In this document: positions 1 to 64,000 of the stretch, piece after piece
How positions within the stretch are numbered: the stretch's first letter is position 1
How the letters are laid out: each line of letters begins with the position of its first letter
Origin: Methanomassiliicoccales archaeon
GTDB lineage: Archaea > Thermoplasmatota > Thermoplasmata > RBG-16-68-12 > SOIM01
Direction of reading: 5' to 3'
Length of the DNA stretch: 64,000 nucleotides
Assembly: GCA_004377185.1 (NCBI GenBank)
Contig: SOIM01000012.1
Span: 62,001-126,000 of the forward strand
Position numbers and translations under genes: made by a program
Notes under the pieces: generated by a model
Database searches by the model: none
What the model saw: only the letters and a program-made list of their open reading frames with translations
Told to the model about the DNA's origin: nothing

Positions 1-78
1 AATGGTTTCAGGAGAAGGTCCAGGGAGCAAGTCCTTGAAGAAGCCGGTGAAATGACCGCGAACCACCTTTGGCCATGA
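1..78 (+). CDS. possible 3' end of an upstream gene (partial, uncertain)
   Basis: One forward frame is open from the window edge to a TGA at 76-78 and would encode about 25 residues ending in NHLWP. Nothing identifies the protein. The other two forward frames also stop within the first 60 bases, so the choice of frame is weak. The stretch may be intergenic. Confidence 0.2.
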   Translation, partial: NGFRRRSREQVLEEAGEMTANHLWP

Positions 79-86
79 ACGTAAAG

Positions 87-153
87 CTATAAATAGTCAT
101 GAATTCATACTTTTCCTTCACATATCAGCAAAGCACTGAAAAAGATATATATA
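87..153 (+). promoter_or_regulatory. two TATA boxes upstream of the helical-repeat gene
   Basis: Two archaeal-type TATA elements are visible: CTATAAATAG at 87-96 and GATATATATA at 144-153. The second would start transcription near 178, giving a leader of about 30 nt before the TTG start at 211. Assignment is by sequence only. Confidence 0.5.
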
Positions 154-210
154 GGCCATGGCTAGCAGAAGGGTTAGTAGTGAGAATTTGTCAGATTTGG
201 GGTTGAAAGA

Positions 211-3200
211 TTGAGCTATCTTCGTCAGATTCAGCTCCAGAAACAACTGGAAGAAAAGGCCAAAGAAACCACCCAAATGAGGGAAGGCGCTGAAAAGGAG
301 CTCGAAGAGGTATCCAAGATCATCGAGAAAGCCAAGAAGATCGATGCCAACGTGGCAGATGCCGAAGCTCTTTTGGAAGAGACCAACCAGGCCATGAAGC
401 TCAAGGACTTCAAGGCGGCCCTGGAGAAGGCGACCGAATGCAGGGAGAAGAGCAAGAGGATCTACGAGGAGAGGGTGAAGGCAATCGTAGATTCAAGTGA
501 GGGCATGGTCCGTCTTGTCAAGGGCATAGGACAGAAAGTTGATGAGAGCGAGACACTTGTAAAACAGGCCAAGGAGGCGGTTGCGGGAGAGGACCTCGAG
601 AAGGCGGTCGAGCTTGCCAGGAAATCCTGGCAACAGAATGAGAAGATCCTGCACGAGCACCTTTCCACCCGATTCTCATCCGCCCAGTCTCTCTTGATGG
701 TTGCGAAGAATGCTGGCAAGGACATTTCGGTGCCGGAAGACCTGCTTTCCCGTGCAAGATCCTCATTTGAGGCTAATGATTACGAATCCGCTCTGAACTT
801 CACAAAGGACTGTTTCCAGTCCGTCGCATCGGAGCTGAGGGAAGACATAGAGTCGTCCCTGGAGGAGACAGAGACCATAGTGAACTTCCTGAAAGAGATG
901 AAGGCGAATGTTAGCAAGATCACCCCCATAATCCAAAGGGCGAAAACGGAGCTGAAGAAGGGAGAGTTTGACAAGTCCCTGAATTCGACCAAACAGGCCA
1001 GAGTGGAGGGAGAGAGGACTCTTCAGAAATGCGTGGAGGACCGCATTGAGGCATTTGATAAGGTTGTTGCCAGTGCCGAGGAGATCAGCGCGGACGTGTC
1101 CAAAGCGAAGACCATTTTGGCCGAATCGGAGGGCGCTCTGAACGAAGGCAACTTCCGGGAGGCGGTTCTGAAGCTCAAGAACGCAGAAGAGGAAGCCCGC
1201 AATGCTCAGTTCCAAAAGGTCCTGCTCACGATATCAACATCACGGTCCAAATTCGTAACTGCAAAGAACATAGGTGCCGATCTCACAAAAGCCCTGGAAC
1301 TAATGGGAAAGGCTAGAGAAGCTCTTAGGCAAGGGAGCTTCAAGGAAGCGTTGGAGTTCGCGGAGAGCACGGACGATGAGGTCAACAAGATTGTCAAGGA
1401 ATTCGAGACTGTGGAGGCGGAAATCAAGTCCATGCAGAAAAGCTTCGCCCTTGCTGATGAGCTGGGAGTGGAGACCACCTCCGCCAAGAAGTTGCTGGAA
1501 AAGGCGAGAATATCCCTTCAATCGAGGGATTTCTCAAGCGTGCTCGGTTATGTCAAAAAGAGTAGGGAGACCATCGAAAAGGCCCAATATGACAGAACAA
1601 TGGCAGCAATCGAGGCGGCCGAGTCCTCTTTGACACTCGGACAGAAAATGGGTATCGACCTGACCGAGGAAGACAAGACACTAGAGAAGTCAGTCGCCTC
1701 CATGAAATCCAAGGACTATGAGAACTCTATCAAGTTCGCCGTGGAATGCAAGACCTCCGCTGATGAGAATGTCGATTCCAACCTTTCGGATGCCATTTCC
1801 TTCCTGCAGAAGGAAGTGCAGGTGGGTGGCGATAGTTACGTTGGTGCAAGAAAGCTTCTTGACAAGGCAGAAGCGGCATATGCCAGGGAGGATTTTGCCA
1901 AGGCCTTCGGCTTTGTTGACGAGGGCATGAAAATCATCGAGACGGGCTTGAAGGAATTTGCGAAGAAGTCAGTGGAAGCAATGGGACTCGCGCTCAAGAT
2001 GGCCGGGTCATTGCGGGTCGATGCGAAGTCTCTGAAGAGTAAGTATGAAACGGCGAAGGAGAGGATTGATGCAGGCCAGTATCGAAAGGTTGCGGATATC
2101 GGTGAGAGGGCAGTTGGCGATCTGGCGACACTTGGTGAGAAGGCTTTCTCTATGGTTGAGGCGAAGGTGGTCAAGGCCAAGAAAATGGACATGGACATCG
2201 AAGAGATGAGGAACCTGCTCAAGAAGGCAAGGTTGGCTATTGACACTGAGAACTACAACTCCGTCTTCAAATCACTCACTGAATGCGACAATGTGGCTGA
2301 AGGGGCCCTTGAGATGCATGAGAAGACCTACAAAGCCATTTCCTCTTGCGCTGCTCTCATTGCTGAAGCCAAGAAGAAGGAGATTAATGTCACCAAACCT
2401 CTCGGAATCCTGTTGGCCGCGAAGAAAGCACTCGAGAAATCTGACTACGACCAGGCGCTCAAACTATCGGCCAGAAGCAGGCAGAGGATTGAGGAACTGA
2501 TAACAACGAAAGAATCAACCGCATTGCTTGGCTTGGTTGAGAAGAAACTGGAAGTCATTAACAACCTCGGTGTGGACGGTGAGGATGTCTCCAAAAGCAT
2601 CGAGGATGCCAGGAAGGCTCTGGAGAAAGGAGAATATGAGAAGGCAGCTGAACTGGCATCTAAGTCCGAACGTGATGTCATTTCATTACTGAAAGAGAAC
2701 GTGTCCAACCTGATATCAACCACCCAGTTACTTGTCGTGGATGGAAAAAGTGCGGGATTGGACACTGCCGAAGCGGAAGGACTAATGGCAAGGTCGAAAG
2801 AGCTGTTCGAACAGGAATCATTCGAAGAAGCGGCAGAGAACGTACAGAAGGCAAAAGAAGAGATAGAGAAGCTCAGGGACCTCTCAGACAAATCTTCCGA
2901 ATTAATCAAGAATGCGGAGAACCTGATGAGCGCGATGGACGACATGAATGTTGACACTCCAAGGTCAAAGCGGCTCCTTCAAAATGCGATTGATGCAAAA
3001 TCAGCTCAGAACTTCGAGGAAGCCATCGATCTAGCCGCTCAATGCTTGAACGAACTGAACGTCGAGAGAGATGAGCACATATCCCAGACCATCGCCTCCT
3101 TTGAGGAGGTTATCAACAAGGCAAAGAAGGACGGCGTGAACACAAAGACTGCTGAGGAGTTCATAGAAGAGGCAAAGGAACTGTTCGCCAAAGGAGAATA

Positions 3201-4686
3201 TCGAAAGTCTCTCGAAGTGGCAATGAAAAGCGAGAGCGAAGTCGAAAGGGTCGGTCTCCAGCAGGACATGGCGTCCAAGGCAATCAATACAGTCTCCAAG
3301 AAACTGAAGGCATTCGCGGCTCCCGCGCCTGCCGCGGAGGACCTGCTCCGGGAATCCAAGGAAGCACATGACAACGGAGACTACATAAGGGCCCTGGAAT
3401 TGGCCATAAAGGGTGGGGACGAGTTCAGTGGGATCAAGGAGTCCTTCGAGTCTGCCAAGATAAAACTCGACGAGGCTCGAGAATTCCTCCAGATAGCGAA
3501 GGAGATCAGAGTTGATGTTTCCAGCGTCATAGGTCTGTTGAAGGAGGCCAACACTGCTCTGAAAGAAGGGGACGGTGAAGAAGCAAGAAAGCTTTCGGAG
3601 AAACTCATTTCCGAGGCAAAGGGTATTGCCGAGACCAGTCTGGGGGAGAGGCTCGAGCAGGTGACCCAAAGCATAGCGAGATGCGAGAGAATGGGACTGG
3701 AAACCGAGGGTGTCAGGTGGATGTTATCTGAGGCTAACGCCTTGATAGAGAGCAAGAACTTCCGGCAGTCTGCCGATATACTTACAGGTAGCGAGGAGGC
3801 AGTCCGGAATGGCATGCACACCAAAGCCAGCGAAGTCATCGAGAACTCGGAAGCCGCGCTCGTCCATGCCACCAAGATGGATGCTGACGTTGAGGGCAGT
3901 GAGAGGCTGATTGTCGAGGCGAAACAGGCCCTGGAAGAGGGAGAATTCGAAGAGGCTGTCAAGCTTGCCGAGAAGGGCGTTGAGGCAGTCGAGTCTAAAC
4001 GACGCTGGGAGAAGACATTCTTCGATTTGACCTATCAAGCTAGCACAACAATCAGCTCTGCCAAGAAGTTCGGAATAGACGTGAAGGATTCAGAGAAGCT
4101 GCTAATCTCTGCTTTGGATTTGAAGGAAAGTGATAAGGAGGGGGCTCTGAAACTCGCAGAAGAGGCTTTCGAATCTGCGAAGTCCTCGATGGATGCGTTC
4201 GCGCCAGACATCGAGGCAATCTTGGAAGTCAAAGACCCCAAGAGGGGGGAGTGGTGCGAAGCAAGTATCACCTTGAACAACAGTGGAAAGGCCCTGGCTA
4301 GAGATGTGGTGGTGGAGGTCCTTGGCGGTGCTGAGGTTGAAGCGCTTGAACCTCCCGAGACACTCAAGGCGAATACTTCCCAAGAATTATCATTTAAGAT
4401 CAGGATAACCGGTTCAGGCGACGTGCCTCTTGCCACAAAGGTCAGTGCTTCGAGAATATTTGATGAGAAGAGGTACGAATTCGAGACGGTCACAACTGTG
4501 GACGTGGGTGCCCGTGCGGAAATGCAGGTCGAGACTGCAGAAGGACCCGGGGTCTGCCCGGTCTGCAGAGGAAAGATAAAGGAAGGGCTCAAGGTCGTCA
4601 AGTGCAAGAACTGCGGGGAGATATTCCACGAGCTTTGTGCCCGATCGGTCGAAACCTGCCCAAAATGCGATACTCCTGTAGCCTAG
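211..4686 (+). CDS. giant helical-repeat protein with C-terminal RING-like zinc finger
   Basis: This 1491-residue protein has no signal peptide or membrane segment and is probably cytoplasmic. About 21 repeats of 60-66 residues fill positions 30-1330. Each is a helical hairpin with the pattern D-V-x2-A-x2-LL-x2-A-x2-A-x5-F-x2-A, so the whole resembles a long solenoid or coiled coil. Residues ~1335-1440 look like a beta-sandwich of CARDB type. The last ~45 residues form a zinc finger with the order C-x2-C, C-x2-C, H-x2-C, C-x2-C, as in RING/PHD fingers. The TTG at 211 is the only start candidate after an in-frame stop at 181-183. The gene ends in a CTAG shared with the convergent hutH. The same repeat occurs in the protein at 38034-39533. 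Function is unknown; a scaffold or an E3-like role would be speculation. Confidence 0.85.
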   Translation: MSYLRQIQLQKQLEEKAKETTQMREGAEKELEEVSKIIEKAKKIDANVADAEALLEETNQAMKLKDFKAALEKATECREKSKRIYEERVKAIVDSSEGMVRLVKGIGQKVDESETLVKQAKEAVAGEDLEKAVELARKSWQQNEKILHEHLSTRFSSAQSLLMVAKNAGKDISVPEDLLSRARSSFEANDYESALNFTKDCFQSVASELREDIESSLEETETIVNFLKEMKANVSKITPIIQRAKTELKKGEFDKSLNSTKQARVEGERTLQKCVEDRIEAFDKVVASAEEISADVSKAKTILAESEGALNEGNFREAVLKLKNAEEEARNAQFQKVLLTISTSRSKFVTAKNIGADLTKALELMGKAREALRQGSFKEALEFAESTDDEVNKIVKEFETVEAEIKSMQKSFALADELGVETTSAKKLLEKARISLQSRDFSSVLGYVKKSRETIEKAQYDRTMAAIEAAESSLTLGQKMGIDLTEEDKTLEKSVASMKSKDYENSIKFAVECKTSADENVDSNLSDAISFLQKEVQVGGDSYVGARKLLDKAEAAYAREDFAKAFGFVDEGMKIIETGLKEFAKKSVEAMGLALKMAGSLRVDAKSLKSKYETAKERIDAGQYRKVADIGERAVGDLATLGEKAFSMVEAKVVKAKKMDMDIEEMRNLLKKARLAIDTENYNSVFKSLTECDNVAEGALEMHEKTYKAISSCAALIAEAKKKEINVTKPLGILLAAKKALEKSDYDQALKLSARSRQRIEELITTKESTALLGLVEKKLEVINNLGVDGEDVSKSIEDARKALEKGEYEKAAELASKSERDVISLLKENVSNLISTTQLLVVDGKSAGLDTAEAEGLMARSKELFEQESFEEAAENVQKAKEEIEKLRDLSDKSSELIKNAENLMSAMDDMNVDTPRSKRLLQNAIDAKSAQNFEEAIDLAAQCLNELNVERDEHISQTIASFEEVINKAKKDGVNTKTAEEFIEEAKELFAKGEYRKSLEVAMKSESEVERVGLQQDMASKAINTVSKKLKAFAAPAPAAEDLLRESKEAHDNGDYIRALELAIKGGDEFSGIKESFESAKIKLDEAREFLQIAKEIRVDVSSVIGLLKEANTALKEGDGEEARKLSEKLISEAKGIAETSLGERLEQVTQSIARCERMGLETEGVRWMLSEANALIESKNFRQSADILTGSEEAVRNGMHTKASEVIENSEAALVHATKMDADVEGSERLIVEAKQALEEGEFEEAVKLAEKGVEAVESKRRWEKTFFDLTYQASTTISSAKKFGIDVKDSEKLLISALDLKESDKEGALKLAEEAFESAKSSMDAFAPDIEAILEVKDPKRGEWCEASITLNNSGKALARDVVVEVLGGAEVEALEPPETLKANTSQELSFKIRITGSGDVPLATKVSASRIFDEKRYEFETVTTVDVGARAEMQVETAEGPGVCPVCRGKIKEGLKVVKCKNCGEIFHELCARSVETCPKCDTPVA

Positions 4687-6236
4687 CCGAGTTCGGCAAT
4701 TTCTTTTTCTACCGCTTTTACGAGTTCTTCCTTGCGCACCATGCTGAAGATTCTCTCTACATCGTCAGAAAGAACCCTGTCCTCCTTCAGCTCGGGAACG
4801 TGTTTCCTTATTCTTCTGTGGGCGACGGCAACACCCTTGCCCGGCTTCAACGGTCTTAGAAAATCGAGTCCTTGGGCAGAACACATGTATTCAATGGAAA
4901 TAATGTACTGAACGTTCTTCAAGATGGTTCTGGCCTTCAAAGCCGCTGACATGCCCATACTCACGAAATCCTCTTGGTTGGCTGAGGTCGGGATGCTGTC
5001 CGAGCTGGAAGGATGGGACAGGACCTTGTTTTCCGAGGCAAGGGCGGCAGCAGTGCATTGCAACATCATCATTCCGGAATTCGGTCCTGCATTCTCAACA
5101 AGGAAGGGAGGTAGCCCGCTGAGGTGACTGTCCACCAGTCGAGCGATTCTGCGTTCTGAGAAGTTGCCCAAGACCGTCATCGCCAGACCTAGGAAGTCAA
5201 GGGACATTGCGACGGGCTGACCATGGAAGTTGCCACCTGAGAGACTCTCCTTCGCCTTCGGGAATATCAGCGGATTGTCCGTGGCAGAGTTCATTTCGAC
5301 CTCAATGGTTCTTAGAACGAAATCCAGAGTATCGTGAACGGAACCGAAGACTTGTGGCATGCATCTCAGAGTGTAGGCGTCCTGGACCTTGGGGCAGTCC
5401 TTGTGTGAGGGGATTATCTCGCTTTTCTCAAGCAAACGGAGAATATTCTTTGAGCAGATCGCCTGACCTGGATGTGGTCGGACTTGGGAGATTCTCGCGT
5501 CGAACGGTTTGCTTGACGCCTTCAGAGCCTCAAAACTCATGGAGCCTGCGATCTGGGCGTTCTTCAATAACTGGACTGCATCATGTACGCAAAGAGCACC
5601 AACACCGGTCATAGCGGCCGTGCCGTTCACCAAAGCTAGACCTTCCTTGGACTCGTATACGAGAGGTCTCAGTTTGGCGGACTTGAGAGCGGAGGAGGAG
5701 TTCCTCACTCTACCCTTGTGGTGCACCTTTCCTTCCCCCATCGCAGCAAGAGCCACATGAGCCAAAGGAGCCAGGTCCCCGCTTGCTCCTACAGAACCCT
5801 TCTCCGGAATTGTGGGGTGTATGCCGTTGTTGAGCATTCCGATAAGCGTCAGTACTACTTCCTCCCTCACCCCTGAGTAGCCCTTTGCAAGGGTATTCGC
5901 CCTCAATGCCAGTATCGCTCTGACGATCTCTTCGGGGAGCCAATCACCCACACCAACCGAATGGCTTCTTACGAGATTCCTCTGCAGACTGATCATGTCC
6001 TCATCAGAGATCTTGACATTGGCCAATTCCCCAAAACCCGTTTTGATGCCATAGGCGACCTTGCCTTTTCTCATGATGCCGAGCAGAGCTTTTCGAGAGC
6101 TCCTAATCGCCTTCCGAGAGGATGGTGCCAGTTTGACCTTCTCTCCACCTCTGGCGATTCTGACCAATCCCTCAATCTCAAGCCTCTCGCCATCAATAGA
6201 TATCAATGAATCTTCCCCTAGCGGCAAAGTATGCAA
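4683..6236 (-). CDS. hutH: histidine ammonia-lyase
   Basis: The 517-residue product belongs to the MIO-dependent aromatic amino acid ammonia-lyases and should convert L-histidine to urocanate plus ammonia. The MIO-forming Ala-Ser-Gly is at 151-153 within GSVGASGDLAPL. The catalytic Tyr lies at 62 in YGIKTGFG, and the QEDFVSM and TDNPL motifs are present. Length matches the family. The start is a TTG at 6236; the only nearby ATG is out of frame. No other histidine-degradation gene (hutU, hutI, hutG) lies in the window, so the fate of urocanate is not visible here. The gene diverges from rnz across a 76-bp gap and overlaps the end of the repeat-protein gene by 4 bp. A related tyrosine or phenylalanine lyase activity cannot be excluded from sequence alone. 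Confidence 0.93.
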   Translation of the reverse strand: MHTLPLGEDSLISIDGERLEIEGLVRIARGGEKVKLAPSSRKAIRSSRKALLGIMRKGKVAYGIKTGFGELANVKISDEDMISLQRNLVRSHSVGVGDWLPEEIVRAILALRANTLAKGYSGVREEVVLTLIGMLNNGIHPTIPEKGSVGASGDLAPLAHVALAAMGEGKVHHKGRVRNSSSALKSAKLRPLVYESKEGLALVNGTAAMTGVGALCVHDAVQLLKNAQIAGSMSFEALKASSKPFDARISQVRPHPGQAICSKNILRLLEKSEIIPSHKDCPKVQDAYTLRCMPQVFGSVHDTLDFVLRTIEVEMNSATDNPLIFPKAKESLSGGNFHGQPVAMSLDFLGLAMTVLGNFSERRIARLVDSHLSGLPPFLVENAGPNSGMMMLQCTAAALASENKVLSHPSSSDSIPTSANQEDFVSMGMSAALKARTILKNVQYIISIEYMCSAQGLDFLRPLKPGKGVAVAHRRIRKHVPELKEDRVLSDDVERIFSMVRKEELVKAVEKEIAELG

Positions 6237-6312
6237 TCATGCTTTATAGATTTCTCGTATGACTTGCGCGCCGCTCGAAAGATTAAAAGTGTTCTTCCCT
6301 TCTTCTGTCCTC

Positions 6313-7221
6313 GTGAAGATCGTATTTCTTGGAACAGGGGGGAGTTGGCCCTCACCGCAAAGGAACGTCCTTTCGATCGCTCTGAAAAGGGAGAAGGAAA
6401 TAATCCTCTTCGATTGCGGGGAAGGGACACAAAGGCAGTTCATGATATCACCCCTTTCCTTCATGCAGACCAAGAAGATCCTGATTTCTCATTTCCACGG
6501 CGATCACTTCCTGGGACTTCCTGGCATGATACAAAGCATGACTCTGAACGACCGTCAGGACGAACTGGAGTTGTACGGACCTGAGGGCACGACAAAACTG
6601 GTGAAGGTTCTCCTGGATCTGGGTTACTTCAATCCAGGCTTTCCTGTGATTGTCAACGATTTGGAACCGGGATCGGTTCTTGACTTCGAAGCCTACAGGA
6701 TTGCCGCCTACCAAGCAAAACATAACGTGCCGTGCTTGGGCTACTGCTTCGAGGAGAAAGACAGACCTGGAAGATTCGATCTTGAGAAGGCAAAGGAGCT
6801 TGGCATACCCGAAGGACCTCTGTATAGAAAACTGCAGTCGGGCGAAGATGTGAGGGTGGGTGACAAGGTGTTCACGCCAGATATGGTTCTTGGACCTCCC
6901 CGGAAGGGAAGGAAGATAGTCTACACCGGGGACACGCTGCCCTCTCCTGAGACCGTCAGGATTGCACAGAACTGCGACGTGCTCATCCATGATGCGACTG
7001 CCGACAGTTCGGTCGAGGAGAAGGCGAACCGTTATGGACACTCAACGGCCAAGCAAGCGGCAAGGATAGCAAAGGAGTGTAACGCAGGCGTTCTATTCTT
7101 GGTTCACATAAGTCCCAGATACGAGGATGCAACCCCGTTGCTGGAAGAAGCAAGAGAAGAGTTTGAGAACTCGATAGTTGCCGAAGACTTCATGGAGTAC
7201 GAGGTTCGATTCAAGAGCTAG
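6313..7221 (+). CDS. rnz: ribonuclease Z (tRNA 3' endonuclease)
   Basis: The 302-residue metallo-beta-lactamase protein should remove the 3' trailer from tRNA precursors. The zinc motif HFHGDH follows LIS near residue 65, with later metal-binding positions in GDT and in HST/HIS near the C terminus, as in archaeal RNase Z. The frame stays open to an ATG at 6259. The GTG at 6313 is preferred because the family begins with the motif (M)KIVFLGTGGS, and because a start at 6259 would leave only 22 bp for the promoters of both divergent genes. A TATA-like TTTATAG near 6243 could serve this gene. Confidence 0.92.
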   Translation: MKIVFLGTGGSWPSPQRNVLSIALKREKEIILFDCGEGTQRQFMISPLSFMQTKKILISHFHGDHFLGLPGMIQSMTLNDRQDELELYGPEGTTKLVKVLLDLGYFNPGFPVIVNDLEPGSVLDFEAYRIAAYQAKHNVPCLGYCFEEKDRPGRFDLEKAKELGIPEGPLYRKLQSGEDVRVGDKVFTPDMVLGPPRKGRKIVYTGDTLPSPETVRIAQNCDVLIHDATADSSVEEKANRYGHSTAKQAARIAKECNAGVLFLVHISPRYEDATPLLEEAREEFENSIVAEDFMEYEVRFKS

Positions 7222-7241
7222 CACTCTGTTCAACCGAAAGG

Positions 7242-7250
7242 AATATATTT
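7242..7250 (+). promoter_or_regulatory. TATA box of S-adenosylmethionine synthetase gene
   Basis: AATATATTT lies 40-48 bp before the ATG at 7290. It predicts a transcript start near 7270-7275. That excludes the upstream in-frame ATG at 7257 and supports 7290, which also has a GGGGAGGG Shine-Dalgarno-like run before it. Confidence 0.55.
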
Positions 7251-7289
7251 TCCAAGATGTTGCCACTAGCCACAGGGGAGGGCCCCGTG

Positions 7290-8483
7290 ATGAGAAACAT
7301 AATTGTGGAAGAACTTCGTATCGCACCCATTGAAGAAGGAGCAACGGAGATAGTTGAGAGAAAGGGCGTGGGTCATCCGGACAGCGTCGCCGACGGATTG
7401 GCAGAGACAGTGAGCAGAGCGCTGTGCAAGATGTACCTGGAGAGATTCAAAACCATTCTCCATCACAATACCGATGAGGTTCAGATAGTTGGTGGACAAT
7501 CAGCTCCTGCATTCGGTGGAGGTGTGGTCCTTGAGCCGGCATACATCCTTCTGGTTGGAAGAGCCACAACGGAGGTCAACGGAAAGAGGTTGCCCTACAG
7601 ATCTGTTGCCATCAAGGCAGCACGGGACTACCTGGAGCGGAACTGCCCCCACCTTGATGTGGATACGGACGTGATGCTGGACTGTAGGATCGGGAAGGGG
7701 TCGGTGGACCTTCGCGGCCTATATGAGACGAAGAAGCTGTTTGCCAATGATACTTCCTTCGGTGTCTCTTTTGCTCCGCTGAGTGAAACTGAGAGGATTA
7801 CCTACGAGACCGAAAGATACATCAACGGTCCCCTCAAGAAGGACCTGCCAGAGGTCGGTCAGGATGTGAAAGTCATGAGCTGGAGGAATAAGGACCAGCT
7901 CGATCTCACCGTGGCGGCCGCAATGGTCGACAGATTCATGCCGGACATCGATCACTACAAGAGCGTCAAAGAGGAATTGGCCGATAAGGTTCTGGACCAC
8001 GTCTCCAAGATGACCTCTAGGAATGTGAAGGTTTTCGTGAACAACGCGGACAACTATGAGGAAGGCGTATACTACCTTACCGTCACTGGACTTTCCATGG
8101 AGAATGGTGACGACGGATCCGTGGGGAGGGGGAACAGGGTGAACGGCCTGATAACTCCCTACAGGCCGATGAGCATGGAAGCGGCAGCTGGCAAGAACCC
8201 TGTAACTCATGTCGGAAAGCTGTATAACGTGATTTCAAACATAATCGCGAATGAAATAGCCGAAGAGAGCGGGGGAGACATCCTTGAAGTTCACGTGAGG
8301 ATCGTTTCCCAGATCGGAGCACCGATCGATACGCCTCAAGCCACCAGCGCCCAACTGATTCTCGCCGATGGAGTGATACTGAGTCAAGTCGAGTCGAACG
8401 TTCGAGGTGTGATAGACAACCATTTGTCGAACATATCCTCCCTCACCCAGAAGCTGGTGAACGGGGAAATCTCCGTCTTTTGA
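7290..8483 (+). CDS. mat: archaeal S-adenosylmethionine synthetase
   Basis: The 397-residue enzyme makes S-adenosylmethionine from methionine and ATP. It is of the archaeal type, which is distinct in sequence from bacterial MetK. It opens with RNIIVEEL and carries the family signatures VERKGVGHPDS near residue 23, HHNTDEVQIVGG, GRGNRVNGLI and GKNPVTHVGKLYN. Length fits the family (about 400). The frame extends to an ATG at 7257, but 7290 is supported by the TATA position, the Shine-Dalgarno-like purine run and family alignment. The gene follows rnz on the same strand after 68 bp and has its own promoter. Confidence 0.95.
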   Translation: MRNIIVEELRIAPIEEGATEIVERKGVGHPDSVADGLAETVSRALCKMYLERFKTILHHNTDEVQIVGGQSAPAFGGGVVLEPAYILLVGRATTEVNGKRLPYRSVAIKAARDYLERNCPHLDVDTDVMLDCRIGKGSVDLRGLYETKKLFANDTSFGVSFAPLSETERITYETERYINGPLKKDLPEVGQDVKVMSWRNKDQLDLTVAAAMVDRFMPDIDHYKSVKEELADKVLDHVSKMTSRNVKVFVNNADNYEEGVYYLTVTGLSMENGDDGSVGRGNRVNGLITPYRPMSMEAAAGKNPVTHVGKLYNVISNIIANEIAEESGGDILEVHVRIVSQIGAPIDTPQATSAQLILADGVILSQVESNVRGVIDNHLSNISSLTQKLVNGEISVF

Positions 8484-8537
8484 GAATCCTGGCCAAGGAA
8501 AACGTTATTAACCCATAGAATATTTCAATGGATTACC

Positions 8538-9425
8538 GTGACAGACGAATCAGAAGAGCCCTTGACCTTAGCTGACCTTGAGAAGGAAAGGGAAAAAGTA
8601 AACCGTGAGGCCGAGAAGCACAAAAGGAGAAGGGATGTTCTCAACGAGAAGACCAAGGAATGGGTCAGAAAAAGGGACGAATTGAACGCAAAGGTCAGGG
8701 AGATTGTCGAAGAAGCCTCTCAACACAGAGAAGCGCGTGACAAGCTGAATGAGGATGTCAAGAACCTGAAGATGGAAAGGGATGAGTGGAACAGAAAAGT
8801 GAACGAGCTGACCGATCACGTTTCCAGGACGAAGAGAAGGAACCTTCCAACGGGCACGGTTCCACTGGGAAAACTCAAGAAAGAGCTAAGGTCGCTCGAA
8901 TTCAAGCAGATGACTTCCGTTCTTTCCGTGGACAAGGAGAGAGATCTCGTGGAGGTTCTTTCACGCATCGTGGGGGAAATAAAGCAGAGAGAGAAGGAGC
9001 TGGAAGAGAACGAGGAAGTCAAGGCTGCCATGAAGGAACTGATGGTGGGAAAGGAAAAGGCGGAAGAGTCCCACAAGATAGTCGGTGAGGTGGCGGACGA
9101 GGCCCAGGTTGAGCATGACAAGATGACCGAGCTGTACGAGAAGAGTGACGAGTTTCGCAGGGAAGCGGACCATGCACAGGAAGATTTCATCAAGACCAAG
9201 ATGGAGGCGGACGAGGAACACAAGAAGCACATCGAATATATCAGGAAGGTCCACGACCTCGACAAGGTCATCAGCGGAATGAGGTTCAAACAGCGAATGG
9301 CAAGAGTGCGTGGGGACGAGAAGCTGGTGATGAGGGAAGCGGAGGACATCTATGACCGGTTCAAGAAGGGTGAGAAGCTCAGCACAGAGGATTTGATGAC
9401 TCTTCAGAAATCTGGATATCTGTAG
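8538..9425 (+). CDS. archaeal coiled-coil protein (COG1340-like)
   Basis: This is a 295-residue, highly charged protein that is almost entirely predicted coiled coil (residues ~5-110 and ~125-250). A short break around RNLPTGTVPLGKL near 110-125 is followed by the segment FKQMTSVLSVDKE. The layout matches a widespread archaeal coiled-coil family whose function has not been established. No membrane segment or catalytic motif is visible. The GTG start at 8538 lies about 30 bp after a TATA-like GTTATTAA at 8504-8511, so the mRNA would be nearly leaderless. Confidence 0.85.
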   Translation: MTDESEEPLTLADLEKEREKVNREAEKHKRRRDVLNEKTKEWVRKRDELNAKVREIVEEASQHREARDKLNEDVKNLKMERDEWNRKVNELTDHVSRTKRRNLPTGTVPLGKLKKELRSLEFKQMTSVLSVDKERDLVEVLSRIVGEIKQREKELEENEEVKAAMKELMVGKEKAEESHKIVGEVADEAQVEHDKMTELYEKSDEFRREADHAQEDFIKTKMEADEEHKKHIEYIRKVHDLDKVISGMRFKQRMARVRGDEKLVMREAEDIYDRFKKGEKLSTEDLMTLQKSGYL

Positions 9426-9743
9426 TGTATGGACAGAATACTGGCTCTTTTTCTACCAAGAAAGATTTAAATAGATGACATTTGTTATAAGGATTGGGGA
9501 AAATTTGGGCTAGTTCGTTAGAGTGCATCCCATCCCTTCTGACAAGGCTAGCCCTCCCTTCTTATTTTATTTGGTAAGTAACCATCAAGAACGTTGATCC
9601 CTGGAATCATACTCAAATGATGTTGCTCACTGGACCAAGCCAATTGCACCACCAAACAAGGAAAGTAATAAATTCGAGAATATCCATACATATAGTCAAC
9701 GCAAGATCGGTGGAGGACAACATTGGGGGGCTTTAGCAACTCT
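9426..9743. other. 318-bp intergenic region with promoters and a possible small RNA
   Basis: No convincing protein gene is present. The region holds a T-rich stretch at 9448-9453, which could end the upstream transcript, and two TATA-like elements (TTTAAATA at 9466-9473 and GTTATAAG at 9484-9491). It also has an inverted repeat followed by a T-rich run, reported separately, and a further TATA-like CATACATATAG near 9686-9696 that could serve the PKD gene. Confidence 0.5.
9493..9575 (+). ncRNA. candidate small structured RNA
   Basis: A TATA box (9466-9473) would start a transcript near 9493. It would contain GGGCTAG (9507-9513) able to pair with CTAGCCC (9548-9554), followed by a T-rich run CTTATTTTATTT (9561-9572) resembling an archaeal terminator. 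No known RNA family is recognised. Box C/D and H/ACA signatures are not convincing. Confidence 0.25.
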
Positions 9744-12700
9744 ATGAAGAACCATCAAAAATGGGGCTCGATATTCACTGTCGTACTTCTCGTCTCGAGT
9801 TTTTGTCCTATGTCAGTGCTGGGCAACTTGGATGGTGGAGTCCCTCCAGTCGCTTATGCCGGCCCTGACCAGACAGCCAGTGTTGGTGAGGATGTTCTTT
9901 TCGACGGCTCGGGGTCTTATGATTTGGATGGCTCGATAGCACTCAGTGCCGAGATGATAGTGAATGATGACACAAACAACGCTTCACAGATTGCCCCCAC
10001 GATCGCTACGGATGATTACGGTAACATCCATGTATTGTATTCTGACGATCGGAATGGTGACCAAGACGTCTTCTATTCATTCCTGAACCAAAGCATGAGC
10101 AGTTTCCATCCTAGCATCAAGGTCAATGATGACGCGGGAACAGATACTCAGTTTGCACGAGATTTGGATGTTGATTACCTAGGCACAGTGCATGCTTTGT
10201 TCAGTGACGGGAGGAATCATAGGATATTCCATGATGCATATTATGCAAATCTGACTTCAGGTTCAACAGCTTTTGGCAAGAACATCATTGTCAATGATGA
10301 TGGACCTGGACAGAATTCCCAGACTCCAACACATATAGACGCGGACATTGCTGGGAATGTACACGCCGTTTGGTGGGATTCCAGGGTCGAAAGTTTAGGT
10401 CCAGATGTCTTCTACTCCATGAAAGGGGAAAACGATACTGCCTTCGCCACCAATATCAGGATCAATAACGAGACGGAAGACTATCAAGCCTCTCCCTTTG
10501 TCTTTGTAGATGAGAATCTTGTTGTTCATATTGTCTGGAACGATAGAACCCAGAAAAGATGGACGATCTACTACGCCAATAGCACAGACCTGGGTGAGAG
10601 CTTTGGCGAGAACCTGCGCGTGAGTGATGACGACGGTTCATCTCGACATAGATATCCTGAAGTAACGTTGGGAAGGAACGGTGAGATCGTCGTAGTCTGG
10701 TACGATGAGAGAGATGGCAGTGGAAATCTGTACATGTCCATGTTGGAGCCAGGACAGAGTTCTTTTTCGAAGAACAAGAGAATCAACGATGTTCTCGGGA
10801 CGGTCGAACACATGCCCCCAAGCTTTGTTTCTGATGTTTTCGGAAGATTCCACCTCGCCTGGGAAAGCAAAAGGAACGGGAATAGTGACATCTACTATAT
10901 GTTCATGACACCGGACGGAGAGTCCTCGCCGTCGCTAAAGATAAATAAGGATGCGGACAAAGGCTACCGTACGGAGCCCTCCGTTTCCACAGACACAAAA
11001 GGCAATCCCCATTTCACTTGGAAGGACAATGCAAGCGGAGACTATGACGTCATATACTTGGGTTCACTTGGTCAGAACCTCAGTTTCAGATGGGATTTTG
11101 GTGACGGATCAGCTTCTGCCTATGGTGAAGAAGTGAAGCACAGCTATGGCTCTCCGGGAACCTATCTTGTAACGCTGGAGGTTACTGATGGAGATGGACT
11201 GAGCGATACAGATACATGTACTGTAACTGTCGTGTCAGGACCCGGCCAACCTGTTGCAGTTGCTGGTTCAGATCAAACGGTGAAAGAAGGTAGCGTCGCC
11301 CAGTTCAACGGAAATGGTAGCTATGACAGCGATGGAACGATAGCTGAATATGAGTGGGATTTCGATGCCCACACCGACTCTGATGGTGATGGCAATTTCA
11401 CTAATGACGCAGAAGCTACGGGGCCAACTCCAGCTCATGTTTTTGGTGACAACAGGGTATTCATAGTCACTCTGAAGGTTACGGACAATTCAGGGCTATG
11501 GGACATAGACACGTGTGTTGTGACCGTCCTCAACGTGGCACCAACCGCAAACGCGGACGGCCCGTACCAAGGGGACGAACCGCACACGGTCCAATTCATT
11601 GGCACCTTCACAGATCCTGGATTCCTCGACACCCACACCTTCCAGTGGGACTTCGACTATGATGGGATCGCCTTCAACGTCGATTCAACGGAACAGAACC
11701 CCACCCATCAATGGCTGGATGACTATGACCGAGACGTAGCATTTAAGGTCACGGACGATGACGGAGGATGGGACATAGACATCTCCCACGTAACAGTAAA
11801 CAACGTGGCACCCACAGCAAGCGCCAACGGCCCCTATGAAGGATATGAAGGAACTCCAATCGCATTCCAGGGAAGCCACACCGACCCGGGAACACTGGAC
11901 ACTCACACCTACGAATGGGACCTGGATTATGATGGAATAACGTTCTCTCCAGATGCAACTGGCAGCATGGTCTTCAGCACATGGTTAGATGATTACTCAG
12001 GTAACATTGCTCTCAAGGTCACGGACGACGATGGCGGATGGGGCATGGACGTCACAACGGTGGTAATACACAATGTTCCGCCCACAGCGAACGCAGGCGA
12101 TGACAAGGAAGGGTACGAAGTCTCCGCATTCACATTCGATGGAAATTGCACAGATCCTGGGGTACTGGACACCCACACCTACGAATGGGATTTCGACTAT
12201 GACGGGACCAGCTTCGATGTGGATGCAATCGGTCAGTCGGTCTCCCACACCTGGATCGATGACTTCGACGGAGATGTAGCCCTCAGGGTAACGGATGATG
12301 ATGGCGGAGTAGGAATGGACACCGTCCACGTCCTGGTCAAGAACGTCCCGCCCACTGTTGATCTCAGAGTCCTTCCGATAGAAGCAGACGCTTTCCTTAG
12401 GATCGCCGGAGAGAAATGGCACGACGTCTCGATAGAACTCTATGAAGATGACATACTCATAGCTGAAGGCTTTCTCACAAGATATCTAGGCAGCCCAAAT
12501 GACCAAATGCTCGACCTCTCGCACCTCAGCGTGAACATCTCAAGAAGATACTCGGCAATCGTCCGCTACACTCCCGAGGACGACCCCATCAACGGCCAAC
12601 CCAATGGCGCGAACCCGTGCTGGATAATACTCAGGTTCGATGACCGGGAAGAGGTCTGGATCCACCACACCTTCAATGTACAGCATCCTGAAACATACAC

Positions 12701-12977
12701 CTGGGAAGTGGACCTGACGGCAGCCATACTCTCACACGGACTGATCTTTGAGGCAACTGCATTCGACCCTGGCGCGGACGACCTGACATTCCACTGGGAC
12801 TTCGGGGACGGTACGATCATCACCACCTTCTATCCCAATGTTAACAACACCTATCCTGTGGAGATAACCGAGACGGTCACACGTGCTATTCTTGGAAGTG
12901 GTACTTTCATTGTCACTCTGACCGTCCAAGACGATGATGGCGGATTCGGAATCGCTTCCATTGCTATCTACATTTGA
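9744..12977 (+). CDS. secreted PKD-domain protein with inserted beta-propeller
   Basis: The 1077-residue extracellular protein begins with a signal peptide (KNHQKWGS, then a hydrophobic core ending at VLG). A PKD domain begins at AYAGPDQT. It is interrupted after DGSGSYDLDGS by about 380 residues of sialidase-like blade repeats (V-W-x-D-x-R ... D-x-x-Y) and resumes at FRWDFGDGS. Four or more PKD-type repeats follow (residues ~500-870), with the motifs WDFDYDG and VTDDDGG. Next comes a ~130-residue module beginning RIAGEKWHDV and a last PKD-like unit. No C-terminal anchor is seen. The ATG at 9744 is preferred over a TTG at 9723 because it gives a compact signal peptide. A close relative is at 43025-45448. 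It is probably a surface adhesin or envelope protein; no catalytic residues were recognised. Confidence 0.88.
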   Translation: MKNHQKWGSIFTVVLLVSSFCPMSVLGNLDGGVPPVAYAGPDQTASVGEDVLFDGSGSYDLDGSIALSAEMIVNDDTNNASQIAPTIATDDYGNIHVLYSDDRNGDQDVFYSFLNQSMSSFHPSIKVNDDAGTDTQFARDLDVDYLGTVHALFSDGRNHRIFHDAYYANLTSGSTAFGKNIIVNDDGPGQNSQTPTHIDADIAGNVHAVWWDSRVESLGPDVFYSMKGENDTAFATNIRINNETEDYQASPFVFVDENLVVHIVWNDRTQKRWTIYYANSTDLGESFGENLRVSDDDGSSRHRYPEVTLGRNGEIVVVWYDERDGSGNLYMSMLEPGQSSFSKNKRINDVLGTVEHMPPSFVSDVFGRFHLAWESKRNGNSDIYYMFMTPDGESSPSLKINKDADKGYRTEPSVSTDTKGNPHFTWKDNASGDYDVIYLGSLGQNLSFRWDFGDGSASAYGEEVKHSYGSPGTYLVTLEVTDGDGLSDTDTCTVTVVSGPGQPVAVAGSDQTVKEGSVAQFNGNGSYDSDGTIAEYEWDFDAHTDSDGDGNFTNDAEATGPTPAHVFGDNRVFIVTLKVTDNSGLWDIDTCVVTVLNVAPTANADGPYQGDEPHTVQFIGTFTDPGFLDTHTFQWDFDYDGIAFNVDSTEQNPTHQWLDDYDRDVAFKVTDDDGGWDIDISHVTVNNVAPTASANGPYEGYEGTPIAFQGSHTDPGTLDTHTYEWDLDYDGITFSPDATGSMVFSTWLDDYSGNIALKVTDDDGGWGMDVTTVVIHNVPPTANAGDDKEGYEVSAFTFDGNCTDPGVLDTHTYEWDFDYDGTSFDVDAIGQSVSHTWIDDFDGDVALRVTDDDGGVGMDTVHVLVKNVPPTVDLRVLPIEADAFLRIAGEKWHDVSIELYEDDILIAEGFLTRYLGSPNDQMLDLSHLSVNISRRYSAIVRYTPEDDPINGQPNGANPCWIILRFDDREEVWIHHTFNVQHPETYTWEVDLTAAILSHGLIFEATAFDPGADDLTFHWDFGDGTIITTFYPNVNNTYPVEITETVTRAILGSGTFIVTLTVQDDDGGFGIASIAIYI

Positions 12978-13005
12978 GTCCGTCTATTACGCTCTGACCT
13001 ATTAG

Positions 13006-13043
13006 TGGGAATTCCCAACGGAAGCATAGACCATCGCCTTTTT
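13006..13043 (+). terminator. possible terminator of the PKD gene
   Basis: The perfect palindrome TGGGAATTCCCA (13006-13017) is followed by a run of five T at 13039-13043, in the gap between two convergent genes. The evidence is weak. Confidence 0.25.
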
Positions 13044-13097
13044 CGGTTGTGTGCAAGCGCCTTTTCTAGGGTAGGAAGCAGGGGAATATGTCCTTAA

Positions 13098-13757
13098 TCA
13101 TATCCAAGGACTAATCGCATTCTTCAAATCGTCGAGGCTCAGGACTCCTGTGTGTCCGTAGCGAATGATGCCCTGCTTGTCCACTACGACAAAATGCGGG
13201 AAGCCAGGGCTACCATATTTGTCAAAATCCTGGGAGGTGATGTGGCCGAAGACCCAATTGCCTCCGTAGGTGCTCCTGAAATCCTGGATTTCACTCACCG
13301 TACTCAATGAAAGAGACACGATCTCGAGGTCATCCCCGTAGTGTTGCGATAATTCAACCATGGTTGGCGCCATTTCCACACATGGAGCACCGGCAGTGCA
13401 GAAGAACTCAAGCAGTATAGGATTGGGCCCGATGTGATCGTACAGATTGTACGTGCCCCCATCAATGTTCGTGGCGTAGAAATCAGGTGCGTAGTTTGGT
13501 GTTTCTTCGCTTGGAGGAGATTGAATGATAACAGCCGCAATAACAATTACTATTGCGATTGCCAGAACGGTTCCCAGGGCAGCCCACTTTGCACGACCCC
13601 TCCCAATTGGTGCAACTTTTTTCTTCTTCTTGGCCTTCTTCCCGATTTCGGGGACCTCCACCTTCTTTGAGGGATGGACCTTCTTCAAATGATTTTCGAG
13701 ATTCTCGATTTTCACGGAAATACCGCAGACTGGACAATCGACCTTCTCCTTCGCCAC
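13098..13757 (-). CDS. membrane-anchored thioredoxin-fold protein with C2H2-like zinc finger
   Basis: The predicted 219-residue protein starts with a zinc-finger-like motif, CPVC then HLKKVH, at residues 8-29. A lysine-rich stretch (KKAKKKKK) follows, then one membrane helix (WAALGTVLAIAIVIVIAAVII). The extracytoplasmic part is a TlpA/peroxiredoxin-like thioredoxin domain with cis-Pro region SPGFPHFVVVDKQG. The expected WCxxC is altered: the sequence reads FFCTAGAPC, so the first Cys of CxxC is missing while the second is kept, and an extra Cys lies six residues before it. The frame is open to 13877; the GTG at 13757 is chosen because family-like sequence begins there. A TATA-like element near 13819-13828 could serve this gene and srp54 divergently. 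It may be a redox or assembly factor of the cell envelope; activity is uncertain because of the changed motif. Confidence 0.75.
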   Translation of the reverse strand: MAKEKVDCPVCGISVKIENLENHLKKVHPSKKVEVPEIGKKAKKKKKVAPIGRGRAKWAALGTVLAIAIVIVIAAVIIQSPPSEETPNYAPDFYATNIDGGTYNLYDHIGPNPILLEFFCTAGAPCVEMAPTMVELSQHYGDDLEIVSLSLSTVSEIQDFRSTYGGNWVFGHITSQDFDKYGSPGFPHFVVVDKQGIIRYGHTGVLSLDDLKNAISPWI

Positions 13758-13818
13758 GTGAGAAATATATGCTTGACCGCAGATAATTGTTTCTGTGCTG
13801 CATATGCCCGACCATAGC

Positions 13819-13828
13819 TTAATATACG
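13819..13828 (+). promoter_or_regulatory. TATA box of srp54
   Basis: TTAATATACG lies about 25 bp before the ATG at 13850, so the srp54 mRNA is probably leaderless. The element is nearly symmetric and may also act on the divergent gene. Confidence 0.55.
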
Positions 13829-13849
13829 GAAAAAGCGAATCATTCCTCG

Positions 13850-15190
13850 ATGGTGCTTGACAAACTGGGTAGTTCACTCAGGAAGGTGCTGAAGAAGATA
13901 GCCAGGGCGAGTCACATTGATCGCAAACTGGTCAAAGAGGTCGTGAGGGACATCCAGAGGGCCCTCATCCAAGCGGATGTGAAAGTTGACCTCGCGCTCC
14001 AGTTGACAAAAGACCTCGAAAAAAGGGCACTGACCGAGGAACCTCCGGCGGGAATGACCCTGCGGGAGCACATCATTCGCATAATCTACGAGCTGATGGT
14101 CGACATCCTCCACGGAACCAAAGACATCAAGTTGGAGAAGCAGAGGATAATGATGGTCGGTCTGTACGGTTCTGGCAAGACCACGACAATCGGCAAGTTG
14201 GCCAGGTTCTTCCAGAAGAAAGGGTTGAATGTCGGAGTGATCGCGGGAGACACTCACCGGCCAGCTGCCTATGAACAATTGGCTCAAGTTGTGGAGAAGA
14301 TCAATGTCCCCATTTACGGCAACCCGGACGAGAAGAGGGCGGAAAGGGTGGTCCGGGAAGGCTTGGAGCATTTCAAGGACTATCAGATTGTCATTGTTGA
14401 CACGAGTGGGAGGCACTCGCTCGAAGAAGATCTGACAGAGGAAATCAAGAGGCTTGCCAGGATCGTGAAGCCGCAGGAGACAATGCTGGTTCTGGATGCC
14501 ACGATCGGTCAACAGGCCGGCCCTCAGGCCAAGGCATTTCATGAAGCCGCAGGCGTCACTTCTGTAGTGGTTACAAAACTGGACGGCAGCGCCAGAGGAG
14601 GTGGCGCTCTAAGTGCCGTGTCCGAGACGAACGCCCCAATCGCTTTCATCGGAACGGGCGAGAAGATAGACGATTTTGAGAAGTTCGATTCTCCAAGGTT
14701 CATTTCCCGACTCTTGGGGATGGGCGACATACAAGCCCTCCTCGAAAAGGCGGAAGAGGTAATGGACAAGGAGAAAGCGGAAGAGACCGCCAAGAAACTC
14801 CTCTCCGGCAAGTTCACCCTTCGGGAGATGTACGACCAGATGGAGATGGTGTCAAAGATGGGACCCCTGAGAAAGATATTGAGTTTCTTTCCCGGGATGC
14901 CGGGCACCCTCTCCGATGAGGAGGTGCGGGGGATGCAGGAAAGGCTGGGAGGCTACCGTGTGATGATGGACTCCATGACCGAGGAAGAGCTGGTGAATCC
15001 CAAGTTGATCAAGTCCTCCAGAATCAGAAGGATAGCAAAGGGCAGCGGGACCTCTGTGGATGAGGTCAGAGCTCTGTTGAAGCAGTTCAACATGTCGAAG
15101 AAAGCCATCAAGGGAATTGTCGGAAACAGGAAGATGAGACGGCAGTTGATGAGACAATTCGAGGAGCAAGGACTGGATTTCGCCGAATAG
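13850..15190 (+). CDS. srp54: signal recognition particle GTPase SRP54
   Basis: The 446-residue protein binds the signal sequence and 7S RNA and delivers ribosomes to the membrane receptor FtsY. An N-terminal helical bundle (1-90) is followed by the GTPase domain with P-loop GLYGSGKTTT near residue 103, the motif DTSGRHSLEEDL, and TKLDGSARGGGAL. A methionine-rich M domain follows (about 300-446: MYDQMEMVSKMGP, FPGMPG, RMRRQLMRQF-like). Length and motifs are typical of archaeal SRP54. It starts about 25 bp after a TATA box and diverges from the thioredoxin-fold gene. Confidence 0.97.
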   Translation: MVLDKLGSSLRKVLKKIARASHIDRKLVKEVVRDIQRALIQADVKVDLALQLTKDLEKRALTEEPPAGMTLREHIIRIIYELMVDILHGTKDIKLEKQRIMMVGLYGSGKTTTIGKLARFFQKKGLNVGVIAGDTHRPAAYEQLAQVVEKINVPIYGNPDEKRAERVVREGLEHFKDYQIVIVDTSGRHSLEEDLTEEIKRLARIVKPQETMLVLDATIGQQAGPQAKAFHEAAGVTSVVVTKLDGSARGGGALSAVSETNAPIAFIGTGEKIDDFEKFDSPRFISRLLGMGDIQALLEKAEEVMDKEKAEETAKKLLSGKFTLREMYDQMEMVSKMGPLRKILSFFPGMPGTLSDEEVRGMQERLGGYRVMMDSMTEEELVNPKLIKSSRIRRIAKGSGTSVDEVRALLKQFNMSKKAIKGIVGNRKMRRQLMRQFEEQGLDFAE

Positions 15191-15304
15191 TGAAAGGCAG
15201 ATTTCATGTTCTATATAGCCTACATATTTCTCCGTAGCAAACCATATCTACGATGTAGTGTTCTGTCCCCGACAAGTCGATTCTGATTCGCATAGAGTGG
15301 GTGT

Positions 15305-17596
15305 ATGGCATTAGGCAAAACGATATTGGATATACTGTCCAAAAGAAAGGCCGTAAAAGGTTGGTATATATTTATCGTAGTCTTCTTCCTCCTGCTGATT
15401 CTGCTACCTACCGTCTATGTCCTTGGATACGTGGTCACAGGTTGGGGAGACATTTCCACCCATGTTCTATCGGATACCGACTCCTCAACGGTTGAATGGT
15501 CAGAGAGCGAGGATGCGGACTTCCTTCGTTATGAGATTCATGCTTCAACGGACCCAGATTTCTATCCTGATGATTCGACGTTGAGGATTGTCATCGGTCC
15601 AAGGAACGGAGAAGTGAGCTTGAATAGAGCCCGCACCACCACTTCCATCATAGTGAGCGGACTGGACTCCAAGGAGGATTACTTCTTTAGGGTTAGAGTC
15701 GTGGACAACTCGAGCTTGGGCCTTGGAACGGTCTCCAATGGCAAGAGCGAGGACGACGGGAATTCCTGGCATACTCCGCCACCTCTGGAGCTTTTCCTTC
15801 CGCAGAACGAAAGTGGTAGTATCAATCTGAGCTGGACGATTAGTGAAGACCTTGATTTCGATGCTTATGAGGTCTACTACAGCAACCAGACGAATGGTTT
15901 TGTTCCAGGCATCGGAACCTTGAACGAGACTATTAACACCACCTACCAGAACTGGACACTGTTTGAGAACCTGAACGTTTCGGAAGTCCATTATTTCAGG
16001 GTCAGAGTGATTGATTCGGATGGTCATTGGTCCGAGTCCAACCAACAATGCTTTGACTTCGGACCGGGTCCTCCTGTAGACTGTGCTTCCCCCCGTCCAG
16101 TAACACTGGAATACGTCAACAGCCAGTCCACACTTGGGACGATAGTCAACGCCGTCGTTCTCTCTTTTGTGGTAGCCGTTGTTGCCACCCTGATAAACTT
16201 CGTTGTTGGTCTGCCCCTGGCCTGGTACCTTGTGAGAAAGAAACCTAGATGGAAGGATTCGTTGGACACGCTCATTGACATTCCGTTGGCGTTTCCCACT
16301 GCCGCAACAGGCTTTTCCGCAGCCCTCTTCTGGGGGATTACACCGGACATCATGGACAAGCCCATTGGTGCTCTGAGCCTCACATCTTCCCCCACCCTTC
16401 TCCTCATACTGCTCATGGTTGTCTTTTCATTCCCCTTCATGGTCCGACCATTGGCTTCCATCCTCGAGGAGTTGGATGTGGAGTACGAAACTGTTGCAAG
16501 AACATGTGGTGCCAGCAGGTTCACGGCAGCAAGGACCATCACCCTGCCAATGTTCAGAGCTGGACTCGCGACAGCGGTGACACTCTGCTTGGCGAAATGC
16601 ATTAGCGAAACGGGAGGAGTCATGGCTGCGCTTGCGGTGATTTCGAGCAGAGAGGTGAATGCAACCGCATTGATTGGAACATGGAAGTCTGCTTCGGTCT
16701 TCAACAGCAGCCTTGTTGCTGGCCTTGCTTTTCTAAGCTTCCTCCTTATCCTGCTCGCCCTGCTCCTTATTGGCATAGCGAAACTGATCATAATGAGAGC
16801 AAAACTGCCAATCAAGAAGGTCTGGCCCGTTTTCGAGAGGAGACTGAGCCGTGGTTGGGTTCCTAAGGCCAAGGACGTAATAGCCTTCCTCTTCCTCATT
16901 CTGATTGTCCTGCTCCCTGCTTTCTACATATTCGGTTATGCTGCGATGCCGCATGATGTTGAACTAGCCGACCTGTCGGGTCTATGGAACAGCATGGCCT
17001 ATTCGTTCTTGGTAGCTGGGATCGTGACAGTGATTGTACTAGTGATCGGTGTCCCAATGGGAATCTTGATAGCCAGAAGCAAGAACAAGAAGATTGCCTC
17101 AGTGTTGGACGTTCTGGCCAATATCCCATTTGTAGTTCCCACTGCCGCCCTTGGCTTCTCTTTGGGGCTGTTCTGGAGCTCTCAGGACGTGATACCAGTA
17201 ACGTCCGGTGTCGCCATAATAATCATGGCGCATATCGCTTTCACCTACCCTTATGTTGTTCGAAACGTAGTGGGTGCGCTTCAACAGTTGAGCCCAGAGT
17301 ATGAGGAGACCGCGAGGACGTTGGGGGCAAAACCCCTTCAGGCGTTCAGAAGGGTGACTTTCCCGTTGATCAAGATGTCCATTCTATCCGGCGCGATAAT
17401 GACCTTCACGCGGAGCCTGGGCGAGACAGGTGCAACCCTCGCTGTCAGTCCGGAAGCCATCACGGCACCCGTGTATATCGTATCTCTCATAAGGGAAGGA
17501 AGCTACCATATCGCGGGGATAGCCAGCGCAATCCTGATAGTGTTCTCTTTCATCGCGATTCTTCTGCTCAGGTATATCATCAAGAGGAGGGGGTGA
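15305..17596 (+). CDS. ABC importer permease, two fused permease domains with extracellular Fn3 insert
   Basis: The 763-residue inner-membrane protein holds two binding-protein-dependent permease units in one chain, as in FbpB/ThiP-type systems. Each has an EAA loop for contact with the ATPase: EYETVARTCGAS...LPMF near residue 395 and EYEETARTLGAK...FPLI near 665. The first helix (~19-45) is separated from the rest by about 210 extracytoplasmic residues with two fibronectin-III-like units (YFFRVRVVD and HYFRVRVID motifs). That insert is unusual for this family. The substrate is not determined: the SLGETGAT motif and the PhoU-like partner hint at an oxyanion. No binding protein is encoded nearby. 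The gene is followed by two ATPase genes and is probably the first gene of their operon. Confidence 0.88.
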   Translation: MALGKTILDILSKRKAVKGWYIFIVVFFLLLILLPTVYVLGYVVTGWGDISTHVLSDTDSSTVEWSESEDADFLRYEIHASTDPDFYPDDSTLRIVIGPRNGEVSLNRARTTTSIIVSGLDSKEDYFFRVRVVDNSSLGLGTVSNGKSEDDGNSWHTPPPLELFLPQNESGSINLSWTISEDLDFDAYEVYYSNQTNGFVPGIGTLNETINTTYQNWTLFENLNVSEVHYFRVRVIDSDGHWSESNQQCFDFGPGPPVDCASPRPVTLEYVNSQSTLGTIVNAVVLSFVVAVVATLINFVVGLPLAWYLVRKKPRWKDSLDTLIDIPLAFPTAATGFSAALFWGITPDIMDKPIGALSLTSSPTLLLILLMVVFSFPFMVRPLASILEELDVEYETVARTCGASRFTAARTITLPMFRAGLATAVTLCLAKCISETGGVMAALAVISSREVNATALIGTWKSASVFNSSLVAGLAFLSFLLILLALLLIGIAKLIIMRAKLPIKKVWPVFERRLSRGWVPKAKDVIAFLFLILIVLLPAFYIFGYAAMPHDVELADLSGLWNSMAYSFLVAGIVTVIVLVIGVPMGILIARSKNKKIASVLDVLANIPFVVPTAALGFSLGLFWSSQDVIPVTSGVAIIIMAHIAFTYPYVVRNVVGALQQLSPEYEETARTLGAKPLQAFRRVTFPLIKMSILSGAIMTFTRSLGETGATLAVSPEAITAPVYIVSLIREGSYHIAGIASAILIVFSFIAILLLRYIIKRRG

Positions 17597-17602
17597 TAGA
17601 GA

Positions 17603-18697
17603 ATGGGGCTTGAACTGAGAAAGGTGTCAAAGAAATTCGGGGACGTCGTTGCTCTCTCCGATGTGTCGGTCACTGTGGGAACAGCAGAGTATGTAGTGAT
17701 TCTGGGACCGACTGGAGCTGGGAAGACCACGATGCTCCGTGTGATTGCAGGATTGGAAGACCCTGACTCTGGGGACATTCTCATTGACGGGAAAAGAGCG
17801 AACGTGCTTGGACCAGAAGAACGCGGGGTCGTGTATCTGTCCCAGACCTACTCTCTCTTCCCTCACATGAATGTCTGGAAGAATACCGAGTTTGGACCAG
17901 ATGTAAGGGACTGGGACCCGAAGGACAAGGAGAGGCTCGTGACAGAGATGCTGAACCTAGTCCGTTTGCAGGACAGAACGGCAGCTTATCCTTCCGAGTT
18001 GAGCGGTGGAATGAGGCAGCGCAACGCTTTGGCGAGAGCGCTTTCCACCAACGTGAGAACCCTTCTCTTGGACGAGCCCTTGAGAGCTCTCGATGCCAGG
18101 CTGAGGCTGAATTTGAGGACAGAGCTGAGAAAGATGTCCACAGACCTGGGTATCACATCGCTTCACGTCACCCACGATCAAGAAGAAGCCATTACGATCG
18201 CAGATAAGATTGTGGTTCTGAGAAAGGGGGAAATCATTCAGATGGGTAGCCCGGAGGAGATTTTCAACAATCCAGTGTCGCCTTTTGTGATGCACTTTGT
18301 GGGTGAGGCGAATTTCTTCACCGGAAGGATCTCGAGCAAAGAAAACGGAGGGACGGTACTGAAATGTGACGGTCTGGCGGTCCATGCTCGTCCTACCGGT
18401 CTTCCAACGGGTTCTGATGTTTGCGTAGGAATCAAGACCGAAGAATGTTCCATCCATCCAGGAAGAAAGGAAGGGGAGAACTCTCTGACGGGGAGATTGG
18501 AGCGGATACTCTTCCTCGGAAGGTTGACGAGTTTGGAGATTTCATCGGAATACGGGGATTTGAAGGCCAAGATTCCCTCGCGGATTTCCGCGACTCTCAA
18601 AGAAGGGGACGAGGTGACACTTCAGTTCGGCAAGAACCAAGCGATAGTGTTTCCCCTCCCCGAGGACGGATTGGAGAAGGAACTGGAGGTTGAGTAG
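17603..18697 (+). CDS. ABC importer ATPase 1
   Basis: This is a 364-residue ATP-binding subunit of the PotA/MalK/CysA type. Walker A is GPTGAGKTT near residue 35, the signature is LSGGMRQR, Walker B is LLLDEPL and the switch His is in HVTHDQEE. A C-terminal TOBE-like regulatory beta domain covers ~240-364. The ATG at 17603 follows GAGGAGGGGG, a strong Shine-Dalgarno sequence. The stop TAG shares one base with the GTG of the next gene, so the two are translationally coupled. It should power the double permease just upstream. Confidence 0.93.
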   Translation: MGLELRKVSKKFGDVVALSDVSVTVGTAEYVVILGPTGAGKTTMLRVIAGLEDPDSGDILIDGKRANVLGPEERGVVYLSQTYSLFPHMNVWKNTEFGPDVRDWDPKDKERLVTEMLNLVRLQDRTAAYPSELSGGMRQRNALARALSTNVRTLLLDEPLRALDARLRLNLRTELRKMSTDLGITSLHVTHDQEEAITIADKIVVLRKGEIIQMGSPEEIFNNPVSPFVMHFVGEANFFTGRISSKENGGTVLKCDGLAVHARPTGLPTGSDVCVGIKTEECSIHPGRKEGENSLTGRLERILFLGRLTSLEISSEYGDLKAKIPSRISATLKEGDEVTLQFGKNQAIVFPLPEDGLEKELEVE

Positions 18698-19791
18698 TGC
18701 CTAGAGTTGAGCTTCGGAACGTTTCAAAACGGTTCGGAAAGATTGTCGCAGTGGACACTACCAACATCACGATTGAGAATGGGGAATACCTGTCCATCGT
18801 AGGTCCGAGTGGCTGTGGCAAGACCACGTTGGTCAAACTTATATCCGGTGTGTGGGAGCCGACTGAAGGTGAGATTCTCATAGACGGTAAGAAGGTGAAC
18901 AAGGTCCCCACCGAGGACAGGGACCTGGGGTATGTCTTCCAAAGCATCGCTTTGTTTCCCCACATGTCTGTATGGGAAAATACCATATATTCCCCCTATG
19001 TGAAGAACAAGCCCGAAGATGAGAGACAGAGAATTGGTGAGGACTCACTGCGCCTCGTAAACCTGTTGGAGAAGAAAGGACTCTTCCCGAGTCAATTGAG
19101 CGGAGGCGCCCAGCAGAAAGTCGGATTAGCAAGAGCTCTGTCCTCCAAGGCCAAGCTCCTGATACTCGATGAACCTCTCTCGGCTCTTGACGCCAGGGTC
19201 AGAATCGACCTGAGATACGAATTGAGAAGGCTGGTCAAGAGGCTCGGTCTGACAGCGATTCACGTGACCCACGATCAGGAGGAAGCATTATCCGTCGCTG
19301 ACAGAACAGTTGTCATGAGGAAGGGCAGGATCGTGGAAAAGGGTTCCCCCAGGCAACTGTACGAAAGACCCAGTCATCTGTTCACTGCGAACTTCGTGGG
19401 GGAGGCCAATTTCCTTGAAGGAAACATAAAGACAAAATCGGAAGAATGGTGTTCGGTGGAACTTAGGAATCAGCAGTTTCTGTCCGTTCATCCTACGAAT
19501 GCAAAAGTGGGGGACCCTGTCGTTCTATTCATAAGACCGGAGAACCTGAGATTCTGCCGTGAATTCAAGGCGAACAGTCTCCCCGGAACCGTCAAAGAGG
19601 TCCAGTTCATGGGGTCCTATCTTAGATACAAGGTCATGCTGGAGACGGAAGAGACCGCCTTGGTGGACCTTCAGATCCCGCACGAAAGGATTAATGCAGG
19701 GGAGAGGGTTATGGTAGAATTTGATCCAATTGACACTATCATGTATGAGAGACCGCCTGAGGGACTTAGGGAGGTGTTGAGACTTGAGTGA
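18697..19791 (+). CDS. ABC importer ATPase 2
   Basis: This second 364-residue ATPase has the same layout as its neighbour: Walker A GPSGCGKTT, signature LSGGAQQK, Walker B LILDEPL, HVTHDQEE and a C-terminal TOBE-like domain. The two are paralogues that have diverged clearly. One plausible reading is that each contacts one half of the fused permease, making an asymmetric ATPase pair, but this is inference. The GTG start overlaps the preceding stop (TAGTG). The next gene overlaps its 3' end by 8 bases. Confidence 0.93.
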   Translation: MPRVELRNVSKRFGKIVAVDTTNITIENGEYLSIVGPSGCGKTTLVKLISGVWEPTEGEILIDGKKVNKVPTEDRDLGYVFQSIALFPHMSVWENTIYSPYVKNKPEDERQRIGEDSLRLVNLLEKKGLFPSQLSGGAQQKVGLARALSSKAKLLILDEPLSALDARVRIDLRYELRRLVKRLGLTAIHVTHDQEEALSVADRTVVMRKGRIVEKGSPRQLYERPSHLFTANFVGEANFLEGNIKTKSEEWCSVELRNQQFLSVHPTNAKVGDPVVLFIRPENLRFCREFKANSLPGTVKEVQFMGSYLRYKVMLETEETALVDLQIPHERINAGERVMVEFDPIDTIMYERPPEGLREVLRLE

Positions 19792-20455
19792 GAAGGCTTT
19801 GCTTGGTTGGTTTTCGAGAAGAAGAGAGTCTGTGATTGCTTCAAAAACGATAGACCACGTTCTCAAGATTGTGGATACCTGCGTGGAGCTCGACAAGGCC
19901 ATCGGGGCCGTGATCTCAGATAACAGGAGCGGTGCGATAGACGCCCTTCACAGACTCATGATGAGGGAGAATGAAGCAGATACTATCGAAAGAGAGCTCT
20001 TTAACGAACTCAGCAGAGGAGAGCTCAATCCAAAGGACAGGGAGGATCTGATGCATCTAGTCAAACGGATGGATCTCGTTGCGGATTGGGCGAAGGTTGG
20101 GGGTAGAAATCTACAGATTCTCATTGAGATTGAATTACACATCCCAACGGATGTCTGGGCTGAGTTCAAGGAGATAAGCAAGAACATGGTCGACTGCGCT
20201 AGGTCGTTGGCGAAGACCGTGGAGGCGTTTGGAGAAGACGCGGACCGCGTCATCAAGTGGGCAAGGGAGACCAACCGGATCGAGCACGTCATAGACGACT
20301 TGTATTACCGGACGAAGAAAGCGATGGTTAAGTCCACTGCCGACCCGAGAGTCGTGATCCTATTGAACGACTTCCTCGAAGGAATGGAAAATGCCAGCGA
20401 TTTCTGCAAGGAAGCGGCGGATATCTTCTCAATACTCGTTCTGGGTGGCAGGTAA
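19784..20455 (+). CDS. PhoU-like (DUF47) protein
   Basis: The 223-residue all-helical protein resembles the DUF47/PhoU-related family, with paired helices rich in acidic residues (MRENEADTIERELF, RMDLVADWAK, TNRIEHVIDDLYYR). Such proteins usually accompany phosphate or other ion transporters and regulate them in the cytoplasm. The TTG start at 19784 overlaps the end of the ABC ATPase gene by 8 bp, placing it in the same operon. It lies 11 bp from the end of the convergent pcn gene. The association is the main hint that the transporter may carry an anion. Confidence 0.82.
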   Translation: MSEKALLGWFSRRRESVIASKTIDHVLKIVDTCVELDKAIGAVISDNRSGAIDALHRLMMRENEADTIERELFNELSRGELNPKDREDLMHLVKRMDLVADWAKVGGRNLQILIEIELHIPTDVWAEFKEISKNMVDCARSLAKTVEAFGEDADRVIKWARETNRIEHVIDDLYYRTKKAMVKSTADPRVVILLNDFLEGMENASDFCKEAADIFSILVLGGR

Positions 20456-20466
20456 CTCAGGAGATA

Positions 20467-21204
20467 CTACTCGCTCTCTATTCTTGGGGCAAGAAGATAT
20501 TTCACTGCCCCTTTCCCACCGGCTATCTCGAACTCCATCCTCACGGGATAGTCGTTCCCGAGATGCATGGTTATCGATTCGGCCGAACTCACCGCTTTTA
20601 TCATGTTGGAGAAGTAATCCAGTGGGAACAACGATCTGACGGTTTCCTTACAATCCAGTTCTTCCAGTAGATCCTTCGGCAGTTTCAGGTTGACCGAATC
20701 AGTGTCTCCCTCGGAAATCATTTCGAAGCCGTCCGGTGAGGAGATTAGGGCAATATGGTCCGACACACTCTCGGAAGCCCTTATCCCCTGTCGTAGCTCG
20801 TCCGTCCGCACAGTAAGCTTTGCGGGAAGGTCCAAGTTGGGCACCTTGGGGTCCGACATGCCAGCGGTGTCCACGAGGGACATCCTTCTGACAATGTTAC
20901 CAACGGACATGATCAACCTGTTCTTGTCCTCATCATGCTCCATGCTTATTATTTCCCCTGCTCTCGCAAGCTTCAGGACTTCTCTCATCTTATTGATGTC
21001 AATCCCCAATTCGGTCTCATCCCCCTTGTACTCCTCGAAAGCACTCTTTTCAAGGGTCAGATCAACCATAGCGACATGAGCAGGATCAACAGCCTTCACG
21101 GCGATTCCGCTCTTCCCGATATTCAACTTCACTTCGTCCACAAGGGTAGAAACAACATCTATGAGCTCCTTAAGGACTTCCGATCTTGCCTTAGCGTTGA
21201 ACAT
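20467..21204 (-). CDS. pcn: PCNA, DNA polymerase sliding clamp
   Basis: The 245-residue protein forms the trimeric ring that tethers DNA polymerase, FEN1, ligase and other partners to DNA. It has the typical archaeal PCNA order: FNAKARSEVLKELIDVVSTLVDEV at the N terminus, the central loop AVDPAHVAMVDL, interdomain connector region around SDPKVPNLDLPAKL, and the C-terminal APRIESE that contributes to partner binding. An ATG at 21204 follows a GGGGGAG run, and a TATA box lies at 21241-21250. It is downstream of tfs on the same strand, but has its own promoter. Confidence 0.97.
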   Translation of the reverse strand: MFNAKARSEVLKELIDVVSTLVDEVKLNIGKSGIAVKAVDPAHVAMVDLTLEKSAFEEYKGDETELGIDINKMREVLKLARAGEIISMEHDEDKNRLIMSVGNIVRRMSLVDTAGMSDPKVPNLDLPAKLTVRTDELRQGIRASESVSDHIALISSPDGFEMISEGDTDSVNLKLPKDLLEELDCKETVRSLFPLDYFSNMIKAVSSAESITMHLGNDYPVRMEFEIAGGKGAVKYLLAPRIESE

Positions 21205-21240
21205 ACGCTCCCCCTTTTTTAGGAGGTAAACGCATCTAAA

Positions 21241-21250
21241 GTTATAAAAC
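21241..21250 (-). promoter_or_regulatory. TATA box of pcn
   Basis: On the minus strand GTTTTATAAC precedes the pcn ATG by about 37 bp, predicting transcription from near 21218. Confidence 0.5.
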
Positions 21251-21274
21251 TATTCAATTGGAGAATCGGACGAC

Positions 21275-21586
21275 TCAGAACTCCCTCCAAGTGTGGTGAC
21301 ACTTGGTGCACCTGTAGATCCTGGTCGTGGGTTCGTCCGCAGCTCTGGTCTGCCTCATCATCCAGTACGCCCTGTTGTTGTCGCACTCTGGACATTGTAT
21401 TGTTGTCTCGGGAAGTGTCTCGGTGATTTCATCCAAAACGAGGAAATCCGATTTCTCTTTCTTGGGCTTCCTCACGCTCTTCTCTGACAGATTGCCGATG
21501 TCGCACGAGTATCCACAACCCTCCTTTCTGCAGACCATCTTCCCATCTTCGGGATACAGCAATGTACTACACTTGGGACAGAACAT
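21275..21586 (-). CDS. tfs: transcription factor S (TFIIS-like cleavage factor)
   Basis: The 103-residue protein rescues backtracked RNA polymerase by inducing transcript cleavage. It has an N-terminal zinc ribbon (CPKC...CRKEGC) as in RPB9/RPC11 and a C-terminal TFIIS-type ribbon (CPEC...CTKC). The catalytic Asp-Glu pair is present in the loop (RAADEPTT), so the protein should be cleavage-competent. Length is typical. A minus-strand TATA element (GGTTTTTATG, 21616-21625) lies 30-40 bp upstream. Confidence 0.96.
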   Translation of the reverse strand: MFCPKCSTLLYPEDGKMVCRKEGCGYSCDIGNLSEKSVRKPKKEKSDFLVLDEITETLPETTIQCPECDNNRAYWMMRQTRAADEPTTRIYRCTKCHHTWREF

Positions 21587-21644
21587 CTCTACCTCACGCT
21601 CATACAGTCCGTAGGCATAAAAACCTTTCGAGGTTACGGACTAG

Positions 21645-22559
21645 TCAGCGCCTCTGATACCTTCCGAGAGCCCTCTCAACAAGCCTCTGGTTGACTGTGT
21701 TTTTGTCGTATCCCTTCCTTCCCAGATCTCTTTGAGGGGCCTTTGCCTTGGGAGCCTGCTGGGCCTTTTTGGACTTTGCTTTTACTTCGGGCTTTGCTTT
21801 GGCTCTAGTCTTCGAAGGAGCTTTTGCTTTGGTAGATTTTCTGGCTACCGTCTTGACAGGTATCCTGCGCATCTCTTTCAGTTTCTCAGGGTGTCTGCCC
21901 CACCAGGTTTTCGACTTTCTCATGTTATCACTCGCTGTTCTCTTTGACATGCTCACATGGGGTGGTGGCATTGCGACAATCGGGCTTGCTCTCAGTTCAA
22001 GCTCTCTCTTCACCTGTTGCCCCACTATCCCGCCTATGTAAGCGAATATGATCGTGACAAGGTAACCATTGAGTCCCACTGAAAAAGTGGCACCAAGTGC
22101 CGCGACAAAAGCGGCAAGATATGCCATGGTGAAGTGGATGTAAGGTTCGAGTACAGGTATGGCCTCTGCCAACGAGGTCGCTCCCATCGCGGGCAAGGAA
22201 GCCACGAAATGTATCTCTTGGGTGAGAACTCCGCTGCTGGCCATGAATGAGAACGCGAAGATCATGGCAACCGGTATGCTTGCGGCCAAAACCCCTTTCC
22301 AGGGCGATGCGGTCTTTCTTCCGCCGATGTAGCCAGCGATCATCTGACCAAGAGTTGGGATCCACCAGAGGAGAACGGACAGGATCGTTACGTATTTCAC
22401 TCCGCTCCAGAAACTGAAGGGAGTTTTCTCCCTTTTCCTATGTGCTTGATAAATTCCCTCATCGTGAGGCAGAGACATGACCCCTCTTTCGATCAGCTTC
22501 TTGGTTGTTGGGTCTACCCTTGCCTGCCTTTTCTTCTTTTTCTTCGAGAACAATCCCAT
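21645..22559 (-). CDS. four-helix membrane protein with histone H1-like basic tail
   Basis: The 304-residue protein starts MGLFSKKKKKR and has about four membrane helices between residues ~50 and 200. A ~100-residue C-terminal tail is very rich in Lys, Ala and Pro (KAKAPSKTRAKAKPEVKAKSKK), resembling histone H1 or bacterial H1-like tails. No known family was recognised. The frame is open to 22787, but that extension overlaps the Nudix gene. The ATG at 22559 is supported by a TATA box at 22618-22630. A perfect palindrome lies between the two. A role in attaching nucleic acid to the membrane is possible but unproven. Confidence 0.75.
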   Translation of the reverse strand: MGLFSKKKKKRQARVDPTTKKLIERGVMSLPHDEGIYQAHRKREKTPFSFWSGVKYVTILSVLLWWIPTLGQMIAGYIGGRKTASPWKGVLAASIPVAMIFAFSFMASSGVLTQEIHFVASLPAMGATSLAEAIPVLEPYIHFTMAYLAAFVAALGATFSVGLNGYLVTIIFAYIGGIVGQQVKRELELRASPIVAMPPPHVSMSKRTASDNMRKSKTWWGRHPEKLKEMRRIPVKTVARKSTKAKAPSKTRAKAKPEVKAKSKKAQQAPKAKAPQRDLGRKGYDKNTVNQRLVERALGRYQRR

Positions 22560-22577
22560 CCCTTCAGAGTGAAGTTG

Positions 22578-22595
22578 GTCAGACTTTTGTCTGAC
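22578..22595 (-). promoter_or_regulatory. perfect 7-4-7 palindrome in the leader of the H1-tail membrane gene
   Basis: GTCAGAC-TTTT-GTCTGAC is a perfect inverted repeat. It sits just after the expected transcript start, between the TATA box and the ATG at 22559. It could be a regulator-binding site or a hairpin in the mRNA leader. Confidence 0.45.
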
Positions 22596-22617
22596 AAATA
22601 ACCCCAATACGTTAGAC

Positions 22618-22630
22618 CATATATATAGGT
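22618..22630 (-). promoter_or_regulatory. TATA box of the H1-tail membrane gene
   Basis: CCATATATATAGG lies about 60-70 bp upstream of the ATG at 22559 and predicts a leader of about 38 nt. Confidence 0.5.
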
Positions 22631-22656
22631 TTCGTTCGCAAAACGTCTGCCAAGCG

Positions 22657-23172
22657 CTAGTACTTCGTTGCGGTTTTCCAAATGTTCTGGAACCACTCGA
22701 CATCAGCAAAATGAAGCGGTGGTGTCTCAAAGGTCGCAACCTGATGTATCTCATCCTTGTCTTGAGGTTCCAGGGAACCTCCAACACATGTTGCGATGAA
22801 AATGAACACCCATCTTTCCAGGTTCCAGTCTTTGAAGAGGTACTGACACTTGTGCAGTTCAGGCATCTCCTTCAGTTCAACGTCCAAGCCTGTTTCCTCT
22901 CTTGCTTCTCGGATGGCACCTTCCTCCACGGTCTCTCCCTCCTGAATTCGCCCTCCCGGAGGATGGAAACTCCCGTTCCTCTCGGAACTCACTAGGATTA
23001 TGCCTTCGTCATTCCGAATGATGATCCTGCATCCTCCCTTGCACTTTGGGTAGTCCTCCTTCTCATCCCTCTCATGGTGGTCAAAGAGGAAATCTCTCAC
23101 AGTAGGTTGGCCGTATTTTTCGACCAGATGATGGATCTCTTTCTCTTCGGGGCGCTCCAGCGAAATCCTCAT
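22657..23172 (-). CDS. Nudix hydrolase
   Basis: The 171-residue protein carries a complete Nudix box, G-x5-E-x7-R-E-x2-E-E-x-G-L (GRIQEGETV...REAREETGL, residues ~74-96). It should therefore hydrolyse a nucleoside diphosphate linked to another group. The substrate cannot be read from the sequence. About 45 residues precede the domain and contain HHLVEKYGQPTVRDFLFDHHER, possibly a helical cap. It lies between the tRNA pair and the H1-tail membrane gene on the same strand. Confidence 0.88.
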   Translation of the reverse strand: MRISLERPEEKEIHHLVEKYGQPTVRDFLFDHHERDEKEDYPKCKGGCRIIIRNDEGIILVSSERNGSFHPPGGRIQEGETVEEGAIREAREETGLDVELKEMPELHKCQYLFKDWNLERWVFIFIATCVGGSLEPQDKDEIHQVATFETPPLHFADVEWFQNIWKTATKY

Positions 23173-23236
23173 GTTAATCGTACCTCACAAACAACTTTTG
23201 GTACTAACGTCGAAATCGAACGTGTGTATGGATTAG

Positions 23237-23343
23237 TCCCGACTCCCGGATTTGAACCGGGGATCTGCTGATTTCGGCCAAAACCGGATTTCTCCGGGAA
23301 CCAACTACAGTCAGCCGCTCTAGCCAGTCTAAGCTAAGTCGGG
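23237..23343 (-). tRNA. tRNA-Tyr(GTA) with intron
   Basis: All four arms fold. The acceptor stem begins C1 and ends G72-A73, the archaeal tyrosine identity pair. The D-stem is GCTT/GAGC, the anticodon stem GCTGA/TCAGC and the T-stem CCCGG/CCGGG. The loop CTGTAG...A gives anticodon GTA. A 32-nt intron (23273-23304) interrupts the gene at the canonical 37/38 position. The mature tRNA is 75 nt. Confidence 0.95.
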
Positions 23344-23347
23344 AACA

Positions 23348-23443
23348 TGCCGCGGGCCGGGCTCGAACCGGCGACTTCAAGATTTCTGATAGCAGACCGA
23401 AGTTATCTTCAGTCTTGCACTCTCCCAACTGAGTTACCGCAGC
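23348..23443 (-). tRNA. tRNA-Phe(GAA) with intron
   Basis: The acceptor stem GCTGCGG/CCGCGGC includes one G-T pair. The D-stem is ACTC/GAGT, the anticodon stem CAAGA/TCTTG and the T-stem GCCGG/CCGGC. Anticodon GAA is in the loop CTGAAG...A. A 23-nt intron (23384-23406) lies at 37/38. The mature length is 73 nt. It is 4 bp from tRNA-Tyr and probably co-transcribed, with a minus-strand TATA element (AAATTAAAAT) at about 23470-23480. Confidence 0.95.
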
Positions 23444-23649
23444 TCTGGAAAAATGGATTGTGCGAAACCTATTTTAATTTAGTGGTAAGGGTTTCATGGA
23501 TGCGATTCCTAACTCCGTCATCTCTCGAGGGCGTGTGACAACGCAGGACATCAACGTGTATTCGTTTTGACGGTGACAAAAACGCAACTCGGCCAGTGGC
23601 GATGGAGGCGGTCTGTCCCACTTGTCTGGACCTTGTGCTTTTACAAGGC

Positions 23650-23667
23650 CATGCTGACACCAGCATG
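23650..23667. promoter_or_regulatory. 7-4-7 palindrome directly upstream of the pilus operon TATA box
   Basis: CATGCTG-ACAC-CAGCATG is a perfect inverted repeat ending 4 bp before the TATA box of the pilin-like gene. Its position at the TFB-recognition element makes it a good operator candidate. Confidence 0.45.
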
Positions 23668-23670
23668 AGA

Positions 23671-23682
23671 AGTTATAAATAC
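23671..23682 (+). promoter_or_regulatory. TATA box of the pilus operon
   Basis: AGTTATAAATAC predicts transcription from about 23703, about 40 nt before the ATG at 23742. Confidence 0.55.
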
Positions 23683-23741
23683 ACTATTGGACATAAACAA
23701 AACCGACAGGCAGCGGCTTTCTGAATTGTTTGGTGGAGATA

Positions 23742-24707
23742 ATGAAGCACTGTAGAATGAGACCTTCCGTTAAGCGGGACGAAGAAGGTGTTGCTTCGAC
23801 CGTCGGGACGACCATGGCGTTGCTAGTTTTCCTCACTTTCATGTCCCTCATCGTGAATCAGTATGTTCCTGTGTGGATGAAAGATTCAGAATCGGCCCAC
23901 ATGAACGAAGTATTCGGGCAGTTCGGGAACTTCAAGAACAACCTTGACAACCAATTACTGGCCTGTCAGGTTGCCAGGCACGCTCAGAGGACGTGTATGA
24001 AGATCACCACGTTTACGCCGATTACTCTCGGCGTGGACGGTGTGCCCCTGTTTGCATCACCCACTGCTGGACATCTGAGGATGAATCCATGGGATGGCAA
24101 CGTGTCGATCGATTTCAAATATCAGGCTGGGAACTTTACCCAGCCAGTGTGGAAGAACAGCAGCGGGAATATCGAGCTGAGGGTGCTCAACAAATACTTC
24201 GTTCAGCAGCGAGTGATATACGAGAACGGGGGAATCCTGGTCGTCCAGCCAGACGGTCAGCTCGTGGGAGTATCGCCCCATTTCACAATCGAAAACATGA
24301 CCCAATACATGCAGATCTCGCTTTCCCAGATTACATTGGATGGCAGCGGTGGCGTTTCGGGAGTGAGTACAGAAGGTGTTCGTTCCACTCTCAAATATCT
24401 AGATGACACCGTATACAGGAACATCACCTCCGATTTCAACATCACCATATTCACGAAGTACGAGGCAAGCTGGTTCAATTATTACAACGGAACACTTTTC
24501 AGATTGTTCGATAGCCCCGAAATACTTGCGATATCAGGGACACCCACCAACTACATCAGGACTGTGTACTACGAAGTAGCATATAACATCGACCAAGGGT
24601 ATACAAGAATCCGAATCTATAATAACGATGATTTTCCTATTGAAGTTGTTAATCTTGTTACTTCTTCCTTCGATGTCGAGGTTGGAGAAACCACAGGTAG
24701 GGTGTGA
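23742..24707 (+). CDS. pilin-like protein of archaeal type IV pilus system
   Basis: The 321-residue protein has a short positively charged leader, then RDEEGVASTVGTTMALLVFLTFMSLIVNQYVPVWM. This is one N-terminal hydrophobic helix preceded by a charged processing region, like class III signal peptides and pilins of archaea. The rest is an extracytoplasmic beta-rich domain without recognisable family motifs. It is larger than a typical major pilin and may be a minor pilin or pseudopilin. Starts at 23730 (TTG), 23733 (GTG), 23742 and 23757 (ATG) are all possible; 23742 is spaced well after GGTGGAG. It is the first gene of an operon with two ATPases and two TadC-like proteins. Confidence 0.75.
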   Translation: MKHCRMRPSVKRDEEGVASTVGTTMALLVFLTFMSLIVNQYVPVWMKDSESAHMNEVFGQFGNFKNNLDNQLLACQVARHAQRTCMKITTFTPITLGVDGVPLFASPTAGHLRMNPWDGNVSIDFKYQAGNFTQPVWKNSSGNIELRVLNKYFVQQRVIYENGGILVVQPDGQLVGVSPHFTIENMTQYMQISLSQITLDGSGGVSGVSTEGVRSTLKYLDDTVYRNITSDFNITIFTKYEASWFNYYNGTLFRLFDSPEILAISGTPTNYIRTVYYEVAYNIDQGYTRIRIYNNDDFPIEVVNLVTSSFDVEVGETTGRV

Positions 24708-24728
24708 CGATCACAGAGAGGTATTTTC

Positions 24729-26384
24729 ATGGCCAGGAAGAGTAAGAAAGTCCTCCTCCCAAAGGGGACAGTGGCGAGTACCGCCTCCTGGGACGGAGCC
24801 AGGGGCTCCTATCTGACAAGGATTCCAGAAGTCGTAAGCGATAACATCGAGGAGCTTGAGATATTTCCGGTGAGGCCCCCATTCACGTATGCTCGTATCA
24901 TATTCGACAACAAAGAAAGCGAGTATCTGTATGAGACCTTTGAACCAGAGCTTTCGGAAAGGGAAAAGGAGCTTCTGGAAATGGTCAAGGAATCGCTTTC
25001 TCTGACTCTAGAATACGACATCGAGACCTTTGGAATGAGGGACAAGGAGGAGTACCTGAAGGAGAGTGTGGAGACGTTTATTCAGAACCGCGGCATCCGG
25101 ATGGAGAAGTCCTCCAAAGAGAAGATAATCTACTATATTTGCAGGGACTTCGTCGGTTATGGCTCGATCGATGTTCTCATGTCAGATCCGAGAATTGAGG
25201 ACGTGTCCTGCGATGGGACCGATGTTCCTCTCTTCATCTTCCACCAGAAGTACGAATCCGTTAGGGCGTCCGGAAGGTTCAAGACGGACGAGGAACTGAA
25301 CTCCTTCGTTGTTTACTTGGGACAGAGGTGCGGCAAGCAAATCTCTGTTGCAAACCCAATCCTCGACGGAACCACGCGGGAGGGTCATCGAGTCCAGGCA
25401 ACCTATTCGAGAGAGATCACGACCAGGGGCTCAAGTTTCACCATTCGACGGTTCAAAGAGAAGCCCTTTACGCCCGTCGACCTCATCAAGTTCAACACCG
25501 CCTCCCCTGAGATGGTTGCATACCTCTGGATTGCTATGGAGCATGGGAAGTCCATGATGTGCTGTGGCGGCACGGCCAGTGGAAAGACGGCTACATTGAA
25601 CGCGGCAGCTCTTTTCATCAGGCCAGGTGCGAAGATAGTCACTATCGAGGACACAAGAGAGATCAACCTTCCTCACGAGAACTGGATACCTGGTGTTACG
25701 AGGAGTGGCGTGGGGGAGAAAGGCGTGGGAGGAAAAGCTGCTGGCGAGATCGACATGTACGACCTGGTCAGGGCAGCTCTCAGGCAGAGACCCAACTACA
25801 TCCTTGTGGGCGAGGTCAGAGGAAAAGAAACGTACACAATGTTCCAGGCCATGGCCACAGGCCACCCGACCTGCTCCACCATGCATGCAGATTCAGTGAA
25901 ATCCATGGTTAACAGGCTGGAGAACCCACCTATCAATACCCCAAGGATTCTGTTGACCGCTTTGAACCTCGTGGTTGTCCAGAAACATGCAAGGGTGGGC
26001 AAGAGCACTGTCAGAAGGATAACCCAAATGGTAGAATTGGTCGGTTTCGAACCTGAGACGAACGAATTGATTACGAACACGATCTACGAATGGGACTCAG
26101 CCACGGACACGTTCATATACAAAGGTCACAGCTTCATTCTGGACGAGCTCATGGAAATGAAGAACATGACCCATGAGGAGATGGATGCCGAGTTCCTGCG
26201 CAGGGTGGACATTGTCAACTACCTGGTCGAGAAGGATATGACAGACTTTGAAGATATCTCTCGGACGATCGTGTCCTATTACCAGTTCCCCGATGAGACA
26301 ATCAAGAAGATAAGGGACGAGATGGGCTGGGAGAGGGAAGAGATTGTTTCTCCAACCAGGCTGGAGAGTGAGACCCTTGGCTAG
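24729..26384 (+). CDS. type IV pilus/secretion ATPase 1 (GspE/TadA/FlaI family)
   Basis: The 551-residue cytoplasmic ATPase should drive pilus assembly or secretion. The N-terminal region (~30-170) leads into the RecA-like domain. Walker A is GGTASGKT near residue 280, the Asp-box reads TIEDTREINLPHENW, Walker B is ILVGEVRGKE, and the His-box is CSTMHADSV. All catalytic motifs are intact. The ATG follows AGAGAGGT. It is separated by 21 bp from the pilin-like gene and the next gene begins at or within its 3' end. The ATPase at 28447-30240 is its paralogue. Confidence 0.93.
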   Translation: MARKSKKVLLPKGTVASTASWDGARGSYLTRIPEVVSDNIEELEIFPVRPPFTYARIIFDNKESEYLYETFEPELSEREKELLEMVKESLSLTLEYDIETFGMRDKEEYLKESVETFIQNRGIRMEKSSKEKIIYYICRDFVGYGSIDVLMSDPRIEDVSCDGTDVPLFIFHQKYESVRASGRFKTDEELNSFVVYLGQRCGKQISVANPILDGTTREGHRVQATYSREITTRGSSFTIRRFKEKPFTPVDLIKFNTASPEMVAYLWIAMEHGKSMMCCGGTASGKTATLNAAALFIRPGAKIVTIEDTREINLPHENWIPGVTRSGVGEKGVGGKAAGEIDMYDLVRAALRQRPNYILVGEVRGKETYTMFQAMATGHPTCSTMHADSVKSMVNRLENPPINTPRILLTALNLVVVQKHARVGKSTVRRITQMVELVGFEPETNELITNTIYEWDSATDTFIYKGHSFILDELMEMKNMTHEEMDAEFLRRVDIVNYLVEKDMTDFEDISRTIVSYYQFPDETIKKIRDEMGWEREEIVSPTRLESETLG

Positions 26385-27405
26385 GAAAGAAGAAAGAGGT
26401 GTGTTCGAAAAGCTCGATACGAAAAGAGAGTACATCAAGACCAAGAGGTTCAGGCCCGAGGAGAAGATGGAAAGGCCGCCTCACCAGGTCCTGCTTCCCA
26501 AGGGTTCCAGCCCTCAAGGCATAAGGCTCTCTCCTTACAAGGCGTTCTGCTGGGCCGTCATGGGCAGAGCAGTGCAGAGAAAGGCAAGAATCAGTCAAGA
26601 TCTGGAAGAGAACGTCATCAAAGCCCACATGAACATCCGGCCCGAGGAATACGTGGCGTACGTAAGGATGACCACACTCATCACGGCAATGGCTATGGTC
26701 ATGGTAGGACTCCTCATGTTCTTCCTTCTTCTTTGGCCTGCTTTTGGGCTGATGACGGGGCTGATATTGTTCATCTTACTTGTCGTTATGATACCAATAC
26801 TGGCCTTCGCCGGAATGATGGCGGCACCAGGAATAGGCAGAAAGAAAAGGGAACGAATGATCGATGCAAGAATAAGTGGCGCGATGAGCTTCATCTCGGC
26901 CATGGCTTCTGCAGAAGTCCCAGTTGACGTGATATTCAAGGAGCTTTCCAAGGAAGAGATATATGGCGAGGTCTCCGAGGAAGCGAAGTGGATAACTAGG
27001 GATACCGAGCTCCTCGGTATTGACATTCTCACCGCGATAAGAAAAGGCGCGCAAAGGTCCCCTTCCATGAAGTTCCAGGACTTCCTCCAGGGTGTCGTCA
27101 CGACCAGCCAGTCCGGAGGTCAGCTGAAGCCCTTCTTCCTGCTCAAGGCGGAGCAGTTCGAGAAGGAGAATAAACTCGAGATGAGGAAGAAGATGGAGTC
27201 GCTCGGCATGTTGGCTGAGAGCTTCATCACCGTTGTGGTTGCTTTTCCCCTTTTCCTGGTTGTCATCATGGCTATTATGGCTTTGATTAGCAAGTCAGGG
27301 TCAGGGTTCGTTGTACAACTTCTCTGGGTTGTGATCGGGCTTATGATCCCGATGTCCCAGGCCGGGTTCATATTCGTTATTTGGAACATGGAACAGGAGG
27401 CTTGA
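26377..27405 (+). CDS. TadC/FlaJ-like pilus membrane protein 1
   Basis: About 342 residues. A basic N-terminal cytoplasmic segment is followed by two adjacent membrane helices (MTTLITAMAMVMVGLLMFFLLLWP and LMTGLILFILLVVMIPILAFAGMM). The cytoplasmic T2SF-type domain (~residues 150-285) holds FISAMASAEVPVDVIFKEL and VVTTSQSGGQLKPFF, and two more helices end the protein. This is the platform protein that couples the ATPase to the pilus. Starts at 26368 (GTG), 26377 (TTG) and 26401 (GTG) are possible; 26377 has a suitably spaced GGAG. The ATPase 1 gene ends at 26384, so the genes overlap or abut. Confidence 0.85.
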   Translation: MARKEERGVFEKLDTKREYIKTKRFRPEEKMERPPHQVLLPKGSSPQGIRLSPYKAFCWAVMGRAVQRKARISQDLEENVIKAHMNIRPEEYVAYVRMTTLITAMAMVMVGLLMFFLLLWPAFGLMTGLILFILLVVMIPILAFAGMMAAPGIGRKKRERMIDARISGAMSFISAMASAEVPVDVIFKELSKEEIYGEVSEEAKWITRDTELLGIDILTAIRKGAQRSPSMKFQDFLQGVVTTSQSGGQLKPFFLLKAEQFEKENKLEMRKKMESLGMLAESFITVVVAFPLFLVVIMAIMALISKSGSGFVVQLLWVVIGLMIPMSQAGFIFVIWNMEQEA

Positions 27406-27407
27406 CG

Positions 27408-28436
27408 GTGGCAAAGATACCCAGCCTCGAGGAAGTTAGAGTCAAGATGTATGAGAAGCACGACTACACCAAGCTCATAGCTGGCATAGGTATTGCAATT
27501 GGTCTCGTCTTCTTGGTGATTGCGGTCCTGAACATGACGAATCAGGTGGATATGTCCTTCAAGGGTCTGGATAATCAAGACAGGAACGAGGACGGAGTGA
27601 TCGACGCCTTGGACATCAATCCTGGGTATGATATAGATGGAGATGGCGTTCCCGACCAGGGGGAGTCTCCCACACGTAGATTCCTGAACTTCTTGGTTTT
27701 CGCGATATTGGCTTTCATAGGTCCCATCGGTTTCTACAAGAACAAGAAGATGAGAGATATCAAAGCCATTGAAAGGAGGTTGCCAGACTTCCTCCGAGAT
27801 GTGGCTGAGGCGGGGAGATTCGGAATGACCCTGGCCGACGCTATAGTTGTTTCCTCCAGGGGCAGATATGGCAAATTGACACCGGAGATCGAGAAAATGG
27901 CCTCCCAGATTCAGTGGGGCGTGCCTGCCACAGAGGCCCTGAGACTGTTCACCGAGAGGGTGAAGACGCCTATGGTCGGCCGAATTGTGAGCATAATCAG
28001 AAAATCCAGTGACGCGGGAGGGAATGTCGCGGATGTTCTGAGCATGGTCTCCCACGATGCTAAAGAGAATCAGTTGACCGAGGATGAGAGAAAGATTGCC
28101 ATGAGCACGTACATTGCCGTTATTTACATCTCGTTTCTTGTTTTCCTTATCACAATATGGATTCTGAACGTTTCCTTCCTGCCCAAGATGAAGGAGACCT
28201 CCACGGTGATAGAAGCTGGTCAGGTGGGTGGCGAGGGCGAGTTTCAGAGTCCGCTGGCCGAGAACATCGATGTGTTGATCGCCGAAATACAGACCGCATT
28301 CTTCATATCAGCGATAATCCACGCGGTAGGTGATGGCCTTTTGGCGGGAGTGTTAGATAATGGGAAAATAGTCAACGGTTTACGGCACAGTTTCATTATG
28401 TTGATCATTGGTTTCTTGCTCCTACTCCTCGTATAG
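27408..28436 (+). CDS. TadC/FlaJ-like pilus membrane protein 2 with calcium-motif loop
   Basis: The 342-residue protein has one helix near residues 25-45, then a loop containing DRNEDGVIDALD and DIDGDGVPDQGE, which are two EF-hand/TSP3-type calcium motifs. A second helix follows, then a cytoplasmic T2SF domain (FLRDVAEAGRFGMTLADAI, KSSDAGGNVADVLS) and three C-terminal helices. The calcium-type loop is predicted to face outside, which is unusual for a platform protein. GTG at 27408 follows GGAGG by 7 nt. It is 2 bp after gene 1 and 10 bp before ATPase 2. Two platform proteins per operon resembles Tad and archaeal Epd systems. Confidence 0.87.
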   Translation: MAKIPSLEEVRVKMYEKHDYTKLIAGIGIAIGLVFLVIAVLNMTNQVDMSFKGLDNQDRNEDGVIDALDINPGYDIDGDGVPDQGESPTRRFLNFLVFAILAFIGPIGFYKNKKMRDIKAIERRLPDFLRDVAEAGRFGMTLADAIVVSSRGRYGKLTPEIEKMASQIQWGVPATEALRLFTERVKTPMVGRIVSIIRKSSDAGGNVADVLSMVSHDAKENQLTEDERKIAMSTYIAVIYISFLVFLITIWILNVSFLPKMKETSTVIEAGQVGGEGEFQSPLAENIDVLIAEIQTAFFISAIIHAVGDGLLAGVLDNGKIVNGLRHSFIMLIIGFLLLLLV

Positions 28437-28446
28437 GTGATGAGAT

Positions 28447-30240
28447 ATGGCGGAAGCATCTGCGAAGGAAATGCAGGCAGAAATTGAGACGCTTAAGAAG
28501 ACCGAGAAGGATGCCGCGGATAGACTGAAGAGACTGGACGAACAGCGGGATGAGACGGCAGCCTATCTGCAAGCGGTTAAGAAAAAGAAGAAGAGGAAGA
28601 TCTTCGACGCCCTCAATTCGATTAAGAAGGGGTATTTCTCCAAGCTTCTCGGGAAGAAAGGTATCAAGGTCCTTTCACCGAGAGTGAGTGGCATCAAAGA
28701 GGCAACGAAGGGGAGGGTGACAACCATCCCCAAGCTTGTCGCCAGGGACGTGACCGAGATTGAGATTCAACCGATAATTGATGGATATTCCTATGTGAGA
28801 ATCAAATACGACACACGAGCTAACGAGTACAACTATGAGGTGATTGAGCCGAAGCTGCTGGAAGAAGAGGTGGACATACTCGATGTTCTGAAAGAAGTCC
28901 TGGTCGAGTCTCTTGAGATGTTCGAAGAGGATACCCCAGAGTACATGGAAGGGTACCTGAGGAGGGCCGTGGATGGATTGTTGCGCGAACTGGACGTGTC
29001 TCTGCATCCTATCTCCAAGGAGAGGGTCATGTACTACATCCTCAGGGACTTCATCAGATACGGTCCTATAGATGCCACAATGAGTGACGTAAACGTGGAG
29101 GACATCTCGTGCGACGGTGTGGGTGTGCCACTGTACATCTATCACAGGAAGTACGGTTCGATCCCATCAAACTTGAAGTTTGAGAATGAGAGTGAACTGG
29201 ATTCCTTTGTGGTTTGGCTGGCCCAGAAATGCGGAAAGCACATCTCGGTGGCGCAGCCCATGCTGGATGCGACGGTGCCTGACGGCTCCAGACTTCAGGC
29301 CACTCTCGGTAAACATGTGACAAAAAGAGGGTCGTCGTTCACCATTCGAAGGTTCAGAGAGAATCCCTTCACTCCCCTGGACCTGCTCAAGTTCCGAACC
29401 ATGAGCGATGATATGATGGCCTATCTCTGGTTGGCAATCGAGAACGGACAGTCCATGCTCATCTGCGGTGGCACTGCCAGTGGCAAGACAACTACTCTCA
29501 ACGCCATTCTTCTCTTCATTCCTCCCCAGATGAAGATAGTGAGTATCGAAGACACCAGAGAGCTGAACCTTCCCCACGAGAACTGGGTGCCCACTATCAC
29601 CAGGGCTGGTTTTGGTGATGTAAATCCCGTGACCGGCAAGGCTCCCGGTGAAATCGATATGTTCGATTTGCTTGGGTCCGCTCTGAGACAGAGACCTCAG
29701 TATTTGATGGTGGGAGAGGTCCGAGGCCAGGAAGCATATGTGGTCTTCCAAGCTATGGCAACTGGAAAGAGCGCGTATACCACCTTCCACGCTGAGGACG
29801 TACAATCGATGGTCCATAGGATGGAGAATGACCCCATCAACCTTCCAAGGGCATTGGTTGCCGCTTTGGACATTGTCCTCATGCAGGCTCAGGTCAAAGT
29901 GGGGACCGAGATGACAAGGAGGGTGAAGTCGCTCACTGAGATCCTTGGTACCGACCCCGAATCAAATGAGCTGATTACGAACGCGGCCTACTCTTGGAAC
30001 CCTGCTGACGACACCTTCAACTACAGCGGGCACAGCTATGTGTACGAGAAGATCTCGACGGCAAGGAACTGGTCCCAAAAGAGAATGGAGCAGGAAGTGA
30101 AGAGAAGAATCGATATCTTCCGATACATGAAGAAGGCTGGAGTGGACAATTACAGAGAAGTTGCCAGGATCGTATCCGCCTACTACAAGGACCCGGAAAG
30201 GCTGATAAAGAAGGCCAGAGAAGAGCTGACGACGGTCTAG
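28447..30240 (+). CDS. type IV pilus/secretion ATPase 2 (GspE/TadA/FlaI family)
   Basis: The 597-residue ATPase begins with about 45 residues of coiled coil and then a lysine-rich stretch (KKKKKRK), both absent from ATPase 1. The core is complete: Walker A GGTASGKT, SIEDTRELNLPHENW, Walker B LMVGEVRGQE and His-box YTTFHAEDV. It is clearly paralogous to ATPase 1 and lies in the same operon. Two intact ATPases could mean opposite actions (extension and retraction), a hetero-hexamer, or two machines sharing platform proteins; the sequence does not decide. Confidence 0.93.
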   Translation: MAEASAKEMQAEIETLKKTEKDAADRLKRLDEQRDETAAYLQAVKKKKKRKIFDALNSIKKGYFSKLLGKKGIKVLSPRVSGIKEATKGRVTTIPKLVARDVTEIEIQPIIDGYSYVRIKYDTRANEYNYEVIEPKLLEEEVDILDVLKEVLVESLEMFEEDTPEYMEGYLRRAVDGLLRELDVSLHPISKERVMYYILRDFIRYGPIDATMSDVNVEDISCDGVGVPLYIYHRKYGSIPSNLKFENESELDSFVVWLAQKCGKHISVAQPMLDATVPDGSRLQATLGKHVTKRGSSFTIRRFRENPFTPLDLLKFRTMSDDMMAYLWLAIENGQSMLICGGTASGKTTTLNAILLFIPPQMKIVSIEDTRELNLPHENWVPTITRAGFGDVNPVTGKAPGEIDMFDLLGSALRQRPQYLMVGEVRGQEAYVVFQAMATGKSAYTTFHAEDVQSMVHRMENDPINLPRALVAALDIVLMQAQVKVGTEMTRRVKSLTEILGTDPESNELITNAAYSWNPADDTFNYSGHSYVYEKISTARNWSQKRMEQEVKRRIDIFRYMKKAGVDNYREVARIVSAYYKDPERLIKKAREELTTV

Positions 30241-30246
30241 TTCCAA

Positions 30247-33200
30247 TTACGTTTTTTCTTCTTCCTCTTCACCTGGCTTTTTCGCAACTTTCTTCGGTAC
30301 GACCGCAGGTCTCCCTTCCATTATTGGTTTCCTGATGACTTTCTTTGGTACGGGTCTTTCAACGGTCGGAAGCGTCTTCTTGGGTACTGGCTTGACGGCC
30401 GCGGGTGGTGCTGCGGCTGGAGGCATCCCTTCCCTTTTGGGCGGGGCGGCCTCCGGTACTCCCTCCTTGGCAGGCACTGCTTCCTTGGGCTTCTCCTCAG
30501 GTGGTTTGGCAGGAGGCCTCCGTGGCTCCTCCTCCTCGACCATGACCGTACCGCACTTGTGGCACACGGTTGCAGTCACTGAGTTTAGCGTTCCGCAGGA
30601 TGGACAGGGCCTGGACCCCATCTTTCTCATGTCCTCTTCCTGTTTCAACCACTGGTCGAAGGTCATGAAGGTGGGCTGGGTCTTCCACCAGGACTCGAAT
30701 TCCGCATCGGTCAGTGTCTTTCCGAGCTGTGATTCGGCTTCCGCCTTGAACTTCGTCCTGACCTCGTCATATTGCATCTTCATCTTCGCCTTGTAGTCCT
30801 CCATCTCGATTTCGCCAGTGGCGAACTCAACACCACACTCGGGGCACTTCTTGACCTTGAGAGGAATCCAGGCCTGACAGCTGCTGCATTTGGCGGTTTC
30901 CGTCTCGAACTCAACACCGCATTTCGGACAAGAGGGGCTGTCTTCAGGAATGAAAGCTCCGCACTCTCCGCACTCCACAAGTTTACCAAGTCCGAAGTAT
31001 CGTATGTAGGCCGTTATGGCGACCACAACTATGACGACTATGATAATGATGATGATTAGTAGCCAGACCCAGAAGGGCCATTCCGCTGTACAGGCCGGGG
31101 TCCCTATTTGTACTGCGGTTGGTTCGATGTTGCTCTCATTGGTAGTGGCTTTCAAAATGTAATCGAGCCCGCATTCCACTTCGGTCGGCATGTAGAAGGT
31201 CGTGGCGATCATTCCGATGTTGCTGCCAGAAGCGACTGAAACTGCGTATTGCTCCGATCCCACTGGAAAGTGGTCCATTGTTTCGAGCTGTAAGATAATC
31301 TCGACATTCGGTATGCCTTCAAGTGTCTCATCTTCTGTTACCCAACCTAGGACGTAGATTCCATCTCCGCCGTTGTAGACGGCATTGACAGCGGGAGAAG
31401 AAAGTGAAATCGATCCGAAGGGCGGTACGACTCTGAAATCGGTACAGTTCAGGTTATTGTCCTCATCTGACTCGTCAACGACGAGATCTGGGTCTATCAA
31501 AGCACACATCCAATACCAGCCTTGGATAAATACTGGTTGGGAGGTTATGCTCACATTCTTTGACTCTCCAGCTAGGAGAGTAACGTCCTGAATCTGTCCT
31601 GGATATGTTGCGTTGTCAAGGATGAGAAGTACAGTGAAATTGGCCGCGTCGCTCCCTCCGGTGTTCATGATTGAAACGATGACGCCAAATGTACTGCCAA
31701 CGGTCACGTTATTGCCTTGATTCACTAGTAGTTCGCCGACCTGCAGATCGGGCCGTGCCAAAACCTCTCTGATCACACTGACGAAGTTGTTGCTCCAATC
31801 GTAGTCAGTCTCATATATGGTCACATTAGAAGACAAGACCGTGATGTTGATGTAGTGGCTGCCGCCAGTCAAGGGAGTGTAGTTCAGGTATGCGTCCACG
31901 GCGCCTCCGACGGCGATTATGGGCAGTGAGATGATATCAGATCCGCCCTCGTCATCATCTAGTCTGACATCGACGTTGTAGGCCGTGTCCGTCCCAATGT
32001 TCCTGACCTTTACTATGACGGTGTTCACGACGTTCTCAACAGGCTTGATGACATGCACGTCAGCCACATCGATGTCGAGATCAGGCCAGCCAAAGACATC
32101 GAGTCGAGTAGTCAGCCGATTGTTGTCCTCATTCCGTTCAGGCTTAGTGTTGTTGAGATCCACGATGACCAGAATCTCTATATTCTGTCCAATTGATGTC
32201 GGAGTCCAATAGTCGACCGCAAGACCATAACCAGCCGCCGGAACGCTGATATTATCCCAGCCAATCAGCTGTGGACCGCGATACATGAAGACCTCCACGT
32301 CATCCGCGGCGATGTTGCCACTGTTGTAGATCGAAGCTTGGATGGAAAGCTCTATGTTCACGGGCTGGTCGTTACCCACAACGATAGGCCCAACGAAATC
32401 GATTGCCGCAACACTGAAGTCAGGTGTGAGCCCTGAGAACTGCAACTCGACAGTCATGTCCGAGTGGACCTTACCTGTCCAATTGCCCCTGGATTCCTGT
32501 GTATCTGGCCAGTAGACCGTGGTATCCACAGTGACATTGGCAGTTATTGCATACGTGGAATTCACCCATCCGCCGATGGGATATGCCTGCATTTCAAGGC
32601 TGAGAGCCCTGTGGACGAAGAGACCGCCTGCGAAATTATGAGGGGATCCCGCTTCGAGGTCCCATCCCAAAGTAACCACATTCAATGTTTCAAAGGTCAA
32701 GTTCGAAATTGCAGAAGAAGGCAGTATTGATCCTGTTCCATCCACCATTTGAACAGTGAGCCACCAGTAAACCCGAACTTTGGCGTTCTCGGTCACCACC
32801 GTTAGCCACCACTCGTCCGGCAAAGGAACACTTGTAAGCTCGACCAGTTGACTGCCACCGAACACAAATTGATTGAAGAGATTCGGGTCGTCAAGGAAAT
32901 CGGTCACATTCCTGATGTCGAAGTCCACGGTGTTCACATCACCGTCGTCGCTCAGCAGATGGAGGTCAGTGATTCCAATGAAGCTCGTATCCCATATGTA
33001 AGAGGTTGTCGTCGTCTCAATGTACAGTTCCGAACCATGAAGGTCCACACCTTTCAAAGATGCACTTTGACCTGTCGCATAAAGACTGCCATACAAACTG
33101 GATGATTCTATAACAACCTGGGCCGAGCTGTCAACATACAGCCCTCCCGTGCCGATTATGTCGAGTTCGATTGTTGAGTCTTTGGCAGTGAACTGAGCAT

Positions 33201-35742
33201 TGTCTGTTACATAGATGACCAAGGGATAGTTGAGGCTGGTGAGAGTAGCTCCGTCCAATGTAAGGGAACCAGTGCCCATGACTTTGATGCAGTATCTTCC
33301 TTCCGTGATATGGCTTTGGAAGAAACTGATGTGAGCGCCGATTATGGTGAGGTCCCCAGTGATATCGATATTGCCATCGAATACTGTGTCTGATTCTAGC
33401 GGAGGAGGAGAACCAGAGTAAGTCACAGCCATCTTGTCGTCGAATATTAGGATGTCCCTGCTTGCTTCATTGTCTCCCAGATTGCTTTCCTGCACCACAT
33501 TGTCTGGATCAACCCTCACTTTGAGGATGTAGATTCCGGGGTCGGAGGGAGTCCAGGACACATCAGCAGTAACAACTTCGGATTGGTTCGCGGGAAGGCC
33601 AGTGGAGTTCCCACTTGCCACGTACACATCATCTATCAAGAAATCGACTCTGTAGGCACCGGCATCAATGTATCCCAGATTGCGTACAGTGGCCTGTGGA
33701 CGAGCGGCTTGGTTCCTTCGGGTGCAAGGATCTCCGATTCCGATATCGTTCACTGTCACAGCCAGATTGGGAGCGTGGCCTACTGTCACGTTGGCGCAGG
33801 CCTGGTTGTTGTCATCGAACTTCTCAACAACATCGTTGTTATAGTCGACCCAAGCACAGACCCTATAATCTTGGGCCTTGTCGAAAGTGTGATAGACGTA
33901 AGTGTTGTTGGTTGAAGTCACATTGATATAGCCAAGGGGAGCCTCACCGCCCCCGATCTGTCCCAATATAGGATCTCCAATATAAACCCTCACTGAGTCT
34001 GGAGGGGCGATTTTGTTTCCGTCATTAGAGACCACGATGTCTATGCGGACGGGATTGCCGATAAAGACTGCTGGTGGGAAGGTGATGCCGCCAGATGTCA
34101 ACACATAATCAGGAAGCAAGGGAATGACATAGAACTGTCTTATCCTATCGTTGTTACCGTCCCCACCGGTCTCCGGATCCTCAACTATCCGGTTCTCGAA
34201 ATCCACAACTACGCGAATGCTGTGGTTACCACCTGTCAAGTTGATCGCTTTCACTTCATCTGGAGGGGTTGGAGTAACGTTGGACTGGCCCGCTCCGAGA
34301 AAGTCAATTACGGTTGGCGTATTGTTCAGTTGCTGCCCGTCGACAAAGAACCAAACGTAAATCTCATTGGCCCCACCGCCACCCTGATTCTCGATTGTTG
34401 CGTTGAAACTGATTGTTGCTGGCTCGGTAGAGGGATCCGGAGTCCACTGAATGTCGGTCACGATGAGGTCCGGCAAGGGAAGAATATCCGGGAAGTTTAG
34501 GGTCACTTGATGTGTACCGTCCTCCGGATCCATCGCTGGATAGGGATTGAACGAGAAAACGGCGACTGATTGATTACCCTCAGGAGAATCACCAGTTATC
34601 CTGTACGGTCCGTAGAACTCGGAGTTCGGTTCTGTCTGATTAACATTATAGTCGATGTGCTCGCTCGGAAGCGGAAGGAGAGCCTTGCCATCAGGTCCGG
34701 TCGTCTTCCAGTTCGCTGCACTCTTTCCAAGGTAGTTCAGTATGTGATTCGGAGGATTCAGGCCGCCTGAGTCTGGGAAGTTGCGTGCAGCACCGTCCTG
34801 AACGAGCTCTGGAGTCAGGGTAACCCCTTGTATGGGCACACCTGAGCTGTCCACGCAAAGGACGTCTGCCCATCTAAGCAAGTGTACAGTAGAGTTTGAA
34901 GCTGGGGGATCGGTCTGGATGGCAGCCACCCTGCCCGGCCCCACCGTCCCAGTGTCGATCGTCAAGTTGTATGCATAGACCTGGGCCGAGTCTCTCGCCC
35001 AAAGCACGTTATGGTTCCTCGTGCCGGCGTTATAGTCTATGGACAGGTATGAATCCACAAACCACACTCGGGAAGTGCCTGCTACGTTGAAATCATATAT
35101 GTAACCAAGAGTCAGGTTATTTCTATCGAAACCTGTGTTTTGCGTGAACATCGGGTCTATCGAGGTCCTGTAGAAGTGAGCTTCTCCATCGCTGAAGTAG
35201 AAGGTTGGTGCATCGTTGTACCTATCCTCTTCAGCTGAAGAGGAGGCAGTGGGAATGTCAATCAAACCTGTGACGTCCGAGTCCCACAATATGAGCGATC
35301 CAGTAACATTGATATGACCTGGAAACTGCAGTACTGCATTCTCCCCATAAAGCGTTCCTGCAACGTCTACAGTGAGAAGATAGTAGGGAGACAGCTGGTT
35401 GGTCTCAACAGTGATGTATGAATTAATCAGATTCAGAGAACCTCCGACACCGATTGTGATGCTCCATGGGTTATTGGCATCCTGGAGAAAGGTGATTCCC
35501 CCATCCTGAATGGTGAGGTTCCCAAATGGTCCTTGAATGATCAGATTCCCATCTAGTTTGAGATGACCAGGGACCGTCCAGTTAGTACTGATTACCCAGT
35601 TGCCTGTTGGCTGAATGGGCTCATCAGCCGCCAACGCGACCAGAGATGCACCTATCCCAATTGTCCCGGAAAAGACAAGTGTCCAAACGACAAAGACGCT
35701 CAAAACAGTCCTAGCCCTGCGCAACTCATTCGCTTTCCGCAT
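30247..35742 (-). CDS. giant CARDB surface protein with membrane anchor and cytoplasmic zinc-ribbon tail
   Basis: This 1831-residue protein has a signal peptide (RRARTVLSVFVVWTLVFSGTIG), then a right-handed beta-helix-like region and at least six CARDB-type beta-sandwich domains (motifs such as VTVNDIGIGDP, NLGDNEASRDI, DNNRLTTRLD). A single membrane helix (WVWLLIIIIIIVVIVVVAITAYI) lies near residue 1560. The ~250-residue cytoplasmic tail carries two zinc ribbons in tandem (CGECG...CPKCG and CSSCQ...CPECG). A ~70-residue helical segment, a third ribbon (CPSCG...CHKCG) and a Pro/Lys-rich end follow. The ATG at 35742 sits 8 nt after GGAGG and is preferred to 35760. It is convergent with the pilus operon, 6 bp apart. 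A large ectodomain joined to intracellular zinc ribbons suggests surface sensing or attachment; this is inference. Confidence 0.85.
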   Translation of the reverse strand: MRKANELRRARTVLSVFVVWTLVFSGTIGIGASLVALAADEPIQPTGNWVISTNWTVPGHLKLDGNLIIQGPFGNLTIQDGGITFLQDANNPWSITIGVGGSLNLINSYITVETNQLSPYYLLTVDVAGTLYGENAVLQFPGHINVTGSLILWDSDVTGLIDIPTASSSAEEDRYNDAPTFYFSDGEAHFYRTSIDPMFTQNTGFDRNNLTLGYIYDFNVAGTSRVWFVDSYLSIDYNAGTRNHNVLWARDSAQVYAYNLTIDTGTVGPGRVAAIQTDPPASNSTVHLLRWADVLCVDSSGVPIQGVTLTPELVQDGAARNFPDSGGLNPPNHILNYLGKSAANWKTTGPDGKALLPLPSEHIDYNVNQTEPNSEFYGPYRITGDSPEGNQSVAVFSFNPYPAMDPEDGTHQVTLNFPDILPLPDLIVTDIQWTPDPSTEPATISFNATIENQGGGGANEIYVWFFVDGQQLNNTPTVIDFLGAGQSNVTPTPPDEVKAINLTGGNHSIRVVVDFENRIVEDPETGGDGNNDRIRQFYVIPLLPDYVLTSGGITFPPAVFIGNPVRIDIVVSNDGNKIAPPDSVRVYIGDPILGQIGGGEAPLGYINVTSTNNTYVYHTFDKAQDYRVCAWVDYNNDVVEKFDDNNQACANVTVGHAPNLAVTVNDIGIGDPCTRRNQAARPQATVRNLGYIDAGAYRVDFLIDDVYVASGNSTGLPANQSEVVTADVSWTPSDPGIYILKVRVDPDNVVQESNLGDNEASRDILIFDDKMAVTYSGSPPPLESDTVFDGNIDITGDLTIIGAHISFFQSHITEGRYCIKVMGTGSLTLDGATLTSLNYPLVIYVTDNAQFTAKDSTIELDIIGTGGLYVDSSAQVVIESSSLYGSLYATGQSASLKGVDLHGSELYIETTTTSYIWDTSFIGITDLHLLSDDGDVNTVDFDIRNVTDFLDDPNLFNQFVFGGSQLVELTSVPLPDEWWLTVVTENAKVRVYWWLTVQMVDGTGSILPSSAISNLTFETLNVVTLGWDLEAGSPHNFAGGLFVHRALSLEMQAYPIGGWVNSTYAITANVTVDTTVYWPDTQESRGNWTGKVHSDMTVELQFSGLTPDFSVAAIDFVGPIVVGNDQPVNIELSIQASIYNSGNIAADDVEVFMYRGPQLIGWDNISVPAAGYGLAVDYWTPTSIGQNIEILVIVDLNNTKPERNEDNNRLTTRLDVFGWPDLDIDVADVHVIKPVENVVNTVIVKVRNIGTDTAYNVDVRLDDDEGGSDIISLPIIAVGGAVDAYLNYTPLTGGSHYINITVLSSNVTIYETDYDWSNNFVSVIREVLARPDLQVGELLVNQGNNVTVGSTFGVIVSIMNTGGSDAANFTVLLILDNATYPGQIQDVTLLAGESKNVSITSQPVFIQGWYWMCALIDPDLVVDESDEDNNLNCTDFRVVPPFGSISLSSPAVNAVYNGGDGIYVLGWVTEDETLEGIPNVEIILQLETMDHFPVGSEQYAVSVASGSNIGMIATTFYMPTEVECGLDYILKATTNESNIEPTAVQIGTPACTAEWPFWVWLLIIIIIIVVIVVVAITAYIRYFGLGKLVECGECGAFIPEDSPSCPKCGVEFETETAKCSSCQAWIPLKVKKCPECGVEFATGEIEMEDYKAKMKMQYDEVRTKFKAEAESQLGKTLTDAEFESWWKTQPTFMTFDQWLKQEEDMRKMGSRPCPSCGTLNSVTATVCHKCGTVMVEEEEPRRPPAKPPEEKPKEAVPAKEGVPEAAPPKREGMPPAAAPPAAVKPVPKKTLPTVERPVPKKVIRKPIMEGRPAVVPKKVAKKPGEEEEEKT

Positions 35743-35907
35743 AATCATTTCCTCCATCATGTTCCCGATGCTGGATTACCTATTGCACTATGCATTTCAT
35801 AAGGCTTATGCACGTGGAATTTACTTAAGCAACTATTCCTATAAATACCTATCCATAATGGTTCAGAATGGATTTCTTGAGGACCAAAAAGCACTAAACA
35901 AGACGTG

Positions 35908-37077
35908 CTAGACGACACGTTTCTTTCGGACCTTTTTCAGGGCGACCTTCTTGGGCTTTTTCTCTTCTTCCCCCTCTTCTTCCGCGGGGGGTTCCTCTCC
36001 CTCTTCAGCAGGCGCTTCCTCGCCCTCTTCTTCCAGCCTGTGTCCACAGGCATAGCACATTATCGCGTTGGCACTGAGCATGGTTCCGCAAGCGGGACAA
36101 GGGATCTCCTCTTCGGCACCTTCTTCAGCTGGTGTTTCTTCTTCAGCAGGGGGAGCCTCCTCAGCAGGCGCTTCCTCCGCCGGGGGCGCTTCTTCCCCTT
36201 CTTCTTCCACGAGTTTGTGTCCACACGCGTAGCACATTATGGCATTTGCGCTCAACACGGTCCCACAAGCCGGGCAGGGTATTTCTTCGACCGGAGCTTC
36301 TTCTCCCCCTTCAGCAGGGGGAGCCTCTTCAGCCGGAGCTTCCTCAGCAGGCCCCTCTTCCGCCACTTCCCCCGGTGCTTCTTCAGCTGGTGCTTCTTCC
36401 GCCACTTCCCCCGGTGCTTCCTCAGCAGGTGCCTCCTCAACTGGCATAGCTGGGGCTTCTCCTGGTTCGGCAGACACTCTCGCTCTCAATCCTTCCTCAA
36501 GGGCGAGCAGCTCCTTCTCTTTTTCCATCAAGCTATTACCTTGAGAGATGAACTTCTCCTTTTCTGCATTCAGCTCTTCTTCGAGTTTGACGAGCTCCTT
36601 TTCCCTGTCCACGAGGGTCTGACCTCTCCGGATGTTCCCCTCAAGCACATTCTTCAGTTCTTCCTCCTTTGAAAGGAACTCCTCTTCCCTCGCAACTATT
36701 GAAGCCCGTTTCTGGGTCGCGTCCTCAAGGATCCTTTTGGCCTCTTCTTGAGCTCTCAAGGACTCTTCTTCTCTGGACACTAATGCTTCTTTCTGCCTTG
36801 CAATCTCAGCTTCCCTTTCCGAGAATCCGCTCTCAACCTCTACCAGACGTCTTCGCTCCTCTTCCAACTTGGCTCTTTCAGAATCCAGTCCGGCCTTTTC
36901 TTCCTCGAAGGCTCTTCTGTCTGATTCCCATGCGCCTTTCTCTTCTTCGAAGCGGCTCTTCTCTTCCTCAAATTCCTTCTGTTTTGTTTCAAGCTCGGCT
37001 TCCCGAGCGGCAAGGCTGTCTTCAATTCTCTTAATCTCGTCTGCAAGAGACAATCTTTCTTGGGTCATCTGGACCAT
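35908..37077 (-). CDS. coiled-coil protein with duplicated zinc ribbons
   Basis: About 389 residues. The N-terminal ~200 residues are one long charged coiled coil (EELNAEKEKFISQG, LEEERRRLVEVE). The C-terminal half alternates Ala/Glu/Pro-rich stretches with two nearly identical zinc ribbons (CPACGTVLSANAIMCYACGH and the same with M for V). It ends in a basic segment (KKVALKKVRKKRVV). No membrane segment. The frame is open to 37158, overlapping the KaiC-like gene; ATG 37077 or 37068 fits the start of the coiled coil and a TATA-like element near 37130. The near-identity of the two ribbons and linkers points to recent internal duplication. Function unknown. Confidence 0.78.
   Translation of the reverse strand: MVQMTQERLSLADEIKRIEDSLAAREAELETKQKEFEEEKSRFEEEKGAWESDRRAFEEEKAGLDSERAKLEEERRRLVEVESGFSEREAEIARQKEALVSREEESLRAQEEAKRILEDATQKRASIVAREEEFLSKEEELKNVLEGNIRRGQTLVDREKELVKLEEELNAEKEKFISQGNSLMEKEKELLALEEGLRARVSAEPGEAPAMPVEEAPAEEAPGEVAEEAPAEEAPGEVAEEGPAEEAPAEEAPPAEGGEEAPVEEIPCPACGTVLSANAIMCYACGHKLVEEEGEEAPPAEEAPAEEAPPAEEETPAEEGAEEEIPCPACGTMLSANAIMCYACGHRLEEEGEEAPAEEGEEPPAEEEGEEEKKPKKVALKKVRKKRVV
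36130..36460 (-). repeat. Ala/Glu/Pro-coding low-complexity repeats with duplicated zinc-ribbon block
   Basis: Short in-frame units encoding EEAPAEEAP and EEAPGEVA recur, and the zinc-ribbon-coding block around 36030-36095 is repeated around 36212-36280. These are tandem duplications inside the coiled-coil gene. Confidence 0.7.
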
Positions 37078-37144
37078 CCCCTGGATGGAGTGTGAAGTAC
37101 TCGATTTGCGAGGACATGAATCCAATTGGATAAATATCTTTTGT

Positions 37145-37936
37145 TCATACTTCGCCACTCTCGAATATTGGACCCAGCACGGTCATTCCACCTCTTCCCA
37201 GGACAATGGCGTGCTTCTCCATGCTGTGTTCACAAGCTCTCATTTTCTCCACTCGGAGATAACGAACCAGTTTTCCTCTGGTTCTATCAAGACCGAGGTC
37301 TATGATACCGTCAACAAGAAATCCTTCGTTACCCAATAATTGAGATTCCCCTCCTATCGATCGCTCCATGACCACCAAGGAAACGAGGTTGTTGTCCCTC
37401 AGCATTTTGAAGAAATAGAACATCTGCCTCCGCATATCCTTCACATCTTCCATGAGCGAATACAGCGCCCCAAGAGAATCCAAGGCGAACATGACGAAAT
37501 TGTCACCGTATATCCGTTTGAAATGCTCGATCATCCTCTGTACGAACTCCAGGTAGTTGGTTGCTTCCGACGGTTCAAGCACCTCGTCGATTTCCCTCAG
37601 GTCAGTGAAGTCAGAGATCTGCATGTTCTCGGGGATATATACCTCGAGACTCCTCATGTTGGTCAGATGACTCTCTACCGTTTCCTCAAGCGTGGTATAG
37701 AGCCCGAACTTTCCCGTCATCTTCAAGTATCTAGCCATGAGGGTGTAGCAGAAACTGGTTTTCATGGAGCCTGGAGGACCGGTGACCAGGATTACTTTAG
37801 GAGCTTCGATATCAGTTCTGAAAACCTTGTCGAACCCCTTTATCGAATCTCTCAACATGTTGCTACACTCAGTCCCGAATATGTCATGCATAGAAGGAAA
37901 TGGATTTAACTTTATCGATTGTGTTATCCTCCACAT
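37145..37936 (-). CDS. KaiC-like RecA-fold ATPase
   Basis: The 263-residue protein has one KaiC/RadA-type domain. Walker A is GPPGSMKT at 53-60, the strand FVMFALDSLGALYSLM provides Walker B, and ERSIGG resembles the KaiC-family active loop. A Glu pair in YTTLEETVESH matches the family's catalytic carboxylates. Stand-alone archaeal KaiC-like proteins often act in signalling to motility or chemotaxis; no target is shown here. The ATG at 37936 is used; an internal ATG at 37891 (MHDIFGTE) is an alternative. A symmetric AAATATTT element near 37973 could drive this gene and the divergent zinc-ribbon gene. Confidence 0.85.
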   Translation of the reverse strand: MWRITQSIKLNPFPSMHDIFGTECSNMLRDSIKGFDKVFRTDIEAPKVILVTGPPGSMKTSFCYTLMARYLKMTGKFGLYTTLEETVESHLTNMRSLEVYIPENMQISDFTDLREIDEVLEPSEATNYLEFVQRMIEHFKRIYGDNFVMFALDSLGALYSLMEDVKDMRRQMFYFFKMLRDNNLVSLVVMERSIGGESQLLGNEGFLVDGIIDLGLDRTRGKLVRYLRVEKMRACEHSMEKHAIVLGRGGMTVLGPIFESGEV

Positions 37937-37972
37937 GGTAGGGGCGAAATAGCATCTGGCTGGACCACCGAC

Positions 37973-37982
37973 AAATATTTAT
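37973..37982 (+). promoter_or_regulatory. TATA element between two divergent genes
   Basis: AAATATTTAT lies 37 bp from the KaiC-like ATG on one side and about 52 bp from the probable TTG (38034) of the zinc-ribbon gene on the other. Its symmetry would allow use in both directions. Confidence 0.45.
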
Positions 37983-38033
37983 TTGAGAATCCTAATAGCC
38001 AGAAATCCGAGGCCAATCGCTGAGAGGACTTCT

Positions 38034-39533
38034 TTGAAGAGCAAGGATAAGAAGACATGTCCAGTCTGCGACGCAGCAGTTGATGTCAGTGCTCGAAAGT
38101 GTCCTTCTTGCGACACTGATCTGACCCTTTTCGACATTGACATGGATGGAGAGCTTGACATTGACAAGATAACCATCAGGGACGACAAGTCGATAGATGA
38201 CATACTGTCATCCATAGTTGGAAAGGACGAGTCCTCGAAGCTTCTGGAGGATATCAAGACCATCGGCGAGGAAAGTGAGATGGACGCAACCACAATTGAG
38301 GCAAAAGAAGCTGAGGCCAGCGAGGCTGCCGAGGTCGAAGAGGCGGGTGTGTTCGACTGTCCATCTTGTGGGGCAAAGGTTGGAGTGGATCAGGCGTCAT
38401 GCCCGAGCTGTGGCGTTGAGTTCGAAGGGGAAGGGGTGGAAGAGTTCGAGTGCCCAATCTGCAGTTCCCCAGTTTCTGCCGACGCTGACAGCTGTCCCAA
38501 TTGCGGCGTCAGATTCGAAACTCGCGAGGAAGAGGAAGCTGCTCCTGAGCCAGAAGTCGCACCTGAGGGCAAACCAGAAGTGCCGCCTGAACCGAAACCA
38601 GAGGCCGCACCTGAGGTTGAACCTGGGGTGAAACCTGAAGAAGCACCTCCTCCAGAACTGCCAAAGGAAGAACCGCCTCCAGTCCCACCTGAAGAGCCCG
38701 TCCCAACGCTCTCGGAAAGACTGCTCGCAGAGAGGGAGGAAAGGCTCAAGAAACAACCCCTTGAGACCTATGAAGGACAGAATCTGTACAAAGTCTTGCC
38801 CACACTCGTGAATCAGATTAAATCCATGCTGGCAATCGCTAAGAAGCACGGTATTGATATCGGCCGTAGCAAGAAGATGATAAGCCAGGCGGTCGCGGCC
38901 AACAAGGCAAGGGATATGGAGGGAGCTGTTCGAATTATTCAACAGGCCAAACGGACCCTTAATGATTCCTTCACCAAAGAGATAGCGAACGACGTAGAGG
39001 GCTTCGTAGAGGATGTCAAGGAAGCAAAGAAAGTCGGTTGTGACGTGGCTGCGTCAGAGGAACTGATAAGGGAAGCCATAACCGCCCTCAGAGATGAGGA
39101 CTATGAGGTCGCCATTTCGGATTTGGAAGCCGCGACGAAGGAACTCGACAGGACCGCAGGGAACTACCGTCAAGCCAGCCAGTCATTGGAGGAAGCCAGC
39201 CAGCTCGTAAAGTCCGCCGGTGCCCTGGGAATTGACACAGAAGAGGCTGTTGGGCTGATAGCTGAAGGAAAAGAAGCACTGAACAGGAAGGGTTGGGAGA
39301 CAGCAGCCCTGCTCGCAAAAAGAAGTACTGAGGGTTTGGCCAAAGCTCTCCCTGATGTTCTCCGCGAAGAGATGAAAAAGGCGAAGGATTCGTTGCTTGA
39401 ACTGAAGATGAAGGGTGGGGACCTCCGAAGACCAATAGGCATCTACAAACAGGCAAGTCTTTCAATGCAAAAAGGGGATTACTCAGGGGTCCTGAAGCAT
39501 CTGGGGGCCTTCAAAAAGGAAGTCTCAGGCTAG
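38034..39533 (+). CDS. triple zinc-ribbon protein with helical-hairpin repeats
   Basis: About 499 residues. Three zinc ribbons (CPVCDA...CPSCDT, CPSCGA...CPSCGV, CPICSS...CPNCGV) occupy roughly residues 5-170, with an acidic segment between the first and second. A Pro/Glu-rich linker (~175-250) leads to about four helical hairpins of the same type as those in the 1491-residue protein at 211-4686 (AKKHGIDIGRSKKMISQA...AKKVGCDVAASEELIREA). No membrane segment. The frame begins at 37983, but a TATA box at 37973-37982 places transcription after that codon. TTG 38034, after GAGAGG, fits better. Function unknown; ribbon plus solenoid suggests a scaffold. Confidence 0.78.
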   Translation: MKSKDKKTCPVCDAAVDVSARKCPSCDTDLTLFDIDMDGELDIDKITIRDDKSIDDILSSIVGKDESSKLLEDIKTIGEESEMDATTIEAKEAEASEAAEVEEAGVFDCPSCGAKVGVDQASCPSCGVEFEGEGVEEFECPICSSPVSADADSCPNCGVRFETREEEEAAPEPEVAPEGKPEVPPEPKPEAAPEVEPGVKPEEAPPPELPKEEPPPVPPEEPVPTLSERLLAEREERLKKQPLETYEGQNLYKVLPTLVNQIKSMLAIAKKHGIDIGRSKKMISQAVAANKARDMEGAVRIIQQAKRTLNDSFTKEIANDVEGFVEDVKEAKKVGCDVAASEELIREAITALRDEDYEVAISDLEAATKELDRTAGNYRQASQSLEEASQLVKSAGALGIDTEEAVGLIAEGKEALNRKGWETAALLAKRSTEGLAKALPDVLREEMKKAKDSLLELKMKGGDLRRPIGIYKQASLSMQKGDYSGVLKHLGAFKKEVSG

Positions 39534-39538
39534 ATCTC

Positions 39539-41605
39539 TCACAAGAAGCTTATCACTTCCGTCTCTCTCTCCAGGATTTTCAGTTCCCTCTCTTTGAGTG
39601 TCTTGGGACTGCTGGAAATCAGGAGTACGCATTTGCTTTCTGAGACCTCGTCAATCAGTTGTCTGAGGAAGCGTAGGACTGCCTCGAAAGAGTTGTTGCT
39701 TATCAGGTATTCCAGGCCGTCGAGCAATATGGTGCCCTCCTCTTCCTCCTTGATGAACTCTTCTATGACAAAAACCAGACGTTCAAGAACTGGGGGGAGT
39801 ATCTCTTCAGTGGAACTCTCCCTATCCGTCAACCATATTATTCTTCCTTTCCCCACATCAAACTTCTCTCTGGCTCTTTTGGGATTGGTCCTCGTGATTA
39901 TGATCCCGTTCTTGCCGTGTCTCAGACTCCCCCTGAATACCTTGAAGCAGTTCAGAGGTCGGTCCTCCTCCAACAGATACGTTCTTCCGTTCTTCAGTTC
40001 TTCGAGGGACTCCTCAACCTTGGCTTCCCATTTGGTGTATTCCTCTTCACTTATGAGGTCCTTTAGGACCTCCCTGGCCATGCCCTCGGTGATGGGTATG
40101 TCCATCAAGGAGGAGAAAGCAACAACCCGGTTGAGGGCACCTTCCAGCTCTCGGATGTTCTCCGTCACCAGGGTCGCTATGAGAGACAGCACATCACTCC
40201 CCACATCGACGCCCGCCTCTCTTGCCTTTCTTCTGAGAATGGCGATCCTTGTCCTCATCTCGGGGGGCTGGATATCAGCTATGAGACCCGCCTCGAACCT
40301 GGAAACAAGCCTGTCCTGAAGGTCAGGTATCTCCTTCGGAGGCCTATCTGATGTAAGGGCGATTTGCCTGTTGGCCTCGTAAAGGGCATTGAAGGTGTGG
40401 AACAGCTCCTCTTGCACGTCCATTCTTCCCTCCAGGAACTGAGCATCATCCAAGAGAAAGACGTCCACGTTCCGGTAGAGCTTCCGAAATTCGTTAAGCG
40501 TTCCATCCTTCACTGCCTCCTTGTAGGCGTTACTGAAACTCTCAGTTGTCAAGTATAGGACGTTAGATTTGGAGTTCTTCTCAATGATGAAGTTGCCGAT
40601 GGCACTCAGCAGGTGAGTCTTTCCCAACCCAGGGCCGCTCGTTACGAAAAGAGGATTGTAAGCCTTGTAGGGAGTCCGTGCAACCGCAAGACAGGCAGCG
40701 TAGGCAAATCGATTGCTGGGTCCGACCACAAAATTGTCAAAAACGAAGTGGGGAATGAGGTTCGTTCTTTCATCCCTCTCCACGGCCTCTTCCGGGATCA
40801 TTTCGGCTTCCGCTCCCGCCTTCGACCGATGTCTGAGGATCATCTCGTAGACCTGATCTGCACTTTTCTCAACATCCTCCTCAATAACTTCTGGTTCCGC
40901 CTCCGCCTCAACTTCTGGCTCTGCTTCCACCTCGGCCTCTGCCCCTTCCTCCTTCGGCCTCTCCTTCTCCATTGCAATTCTGTCTTCCAGGATCACGATG
41001 TCTCCCTGTATCTCCCGAAGAGATGAAGGATCGTTCAGGCGGGATTCTATCTCCTCTATGTCAAGTTTGAATTTCTCAGTCTCCAGTGTTTGTAGCCTTT
41101 CCCGGATCTCCTCAAGACGAGCTGTCCTTTCCCCGTAGTCCGCAAATCTCTCCTCGGCACTTTCGATATCACCCATAAGCGTGCTCTCCAACTCAGTGAC
41201 AATGTAGCCTGCGGACCTCCACGCCTCCATCTTCTCTTCCAATTCCTGGAATCTCGGGTCCCTCTCCTCTTCCCCTTTCTCTATCAATTCGGCCAGGGCA
41301 TCCACGTCAATCTTCGCGTGAAGCCTGATTACACATTCCTTTCTGTAGGAATCTGCCCATATCTTCTTGACTGATTCCTCGCCTCGGGTTTGCCCATCTT
41401 TGTCCACATAAAGGAAACTGTGGGGCTTCCCAGTCTTGATCACTATAAATCCCTTGGTTGTATGATCAGCTTGCTCCATCGCTGTGGATACATATCCGTC
41501 AAAAGAGTATTTCTTGAGGTCGAGTAGGAGTTTTTTGAAGGAACCTGGTCCGCCCTCTATGGTACGGACTATCTTTCCCTCGGGTAATGTGAATTTCTTG
41601 GCCAA
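39539..41605 (-). CDS. bacterial-type DnaA AAA+ domain fused to DUF835
   Basis: About 688 residues from TTG 41605 (ATG 41659 is an alternative giving 706). An N-terminal alpha/beta domain (~5-110), a coiled coil (~115-215) and an acidic linker (EAEVEAEPEVEAEAEPE) precede a AAA+ module at ~283-515. This module matches bacterial DnaA closely: FDNFVVGPSNRFAYAA, Walker A GPGLGKTH, Walker B LLDDAQFLEGR, TSDRPPKEIP, arginine finger in RLVSRFEAGLIADIQPP, and sensor 2 in NIRELEGALNRVVAFSSL. Domain IV, which binds DnaA boxes, is absent. Its place is taken by a DUF835 domain (~535-685, ending LISSSPKTLKERELKILERE). Archaea normally initiate replication with Orc1/Cdc6, so a role in initiation should not be assumed. 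Acquisition of the AAA+ part from bacteria is the likeliest origin. Confidence 0.9.
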   Translation of the reverse strand: MAKKFTLPEGKIVRTIEGGPGSFKKLLLDLKKYSFDGYVSTAMEQADHTTKGFIVIKTGKPHSFLYVDKDGQTRGEESVKKIWADSYRKECVIRLHAKIDVDALAELIEKGEEERDPRFQELEEKMEAWRSAGYIVTELESTLMGDIESAEERFADYGERTARLEEIRERLQTLETEKFKLDIEEIESRLNDPSSLREIQGDIVILEDRIAMEKERPKEEGAEAEVEAEPEVEAEAEPEVIEEDVEKSADQVYEMILRHRSKAGAEAEMIPEEAVERDERTNLIPHFVFDNFVVGPSNRFAYAACLAVARTPYKAYNPLFVTSGPGLGKTHLLSAIGNFIIEKNSKSNVLYLTTESFSNAYKEAVKDGTLNEFRKLYRNVDVFLLDDAQFLEGRMDVQEELFHTFNALYEANRQIALTSDRPPKEIPDLQDRLVSRFEAGLIADIQPPEMRTRIAILRRKAREAGVDVGSDVLSLIATLVTENIRELEGALNRVVAFSSLMDIPITEGMAREVLKDLISEEEYTKWEAKVEESLEELKNGRTYLLEEDRPLNCFKVFRGSLRHGKNGIIITRTNPKRAREKFDVGKGRIIWLTDRESSTEEILPPVLERLVFVIEEFIKEEEEGTILLDGLEYLISNNSFEAVLRFLRQLIDEVSESKCVLLISSSPKTLKERELKILERETEVISFL

Positions 41606-41718
41606 GACTCCTACCCAGAAAGTGAATGTTCTTGTCGTTAAAAACCTTTCTGATATCATCGGACCCAGCCTTCAGAAAGCCATGCGAGCCTTATCCTGCG
41701 AAATGGAATCTTTCGAAA

Positions 41719-41730
41719 GAAATATTAGTA
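41719..41730 (+). promoter_or_regulatory. TATA box of pgk
   Basis: GAAATATTAGTA lies about 25-35 bp before the ATG at 41754, predicting a leaderless or nearly leaderless pgk mRNA. It rules out the long in-frame upstream extension. Confidence 0.55.
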
Positions 41731-41753
41731 TGGAGAACTTTACAACGACTGTC

Positions 41754-42989
41754 ATGAAAGATTTCTTCACCCTTGATGATTTTAATCTTTCAGGCAACAC
41801 TGTTCTTCTAAGGGTGGACATAAACTCCCCCATAAACCCGATAACCAGCAGGATCCTGAATGACACGAGAATGAAGCGCGTCCTGAGCACTCTCAATGAT
41901 TTGAGGCATTCCAAAGTGGTAGTACTGGCACACCAGAGCAGACCAGGGAAGGCGGATTTCACCACCATGAAACCTCATGCAAAGAGGATGTCATATCTGC
42001 TAGGGAAGAGGGTGCAATATGTGGACGGTCTTTGGAACACCAAGGCCATTGAGGCGATTGAATCGATGTCTGATGGCGATGTCGTTCTTCTGGAGAACGT
42101 GAGGTTCTATGCCGAAGAGGTCATAATGAAGGGCCAGCCGCTGGAAAAGCAGAGTAACACTCTGTTCGTGAGGACGCTTGCGCCGCTCTTCGATTATTTT
42201 ATCCAGGATGCCTTTGCCGCGGCCCACCGGTCCATGCCTTCGATGGTGGGCTTCTCCCAGTTGCTTCCGACCATAGCGGGAAGAGTCATGGAGCGAGAGA
42301 TCACGATGTTGAATCGTCTATTGCACTCGTCCGAGAAGCCCAAAATAGCCATCCTGGGCGGATTGAAGGTAGACGACTCCATTGAGATAACGGGGCACTT
42401 CCTATCCAACAAGATAATGGACAAGATACTCACCACTGGGGCGGTGGCCAACATCTTCCTCCTTGCGAAGGGCGTGGAAATAGGGGAGGGCAGCCTAGAG
42501 GTTATCTCCAAGGAAGTGGAGGACCTTGACAGCGAGATCGAGAAGGCAGGAACCCTGTTGAAGAAGTACAAGAAGAAGATACTCACCCCAAGCGATGTGG
42601 CCCTCAATATGGAAGGCAAGAGAATTGGCATGCCAATTGAGAAGCTTCCATCCAAGCATCCCATCTTCGACATTGGACTGGACACGCTGGTGGAGTACTC
42701 GGCTCAGATCAAAAAGGCGAAGACCGCGGTGCTGAACGGTCCCCCAGGGGTCTTCGAGATTAACGATTTCTCGATAGGAACAAGGGAGATATTCTTGTCT
42801 CTTGCGAACTCGGAAGCTTTCACAGTCATTGGCGGGGGTCACACCGTCGCTGCCGCAGAAGAGTTGGGCATCAAGGACAGGTTCGATCACGTCAGCACTG
42901 GAGGGGGAGCGCTGATATCCTACCTCTGCGGTGAAACTCTTCCAGCCATCAAAGAGCTCAAAGAATCCTACAAGAAGTACTGCAAGTAA
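41754..42989 (+). CDS. pgk: 3-phosphoglycerate kinase
   Basis: The 411-residue glycolytic and gluconeogenic enzyme transfers phosphate between 1,3-bisphosphoglycerate and ADP. The family opening LRVDINSPINP is present, as is the substrate-binding HQSRPGK, LLENVRFYAEE, QDAFAAAHRS, AILGGLKVDDS, the nucleotide site NGPPGVFE and the C-terminal GGGHTVAA...STGGGALISYL. The frame is open back to 41484, but the ATG at 41754 matches the family start and the TATA box. The gene diverges from the DnaA-DUF835 gene. Confidence 0.96.
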   Translation: MKDFFTLDDFNLSGNTVLLRVDINSPINPITSRILNDTRMKRVLSTLNDLRHSKVVVLAHQSRPGKADFTTMKPHAKRMSYLLGKRVQYVDGLWNTKAIEAIESMSDGDVVLLENVRFYAEEVIMKGQPLEKQSNTLFVRTLAPLFDYFIQDAFAAAHRSMPSMVGFSQLLPTIAGRVMEREITMLNRLLHSSEKPKIAILGGLKVDDSIEITGHFLSNKIMDKILTTGAVANIFLLAKGVEIGEGSLEVISKEVEDLDSEIEKAGTLLKKYKKKILTPSDVALNMEGKRIGMPIEKLPSKHPIFDIGLDTLVEYSAQIKKAKTAVLNGPPGVFEINDFSIGTREIFLSLANSEAFTVIGGGHTVAAAEELGIKDRFDHVSTGGGALISYLCGETLPAIKELKESYKKYCK

Positions 42990-43024
42990 CGCGTTTTCCT
43001 AGAGCCAGATTCGTACAGCATGTT

Positions 43025-45448
43025 CTAGAACGTTAGGTCGAAGGATGTTGTGGCGGCTCCACCATCGTCATCTTGTACTGTGAGAAGCAGAGTGTAGGCC
43101 CCTGCCGCCATGTATGCATGTTTCTGCACGTCTGAGGCAGTGATCGGATTCACGTCTGGGCTCGGGTAAGGATCTGGAGCTGTACCGTCGTTGTAATATG
43201 TTGTGATGCCAGCCGGTGTCCCGTCACCCCAGTCCCAAACAAAGGATAAATCATCGCTCCCTGGGTCGCTTGCTGAGGCTTCGAATGTTATCTCGTGCCC
43301 CACGAAATGTGGATTGATATCTGCATTCCATTCCCAGGTCTCGGGGTGCCTCACATTGAAGGTGTGGTTCAAGGTTGCATTTGTGCCGTCCTCAAACGTC
43401 AGTATTATCCAGGCTGGGTCCGCACCATTTGGCTGTCCATTAACGGGGTCATCGTCGGGCGTGTATAGGACCGATACAGTGATTGATTCGGGGAATTCGC
43501 ATCTTATATCGGAAACAGTCACGCTCTGTTTGTCCGGATTGCCAGGAGTCCTGACGACCTCTGCGTACCCGATTTCAACCCCCTCTTTGTAGATGTGCAT
43601 CTCCACGTTGTGCCATTTCTCACCCGCAACCCTCAGCGTGAAGTTGACATCGATGTAGGCCTCGATGACTTCAGCTATAGGGTCGATATTGCTAATCACA
43701 ACTGTTGCATTGTCCGTATCTGTGAATTCTCCATCCCAAACTTCCAGCACGATATCGCCCGAATAGTCGTCTCCCCAAGTGTGGTTATGGTATGGACTTA
43801 TGGACCAACCAGTATCCCACGTACCGTCATTGTCTAAATCCCACCGATATTGAAGTGGATCGCCATCTGGATCATACGAGGCGCCAGCATCCAGTGTCAC
43901 CGGTGAGCCTTCATTTGCGTAATACGGACCATTCGCGTCCGCGACAGGTGGTTGGTCCCTTTGTTGTACGGTAATCACGCAAATATCTGTGTCCGAAGCA
44001 TTCTGCTCATCAGTGACCGTCAGCGTGACATTGTAAATGCCAGTGAGACTGTAGATGTGAGTAAGCTTCACACTTGTCTCTGGAGGAGACCCATCACCGA
44101 AGTTCCATTCATACGACAATGTGGAGACTTTCCCCTTAGCATAGAACACGTCATACAACAACCCTGCTGGCCTCTTTCTGGCATCCTTCCAGGCCGCGTG
44201 GAAATATCCACCGTCCTGAGCAGCAACTGTTGGCCTGACCTGCCCTATCCTGTTGAGAGGGTCGTAGTCATCGTTGACCTTCTCGTTGTATTGGAAGTTC
44301 ATTCCGCCATCAAAAGAGACCGAGTAGAAAATGTCCCAATGGCCAACAAACCGATAGTCTGCCCACACGATGTGGATGGGTCCACCTTGTTCGAAGTCAA
44401 TCCAGGGGGAGGTCTGTCCTTGCCCAGAAGCGTCAGTGTTGATCCGAATGTTGGGCTCGAATGTGAGCCCGTCGTCCGTGGAACGGGCATAATAGATATC
44501 CGCGTCTACATTGCGAGAGTCCTCCCAGACAACGTGTATCCTTCCACCGTCCTCGACGACCATCGAAGCACTGCCCTGCGTTGCACCTCCCACGTCATCA
44601 TTGATCCGCCCAGTCGAGTTGAAACTCAAACCCCCGTCCGTTGACCGGGCATAGTAGATGTCAGTATGTGCCTCCCAAACGACATGGATTACGCCGTTAC
44701 TCCCGACGGCTATGGATGCATCCCAATGATTTCCTTCCAGAAGATCGTCATTGACTTTGACATTACGTCCGAAACCATCCGAAGAATTCGCATAGAAGAT
44801 GTTCCAGGCCCCTTCTCGATTGTCCTCCCAGACCACGTGTGTTGCACCGAATGAATCAACTGCTATCGATGGATTGTTCTGCCATTCAGTGGTATTCTCG
44901 TTGCTTGCCAGCACGTTCGACCCGAAGGACAAGCCAACATCCGATGAGTTGGCGTAGTAGATGTCCCAGTCGTTGTTCCTGTAATCCTCCCACGCAACGT
45001 GGATCTTTCCGTCCGACCCAATTGCCATGGAAGGTCTTGATTGTCTGGCTGAACCCACATCATCGTTGACCTTGATGTCCGTTCCGAATCCCGTTCCGCC
45101 ACCAGGGAACCGAGAGAAGTAGACGTCATATGTGCCATCCCGATAGTCCTCCCAAGCAGCGAATACGTTCCCGCTGTCATCAGCACCTATCACTGGAGAT
45201 GTCTGCCACCCGCTTCCTGCTCCCATGTCGTTGACCTGTATGTTCGCACCGATTTCCAGGAGACCATCGGGGTCATAGGATCCTGATCCATCGAAATGGA
45301 CGACCTCACTCACGTCAACTGTCTGATCAGGGCCTGCATCAGCGACGGGCGGTGTGTTCCCCATCGGCGAGATAGGCCCGTGAATGATCGATAGACCTGT
45401 AGCCGAGATCAAGATTACAAGAACTAGAAATGCGTTCGCTTTGTACAT
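43025..45448 (-). CDS. secreted PKD-domain protein with inserted beta-propeller (paralogue)
   Basis: The 807-residue protein starts with a signal peptide (YKANAFLVLVILISATGLSIIHG). A PKD domain begins at ADAGPDQT and is interrupted after DGSGSYDPDG by about 380 residues of blade repeats (HVVWEDSR, HVAWEDYR, DIYYARSTD). It resumes at YEWNFGDGS and ends at CVITV. A second PKD-like domain follows (DANGPYYANEG), then the ~130-residue module beginning RVAGEKWHNV, then a last PKD-like unit ending in a Gly-Gly-containing DDDGGAATTSF. It shares the order and the nested insertion with the protein at 9744-12977 but has fewer PKD repeats. The ATG at 45448 gives a normal signal peptide; the frame is open to 45490. 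Likely an extracellular adhesin or envelope protein. Confidence 0.87.
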   Translation of the reverse strand: MYKANAFLVLVILISATGLSIIHGPISPMGNTPPVADAGPDQTVDVSEVVHFDGSGSYDPDGLLEIGANIQVNDMGAGSGWQTSPVIGADDSGNVFAAWEDYRDGTYDVYFSRFPGGGTGFGTDIKVNDDVGSARQSRPSMAIGSDGKIHVAWEDYRNNDWDIYYANSSDVGLSFGSNVLASNENTTEWQNNPSIAVDSFGATHVVWEDNREGAWNIFYANSSDGFGRNVKVNDDLLEGNHWDASIAVGSNGVIHVVWEAHTDIYYARSTDGGLSFNSTGRINDDVGGATQGSASMVVEDGGRIHVVWEDSRNVDADIYYARSTDDGLTFEPNIRINTDASGQGQTSPWIDFEQGGPIHIVWADYRFVGHWDIFYSVSFDGGMNFQYNEKVNDDYDPLNRIGQVRPTVAAQDGGYFHAAWKDARKRPAGLLYDVFYAKGKVSTLSYEWNFGDGSPPETSVKLTHIYSLTGIYNVTLTVTDEQNASDTDICVITVQQRDQPPVADANGPYYANEGSPVTLDAGASYDPDGDPLQYRWDLDNDGTWDTGWSISPYHNHTWGDDYSGDIVLEVWDGEFTDTDNATVVISNIDPIAEVIEAYIDVNFTLRVAGEKWHNVEMHIYKEGVEIGYAEVVRTPGNPDKQSVTVSDIRCEFPESITVSVLYTPDDDPVNGQPNGADPAWIILTFEDGTNATLNHTFNVRHPETWEWNADINPHFVGHEITFEASASDPGSDDLSFVWDWGDGTPAGITTYYNDGTAPDPYPSPDVNPITASDVQKHAYMAAGAYTLLLTVQDDDGGAATTSFDLTF

Positions 45449-45650
45449 CGAATTCACCGTGGTTCGATACTCCCCCTCCCCAGGGTCCAAGGAGTCTGGT
45501 TCAATGTTATGTGTTTATGAGTATTTCAACTCTTTGGAGTATGATGGACAGCCTCTCCGGCGCCTGATTTCCGTGGTGTCGCACCTCGAAGAAGAAAAAG
45601 GCAAAACATAAGGCGGGAATGTGCATACGTTGTTACAACAGGGTGACAGC

Positions 45651-46043
45651 ATGAGTGGCGAGGATGTGATTGAAGTTCATGATAGCGATTGGGAGAAGAC
45701 CGTTGAGAGAGAGGGCAAGCCTGTTGTGGTGATGTTTCACAGCCCCACTTGTCCGAATTGCCGCGTCATTGAGCCATATTTCGAAGAATACGCGAAGGAG
45801 TTCAAAGGAAAGGCCGTGTTCGCCAGACTGAACGTGACCAACAACCACTATACCGCCGAGAGATACGGCGTTATGGGTACTCCCACTTTCAAGTTCTTCT
45901 GTCAAGGTCGCCCGGTACAGGAACTCGTAGGTGCGGCATATCCACCCCTTTTGAAAAGGACCATTGAAGAAACGCTGGAACATGGATCTGAGTGCATTGA
46001 GAAATCAACCAAGGTTGACTACAGCATGACGGGATATGCTTAG
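45651..46043 (+). CDS. thioredoxin-family protein
   Basis: The 130-residue protein has a complete thioredoxin fold with active site TCPNC near residues 32-36 and the cis-Pro loop MGTPTFKFF. It lacks the usual Trp before the first Cys (SPTCPNC). About 30 residues follow the domain. There is no signal peptide, so it should act in the cytoplasm as a dithiol oxidoreductase. The ATG at 45651 follows GGGTGA; the frame extends to 45621. It has no obvious operon partner. Confidence 0.88.
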   Translation: MSGEDVIEVHDSDWEKTVEREGKPVVVMFHSPTCPNCRVIEPYFEEYAKEFKGKAVFARLNVTNNHYTAERYGVMGTPTFKFFCQGRPVQELVGAAYPPLLKRTIEETLEHGSECIEKSTKVDYSMTGYA

Positions 46044-46096
46044 GATTACGTGTGAATCGGTTTGAAGGTGTTTGCTGCTTCAGAATATGTGTGAGA

Positions 46097-46170
46097 AGCC
46101 ACTGGGGGGATTCGAACCCACGACCTGCAGTTTACGAAACTGCCGCTCTAACCGACTAAGCTACAGTGGC
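46097..46170 (-). tRNA. tRNA-Thr(CGT)
   Basis: A full cloverleaf of 74 nt without intron. The acceptor stem is GCCACTG/CAGTGGC with discriminator T. The anticodon stem is GCAGT/ACTGC with loop TTCGTAA (anticodon CGT), and the T-loop is TTCGAAT. It lies 10 bp downstream of thiC on the same strand. Confidence 0.95.
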
Positions 46171-46180
46171 ATCAATTCTT

Positions 46181-47446
46181 CTATCTCACAAGTTCATTGG
46201 CCAACCGGATTGCGCAAACATCTCCGCACATGGAGCAGGTGTCCTCAAGCTTGGGCTTTGACTTCTTCCTCTTCTCTTTGGCCATTTTCGGATCGAACAC
46301 ATACTTGAACATCTCGTCCCAGTCGAGGGATTTTCTGGCTTCGGCCATCTTCAAGTCCCTTTCCCAATCTTTTCCTCGAGCCAGATCCGCCACATGAGCA
46401 GCAATCTTCGTGCCGATCACACCCTGTTTGACATCGTCAATCGTGGGGAGCGATATGTGTTCAGCCGGAGTCACGTAGCATAGGAAATCTGCACCATAGT
46501 ATCCAGCAAGAGCGCCTCCTATCGCACCTGCCAGGTGGTCGAAACCTGCCGCAATGTCAGTTGGCAGAGGCCCCAGAACGTAGAATGGTGCTCCATCGCA
46601 AACAGTCTTCTCAATCCTGACATTGGCCTCTATCTGGTTCAAGGGAACGTGTCCAGGTCCCTCCACCATTGTTTGAACATCTGCCTTCCTTGCCCGCTTG
46701 ACCAGTTCACCAAGGACGATGAGTTCCTGCAACTGTGGAGCATCGGTAGCATCCGCAATGCAGCCTGGCCTGAGCCCATCACCCAGACTGATCGTAAACT
46801 CATATTCCTTCGCCATCTCAAGCAAGTAGTCGAAATTCGAATAGAGCGGATTCTCCATGCCATTGTGAAGAATCCAGGAAACAAGCCAGGAACCGCCCCT
46901 GGAAACCACACCCACCTTCCTTCCCGAGTCGCGGATGAGACGGGCCCCTTCCATGGTCACGCCGCAGTGAACCGTCATGAAGTCCACTCCGTCCTTGGCA
47001 TGCTTCTCTATGCCGTTGAACATATCATCCTCGGTCATGTCTATCAAGGACCCTTTCTTCGCAGCAAGCAAGCCAGCTTGATAGATGGGGACCGTTCCGA
47101 GCGGAACGTTGATTTCCTTGAGAATTCTCCTCCTGATCAGGTCAATATCTCCCCCAGTGCTCAGGTCCATTATCGTGTCCGAGCCGTATTCGACAGAAAC
47201 CTTCGCTTTCTCCAGTTCTTCATTGATGTCCACGTGGTCAGGAGAGGAGCCTAGATTGGCATTGACCTTTATGATGAGACTTTCACCGATTCCAATAGGT
47301 TTTGGTGAGTGTTTGGGATTCTGAGGGATAACAACTCTGCCTGTCGAGATAAGCTTTCTCAGTCTATCGGGATCAATCCCTTCCTTCTTCGCCACCTCCT
47401 CAATCTCAGGAGTCTGGCTAGTTCGCGCACTTTTCATCAGAGTCAT
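46181..47446 (-). CDS. thiC: phosphomethylpyrimidine synthase ThiC
   Basis: The 421-residue radical SAM enzyme converts aminoimidazole ribotide to the pyrimidine of thiamine. The motifs STGGDID, FMTVHCGVT, SLGDGLRPG, MVEGPGHVPLNQI and PLPTDIAAGFDH are present. The C-terminal iron-sulfur motif reads CSMCGDVC, so the spacing between the second and third Cys is three residues. E. coli ThiC has four. The ATG at 47446 lies 24-33 bp after a minus-strand TATA-like GCTTTAATACG at 47469-47479, so the mRNA is probably leaderless; ATG 47437 is an alternative. No thiamine riboswitch is recognisable upstream. Confidence 0.95.
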   Translation of the reverse strand: MTLMKSARTSQTPEIEEVAKKEGIDPDRLRKLISTGRVVIPQNPKHSPKPIGIGESLIIKVNANLGSSPDHVDINEELEKAKVSVEYGSDTIMDLSTGGDIDLIRRRILKEINVPLGTVPIYQAGLLAAKKGSLIDMTEDDMFNGIEKHAKDGVDFMTVHCGVTMEGARLIRDSGRKVGVVSRGGSWLVSWILHNGMENPLYSNFDYLLEMAKEYEFTISLGDGLRPGCIADATDAPQLQELIVLGELVKRARKADVQTMVEGPGHVPLNQIEANVRIEKTVCDGAPFYVLGPLPTDIAAGFDHLAGAIGGALAGYYGADFLCYVTPAEHISLPTIDDVKQGVIGTKIAAHVADLARGKDWERDLKMAEARKSLDWDEMFKYVFDPKMAKEKRKKSKPKLEDTCSMCGDVCAIRLANELVR

Positions 47447-47596
47447 CAGAATTGACTATCTGTGCAACCGTATTAAAGCTTTGTGAGATGCAAAACGACT
47501 CCAAGACCAAATGGTCCGCTTCAAAATCGGAAATAATGGTGGGAGCCCTGGAAACCGGGCTAGCAAATAAGGCATCGGGTTAGTGGAGAGATCGCA

Positions 47597-47875
47597 TCAT
47601 TGCGCGGTTCCCTCAGCCCCCACCTGTAAGACTCTTCTAGGAAGAAATACTATTCCCCCCGCCCTCTTTAGGGATTGCCTCCATTGCGCTGAGAAGGGAT
47701 GAATCCGCTCCGAGTGTGCCACGGCCTGCCTGAAGAAGTACTGGGCCGCGACTTTCGACGCTATTTCATCCACATCTACATCCAGTATAACGTTTAGGAG
47801 GTATTTTTTTCTTTCGATGGTTTCCTCCTTCACAAGTCCACTTTCGGTGTTTTTGTTTGGATAATCCCCTACCAA
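47597..47875 (-). CDS. small hypothetical protein
   Basis: A 92-residue frame from TTG 47875, containing ERKKYLLNVILDVDVDEIASKV and FFRQAVAHSERIHPFSAQW. A minus-strand TATA-like CCTAAAATAGG at 47895-47905 lies about 25 bp upstream, consistent with leaderless expression. A GTG further in (GTGAAGGAGG) is an alternative start. No family is recognised. The gene is uncertain because it stands alone. Confidence 0.4.
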   Translation of the reverse strand: MVGDYPNKNTESGLVKEETIERKKYLLNVILDVDVDEIASKVAAQYFFRQAVAHSERIHPFSAQWRQSLKRAGGIVFLPRRVLQVGAEGTAQ

Positions 47876-47927
47876 GGTTCTCTCCCCCTTCTGATCCTAT
47901 TTTAGGTTATTCCTCCCTTCTCCTCTC

Positions 47928-48074
47928 TCATGTGAGTAGTATCATAACGGGACCCATCTTGCCCCAGCCCTGTTTCTTCTTCTTAGAGAGGGACCTCTTC
48001 TGAGCCAGATCGACAACCTTTATTCCCTTCTTTGGTCGAGTAGCTCCAACTCTCTCAACGGATATTGTTTCCAT
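47928..48074 (-). CDS. possible small basic protein, 48 residues
   Basis: A short frame begins at an ATG (48072-48074) right after GGGCGGGAG and ends in TGA at 47928-47930. The product is strongly basic: METISVERVG, then RSLSKKKKQGWGKMG near the C terminus. It might be a nucleic-acid-binding peptide. The only support is the purine-rich sequence before the start and the biased composition. Confidence 0.35.
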   Translation of the reverse strand: METISVERVGATRPKKGIKVVDLAQKRSLSKKKKQGWGKMGPVMILLT

Positions 48075-48142
48075 CTCCCGCCCCCCATTCTTTCAAGAAT
48101 GTTTTGACTCTAAGACTGTCTAATGTAATCATTGGTTTCCTG

Positions 48143-48154
48143 TCTATTAATAGG
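48143..48154 (+). promoter_or_regulatory. TATA box of the amidohydrolase operon
   Basis: TCTATTAATAGG lies 31-42 bp before the ATG at 48185, predicting a short leader of about 12 nt. Confidence 0.5.
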
Positions 48155-48184
48155 TTTCGCATCACCGTTTTCGCCAACTTTTAA

Positions 48185-49324
48185 ATGCAGGGACACAATC
48201 CTTTCCCAATGCCCTGGGTGAACGGTCAGATTCTGACGGAAGAAGGATTCCAAGAGGGGAGCCTGGAATTCGATCAGGAGAGCATCAAGGAGATTACCAG
48301 ACAAAAACCCAAGGAGCCAATGGCAAACGGACTTGTGCTCCCACTCTTTGTCAACGCACATACCCACACAGGTGATTCGTTCATCAAGGAAGGCTTGGAG
48401 GGATCATTGGAGGAGATAATGGCCCCGCCCGATGGGTTGAAACACCAACTCTTGGAAAAGGCCTCGGACGACGAGATACTGGCTGGGATGAGGCAATCGA
48501 TGGAACGGATGAGCGATTCTGGAATATCTCACTTCGTGGACTTCAGAGAAGGCGGAGTGAAAGGCACATCACTGTTGTACCATGCCGCCCTCGATTCGCA
48601 AGCAACCCCGGTTGCCTATGGCAGACCCGCTGGAATGGAGTATGACAAACAGGAGATCGAGTCTCTTCTGAGAATAGTGGATGGCATAGGAATCAGCAGT
48701 ATCTCGGACTGGAACATATCTGTCCTGGAAAAGCTGAGCAAAGATGCAAAGTCCTCCGGCAAGGGGTTCGCACTTCACGCCAGTGAGGGGGTAAGGGAGG
48801 ATGTCGATGCAATCCTGGACTTGGAACCTGACTTCCTGGTGCATATGATTGAAGCGACTGATGACGACCTGGAAAGATGCGCGGATGCAGGAATCCCGAT
48901 TGTAGTCTGCCCAAGGTCGAATGCCTTCTTTGGAAAGGCCCCCAATCTGAGCAATATGCTTGCGAAAGGGGTTACCCTCATGCTTGGAACCGACAATGCG
49001 ATGCTGAGCTCACCGTCCCTTTTCGATGAGATGCGGTTCATTCGGCAAATGTCGGGGGAAAAGGGAAACCTAACATCTGGCTCTATTCTCAGAATGGCTT
49101 TGAATTCCCGAAAAGCTTTAAAAGGGCAATCGGCTTTATCACTCCAAATCGGGCAACCTTCGGAATTTCTTGTTCTGGAATGGTCCTGCGAGAATCCTGA
49201 GCATTGTATTGTGGCAAGGACTTCGGAACGGGACATTTCACTGATTGCTCGAGGCGGAAGACTGTGGGTCAAGAGACGGGACGGTCTTAAGGAGGAATCA
49301 AACTGGCAAGAAGGAAGAAGTTGA
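48185..49324 (+). CDS. amidohydrolase-superfamily protein
   Basis: The 379-residue metal-dependent hydrolase has the HxH motif at residues 59-61 (NAHTHTGD), a His in ALHASEG, a His in LVHMIEA and an Asp in LGTDNAML. This completes the metal-site pattern of the deaminase/chlorohydrolase branch. A small beta domain is built from the N- and C-terminal ends (the last ~60 residues include EFLVLEWS). The substrate is unknown; candidates are amino-purines, pyrimidines or related amidines. It heads an operon: the next gene starts with a TTG that overlaps its stop. ATG 48209 is a less likely start. Confidence 0.85.
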   Translation: MQGHNPFPMPWVNGQILTEEGFQEGSLEFDQESIKEITRQKPKEPMANGLVLPLFVNAHTHTGDSFIKEGLEGSLEEIMAPPDGLKHQLLEKASDDEILAGMRQSMERMSDSGISHFVDFREGGVKGTSLLYHAALDSQATPVAYGRPAGMEYDKQEIESLLRIVDGIGISSISDWNISVLEKLSKDAKSSGKGFALHASEGVREDVDAILDLEPDFLVHMIEATDDDLERCADAGIPIVVCPRSNAFFGKAPNLSNMLAKGVTLMLGTDNAMLSSPSLFDEMRFIRQMSGEKGNLTSGSILRMALNSRKALKGQSALSLQIGQPSEFLVLEWSCENPEHCIVARTSERDISLIARGGRLWVKRRDGLKEESNWQEGRS

Positions 49325-50160
49325 GAGTCAAGGACTTGATGACTCAGAACCCCGTAGTTGCCAAGCTGCCAGGCTCCCGAGAAGACGTCCTAAGACTGTT
49401 GGTGAAGCACAAAATCACAGGTCTCCCAGTCACAAAGAAGGACGGTACGTATGTTGGCTTTGTGGCCAGAAAGAACCTCTTCGCTCAGCCGGAGGAAGAA
49501 CAGTTGGCTCTGTTGATGAAGAAGGACTGGCCGACAATCTCTCCCAATTCCAAGGTTGAGGATGCCGTTGACTTCATGATTAAGAAAGACGTTCATTTCC
49601 TCCCCGTCGTTGAGAAGAAGAAGGTTCGGGGGATAATCACGCCTGCGGACATCCTCATAGTTGTGGAGAAAACGCAGCTTGAGATCCCTGTGGAAGAGCT
49701 TCTTCGTTCCCCTTGTGTTCCGATATATGAACTCACTCCTCTGGTTGTCGCCTTACGGATAATGGGTGTGGCAAAGGTGTTCGCCCTGCCGGTTCTGGAC
49801 AAGAAAGGGCATTTGTCAGGGATAATCACGGACAGGGACATCTTTGACAAGAGCCATGTCGATGCTACGATTGCCATGTCCGACCTGGGTCTGGCCGAGG
49901 AAGAGGATAGCTGGACCTGGGAAGGTCTCAGAAACATAATGAAGCTCTACTACGAAGAATCCAAGATACGTCTTCCGGATATATTCGTGAAAGATGTCAT
50001 GGTCTCGGGTCCCACAACTGTGTTTGCGAAGACCGGGGTGAGCGAAGCATCTCGATTGATGAGGAAGAATGACTTTGGCCAGTTGCCGATCAGGGGCACG
50101 GATGACAGACTCTTCGGAATGATATACGATCTGGACGCGTTGATCGTTCTATTGAGTTAG
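49321..50160 (+). CDS. protein with four CBS domains
   Basis: The 279-residue cytoplasmic protein is made of two CBS pairs. Typical elements are VKDLMTQNPVVAKLPGS, HKITGLPVTKKDGTYVG, VHFLPVVEKKKVRGIITPADIL, VFALPVLDKKGHLSGIITDRDIF and FVKDVMVSGPTTV. CBS pairs usually bind AMP, ATP or S-adenosylmethionine and regulate a partner. No partner domain is attached. A helical insert (LGLAEEEDSWTWEGLRNIMKLYYEES) separates the third and fourth domains. The TTG start overlaps the stop of the amidohydrolase gene, and glyS begins 12 bp downstream. Confidence 0.9.
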   Translation: MRVKDLMTQNPVVAKLPGSREDVLRLLVKHKITGLPVTKKDGTYVGFVARKNLFAQPEEEQLALLMKKDWPTISPNSKVEDAVDFMIKKDVHFLPVVEKKKVRGIITPADILIVVEKTQLEIPVEELLRSPCVPIYELTPLVVALRIMGVAKVFALPVLDKKGHLSGIITDRDIFDKSHVDATIAMSDLGLAEEEDSWTWEGLRNIMKLYYEESKIRLPDIFVKDVMVSGPTTVFAKTGVSEASRLMRKNDFGQLPIRGTDDRLFGMIYDLDALIVLLS

Positions 50161-50172
50161 AGAGGATGTAGA

Positions 50173-51651
50173 ATGACAAGAAGATATGACGAGGTCATGT
50201 CTCTTTCCCTCCGGAGAGGATTCATCTGGCCGTCGGTGGACATATATGGAGGTTTTGCGGGTTTCTATGATTACGGTCACCTGGGCGCAGCGATGAAGAG
50301 AAAGTGGGAGGACATCTGGCTGAAGTACTTCCTGGGCCTGAGCGACAGATATCATCTCATAGACACGACCAACATACTTCCTTTCAAGAGTCTGAAAGCC
50401 TCGGGCCATGTTGATCATTTCACAGACACACTCGTCAAATGCTCTGACTGCGGTGTCTCCCACAGAGGAGACCATCTAGTGGCTGACACTACAGGGAAGT
50501 CGGCCGAGGCCCTCAGCACGGCAGAGATTGATAGCGAGATAGAGAACCTGGATATCCGGTGTCCCGAGTGCAAAGGGAAGCTGCTGCCCTCTACCGAGTT
50601 CAACATGATGTTCCCTCTTTCCGTTGGGCCAACCGGCACTGACCAAGCCTTCCTGAGGCCTGAGACCGCCCAAGGGGCATACCTGAACTTCAAAAGGGAG
50701 TTCGAATCGCTGAGGAGGAAGATTCCATACGGTCTGGCCATAATCGGACGGGCATTCAGGAATGAGATATCCCCCAGACAAGGAACCTATCGAATGCGGG
50801 AGTTCATCCAAGCGGAGCTCCAGATATTCTTCAATCCCAGGACCTTCGACGATGAGTTGGACTTCGCGAGCGTGGAGGATGAGCCAATCCGCATTTCCTT
50901 CGAGGACGAGAAGGAAGAGGGCGAAGTTGGAGAAATCAGAGCTGGAGATTTGCTCGATAGGCTACCGAAGTTCTACGTATACCACATGGTCAAGATTCAG
51001 CAGTTCTATCTAGACATCCTGCGAGTTCCCAGGGACAGGTTTCGTTTCGCGGAGCTGGGAGAGAAGGAGAGGGCCTTCTACAACAAAATCCACTTTGACA
51101 TTGAGATGAACATAGATTCGTTGGGAGGCTGGGGGGAGATCAACGGAATCCATTACAGGACGGACCACGACCTGAAAGGGCACCAAGCAGGGTCGAATGA
51201 AAAGATGACGGTCAGCGTGGAAGGAGAACGGGTCCTGCCTCACGTCCTGGAACTCAGTTTTGGAGTGGACAGAAACATCTGGGCTTTTCTGGACGTGTTC
51301 TATGAGAATGAAGAACGTGCACTGCTCAGATTGCCCAGAGAAATCGCTCCAATCACTTTCGGCGTTTTCCCGTTGGTGTCGAAGGGGGGTCTTCCTGAGT
51401 TGGCAAGGAAGGTGCATGACTCAATCAAGGACGATTTCAGCTGCTTCTATGACGAAACTGGATCCATCGGAAAGCGCTATGCGAGGATGGACGAGATAGG
51501 AACACCCTTCTGTTTGACAGTTGATTTCGACTCCCTCGAATCGGACGATGTGACAGTAAGAGACAGGGACAGTACTCACCAGAGAAGAATGAGCATTTCC
51601 GGGCTGCCAGAGGGTCTGAGGACACTCCTCAAAGAAGGTTCAGGGTTTTGA
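50173..51651 (+). CDS. glyS: glycyl-tRNA synthetase
   Basis: The 492-residue class II synthetase of the archaeal/eukaryotic alpha2 type charges tRNA-Gly. Motifs include the N-terminal LSLRRGFIWPSVDIYGG, a zinc-type insertion (KCSDCG...CPEC), the motif 2 region RPETAQGAYLNF...RAFRNEISPRQG, SFGVDRN and the C-terminal anticodon-binding domain (PLVSKGGLPELARKVHDSI). It is somewhat shorter than many archaeal homologues. The ATG follows GAGAGGATG. The stop TGA overlaps the ATG of the next gene (TGATG). Confidence 0.95.
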   Translation: MTRRYDEVMSLSLRRGFIWPSVDIYGGFAGFYDYGHLGAAMKRKWEDIWLKYFLGLSDRYHLIDTTNILPFKSLKASGHVDHFTDTLVKCSDCGVSHRGDHLVADTTGKSAEALSTAEIDSEIENLDIRCPECKGKLLPSTEFNMMFPLSVGPTGTDQAFLRPETAQGAYLNFKREFESLRRKIPYGLAIIGRAFRNEISPRQGTYRMREFIQAELQIFFNPRTFDDELDFASVEDEPIRISFEDEKEEGEVGEIRAGDLLDRLPKFYVYHMVKIQQFYLDILRVPRDRFRFAELGEKERAFYNKIHFDIEMNIDSLGGWGEINGIHYRTDHDLKGHQAGSNEKMTVSVEGERVLPHVLELSFGVDRNIWAFLDVFYENEERALLRLPREIAPITFGVFPLVSKGGLPELARKVHDSIKDDFSCFYDETGSIGKRYARMDEIGTPFCLTVDFDSLESDDVTVRDRDSTHQRRMSISGLPEGLRTLLKEGSGF

Positions 51652-52439
51652 TGGCTGCGTTGGATTTCGTTGAGCGTCTGGTTCGCTCGTTGGATGACTC
51701 AATGAAAGATCTGACAGAAGGGCTCAGCCGTGTTGGGATATCCTTTTCAGGTGGTTTGGATAGTTCAATAATCGCAACACTTGCTTCCAAGTACACCAAC
51801 CCAAGACTGTATGTTGTGGGGGTGGAAGGGAGTCCTGACATACTCAATGCCCGCTCTGCCTCGGAGACACTGAATCTCCCTCTTGTCGAATCAATCCTGA
51901 CGGAGGATGCGGTCAGGGACATGATTCCCGAAGTCGTCCAGATCATCAGGACCAAGAACCCTGTTCTCGTATCCTACAAGCTGCCCGAATATTCAGTCTC
52001 AGAAGTTGCAGAGGAGAAGGTAATCCTCCTGGGAAACGGTGCAGACGAGCTTTTCGGAGGCTATTCCCGATACACCAAGATGAGACCAGATGAACTAAGG
52101 AATGCCATGGAATCCGACCTGACAGAACTCCTGATGAACGAAATACCAATGGACAACAGGATCGCTCGCCTCTCCGGCAAGATATTCGAGTATCCCTTTC
52201 TCTCCGCGGGTGTGGTGGAAGTTGCGATGGACACTCCGCTAGAGTTGAAAGTCAAAGGGGAAGAAAGGAAGATAGTCTTGAGGGGAGCGGGGAAGAGGCT
52301 TCTCCTCTCGGATGAGATATGGACGAGAAAGAAGAGGGCAGTGCAATACGGAAGCGGAACCATCAAACTGATGAGAAGAGTGGCAAAGGCCCATGGCCTG
52401 TCAATAAGTCAATATCTTGACCAACTTACAAGCTTTTGA
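51651..52439 (+). CDS. asparagine-synthetase-like ATP-pyrophosphatase without glutaminase domain
   Basis: The 262-residue protein matches only the C-terminal synthetase half of AsnB. The PP-loop SFSGGLDSSI is at residues ~31-40, LYVVGVEGSPD follows, and the conserved GNGADELFGGYSRYTKM and a C-terminal KKRAVQYGSG segment are present. The N-terminal Cys-dependent glutaminase domain is missing. It would therefore have to use free ammonia or another amine, and might act on a different carboxylate or on a tRNA base. Its start overlaps the glyS stop by one base, so translation is coupled. Confidence 0.83.
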   Translation: MAALDFVERLVRSLDDSMKDLTEGLSRVGISFSGGLDSSIIATLASKYTNPRLYVVGVEGSPDILNARSASETLNLPLVESILTEDAVRDMIPEVVQIIRTKNPVLVSYKLPEYSVSEVAEEKVILLGNGADELFGGYSRYTKMRPDELRNAMESDLTELLMNEIPMDNRIARLSGKIFEYPFLSAGVVEVAMDTPLELKVKGEERKIVLRGAGKRLLLSDEIWTRKKRAVQYGSGTIKLMRRVAKAHGLSISQYLDQLTSF

Positions 52440-52498
52440 ACGTTCGGTCATGCTGCGCGCCTATTCCGCGGTATCATCAATGATTATTGGGTCGAAAT

Positions 52499-52508
52499 CG
52501 TTAATACC
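52499..52508 (+). promoter_or_regulatory. TATA box of the TPR gene
   Basis: CGTTAATACC lies 23-32 bp before the ATG at 52531 and predicts a leaderless mRNA. This supports 52531 over an upstream in-frame start at 52417. Confidence 0.5.
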
Positions 52509-52530
52509 GAATTCGAAGAGTAATAATCGA

Positions 52531-52803
52531 ATGGCTCGTTCTAAGAAGATGTCCGAGGATGCCAAGGCACTCTGGCTGCTGGGGGTATGTCAGAGAAGGC
52601 TGAAGGAGAATCCCAAAGACGTTGATGCTCTTTTTTGCAAGGGTGTTGCCTTGGCGAAAATGGGGAAGTACAAAGAGTCGATCATCCACCTGAACAGGGT
52701 CACTCTTTTGAGTCCAAAGTATCCAGGCATCGACCTTTTCAAATCAAGAGTGTATGAGGCTCTTGAACAGAAGGTCAGTTCCATACTGGACTCAGGGAAG
52801 TGA
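52531..52803 (+). CDS. small TPR protein
   Basis: The 90-residue protein holds about two tetratricopeptide units (ALWLLGVCQRRLKENPKDVDALF and CKGVALAKMGKYKESIIHLNRVTLL). Such short TPR proteins mediate protein contacts. The leaderless start is supported by the TATA position. It precedes a DUF835 gene that has its own TATA box. Confidence 0.8.
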   Translation: MARSKKMSEDAKALWLLGVCQRRLKENPKDVDALFCKGVALAKMGKYKESIIHLNRVTLLSPKYPGIDLFKSRVYEALEQKVSSILDSGK

Positions 52804-52934
52804 GTGGGGAACGTTGGAACGCTCGCGCGTGGTCTTCTTGAGTTCGTGAGTCGAGTAGAGCCTTCCGCAGACTTGGAGAAAATCACGAACCAGATGTCTG
52901 GAGGATTATCAACTTCGATAACGAAAGAAGAATT

Positions 52935-52945
52935 GGTTTATAGCC
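52935..52945 (+). promoter_or_regulatory. TATA box of the DUF835 gene
   Basis: GGTTTATAGCC lies 31-41 bp before the ATG at 52976, giving a leader of only a few nucleotides. Confidence 0.5.
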
Positions 52946-52975
52946 CAACCATTTTGAGAGTAGTGAGTCGAATCC

Positions 52976-53632
52976 ATGTTCTCTGACCAAGAATCTGGGA
53001 AAAGGAACGGGACCCGTTGCGCCCCGTCGACAGACAGTGGTGATCAGGCACGAGCACACGCCCTGGATAGGAGTGGGCCGCTTATCAACAGAGAACCTTT
53101 GGCGGATAAGAAAGCCACTGCAAGTGAACTCCCAGATGTTGAGAAATCCTCTATGTATCTTGTAGAAGAGGAAAGATCGGAGAAATCGTATGAGCTATTC
53201 GAGAAATCCCTTGCCAGGGGGCTTCCTGGCCTCTGTGCGACACGTGTCTACCCCGAGATCTTGAGAAAGAGATATGACTTTGGCGATTGCGCCATGCTCT
53301 GGCTTTCAAACGCAGGAAAGGAGGATTCCATCAGGCCCCGTGATCTGGAAAGGCTCAGCCTGCTCCTGGAACAGTTCATTTCGACAAGAAAAGGGGTTGT
53401 TCTCGTTGACGGCATAGAATACCTAATCACAAACAACGATTTCGTGACCGTCCTCAGACTAATTCAGAGCTTGAGGGACCAGATTGCGATGAATCTGGCC
53501 ATTATGATAATCTCCCTCAACCCTTCTACCCTTGGGTTCCAGGAACTGAATCTGCTGGAACGGGAAATGGATTCCATCCTGAGGATGTGCTCTCCGACCA
53601 CACATGGCCAGCAAGATTTTCAAGGTCGATAA
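52976..53632 (+). CDS. stand-alone DUF835 protein
   Basis: The 218-residue protein has about 65 variable N-terminal residues and a DUF835 domain from YLVEEERSEKSYELFEKSL to the end. Family landmarks are LWLSNAG, VVLVDGIEYLITNNDF, and IISLNPSTLGFQELNLLERE. The domain looks like a degenerate RecA/KaiC fold without a P-loop and is common in euryarchaea. It is the same domain that ends the DnaA-like protein at 39539-41605. Its function is not established; a protein-interaction or signalling role is likely. A Ras-like GTPase gene lies 0.5 kb downstream. Confidence 0.85.
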   Translation: MFSDQESGKRNGTRCAPSTDSGDQARAHALDRSGPLINREPLADKKATASELPDVEKSSMYLVEEERSEKSYELFEKSLARGLPGLCATRVYPEILRKRYDFGDCAMLWLSNAGKEDSIRPRDLERLSLLLEQFISTRKGVVLVDGIEYLITNNDFVTVLRLIQSLRDQIAMNLAIMIISLNPSTLGFQELNLLEREMDSILRMCSPTTHGQQDFQGR

Positions 53633-53643
53633 TTACCGAAAAA

Positions 53644-53652
53644 GGTTTATGT
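53644..53652 (+). promoter_or_regulatory. TATA box of the 135-residue protein gene
   Basis: GGTTTATGT lies about 26 bp before the ATG at 53678, giving a leaderless mRNA and excluding the in-frame GTG at 53654. Confidence 0.45.
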
Positions 53653-53677
53653 TGTGGAAGCAAGATTCGAAAAGAGA

Positions 53678-54085
53678 ATGAGTCACATGTTGCGTGAGGT
53701 ACAAGACATCATTGACTACGACTTCCTCAACCAGAAACTGGATGTTCCAGTGAAGCTGGACATCCTATTCTATGAGCTGGATAGGGTGGAGAAGACCCTC
53801 GAGGTGGAGGGAACTCCTTACGTTTTCCTTGACCCTGCCGAGGCTGACATCTCCCCCGAGGGAGGTAGGAGGAAGTTCCAGCAACATGAGAAATGGATTA
53901 GGGAGAAGCTTTCCAGGGAGGAAGTGACCTCATCAGTACCTGAAGAGTCCGATACATTGAACGAACTGTACGACTTCCTGATCGATAGCCTGTGGAGGGA
54001 CGACATCCACGCGATGATAATCCTCACTCTGGCTCAGATAGTGATAGTCAAAGGCCTTAATCGATATTGTCAGCCCAATAACTAG
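53678..54085 (+). CDS. hypothetical protein beside the Ras-like GTPase gene
   Basis: The 135-residue soluble protein is mainly helical, with acidic stretches (LDILFYELDRVEKTLEVEG, PYVFLDPAEADISPEGG, LYDFLIDSLWRDD). No known family was recognised. It has its own TATA box and lies between the DUF835 and GTPase genes on the same strand, so a functional link to them is possible but unproven. Confidence 0.7.
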   Translation: MSHMLREVQDIIDYDFLNQKLDVPVKLDILFYELDRVEKTLEVEGTPYVFLDPAEADISPEGGRRKFQQHEKWIREKLSREEVTSSVPEESDTLNELYDFLIDSLWRDDIHAMIILTLAQIVIVKGLNRYCQPNN

Positions 54086-54132
54086 TCAGGCCGAAAGTTC
54101 AAGTTTTTCATTTTTGAGATTGGCGCATAAAG

Positions 54133-54143
54133 GGTTATAAGCC
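54133..54143 (+). promoter_or_regulatory. TATA box of the Ras-like GTPase gene
   Basis: GGTTATAAGCC is about 20-30 bp before the ATG at 54161. Transcription would start close to that codon, so either ATG 54161 (leaderless) or ATG 54176 could be used. Confidence 0.5.
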
Positions 54144-54160
54144 TGAAGTTTGTTGAAATC

Positions 54161-54991
54161 ATGCCGTGGGAGTCCATGTCTGAATATGTCAAGAAGAAGA
54201 TACTGCTCTTGGGTGATGGAGCGGTCGGAAAGACCTCCTTGATCCGAAGGTTCGTGGTTGACAAGTTCAGTGATGACTACATAGCCACCATAGGGACGAA
54301 AGTGACCAAGAAAGATGTTAGACTGAAAGCCCATGGAGAGGAGTACTTCATCACTCTCATGATATGGGATGTTCTGGGGCAGAGAGGATATTCGGCAGTG
54401 CAAGCCAGCAGTTTCAGGGGCTCTCAAGGAGCAATGATGGTTTACGACCTTACAAGACCGGATACCCTCAAGTCCCTGGAGGAGTACTGGATCCCCCAAA
54501 TACACGAATCAGTAGGCAAGATTCCTATTGCAATAGTTGGAAACAAGGTTGACCTCATCGACAGGATAAGACCTTACGAAGAGGAAGCCAAAGAATTCTC
54601 GGCCGCATATGAATCGGTCTCATACCTCAGCAGTGCAAAATCAGGAGAGAACGTGGAGAAGATCTTCCGTGTGATCGGCAAGGAGGTCTTGGAGGAGAGG
54701 AGGATAGAAGAGGCGGGGAAGTCCGTAGAAGTGGAGGTACCTCCTTCGATAGTCCAGGCCTCTGACAAGATCATCATGGACTTCTGCAATCAGTTCGGTG
54801 GCATTCAAGCTGGTATGCCGATTGTCAGGGAGCAGTTCATAAAGGCTGGAGTTAACATAAAGAGTCCGACCAAAGAGGGTCTGATCAAGGCGGTCAACAA
54901 GTTGGCCGAGGTCGAGAAAATAGTCAAGGACCCTCAGACAGTGACATTGAACAAGAACCGGAGATTGGCATTGATCAGGGATGCCAGATAG
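54161..54991 (+). CDS. Ras/Rab-like small GTPase with C-terminal extension
   Basis: The 276-residue protein has all five G motifs: P-loop GDGAVGKTS (residues ~18-26), the switch I Thr region IGTKVTKKDV, the G3 WDVLGQ, the G4 GNKVDL and the G5 SSAKSG. The G domain ends near residue 180 and a ~90-residue helical extension follows (DFCNQFGGIQAGMPIVREQF...), with no lipid-modification Cys motif. It resembles the Rab-like GTPases found sporadically in archaea. Partners and pathway are unknown. ATG 54176 is an alternative start. Confidence 0.9.
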   Translation: MPWESMSEYVKKKILLLGDGAVGKTSLIRRFVVDKFSDDYIATIGTKVTKKDVRLKAHGEEYFITLMIWDVLGQRGYSAVQASSFRGSQGAMMVYDLTRPDTLKSLEEYWIPQIHESVGKIPIAIVGNKVDLIDRIRPYEEEAKEFSAAYESVSYLSSAKSGENVEKIFRVIGKEVLEERRIEEAGKSVEVEVPPSIVQASDKIIMDFCNQFGGIQAGMPIVREQFIKAGVNIKSPTKEGLIKAVNKLAEVEKIVKDPQTVTLNKNRRLALIRDAR

Positions 54992-54999
54992 ACCTGGCG

Positions 55000-56550
55000 T
55001 TAGCTCATTCTTACAAGGGGTTTTGTCATATAGGGCGCTTCAAGAGAATAGTCCAGCTTTCTGTAATAGTACCTGGCCCCAACGCCACTGGTTACCGATA
55101 TCTTATCCAATTCCCACTCTTCTGCTGCAATTCTCTCACACTCTCCCAACAACTTCTTTCCGAAACCTCTGTGCTGCCATCTTTCCCCCGATGGTTCATC
55201 AATGGGTGCGACCTCTCCGAGGACCTTCAGCTCTCTCACTCTCGCCAATCCATCTGATCTTCTTAATCTTGCGTAGGCCACGAGACCATTTGTTCTTTCT
55301 TCTGTGAAGGAAAGGAAGACCTCAGTACCTCCCGAGGCTTCATACTCGGTCCTCTTCATCCCTATTTTCGCATCACTGGCCGATATTCCCCCATTGATCC
55401 TGCCGATCTCTCGACATCTGATGCAGTTACACCCTTCATTCTTATCCTTCAGCAGCTTCTGGGCAAGAAGCCTTATGTCCCCCTTTCGGACACCGTCCAC
55501 TATTAGGGGAGCGGGTATGTCCCTCTGGATTCTCTGTATCCTGACCCATTCAGGTATGATTCTCTTTATGTCTGCAAGAAGCTCGGCAACCTCTTCCTCA
55601 TGGTAGGGTGTGAATTCCCCTGCTTGCCAGCTTTTGTAGAGTTTCGTCCCCTCAATCACCAGCGTCGGATAGATCTTTATCATGTCTGGTTTGTAATCAT
55701 CGTTGGTGAAGATTTCGCGAAAGGACGCCAGGTCTTTCTCATATGAGGACCCCGGCAGTCCCGGCATCATGTGATAACAGACCTTCAACCCTCTGTCCTT
55801 TGCCAGTTTGGTGGCTGTCTTCGTCTCGCCAGTGCCGTGCCCTCTGTCCACTCCCTGGAGTATATGATCGTCAGTGATCTGAGCACCAAGCTCCACTCGG
55901 GTCGCACCCAGTGCCATCGAATGGTCCGCTTCCTTTCTCCCAAAGCAGTCAGGTCGCGTTTCGATGGTCAGACCGATACATCTTGACTCGGCCTTCTCGT
56001 TAAGCGATTGAGCATCCCTCAGAGTTCTGGAATCTCTTCCGTTCATTCCGTCCAGGCATCTCTTCACGAACCATGTTCTATAGCGGGGGTCGAAGGTTGT
56101 AAAGGTCCCACCCATCACAATCACGTCCACCTTGTCCACTGAGTGCCCGGTGGCCTTCAACTGCTCCAATCTCGCAACCATCTGACGATATGGATCGAAA
56201 TCATTCTGGATTGCCCTTAGGGCAGCAGGTTCCCTTCCAGTGTAGGATTGCGGTGTGCCGGACTCCACGCCACCGGGACAGTAGGAACATTTCCCATGGG
56301 GGCATGGATTGGGTCTTGTCATGACAGCTACCACAGCCACCCCTGAAAGCGTTCTTGAGGGCTTGGTCCTCAAAAGGAAGAGCACTTGGTTCTTCATTCT
56401 CTCGGGGCAACTAGCGAGAATCTCCGAATTTGTTGGGAGCTGTTCCAGACCGTATTTCTTGCAGAGACGGACCTTTGCCCTTTGGAGCTGATCCGGGGTA
56501 CTTATTTCCCCTGAAACGATGGATTGGATGATATCCTCACTGAGTTCCAC
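55000..56550 (-). CDS. elp3: Elp3-type tRNA wobble-uridine modification enzyme
   Basis: About 516 residues. An N-terminal helical region leads to a radical SAM domain with cluster motif C-x4-C-x2-C (CPHGKCSYCPGG) and then a C-terminal acetyltransferase domain (GFGKKLLGECERIA). Archaeal Elp3 alone can start cm5U formation at tRNA position 34. The MGGTFTTFD, TIETRPD and CYHMMPGLPGSSYEKD motifs are present. The frame reaches a TTG at 56565, but a TATA box at 56569-56579 places transcription near 56550, so the GTG at 56550 is preferred (leaderless). Confidence 0.95.
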   Translation of the reverse strand: MELSEDIIQSIVSGEISTPDQLQRAKVRLCKKYGLEQLPTNSEILASCPERMKNQVLFLLRTKPSRTLSGVAVVAVMTRPNPCPHGKCSYCPGGVESGTPQSYTGREPAALRAIQNDFDPYRQMVARLEQLKATGHSVDKVDVIVMGGTFTTFDPRYRTWFVKRCLDGMNGRDSRTLRDAQSLNEKAESRCIGLTIETRPDCFGRKEADHSMALGATRVELGAQITDDHILQGVDRGHGTGETKTATKLAKDRGLKVCYHMMPGLPGSSYEKDLASFREIFTNDDYKPDMIKIYPTLVIEGTKLYKSWQAGEFTPYHEEEVAELLADIKRIIPEWVRIQRIQRDIPAPLIVDGVRKGDIRLLAQKLLKDKNEGCNCIRCREIGRINGGISASDAKIGMKRTEYEASGGTEVFLSFTEERTNGLVAYARLRRSDGLARVRELKVLGEVAPIDEPSGERWQHRGFGKKLLGECERIAAEEWELDKISVTSGVGARYYYRKLDYSLEAPYMTKPLVRMS

Positions 56551-56601
56551 GTTCTCTTCAACCAAATCAAAATATTAAGAACTGTTGGTAAGACCCTCGG
56601 C

Positions 56602-56913
56602 CTATCCGAACATCATCCCCTCGTAATCGTTCTTCTCGGGCATCTTCTTTCCTTTCTGTTTAAACCTTTTTCTTTGAGTTGCTTTGCGACCCACGAAAGC
56701 GAAGTCCGAACGTAATAGCCTCACAAATGTCTTGTCAGGAAGTTCCTCGAATTCCAGTATGCCTCTGGACTGAAGGGCCTTCAGGGTCCTCTTAAGGATG
56801 CCGGAAGAAATCTTCAGCTCCCACTGCAGGTCGGATGTCGTGACTGGATAGGTCTCAAGCAGGATGCGGAGTATTCTCGCCTCCAAGGAATCGGATTCTA
56901 TCTCTATCGGCAT
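56602..56913 (-). CDS. winged-helix protein, third gene of small operon
   Basis: The 103-residue protein has a winged helix-turn-helix at residues ~8-65 (ARILRILLETYPVTTSDLQWELKISSGILKRTLKALQSRGILEFEE) and a basic tail (GRKATQRKRFKQKGKKMP). It probably binds DNA. It lies 10 bp downstream of the 92-residue gene, in the same direction. Confidence 0.75.
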   Translation of the reverse strand: MPIEIESDSLEARILRILLETYPVTTSDLQWELKISSGILKRTLKALQSRGILEFEELPDKTFVRLLRSDFAFVGRKATQRKRFKQKGKKMPEKNDYEGMMFG

Positions 56914-56923
56914 GGAACGTCCT

Positions 56924-57202
56924 TCAGATGTACATTCGGCTGGGTTCCTCTCGCTTCTTCCCTTCCTCCGCGGCTTCTACAACATCTATGGCTAGAATCA
57001 TATGGGTCGGGATTATTCTCCTCCGGCCGGCCATCTCCTTGTGAGACTCATCCAGAAGGATTACGATAGCCTCATCATGCCCTATGACGGTGTATCCTTC
57101 GAACGTCCCGTGGGACAACAGCGGTTTCTCCCTAGTCTCCAGAGACTTCATCCGGTATTTCGACCCTTTTGTAAGCACAAAGTCCTTCTTTTCTCCATCC
57201 AT
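56924..57202 (-). CDS. small beta-rich protein, possibly Sm-like
   Basis: The 92-residue protein contains a central beta-rich stretch (LSHGTFEGYTVIGHDEAIVILLD ... GRRRIIPTHMILAIDVVEA). The pattern of short strands with Gly at turns recalls Sm/LSm barrels, but the match is weak and no motif proves RNA binding. The start ATG at 57202 lies 5 bp after the stop of the upstream regulator gene; the longer upstream frame overlaps that gene and is rejected. Confidence 0.65.
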   Translation of the reverse strand: MDGEKKDFVLTKGSKYRMKSLETREKPLLSHGTFEGYTVIGHDEAIVILLDESHKEMAGRRRIIPTHMILAIDVVEAAEEGKKREEPSRMYI

Positions 57203-57207
57203 GCTAA

Positions 57208-57666
57208 TCACCTCTTCTTCCTTTCGCAGAGCTTCTGTATGTGTTCCACTGTCATCCTGTAGTTCTCCATAGCCACATCCACGTGAGCTTCCACAAAATT
57301 CCACGCCTTTGCCAGATTCCCGTATCTTATCCTGTACCCCTTTTTCCGCTCCTTGCCGTCCCTGACCTCAAGGTCCTCGATTATGTCCATGCCTTTCAGT
57401 TTGTTTATGTGGCGATAGATGGTGGGTTTCGTGGTCTTGAGCTTGGTCGAGAGCTGTTCTACCGTCCAGCCCTTTTCCATTCTATCGAAGAAACATTCCA
57501 TCAAGAGACGATACGGAACGCTTTCCTTTATCGTCCTGGCATCAGTCTTTGGGTCGTATCCTTTCGGGAAGTATCCGATCTGATTCAGGAATTGGATTGC
57601 CACTTCGTCCCGGTCCTTGATGGGGGTCAAAGGGGTATTGCTGACTACTGTGATTTCAAATGCCAT
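57208..57666 (-). CDS. winged-helix transcriptional regulator
   Basis: The 152-residue protein has an ArsR/MarR-type winged helix at residues ~50-110 (MEKGWTVEQLSTKLKTTKPTIYRHINKLKGMDIIEDLEV...GYRIRYGN) and a C-terminal helix that may dimerise. It is the first gene of a three-gene operon. A TATA-like region lies at about 57692-57706 on the minus strand. Target genes are unknown. Confidence 0.82.
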   Translation of the reverse strand: MAFEITVVSNTPLTPIKDRDEVAIQFLNQIGYFPKGYDPKTDARTIKESVPYRLLMECFFDRMEKGWTVEQLSTKLKTTKPTIYRHINKLKGMDIIEDLEVRDGKERKKGYRIRYGNLAKAWNFVEAHVDVAMENYRMTVEHIQKLCERKKR

Positions 57667-57784
57667 TTCCTACTCTCCATTACTGAAAGCACTTTAACTA
57701 GTTATTAGTTTTGATTTCCTTTTCTAGGTGGGGGGGCAAATCGACTAGCTTTCCCCTTATCTCTGAATGGACCGTGTTTCCCCA

Positions 57785-60409
57785 CTACTCTTCAGGCGGA
57801 GGTGGGGACTCCACTTCCACGCTCCCGATCCCTTCGACCTCTGGCTTAGGCCGTCCCATGACAAACATAGAAATCAGTATGATGATCATGAGAACGATGA
57901 CCACTATCACCAGAATCGGTGTGAGGTCCTCTACCTTGGGTGGTATTGCCTCTTCGTAGTCAGGAATCCCATCACCATCTGCGTCGACGTCAGCGTTGTC
58001 GCCTACGCCATCGTTGTCCGTGTCTATGTATTCGAATGGGTTGAGCGGGAATCTGTCTGAGGTGTTTGGAACTCCATCTCCGTCCCAGTCATCGTCAGCA
58101 TTGTCTCCCGTTCCATCGCCATCCGTGTCCTTCCACTCCTGGTCGTCCTTCGGAAATGCATCCTGGAAATCGAGAACTCCGTCACCATCGTCGTCCGGAT
58201 CGGAATTGTCACCTATCCCGTCGCCATCCGTGTCCTCCCATTCACTGGGATTCTTCGGGAATTCATCCATGGTATCGACAACTCCATCATTGTCATCATC
58301 CAGGTCCGCGTTGTCACCAATTCCATCACCATCGGTGTCATCCGTTTCGGTCGGATCGTACGGGAAGGCATCGTCCTCGTCCAAGACGCCGTCCCCATCA
58401 TCGTCTGTGTCCAGGTTGTCCCCGATGCCGTCACCATCGAAATCCTGGTATTCATCTGGATTCTTTGGGAACTCGTCTTCGGCATCATCTATTCCGTCGT
58501 TGTCATCGTCCGTATCAGTCTCGTCCCCAACTCCGTCCCCATCAGTGTCCGTCCACTCGGTGTAATCCTTCGGGAAGTCGTCATCTTCATCGAGAACTTC
58601 ATCATTGTCATCATCGTCATCGAGGTTATCTCCAATGCCGTCACCATCAGTGTCCTGATACTCATTCGGATTCTTCGGGAAAGCGTCCTCTCCATCAGGA
58701 ACTCCATCGTCATCATCATCCAGGTCCGCGTTGTCACCAATTCCATCGCCGTCGGTATCTTCCCACTCGTTCGGGTCCTTCGGGAAGGCATCGTTCTCAT
58801 CCGGAATACCGTCATTGTCATCATCCATGTCCGTGTTGTCGCCAATGCCGTCTCCGTCGGTGTCTTCGTACTCAAAGGGATTCCTCGGGAAATCGTCCTC
58901 TATATCAGGAACCCCATCGTCATCGTCATCCAAATCCGCGTTGTCTCCCACGCCATCTCCGTCGGTGTCAACCCATTCGGAAGGATCAAGTGGGAATTCG
59001 TCCATGATATCCGGGACTCCATCATTGTCGTCATCGTAATCACTCTGGTCGCCTGTTCCATCACCATCGGTGTCAAAATCAGGAGAATTCGCAACCGCAA
59101 TCGTCCAGGGAGACTCGTTGGGAACGAAATCCTCTGCAGAAATCCGGTAGAAGTAGGTCAGCCCATTGACGACTTCAGTGTCTGCATAATACTCTGTCCA
59201 GGCACGTACTTGAGTAAGTCGAGCGTAGGTTATGGCATCCATACTTCTGTAGATGTTGTAGAATGTGAGGTCTGCCTCAGGGTTCCGGTCCCAGGACACG
59301 TTGAGCGCATTACCCGTCGCAACCAAATCAACGGAAAGACCAGTGGGGGTTCCTGGAGCGATGGTGTCAACAACTGTCACGAACTTAGTGGCGTTGTTGT
59401 TCGTAGTATCGTTCTCGAAGGGGAATGGAACTGCCTCGACGGTGAGATTGTAGAGACCGTTGATCATCGGTGTCCAAGGGAAGTTCACGAATGTGGAGTT
59501 CTTCGATCCCAGACTGGGTATTAGATATGTGTCCACGAAGCTCTGGTTTATGTAGAAATTCACAACGATGCTAATTTCTTCGTTCAGGCCCACGTTCTGG
59601 ATTGTCGCATTGACGGTTACAGGCTCGGTTCTTTCAAGGACATCAGGGATATTAATCGCAGCAACCGTGATATCATGCTCAAATAATATGGGCATGTAGA
59701 AAATGAAGTTCTCCAGGACGGGTGAGTACCCTCGATCATACGCCCATTCAAGCGTTTGCATGGTCGCTATTACGACTCCAGCTCCGAAGTAGATTTCAAC
59801 GGCCGCGGGGTCACCCGATACTGGGTCAGAGATGAGAACATCATAGGGCGACGCGATGTTCCTGACAAACCCATGTGAGGCGGAGTTCCATCCATCCAGC
59901 TCTGCGTCCGTTATCAAATTCGGTATGTTGAAGATATCGTGAAGCGGGTCCTCAATCGCCACGTCATTAAACATGTCCTCCTCGGAAGTAAAACCTCCAG
60001 GCATGATAAGTCCGGACCAATCATCGCTGCTCCAGACTGCCATGTGCATCTCAAACACCCCTCCACCAGAAATGAACGCCTCGAACCAAGCTTTGTTGTT
60101 TTCAATGGCCTGGTAGAAGGAGTAGGGTTGTTGTGAGGCAGTCAACACTTTCTCATAGTTCGCCAGATTGACAGAGCCAAAGTCGGCCGAGCTGTAGGTA
60201 TCAAAAGGAATTCCGTATGCATTCATTGCGTCTTCATTACTCGTTGTGCCCCATGGGTCCCTGTCTTCGAAGTACGCGACCTTCGTTGGTGGGTCGGCGC
60301 TCACAGTGGTTGGCATGACCACAAAACAAGCACCGAAAAGGGCGAACAGTAGTAGGACAACGAACATTCTTTTAGCAAGCCCACTAAGTCTTCTTCCAAA
60401 CCTCAACAT
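57785..60409 (-). CDS. TSP3-repeat surface protein with GATase-like, CARDB and Fn3 domains
   Basis: The 874-residue protein starts with a signal peptide (RMFVVLLLFALFGACFVVM). Residues ~40-240 look like a class I glutamine-amidotransferase/ThuA-like fold (VAYFEDRDP, ISGGGVFEMHM, GAGVVIATMQTLEW). CARDB-like (~245-345) and fibronectin-III-like (~350-440) domains follow. Eleven thrombospondin-3-type calcium repeats of about 35 residues cover ~450-830 (DTDGDGIGDNADLDDDNDG). One membrane helix (LVIVVIVLMIIILISMFVMG) and a short cytoplasmic tail end the protein. The ATG lies 7 nt after GGAGG. The calcium repeats probably form a rigid stalk. Confidence 0.87.
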   Translation of the reverse strand: MLRFGRRLSGLAKRMFVVLLLFALFGACFVVMPTTVSADPPTKVAYFEDRDPWGTTSNEDAMNAYGIPFDTYSSADFGSVNLANYEKVLTASQQPYSFYQAIENNKAWFEAFISGGGVFEMHMAVWSSDDWSGLIMPGGFTSEEDMFNDVAIEDPLHDIFNIPNLITDAELDGWNSASHGFVRNIASPYDVLISDPVSGDPAAVEIYFGAGVVIATMQTLEWAYDRGYSPVLENFIFYMPILFEHDITVAAINIPDVLERTEPVTVNATIQNVGLNEEISIVVNFYINQSFVDTYLIPSLGSKNSTFVNFPWTPMINGLYNLTVEAVPFPFENDTTNNNATKFVTVVDTIAPGTPTGLSVDLVATGNALNVSWDRNPEADLTFYNIYRSMDAITYARLTQVRAWTEYYADTEVVNGLTYFYRISAEDFVPNESPWTIAVANSPDFDTDGDGTGDQSDYDDDNDGVPDIMDEFPLDPSEWVDTDGDGVGDNADLDDDDDGVPDIEDDFPRNPFEYEDTDGDGIGDNTDMDDDNDGIPDENDAFPKDPNEWEDTDGDGIGDNADLDDDDDGVPDGEDAFPKNPNEYQDTDGDGIGDNLDDDDDNDEVLDEDDDFPKDYTEWTDTDGDGVGDETDTDDDNDGIDDAEDEFPKNPDEYQDFDGDGIGDNLDTDDDGDGVLDEDDAFPYDPTETDDTDGDGIGDNADLDDDNDGVVDTMDEFPKNPSEWEDTDGDGIGDNSDPDDDGDGVLDFQDAFPKDDQEWKDTDGDGTGDNADDDWDGDGVPNTSDRFPLNPFEYIDTDNDGVGDNADVDADGDGIPDYEEAIPPKVEDLTPILVIVVIVLMIIILISMFVMGRPKPEVEGIGSVEVESPPPPEE
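57945..59085 (-). repeat. eleven tandem ~105-bp repeats coding for TSP3 calcium motifs
   Basis: The repeats show as recurring CCATCACCATCGGTGTC-like and CATCATCATCC-like blocks about every 105 bp on the plus strand. They are all in frame inside the TSP3 gene. Units differ by several bases, so this is an old array. Confidence 0.85.
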
Positions 60410-60845
60410 ACATAATCCTCCGCTCTAGGCAGTCCTTTCCAGACTCCCCATCTAACGGCAGGATAGAGAAAGTCTGATTTAAGATTGTCGATGGTATTCT
60501 AAGAAGGAATAATGAGTGCTCGAACGAGTATCTTTCAAGTCGGAGGTCTTGATCCCACCTCCTAGGTGGTCTAAGCATCCATATTCTTCTTAGGTTGAGC
60601 GGGATGGATTTTGACACGACTTCTGGGAACCGAACGTTATTGGAGATGGCTCACACCCATACAGCTTCAAGGTAATTTCGCAATAAGGAAACCGTGTTGA
60701 CGTTGTTGAGAGTAATGAACAAGATCTGTTTCCTATTCCTAACCGATGCCAGAAACGGAAATCGCTCAGGACTCTTATCAGATGAGAAAACCAGTGGCGA
60801 AAGTCTTTTATGTCATCGGGAAGTGTTAACTCTTTGTGAGGAAAA
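60410..60845. other. 436-bp intergenic region
   Basis: No convincing gene was found. A GGAGG for the TSP3 gene lies close to 60420. The palindrome CCACCT-CCT-AGGTGG is near 60555-60575. At the right end a TATA element (CTTTTATGTC, about 60805-60814) precedes the zinc-ribbon gene. Confidence 0.5.
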
Positions 60846-61106
60846 ATGCGTTGCGAAAACTGTGGTAAGGAGCTTTCCCTCGAGGCTCAGTTTTGTCCAT
60901 ATTGTGGAGCCCAAGTAGGGACAGTAACCAAGACGGTAGGCGTGATAGAGGAGGCTGGAAAAAAGACCGTCGACCTTGGAAAGAAAGCGGTTGAGAAGGG
61001 GAAACCTGTTCTCAAGGGTGCGGCCCGTATAACGGGAAAAGCTCTAGGCAAGCTCGGCTCTGCGACTAAGAAAGCTGGGGAGAAACTCAAGAAAACGGGC
61101 GAATAG
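60846..61106 (+). CDS. small zinc-ribbon protein with basic amphipathic tail
   Basis: The 86-residue protein begins with a zinc ribbon (CENCGKELSLEAQFCPYCG) followed by about 60 residues rich in Lys, Gly and Ala (VDLGKKAVEKGKPVLKGAARITGKALGKLGSATKKAGEKLKKTGE). The tail could form a long amphipathic helix. A TATA box about 35 bp upstream supports expression. The function is unknown; membrane-surface or nucleic-acid binding are possibilities. Confidence 0.78.
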   Translation: MRCENCGKELSLEAQFCPYCGAQVGTVTKTVGVIEEAGKKTVDLGKKAVEKGKPVLKGAARITGKALGKLGSATKKAGEKLKKTGE

Positions 61107-61234
61107 TCGAAAGTTGTTGGCCACTCGGAGTGTCAAAAGGCCGCTATGAGATTAAGGGAACTGTAGCTGAGAAGACGTTCAGACTTCTCATCGAATTACT
61201 ATGAAGAAAAGAATGAGAATCGAATTGTCAGATG

Positions 61235-61789
61235 TCACACGTATTTGTCGAGTCTCGTTTCCAATCGAAACGTCAATTTACGTTGTTTTGCCCAAGGACA
61301 CTTTTCCTTCATGGGGCAGTCTTTGCATCCATGAACTCTGGAAAACAAAGGAACAAGAACAAAACCAACGATGAAAAAGGACAATACCAGAAGCAAGTAG
61401 TAGAGGGTAAAATTCCCCAATAGTAGAATGACACCTCCAAGCAAAGGAAATATCCATATCAAAGAGAAGACTGGTATGTAGGTCTTGAACATTCTTGGAA
61501 ATTGGGAGGGGTCCCCTTTCTTGAAGAATCTAGAGGATATCGTCCCATAGCCGCATGGGCAACATCTCTTGTCATACGAAGGACAATGAGAGCATATCAG
61601 TGTCCAAAAGAGGACGATTCCTATGATACAGAAGAAGAGGTACAAAACACCGAACAACACCCAAAGGTGAAACAGTATTACCGATCCAAGGGCGTAGGTC
61701 AACATCCCGGGAATGTTGTTCAACAAGGCTTCTTTTCTCGTATATTCGATGGAAACCCGATTTGATGCAGCTTCATGTGCTTCATTCAT
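61235..61789 (-). CDS. cysteine-rich four-helix membrane protein
   Basis: The 184-residue protein has four predicted membrane helices arranged in two pairs. After the first pair comes a Cys-rich loop (CSHCPSYDKRCCPCGYG), and the tail has a second cluster (CKDCPMKEKCPW). The Cys pattern suggests metal or cluster binding on the cytoplasmic side. No family name can be given safely. A TATA-like GAATAAATCC on the minus strand near 61822-61832 supports the ATG at 61789. Local base composition is more AT-rich than in neighbouring housekeeping genes. Confidence 0.75.
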   Translation of the reverse strand: MNEAHEAASNRVSIEYTRKEALLNNIPGMLTYALGSVILFHLWVLFGVLYLFFCIIGIVLFWTLICSHCPSYDKRCCPCGYGTISSRFFKKGDPSQFPRMFKTYIPVFSLIWIFPLLGGVILLLGNFTLYYLLLVLSFFIVGFVLVPLFSRVHGCKDCPMKEKCPWAKQRKLTFRLETRLDKYV

Positions 61790-61839
61790 TTAGGTTCGTA
61801 GACAGATGGCTTCAAAGGGATTTATTCTTTGGGAGATAT

Positions 61840-61895
61840 CCCTCCTAAATGTGACAAAGATGAAGGAGGGCTGGGAGTGTGATTTGTGGTGCAAA
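61840..61895. other. two hairpin-forming sequences in an intergenic region
   Basis: CCCTCCT (61840-61846) can pair with AGGAGGG (61864-61870), and GATTTG with CAAATC around 61879-61895. They lie between the Cys-rich membrane gene and a small minus-strand gene. No known RNA family is recognised. Confidence 0.3.
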
Positions 61896-61925
61896 TCGTG
61901 AACCCGTATGAAGCCCCCTTCCTTC

Positions 61926-62102
61926 CTAGTTCCCCCAAAGGATCTTGCCGTTCATTTTCCTTATCTTCTCAAAAAGTGAGGAGAATATTTGAGACATTTC
62001 TGGCAACTTGCCCAAAATACCACTATCGATTGAAGTGGCAATGTACCAGTTAGGATTTCCGCTTGTGTTAGGAACATCAAATTTTGGCACCGCTAGATTC
62101 AT
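61926..62102 (-). CDS. small hypothetical protein, 58 residues
   Basis: A frame from ATG 62102, preceded at 5 nt by AAGGAG, encodes MNLAVPKFDV...NPNWYIATSIDSGILGKLPEMSQIF and ends KILWGN. The Shine-Dalgarno match and its place behind the DUF5320-like gene on the same strand are the only support. No family is recognised. Confidence 0.4.
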   Translation of the reverse strand: MNLAVPKFDVPNTSGNPNWYIATSIDSGILGKLPEMSQIFSSLFEKIRKMNGKILWGN

Positions 62103-62231
62103 GTTTTCTCCTTGCGGGGCCATGAGCTGGGAAAAGAACTCTCAGGTCATTTTGAGAAGGTGGAAGTCCCAACTGAATAGGGGGAAGCCGGAGAGGCCCA
62201 CAAATTGAAGGCAGTGGGAAAAATGCTCGAG

Positions 62232-62417
62232 CTATCCTCTCAACTCTTTGATTTTTTGCTCCACTCCCTGAATTTCCTTTTCCAATTCCTTCTTGTATTT
62301 CTCCAACATCTCTATTTCTTCTTCTTTACTGAGGAAGAATCGATGCCTTGGAGTGTACCAACAACACCTGTATGGTACGCAGGTGCATCTTCCATTGTTT
62401 GTCGGTTCGCAACACAT
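62232..62417 (-). CDS. small DUF5320-like protein
   Basis: The 61-residue protein has a Cys-rich N terminus (MCCEPTNNGRCTC, CC) followed by RHRFFLSKEEEIEMLEKYKKEL and a coiled coil ending IKELRG. This layout, a short metal-binding-like head and the phrase R-F-x-S-K-E-E-x-I-E-x-L-E-x-Y, is that of the DUF5320 family, which is common in anaerobic archaea and bacteria. The ATG follows GAGGTGA. The gene is divergent from an HxlR regulator, and the proposed operator lies 15 bp upstream of its start. Confidence 0.75.
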   Translation of the reverse strand: MCCEPTNNGRCTCVPYRCCWYTPRHRFFLSKEEEIEMLEKYKKELEKEIQGVEQKIKELRG

Positions 62418-62431
62418 ATTCTCACCTCGAA

Positions 62432-62470
62432 ATACCTACGAGAGATAGGTATAGTTTCAAGAGTAGGTAT
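62432..62470. promoter_or_regulatory. operator: inverted repeat ATACCTA-N7-TAGGTAT plus third half-site
   Basis: A perfect inverted repeat (62432-62438 and 62446-62452) is followed by another TAGGTAT at 62464-62470, 18 bp from the previous half-site. It lies between the DUF5320-like gene and the HxlR gene. HxlR proteins commonly bind such sites next to their own gene, so self-control of both genes is likely. Confidence 0.6.
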
Positions 62471-62536
62471 AGAATGAGAAGTATTAAAACTTAGAAGTTT
62501 ATACTGATTTACCAAGTATCATCCAGGTGACGTAGC

Positions 62537-62884
62537 ATGGAAGAAGAAAGCAATTGCAGGGAAAACGAGGAATGCCTCTGTCCCATTCGAGGAATAATAA
62601 ACGTGGTAAGTAGGAAATGGGCAATATGCATAGTGAGTCAGTTGCAAAGCAAGAATCCTCTGAGATATAGCGAGATTAAGGCCACGCTAAGAGAAATAAG
62701 TCCCAAGGCTCTCTCAGATACCCTTAGAAAGCTAAGAGAAGAAGGCCTGGTCGAAAGAAGCGTGTACCCAGAAACTCCTCCTCGCGTCGAATATTCACTG
62801 ACGAGTGAAGGAAAGGAATTGAAGACCGCCTTGGCGCCTTTGGTCAAATGGGTACGGGAAAAAACGAAGAGATCTGATGTTTGA
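62537..62884 (+). CDS. HxlR-family transcriptional regulator
   Basis: The 115-residue winged-helix protein matches the HxlR family: CPIRGIINVVSRKWAICIVSQL, LRYSEIKATLREISPKALSDTLRKLREEGLVERSVYPETPPRVEYSLTSEG-type wing. It carries three Cys near the N terminus (CRENEECLCP); in related proteins Cys in this region can sense redox or electrophiles. TATA-like elements lie at about 62481-62490 and 62497-62505. It probably controls itself and the divergent DUF5320-like gene. Confidence 0.88.
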   Translation: MEEESNCRENEECLCPIRGIINVVSRKWAICIVSQLQSKNPLRYSEIKATLREISPKALSDTLRKLREEGLVERSVYPETPPRVEYSLTSEGKELKTALAPLVKWVREKTKRSDV

Positions 62885-62971
62885 CACATTCACATGCTTG
62901 GGATGAGCGCTTTTCTGTTCGTTTGCAGGAGTGCGCCTATTGTGGAGGATTTTGTCTGAGCAGTATTTTGA

Positions 62972-63056
62972 TGCGAGGGCGAGGATTTGAACCCCGGGAC
63001 CACTTCTGGAACAGATCTTGAGTCTGTCGCCTTTGACCAGTCTTGGCTACCCTCGC
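62972..63056 (-). tRNA. tRNA-Leu(CAA)
   Basis: An 85-nt type II tRNA with a long variable arm and no intron. The acceptor stem is GCGAGGG/CCCTCGC, the anticodon stem ACAGA/TCTGT with loop CTCAAGA (anticodon CAA), and the T-loop TTCAAAT. A minus-strand TATA element (TTATTATAGCC, about 63080-63090) lies upstream. Confidence 0.95.
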
Positions 63057-63182
63057 GTCCTACGTTGAATGTAAATTGGCTATAATAAGATTATCAGGTG
63101 AAGCATAGCCAGACCCCCTTCCGGCCACCAAATGACCGAAAAGAGAGAAAAGTTTGAATCTCACTAGGGCATTATCTGTACG

Positions 63183-63572
63183 ATGCCCGACTATCGCGTC
63201 CCGAAAAACGAGCAGATCCTAGACGCGCTGAAGAGCATTTTCCTTAGGAGGAGGACGGTAAGTTCCCAGAGGGAGCTCAAGAAGCTCGTCGAGAAGGAAC
63301 TGCGGTCCGATGAGGAATTCAAGGTGGGTGAGCAGCGATTGAGGCACATCGTATTGGACTCCGGTCTATTGGACGTGGACATCCATTGCAGGGAAAGCCT
63401 GGAGAAGAGGCACCTTTCGAAATGCCCTGTCTGCGAATCCAAATTGAAGAAGGTGAGGAACCTAACGGTCTTCGGAGGTACGGTCACGCTAGGCTTCAAA
63501 TGCCCCAGGTGCGCCTATTGGAGCGGGCTGAGGAAAAGAGTTCCCATGCGGTACGTTTTCACGAGGAGATAG
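63183..63572 (+). CDS. conserved archaeal zinc-ribbon protein
   Basis: The 129-residue protein has an N-terminal helical part (NEQILDALKSIFLRRRTVSSQRELKKLVEKEL), a winged-helix-like centre (EQRLRHIVLDSGLLDVDIH) and a C-terminal zinc ribbon (CPVCESK...CPRCAYW). It is probably a nucleic-acid-binding protein. The next gene starts one base after its stop (TAG then C, TTG), so the two are co-transcribed. The neighbour suggests an RNA-processing role, which is inference. Confidence 0.78.
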   Translation: MPDYRVPKNEQILDALKSIFLRRRTVSSQRELKKLVEKELRSDEEFKVGEQRLRHIVLDSGLLDVDIHCRESLEKRHLSKCPVCESKLKKVRNLTVFGGTVTLGFKCPRCAYWSGLRKRVPMRYVFTRR

Positions 63573-63573
63573 C

Positions 63574-64000
63574 TTGGAGGTCTTTCTGGAGAATGGGATA
63601 CACGTCAGAGATGGGATAAGAGAAGTCGTCCTGGACCCGAGGAGGCACACGCAGGCGGCCATTGTGAGCCATGCCCATCTGGACCACCTGATACCTGGAG
63701 CGCTAATGACTCCAGAGACCCTTGAGATCATGAAGGTCAGGACAGGTCTGTCAAACGGGACACGCCTAGGCTACAATGAAGAGAGAGAATTCAGCGGCCT
63801 CACCGTCTCATTCAGGGAAGCTGGACACGTGTTCGGGTCTGCTATGGTGAGAATAGGGGACGTTCTATACACGGGGGATGTGAACCCGGAGGGCGGACTG
63901 ACCTGCGGACAAGCTAGAGGAGAGAAGTGCGACATCCTGATTATTGAGTCCACTTACGGGAAGCCCGGTTTCTGTTTTCCTCCAAAGAAGGAGATTGAGG
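63574..64000 (+). CDS. metallo-beta-lactamase-fold RNA-processing exonuclease-like protein (3' end outside window)
   Basis: The first 142 residues are visible. They contain the metal motif SHAHLDHLIPGAL (HxHxDH), then EAGHVFGSAMV and YTGDVNPEGG, with a later IIESTYGKP. This matches the family of archaeal mRNA 3'-end-processing-like exonucleases related to YSH1/CPSF73. The TTG at 63574 follows GAGGAG by 5-6 nt and is two bases from the previous stop. The gene continues past the window edge. Confidence 0.82.
   Translation, partial: MEVFLENGIHVRDGIREVVLDPRRHTQAAIVSHAHLDHLIPGALMTPETLEIMKVRTGLSNGTRLGYNEEREFSGLTVSFREAGHVFGSAMVRIGDVLYTGDVNPEGGLTCGQARGEKCDILIIESTYGKPGFCFPPKKEIE

Follow-up and report, generated by a model that had tools for sequence, protein, structure and literature searches.

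The AAA+ domain encoded by an archaeal gene in the window, by which we mean the whole 64,000-nucleotide stretch of DNA analyzed here, is, judged from its sequence, a descendant of bacterial DnaA, and in the encoded protein DUF835 takes the place of the DNA-reading domain IV. DnaA is regarded as the hallmark bacterial initiator. The gene is one of a family that spans the phylum and includes fused proteins, split genes and membrane-anchored proteins, more than the initial annotation of this DNA had seen. On balance, we favor the reading that a DnaA motor without domain IV was recruited as an ATP-timed oligomerizing hub of KaiC/DUF835 signaling, and not as a replication initiator.

The relevant features of the window are listed below; residue numbers of the window protein refer to the 706-residue stop-to-stop frame (ORF 39539-41659, minus strand).

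39539..41605, minus strand: dnaA-AAA+/DUF835 gene, TTG start
41264..41587, minus strand: N-terminal alpha/beta domain, residues ~25-132, present in fused and split forms
40961..41257, minus strand: helical region, residues ~135-233, from the AlphaFold2 model
40784..40945, minus strand: acidic linker, residues 239-292, with 19 D/E and 4 K/R in 54
40025..40774, minus strand: DnaA-type AAA+ module equivalent to domain III, residues ~296-545, from profiles, alignment and fold search
39542..39994, minus strand: DUF835, residues ~556-706, from Pfam
37983..39533, plus strand: zinc-ribbon/helical protein, a convergent neighbor recurring in the class, from Pfam and locus comparison
37145..37936, minus strand: KaiC-family ATPase with Walker A GPPGSMKT, whose orthologue lies near the dnaA-like gene
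35908..37158, minus strand: coiled-coil/zinc-ribbon gene overlapping the KaiC gene, with homologues clustered in 7 examined loci including the window

Conservation with relatives sets in at about residue 22-25, and the TTG start proposed at 41605 is correct or close to it. The conserved part opens with a globular N-terminal domain that was overlooked in the initial annotation. Its similarity to DUF2226 is weak and under the family cut-off (E 0.028 for the window protein, 7e-4 for its relative L157), and a fold search among solved structures returned nothing convincing for it (best E 0.042). The coiled coil previously proposed ahead of the AAA+ part is modeled by AlphaFold2 as several separate helices instead; the acidic linker proposed for the same region is borne out by its composition. 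The AlphaFold2 model of the window protein has a mean pLDDT of 84.1 and a pTM of 0.43, so that single domains are credible and their mutual arrangement is not. At the C-terminal end, DUF835 (PF05763) matches residues 573-699 with 109.1 bits, passing its cut-off of 33.1; no Walker A is visible in it, and LLDGLEYL lies near the place of Walker B. The window also holds a further DUF835-type ORF (52976-53632, plus strand), which matches G000:C42:115093-115578.

The Pfam model Bac_DnaA matches residues 303-461 with 203.1 bits, and, together with the 109.1 bits of DUF835, this upholds the original description of a complete bacterial DnaA AAA+ module joined to DUF835. The DnaA model TIGR00362 covers residues 257-540 with 334.6 bits, narrowly missing its equivalog cut-off of 343.9. 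Scores of other AAA+ families are much lower: 89.1 bits for Hda (cut-off 194.8), 51.6 for IstB NF038214 (cut-off 200) and 21.2 for DnaC NF005931 (cut-off 357). The window protein does pass the cut-off of Pfam IstB_IS21 (34.4 vs 24.1), yet with a score far under that of Bac_DnaA, and a true full-length DnaA (L032) likewise passes it. Cdc6 families are absent among the Pfam and NCBIfam matches of the window protein, and a profile of the module gave 2.6 and 2.8 bits on two archaeal Cdc6 genes. Membership in DnaC/IstB, Hda or Cdc6 is ruled out by these profile scores. Similarly, a profile of 41 family members run against sequences of solved structures gave 389 bits for Bacillus subtilis DnaA, followed by Hda (59), DnaI (44), IstB (38) and DnaC (27). 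The best chain in a Foldseek search was domain III of B. subtilis DnaA (8bv3; 56% identity, TMt 0.96, rmsd 1.2). Thus, a grouping with DnaC/IstB or Cdc6, which would have spoken against the initial annotation, was not found, and the module resembles DnaA domain III in profile score as well as in fold.

Alignment with Escherichia coli DnaA places K178 at K347, D235/D236 at D404/D405, R281 at R450, R285 at R454 and R334 at R503, all of them kept. We take these residues of the window protein to be the Walker A lysine (K347), the Walker B aspartates (D404/D405), the box VII arginine (R450), the arginine finger (R454) and the sensor II arginine (R503). The earlier claim that the residues for ATP binding, hydrolysis and oligomerization are retained is therefore sound for this protein. 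In each of three comparisons, no other portion of the gene was as well conserved as the AAA+ domain, in which the window gene differs from its G002 relative at 5% of second and 57% of third codon positions.

Domains I and IV of DnaA are missing. Neither Bac_DnaA_C (PF08299) nor DnaA_N (PF11638) matched the window protein at E 0.1; L032 shows DnaA_N in the same kind of Pfam scan. A domain IV profile built from 26 bacterial DnaAs scored 105-142 bits in every one of them and at most 3.5 bits on the archaeal AAA+ genes (52 rows holding 48 distinct genes, four genes being held in two loci). The absence of domain IV, proposed from the window gene, extends to 48 of 48 distinct archaeal genes tested. 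A DnaA-box-binding helix-turn-helix in the C-terminal region was looked for by profile and not found.

AAA+ positions were matched in 36 of 37 genomes of the window's order (its own genome included), some of the matches being partial. This breadth, the E value of 4e-60 and the pattern of codon positions 2 and 3 together exclude a chance match. A count of 41 of 41 results when DUF835-only matches are included; G018 (76% complete) has matches of that kind only. We then surveyed 389 evenly drawn genomes of the phylum, which is Thermoplasmatota as inferred from the positions of named rows in the tree. TIGR00362 at 1e-20 matched 51 of them: 39 strongly, 11 weakly (74-84 bits, families f41/f49), and G372. 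The last carries L032 (G372:C23), a DnaA of the bacterial type that is full-length and has both domain I and domain IV; it is probably contamination. The diverged AAA+ protein of L177, used as a query at 1e-12, matched 87 genomes. The two lists share 18 genomes, and their union holds 120, or 119 without G372. The module is thus found in 119 of 389 genomes, as 39 strong and 80 diverged split forms (11 also matched by TIGR00362, 69 via L177 only), the split layout having been checked in 14 of these 80 f41/f49 genomes. A single-genome event is ruled out by the order-wide and phylum-wide matches. Named carriers among the matches listed are Thermoplasmata and Methanomassiliicoccales MAGs (L062-L064). 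In the control genomes TIGR00362 matched 10 of 14, the 10 named being bacteria, and no archaeal control at 1e-20; the looser PF00308 (Bac_DnaA) exceeds its cut-off in three archaeal controls as well. Viral contigs yielded 16 relatives, with matches confined to the AAA+ positions of the query and DUF835 in none.

Several architectures make up the family. Type A, to which the window gene belongs, comprises the N-terminal domain, helices, AAA+ and DUF835, with a CxxC zinc-ribbon-like stretch in some members. In the split form, these parts are shared out between two genes of one strand, the first encoding the N-terminal domain plus DUF835 and the second AAA+, with stop-to-stop frames that overlap or lie at most 26 bases apart. 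This layout was seen in 14 of 14 f41/f49 genomes examined, a non-random pick of three from TIGR00362 matches and eleven from L177 matches. Four split AAA+ proteins scored 28-62 bits with Bac_DnaA (cut-off 23) in a Pfam scan, and 11 split-form genomes attain TIGR00362 at 1e-20. Because PF00308 also matches archaeal controls, naming the split forms DnaA depends on TIGR00362 and on shared partner domains, which makes theirs the weaker assignment. In L173, an AAA+ gene has a DUF835 gene directly behind it. The strongest indication that the N-terminal domain, DUF835 and AAA+ would work together is that they recur, fused in a single gene in one class and divided over two adjacent genes in other families.

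Type B (f35, f51) consists of ~390-440 residues of AAA+ with an acidic tail and lacks DUF835. Type C (L171, L178) has a hydrophobic start, an ectodomain that resembles fibronectin but scores below the Pfam cut-offs (23.1 and 16.8 bits), a transmembrane segment by hydropathy, and AAA+. Type D combines the N-terminal domain and/or a long helical stretch with AAA+, and in some members with zinc ribbons, in up to 1407 residues. At L172:9975-14198, L174:6834-10589 and L183:664-4416 the AAA+ domain sits on proteins of 1250-1407 residues whose N-terminal domain is again that of type A (22-58 bits); the L172 protein (also listed as L033) has zinc-ribbon and weak EzrA-like similarity, both below cut-offs. 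Six forms that are all free of DUF835 (L047, L049, L051, L053, L054 and L173) have a short, amphipathic-looking basic N-terminus (e.g. MGLFDWFKK), perhaps a membrane- or partner-binding segment.

A quick tree with long branches, the one of the Hda root being very long, places most archaeal modules among bacterial DnaAs and the type B rows and L183 outside the bacterial rows. A careful tree without long branches has two changes of archaeal label; in AU tests neither a single archaeal clade (p 0.669) nor a single type-A clade (p 0.663) is rejected. The bacterial sample in these trees is skewed toward Actinomycetota and Bacillota. The simplest reading would be one early capture of the bacterial DnaA motor that diversified later; several separate captures of the module by archaea would be a less simple one.

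Within the class, we examined gene neighborhoods at 28 type-A loci, picked non-randomly from matches and with flanks of unequal length. A zinc-ribbon/helical gene lies directly downstream in convergent orientation (gap -10 to 101 bases) with at least 92 bits in 19 loci and with a weak score (34-50 bits) in 3, which makes 22 of 27 testable loci; the profile was made from eight of the counted genes, which match by construction, and L155 was left out since the locus ends too early. The neighbor is missing in L160, L161, L164, L180 and L064, and also in L165 and L166, the two type-A loci that do not belong to the class. An orthologous KaiC-like ATPase (at least 440 bits, with a profile built from nine of the linked genes) occurs within 8.2 kb in 14 of the 28 loci; in 10 of them it is downstream at a distance of 1.5-2 kb, and in the other 4 it is upstream at 6.3-8.2 kb. 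The KaiC-like ATPase of G000, the genome of the window, has 15 other relatives there, the best at 91 bits vs 514 for itself, so the linked KaiC is a distinct orthologue. The 14 KaiC-linked loci span eight coded families and L062, and their synteny is partly inherited. L171 (8451-11953) may hold a membrane signaling cassette: genes for the transmembrane DnaA AAA+ protein, a KaiC ATPase and a 7TM-DUF835 protein stand in this order, closely spaced on one strand. No KaiC was found around type B genes (L168 scanned; conserved in L167 and L169), where the neighbors are metabolic, methyltransferase and TPR protein genes.

How the module would act as a hub can be sketched from DnaA. ATP binding would promote a DnaA-like head-to-tail assembly via the arginine finger; the state of the assembly might be set or read by DUF835, the N-terminal domain, the neighboring KaiC-like ATPase and the zinc-ribbon protein; and the assembly would serve as an ATP-timed signaling hub, membrane-located in some relatives. 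We infer the signaling output from the adjacent-gene pairs, the L171 cassette, L173 and the linked KaiC orthologues, all of which count for this reading. Against it count type B, which has neither DUF835 nor KaiC in the examined loci, and L165/L166, with their Rad51/RadB-type neighbor and missing zinc-ribbon gene, as do the members that have lost the arginine finger or sensor II, the weaker DnaA assignment of the split genes and the failure of the fold search for the N-terminal domain to give a convincing match. Our own comparison of DUF835 with the neighboring KaiC by hhalign was weak (E 0.031, probability 1.6), so the link between the two rests on published work and gene linkage; FlaH NF004723 gave 1.9e-4 on the window protein, below its cut-off. 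The initial annotation had suggested a repurposed ATPase switch in signaling or chromosome biology; architectures and neighborhoods favor the former, and the latter has become the less favored half. A more ambitious version, which we put forward only tentatively, is a phylum-wide signaling polymer in which membrane or cytosolic DUF835/KaiC inputs would switch an ATP-dependent DnaA-type filament that has no part in starting replication; the DnaA fold would then have had a second, DNA-independent career.

Alternatively, although we think it unlikely, the protein might be a structural scaffold, an AAA+ polymer in a cytoskeleton- or envelope-linked assembly, with ATPase activity secondary and with DUF835 and the helical regions in the role of adaptors. 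The long forms of 1250-1407 residues, the transmembrane forms L171/L178 (by hydropathy) and the amphipathic-looking basic starts of type B and L173 would fit such a role, as would the arginine fingers that have degenerated in several lineages. In our comparison of residues (48 archaeal and 26 bacterial rows, E. coli DnaA numbering), class-level type-A rows have R285 in 14/20, R281 in 13/20 and R334 in 15/20; arginine is absent at R285 in the other 6, of which 3 have lysine. The split rows have arginine at R285 in 0/3 and at R281 and R334 in 1/3 each. With the arginine finger or sensor II lost in some members, ATP-driven assembly is not general to the family, and the degenerate fingers suggest that in split and some class-level lineages the module may be a scaffold and not an ATPase. 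The window's order, however, keeps the ATP site in full (Walker A K178/T179, Walker B D235/D236, R281, R285 and R334 in 11/11 rows), and the linkage to KaiC and 7TM-DUF835 better suits signaling.

It is also improbable, in our estimate, that the protein takes part in DNA transactions, its module loading on single- or double-stranded DNA via the AAA+ pore or partners in replication control, repair or the nucleoid, like Hda or a helicase loader. DnaA ancestry speaks for this, as does the Rad51/RadB-type gene that follows the dnaA-like gene at L165:3575-6867 and L166:7346-10987 (type A, outside the class) and overlaps it by four bases in L165; the label comes from a Pfam scan of the L165 gene, with which the L166 gene clusters. 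Further points in its favor are isoleucine at the V211 site in 8/20 class-level type-A rows and lysine at the H-motif K243 position in 11/20. In the window's order, however, two sites that touch single-stranded DNA in DnaA, V211 and R245, are altered. The V211 site, I/V in 26/26 bacteria, is so in 0/11 rows (K380 in the window protein). At the R245 site, an acidic residue stands in 11/11 rows and in 0/26 bacteria (D414 in the window protein), even if R245 alone is not diagnostic, arginine itself occurring in only 6/26 bacteria. The absence of domain IV and the scores of 89 bits for Hda vs 335 for DnaA weigh against this role as well; the window holds 0 DnaA boxes (TTATNCACA) vs 1.04 expected, so their absence says little.

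That the protein is a second replication initiator beside Orc1/Cdc6, for example at a distinct origin, is very unlikely: its ancestor is the bacterial initiator, but domains I and IV are both absent, and Orc1/Cdc6 is present in G000 and in most other carriers. Orc1/Cdc6 (TIGR02928, 1e-20) was matched in 385/389 genomes, with two matches in G000, and the DnaA-type module is therefore not a replacement initiator. Orc1/Cdc6 is matched in 118/120 genomes of the module-hit union, G000 included; G067 and G091 (73% and 79% complete), two of the four genomes lacking an Orc1/Cdc6 match, carry the module. Assembly artefact or bacterial contamination, of which the ordinary full-length DnaA of G372 is probably a case, is refuted for the window gene, with next to no probability left, by orthologues with recurring neighbors in many separate assemblies, a fused archaeal domain and no domain IV.

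PMC5333045 describes archaea as using Orc1/Cdc6 for replication. In the openly available literature searched, we found no description of an archaeal DnaA. If the favored reading is true, a DnaA motor minus its DNA-reading part, retained in much of an archaeal phylum and tied to KaiC-type signaling, would imply that the assembly cycle is separable from replication, and the family would offer a natural system to part ATP-driven assembly from DNA binding. There is also an annotation hazard, since genes of this family come near the DnaA equivalog cut-off and can be misnamed replication initiators.

Compared with known systems, the archaeal module shares AAA+ motifs and fold with domain III of bacterial DnaA and is 42-54% identical to bacterial DnaAs among the matches listed. 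Bacterial DnaA has domains I and IV, whereas the archaeal protein is without both and carries DUF835 behind AAA+; in the window's order the V211 and R245 sites are altered, and Orc1/Cdc6 coexists. Hda shares with it a DnaA-type AAA+ without domain IV, but the archaeal module is far nearer to DnaA and has the N-terminal domain, the helical region and DUF835 in addition. IstB, DnaC and DnaI are distant AAA+ kin with much lower scores (IstB 34-52 bits, DnaC/DnaI 21-28). According to PMC5847659, DUF835 is an inactivated KaiC domain (iKaiC) that occurs in response regulators, KaiC ATPases are hubs of archaeal signaling, and archaeal signaling is a hybrid of bacterial components and KaiC machinery. 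With the DUF835/iKaiC signaling proteins of that paper (REC-DUF835 etc.) the archaeal protein has DUF835 in common, here also beside KaiC-like ATPases; where those proteins have a receiver or PAS partner, it carries a DnaA AAA+ motor on the same chain.
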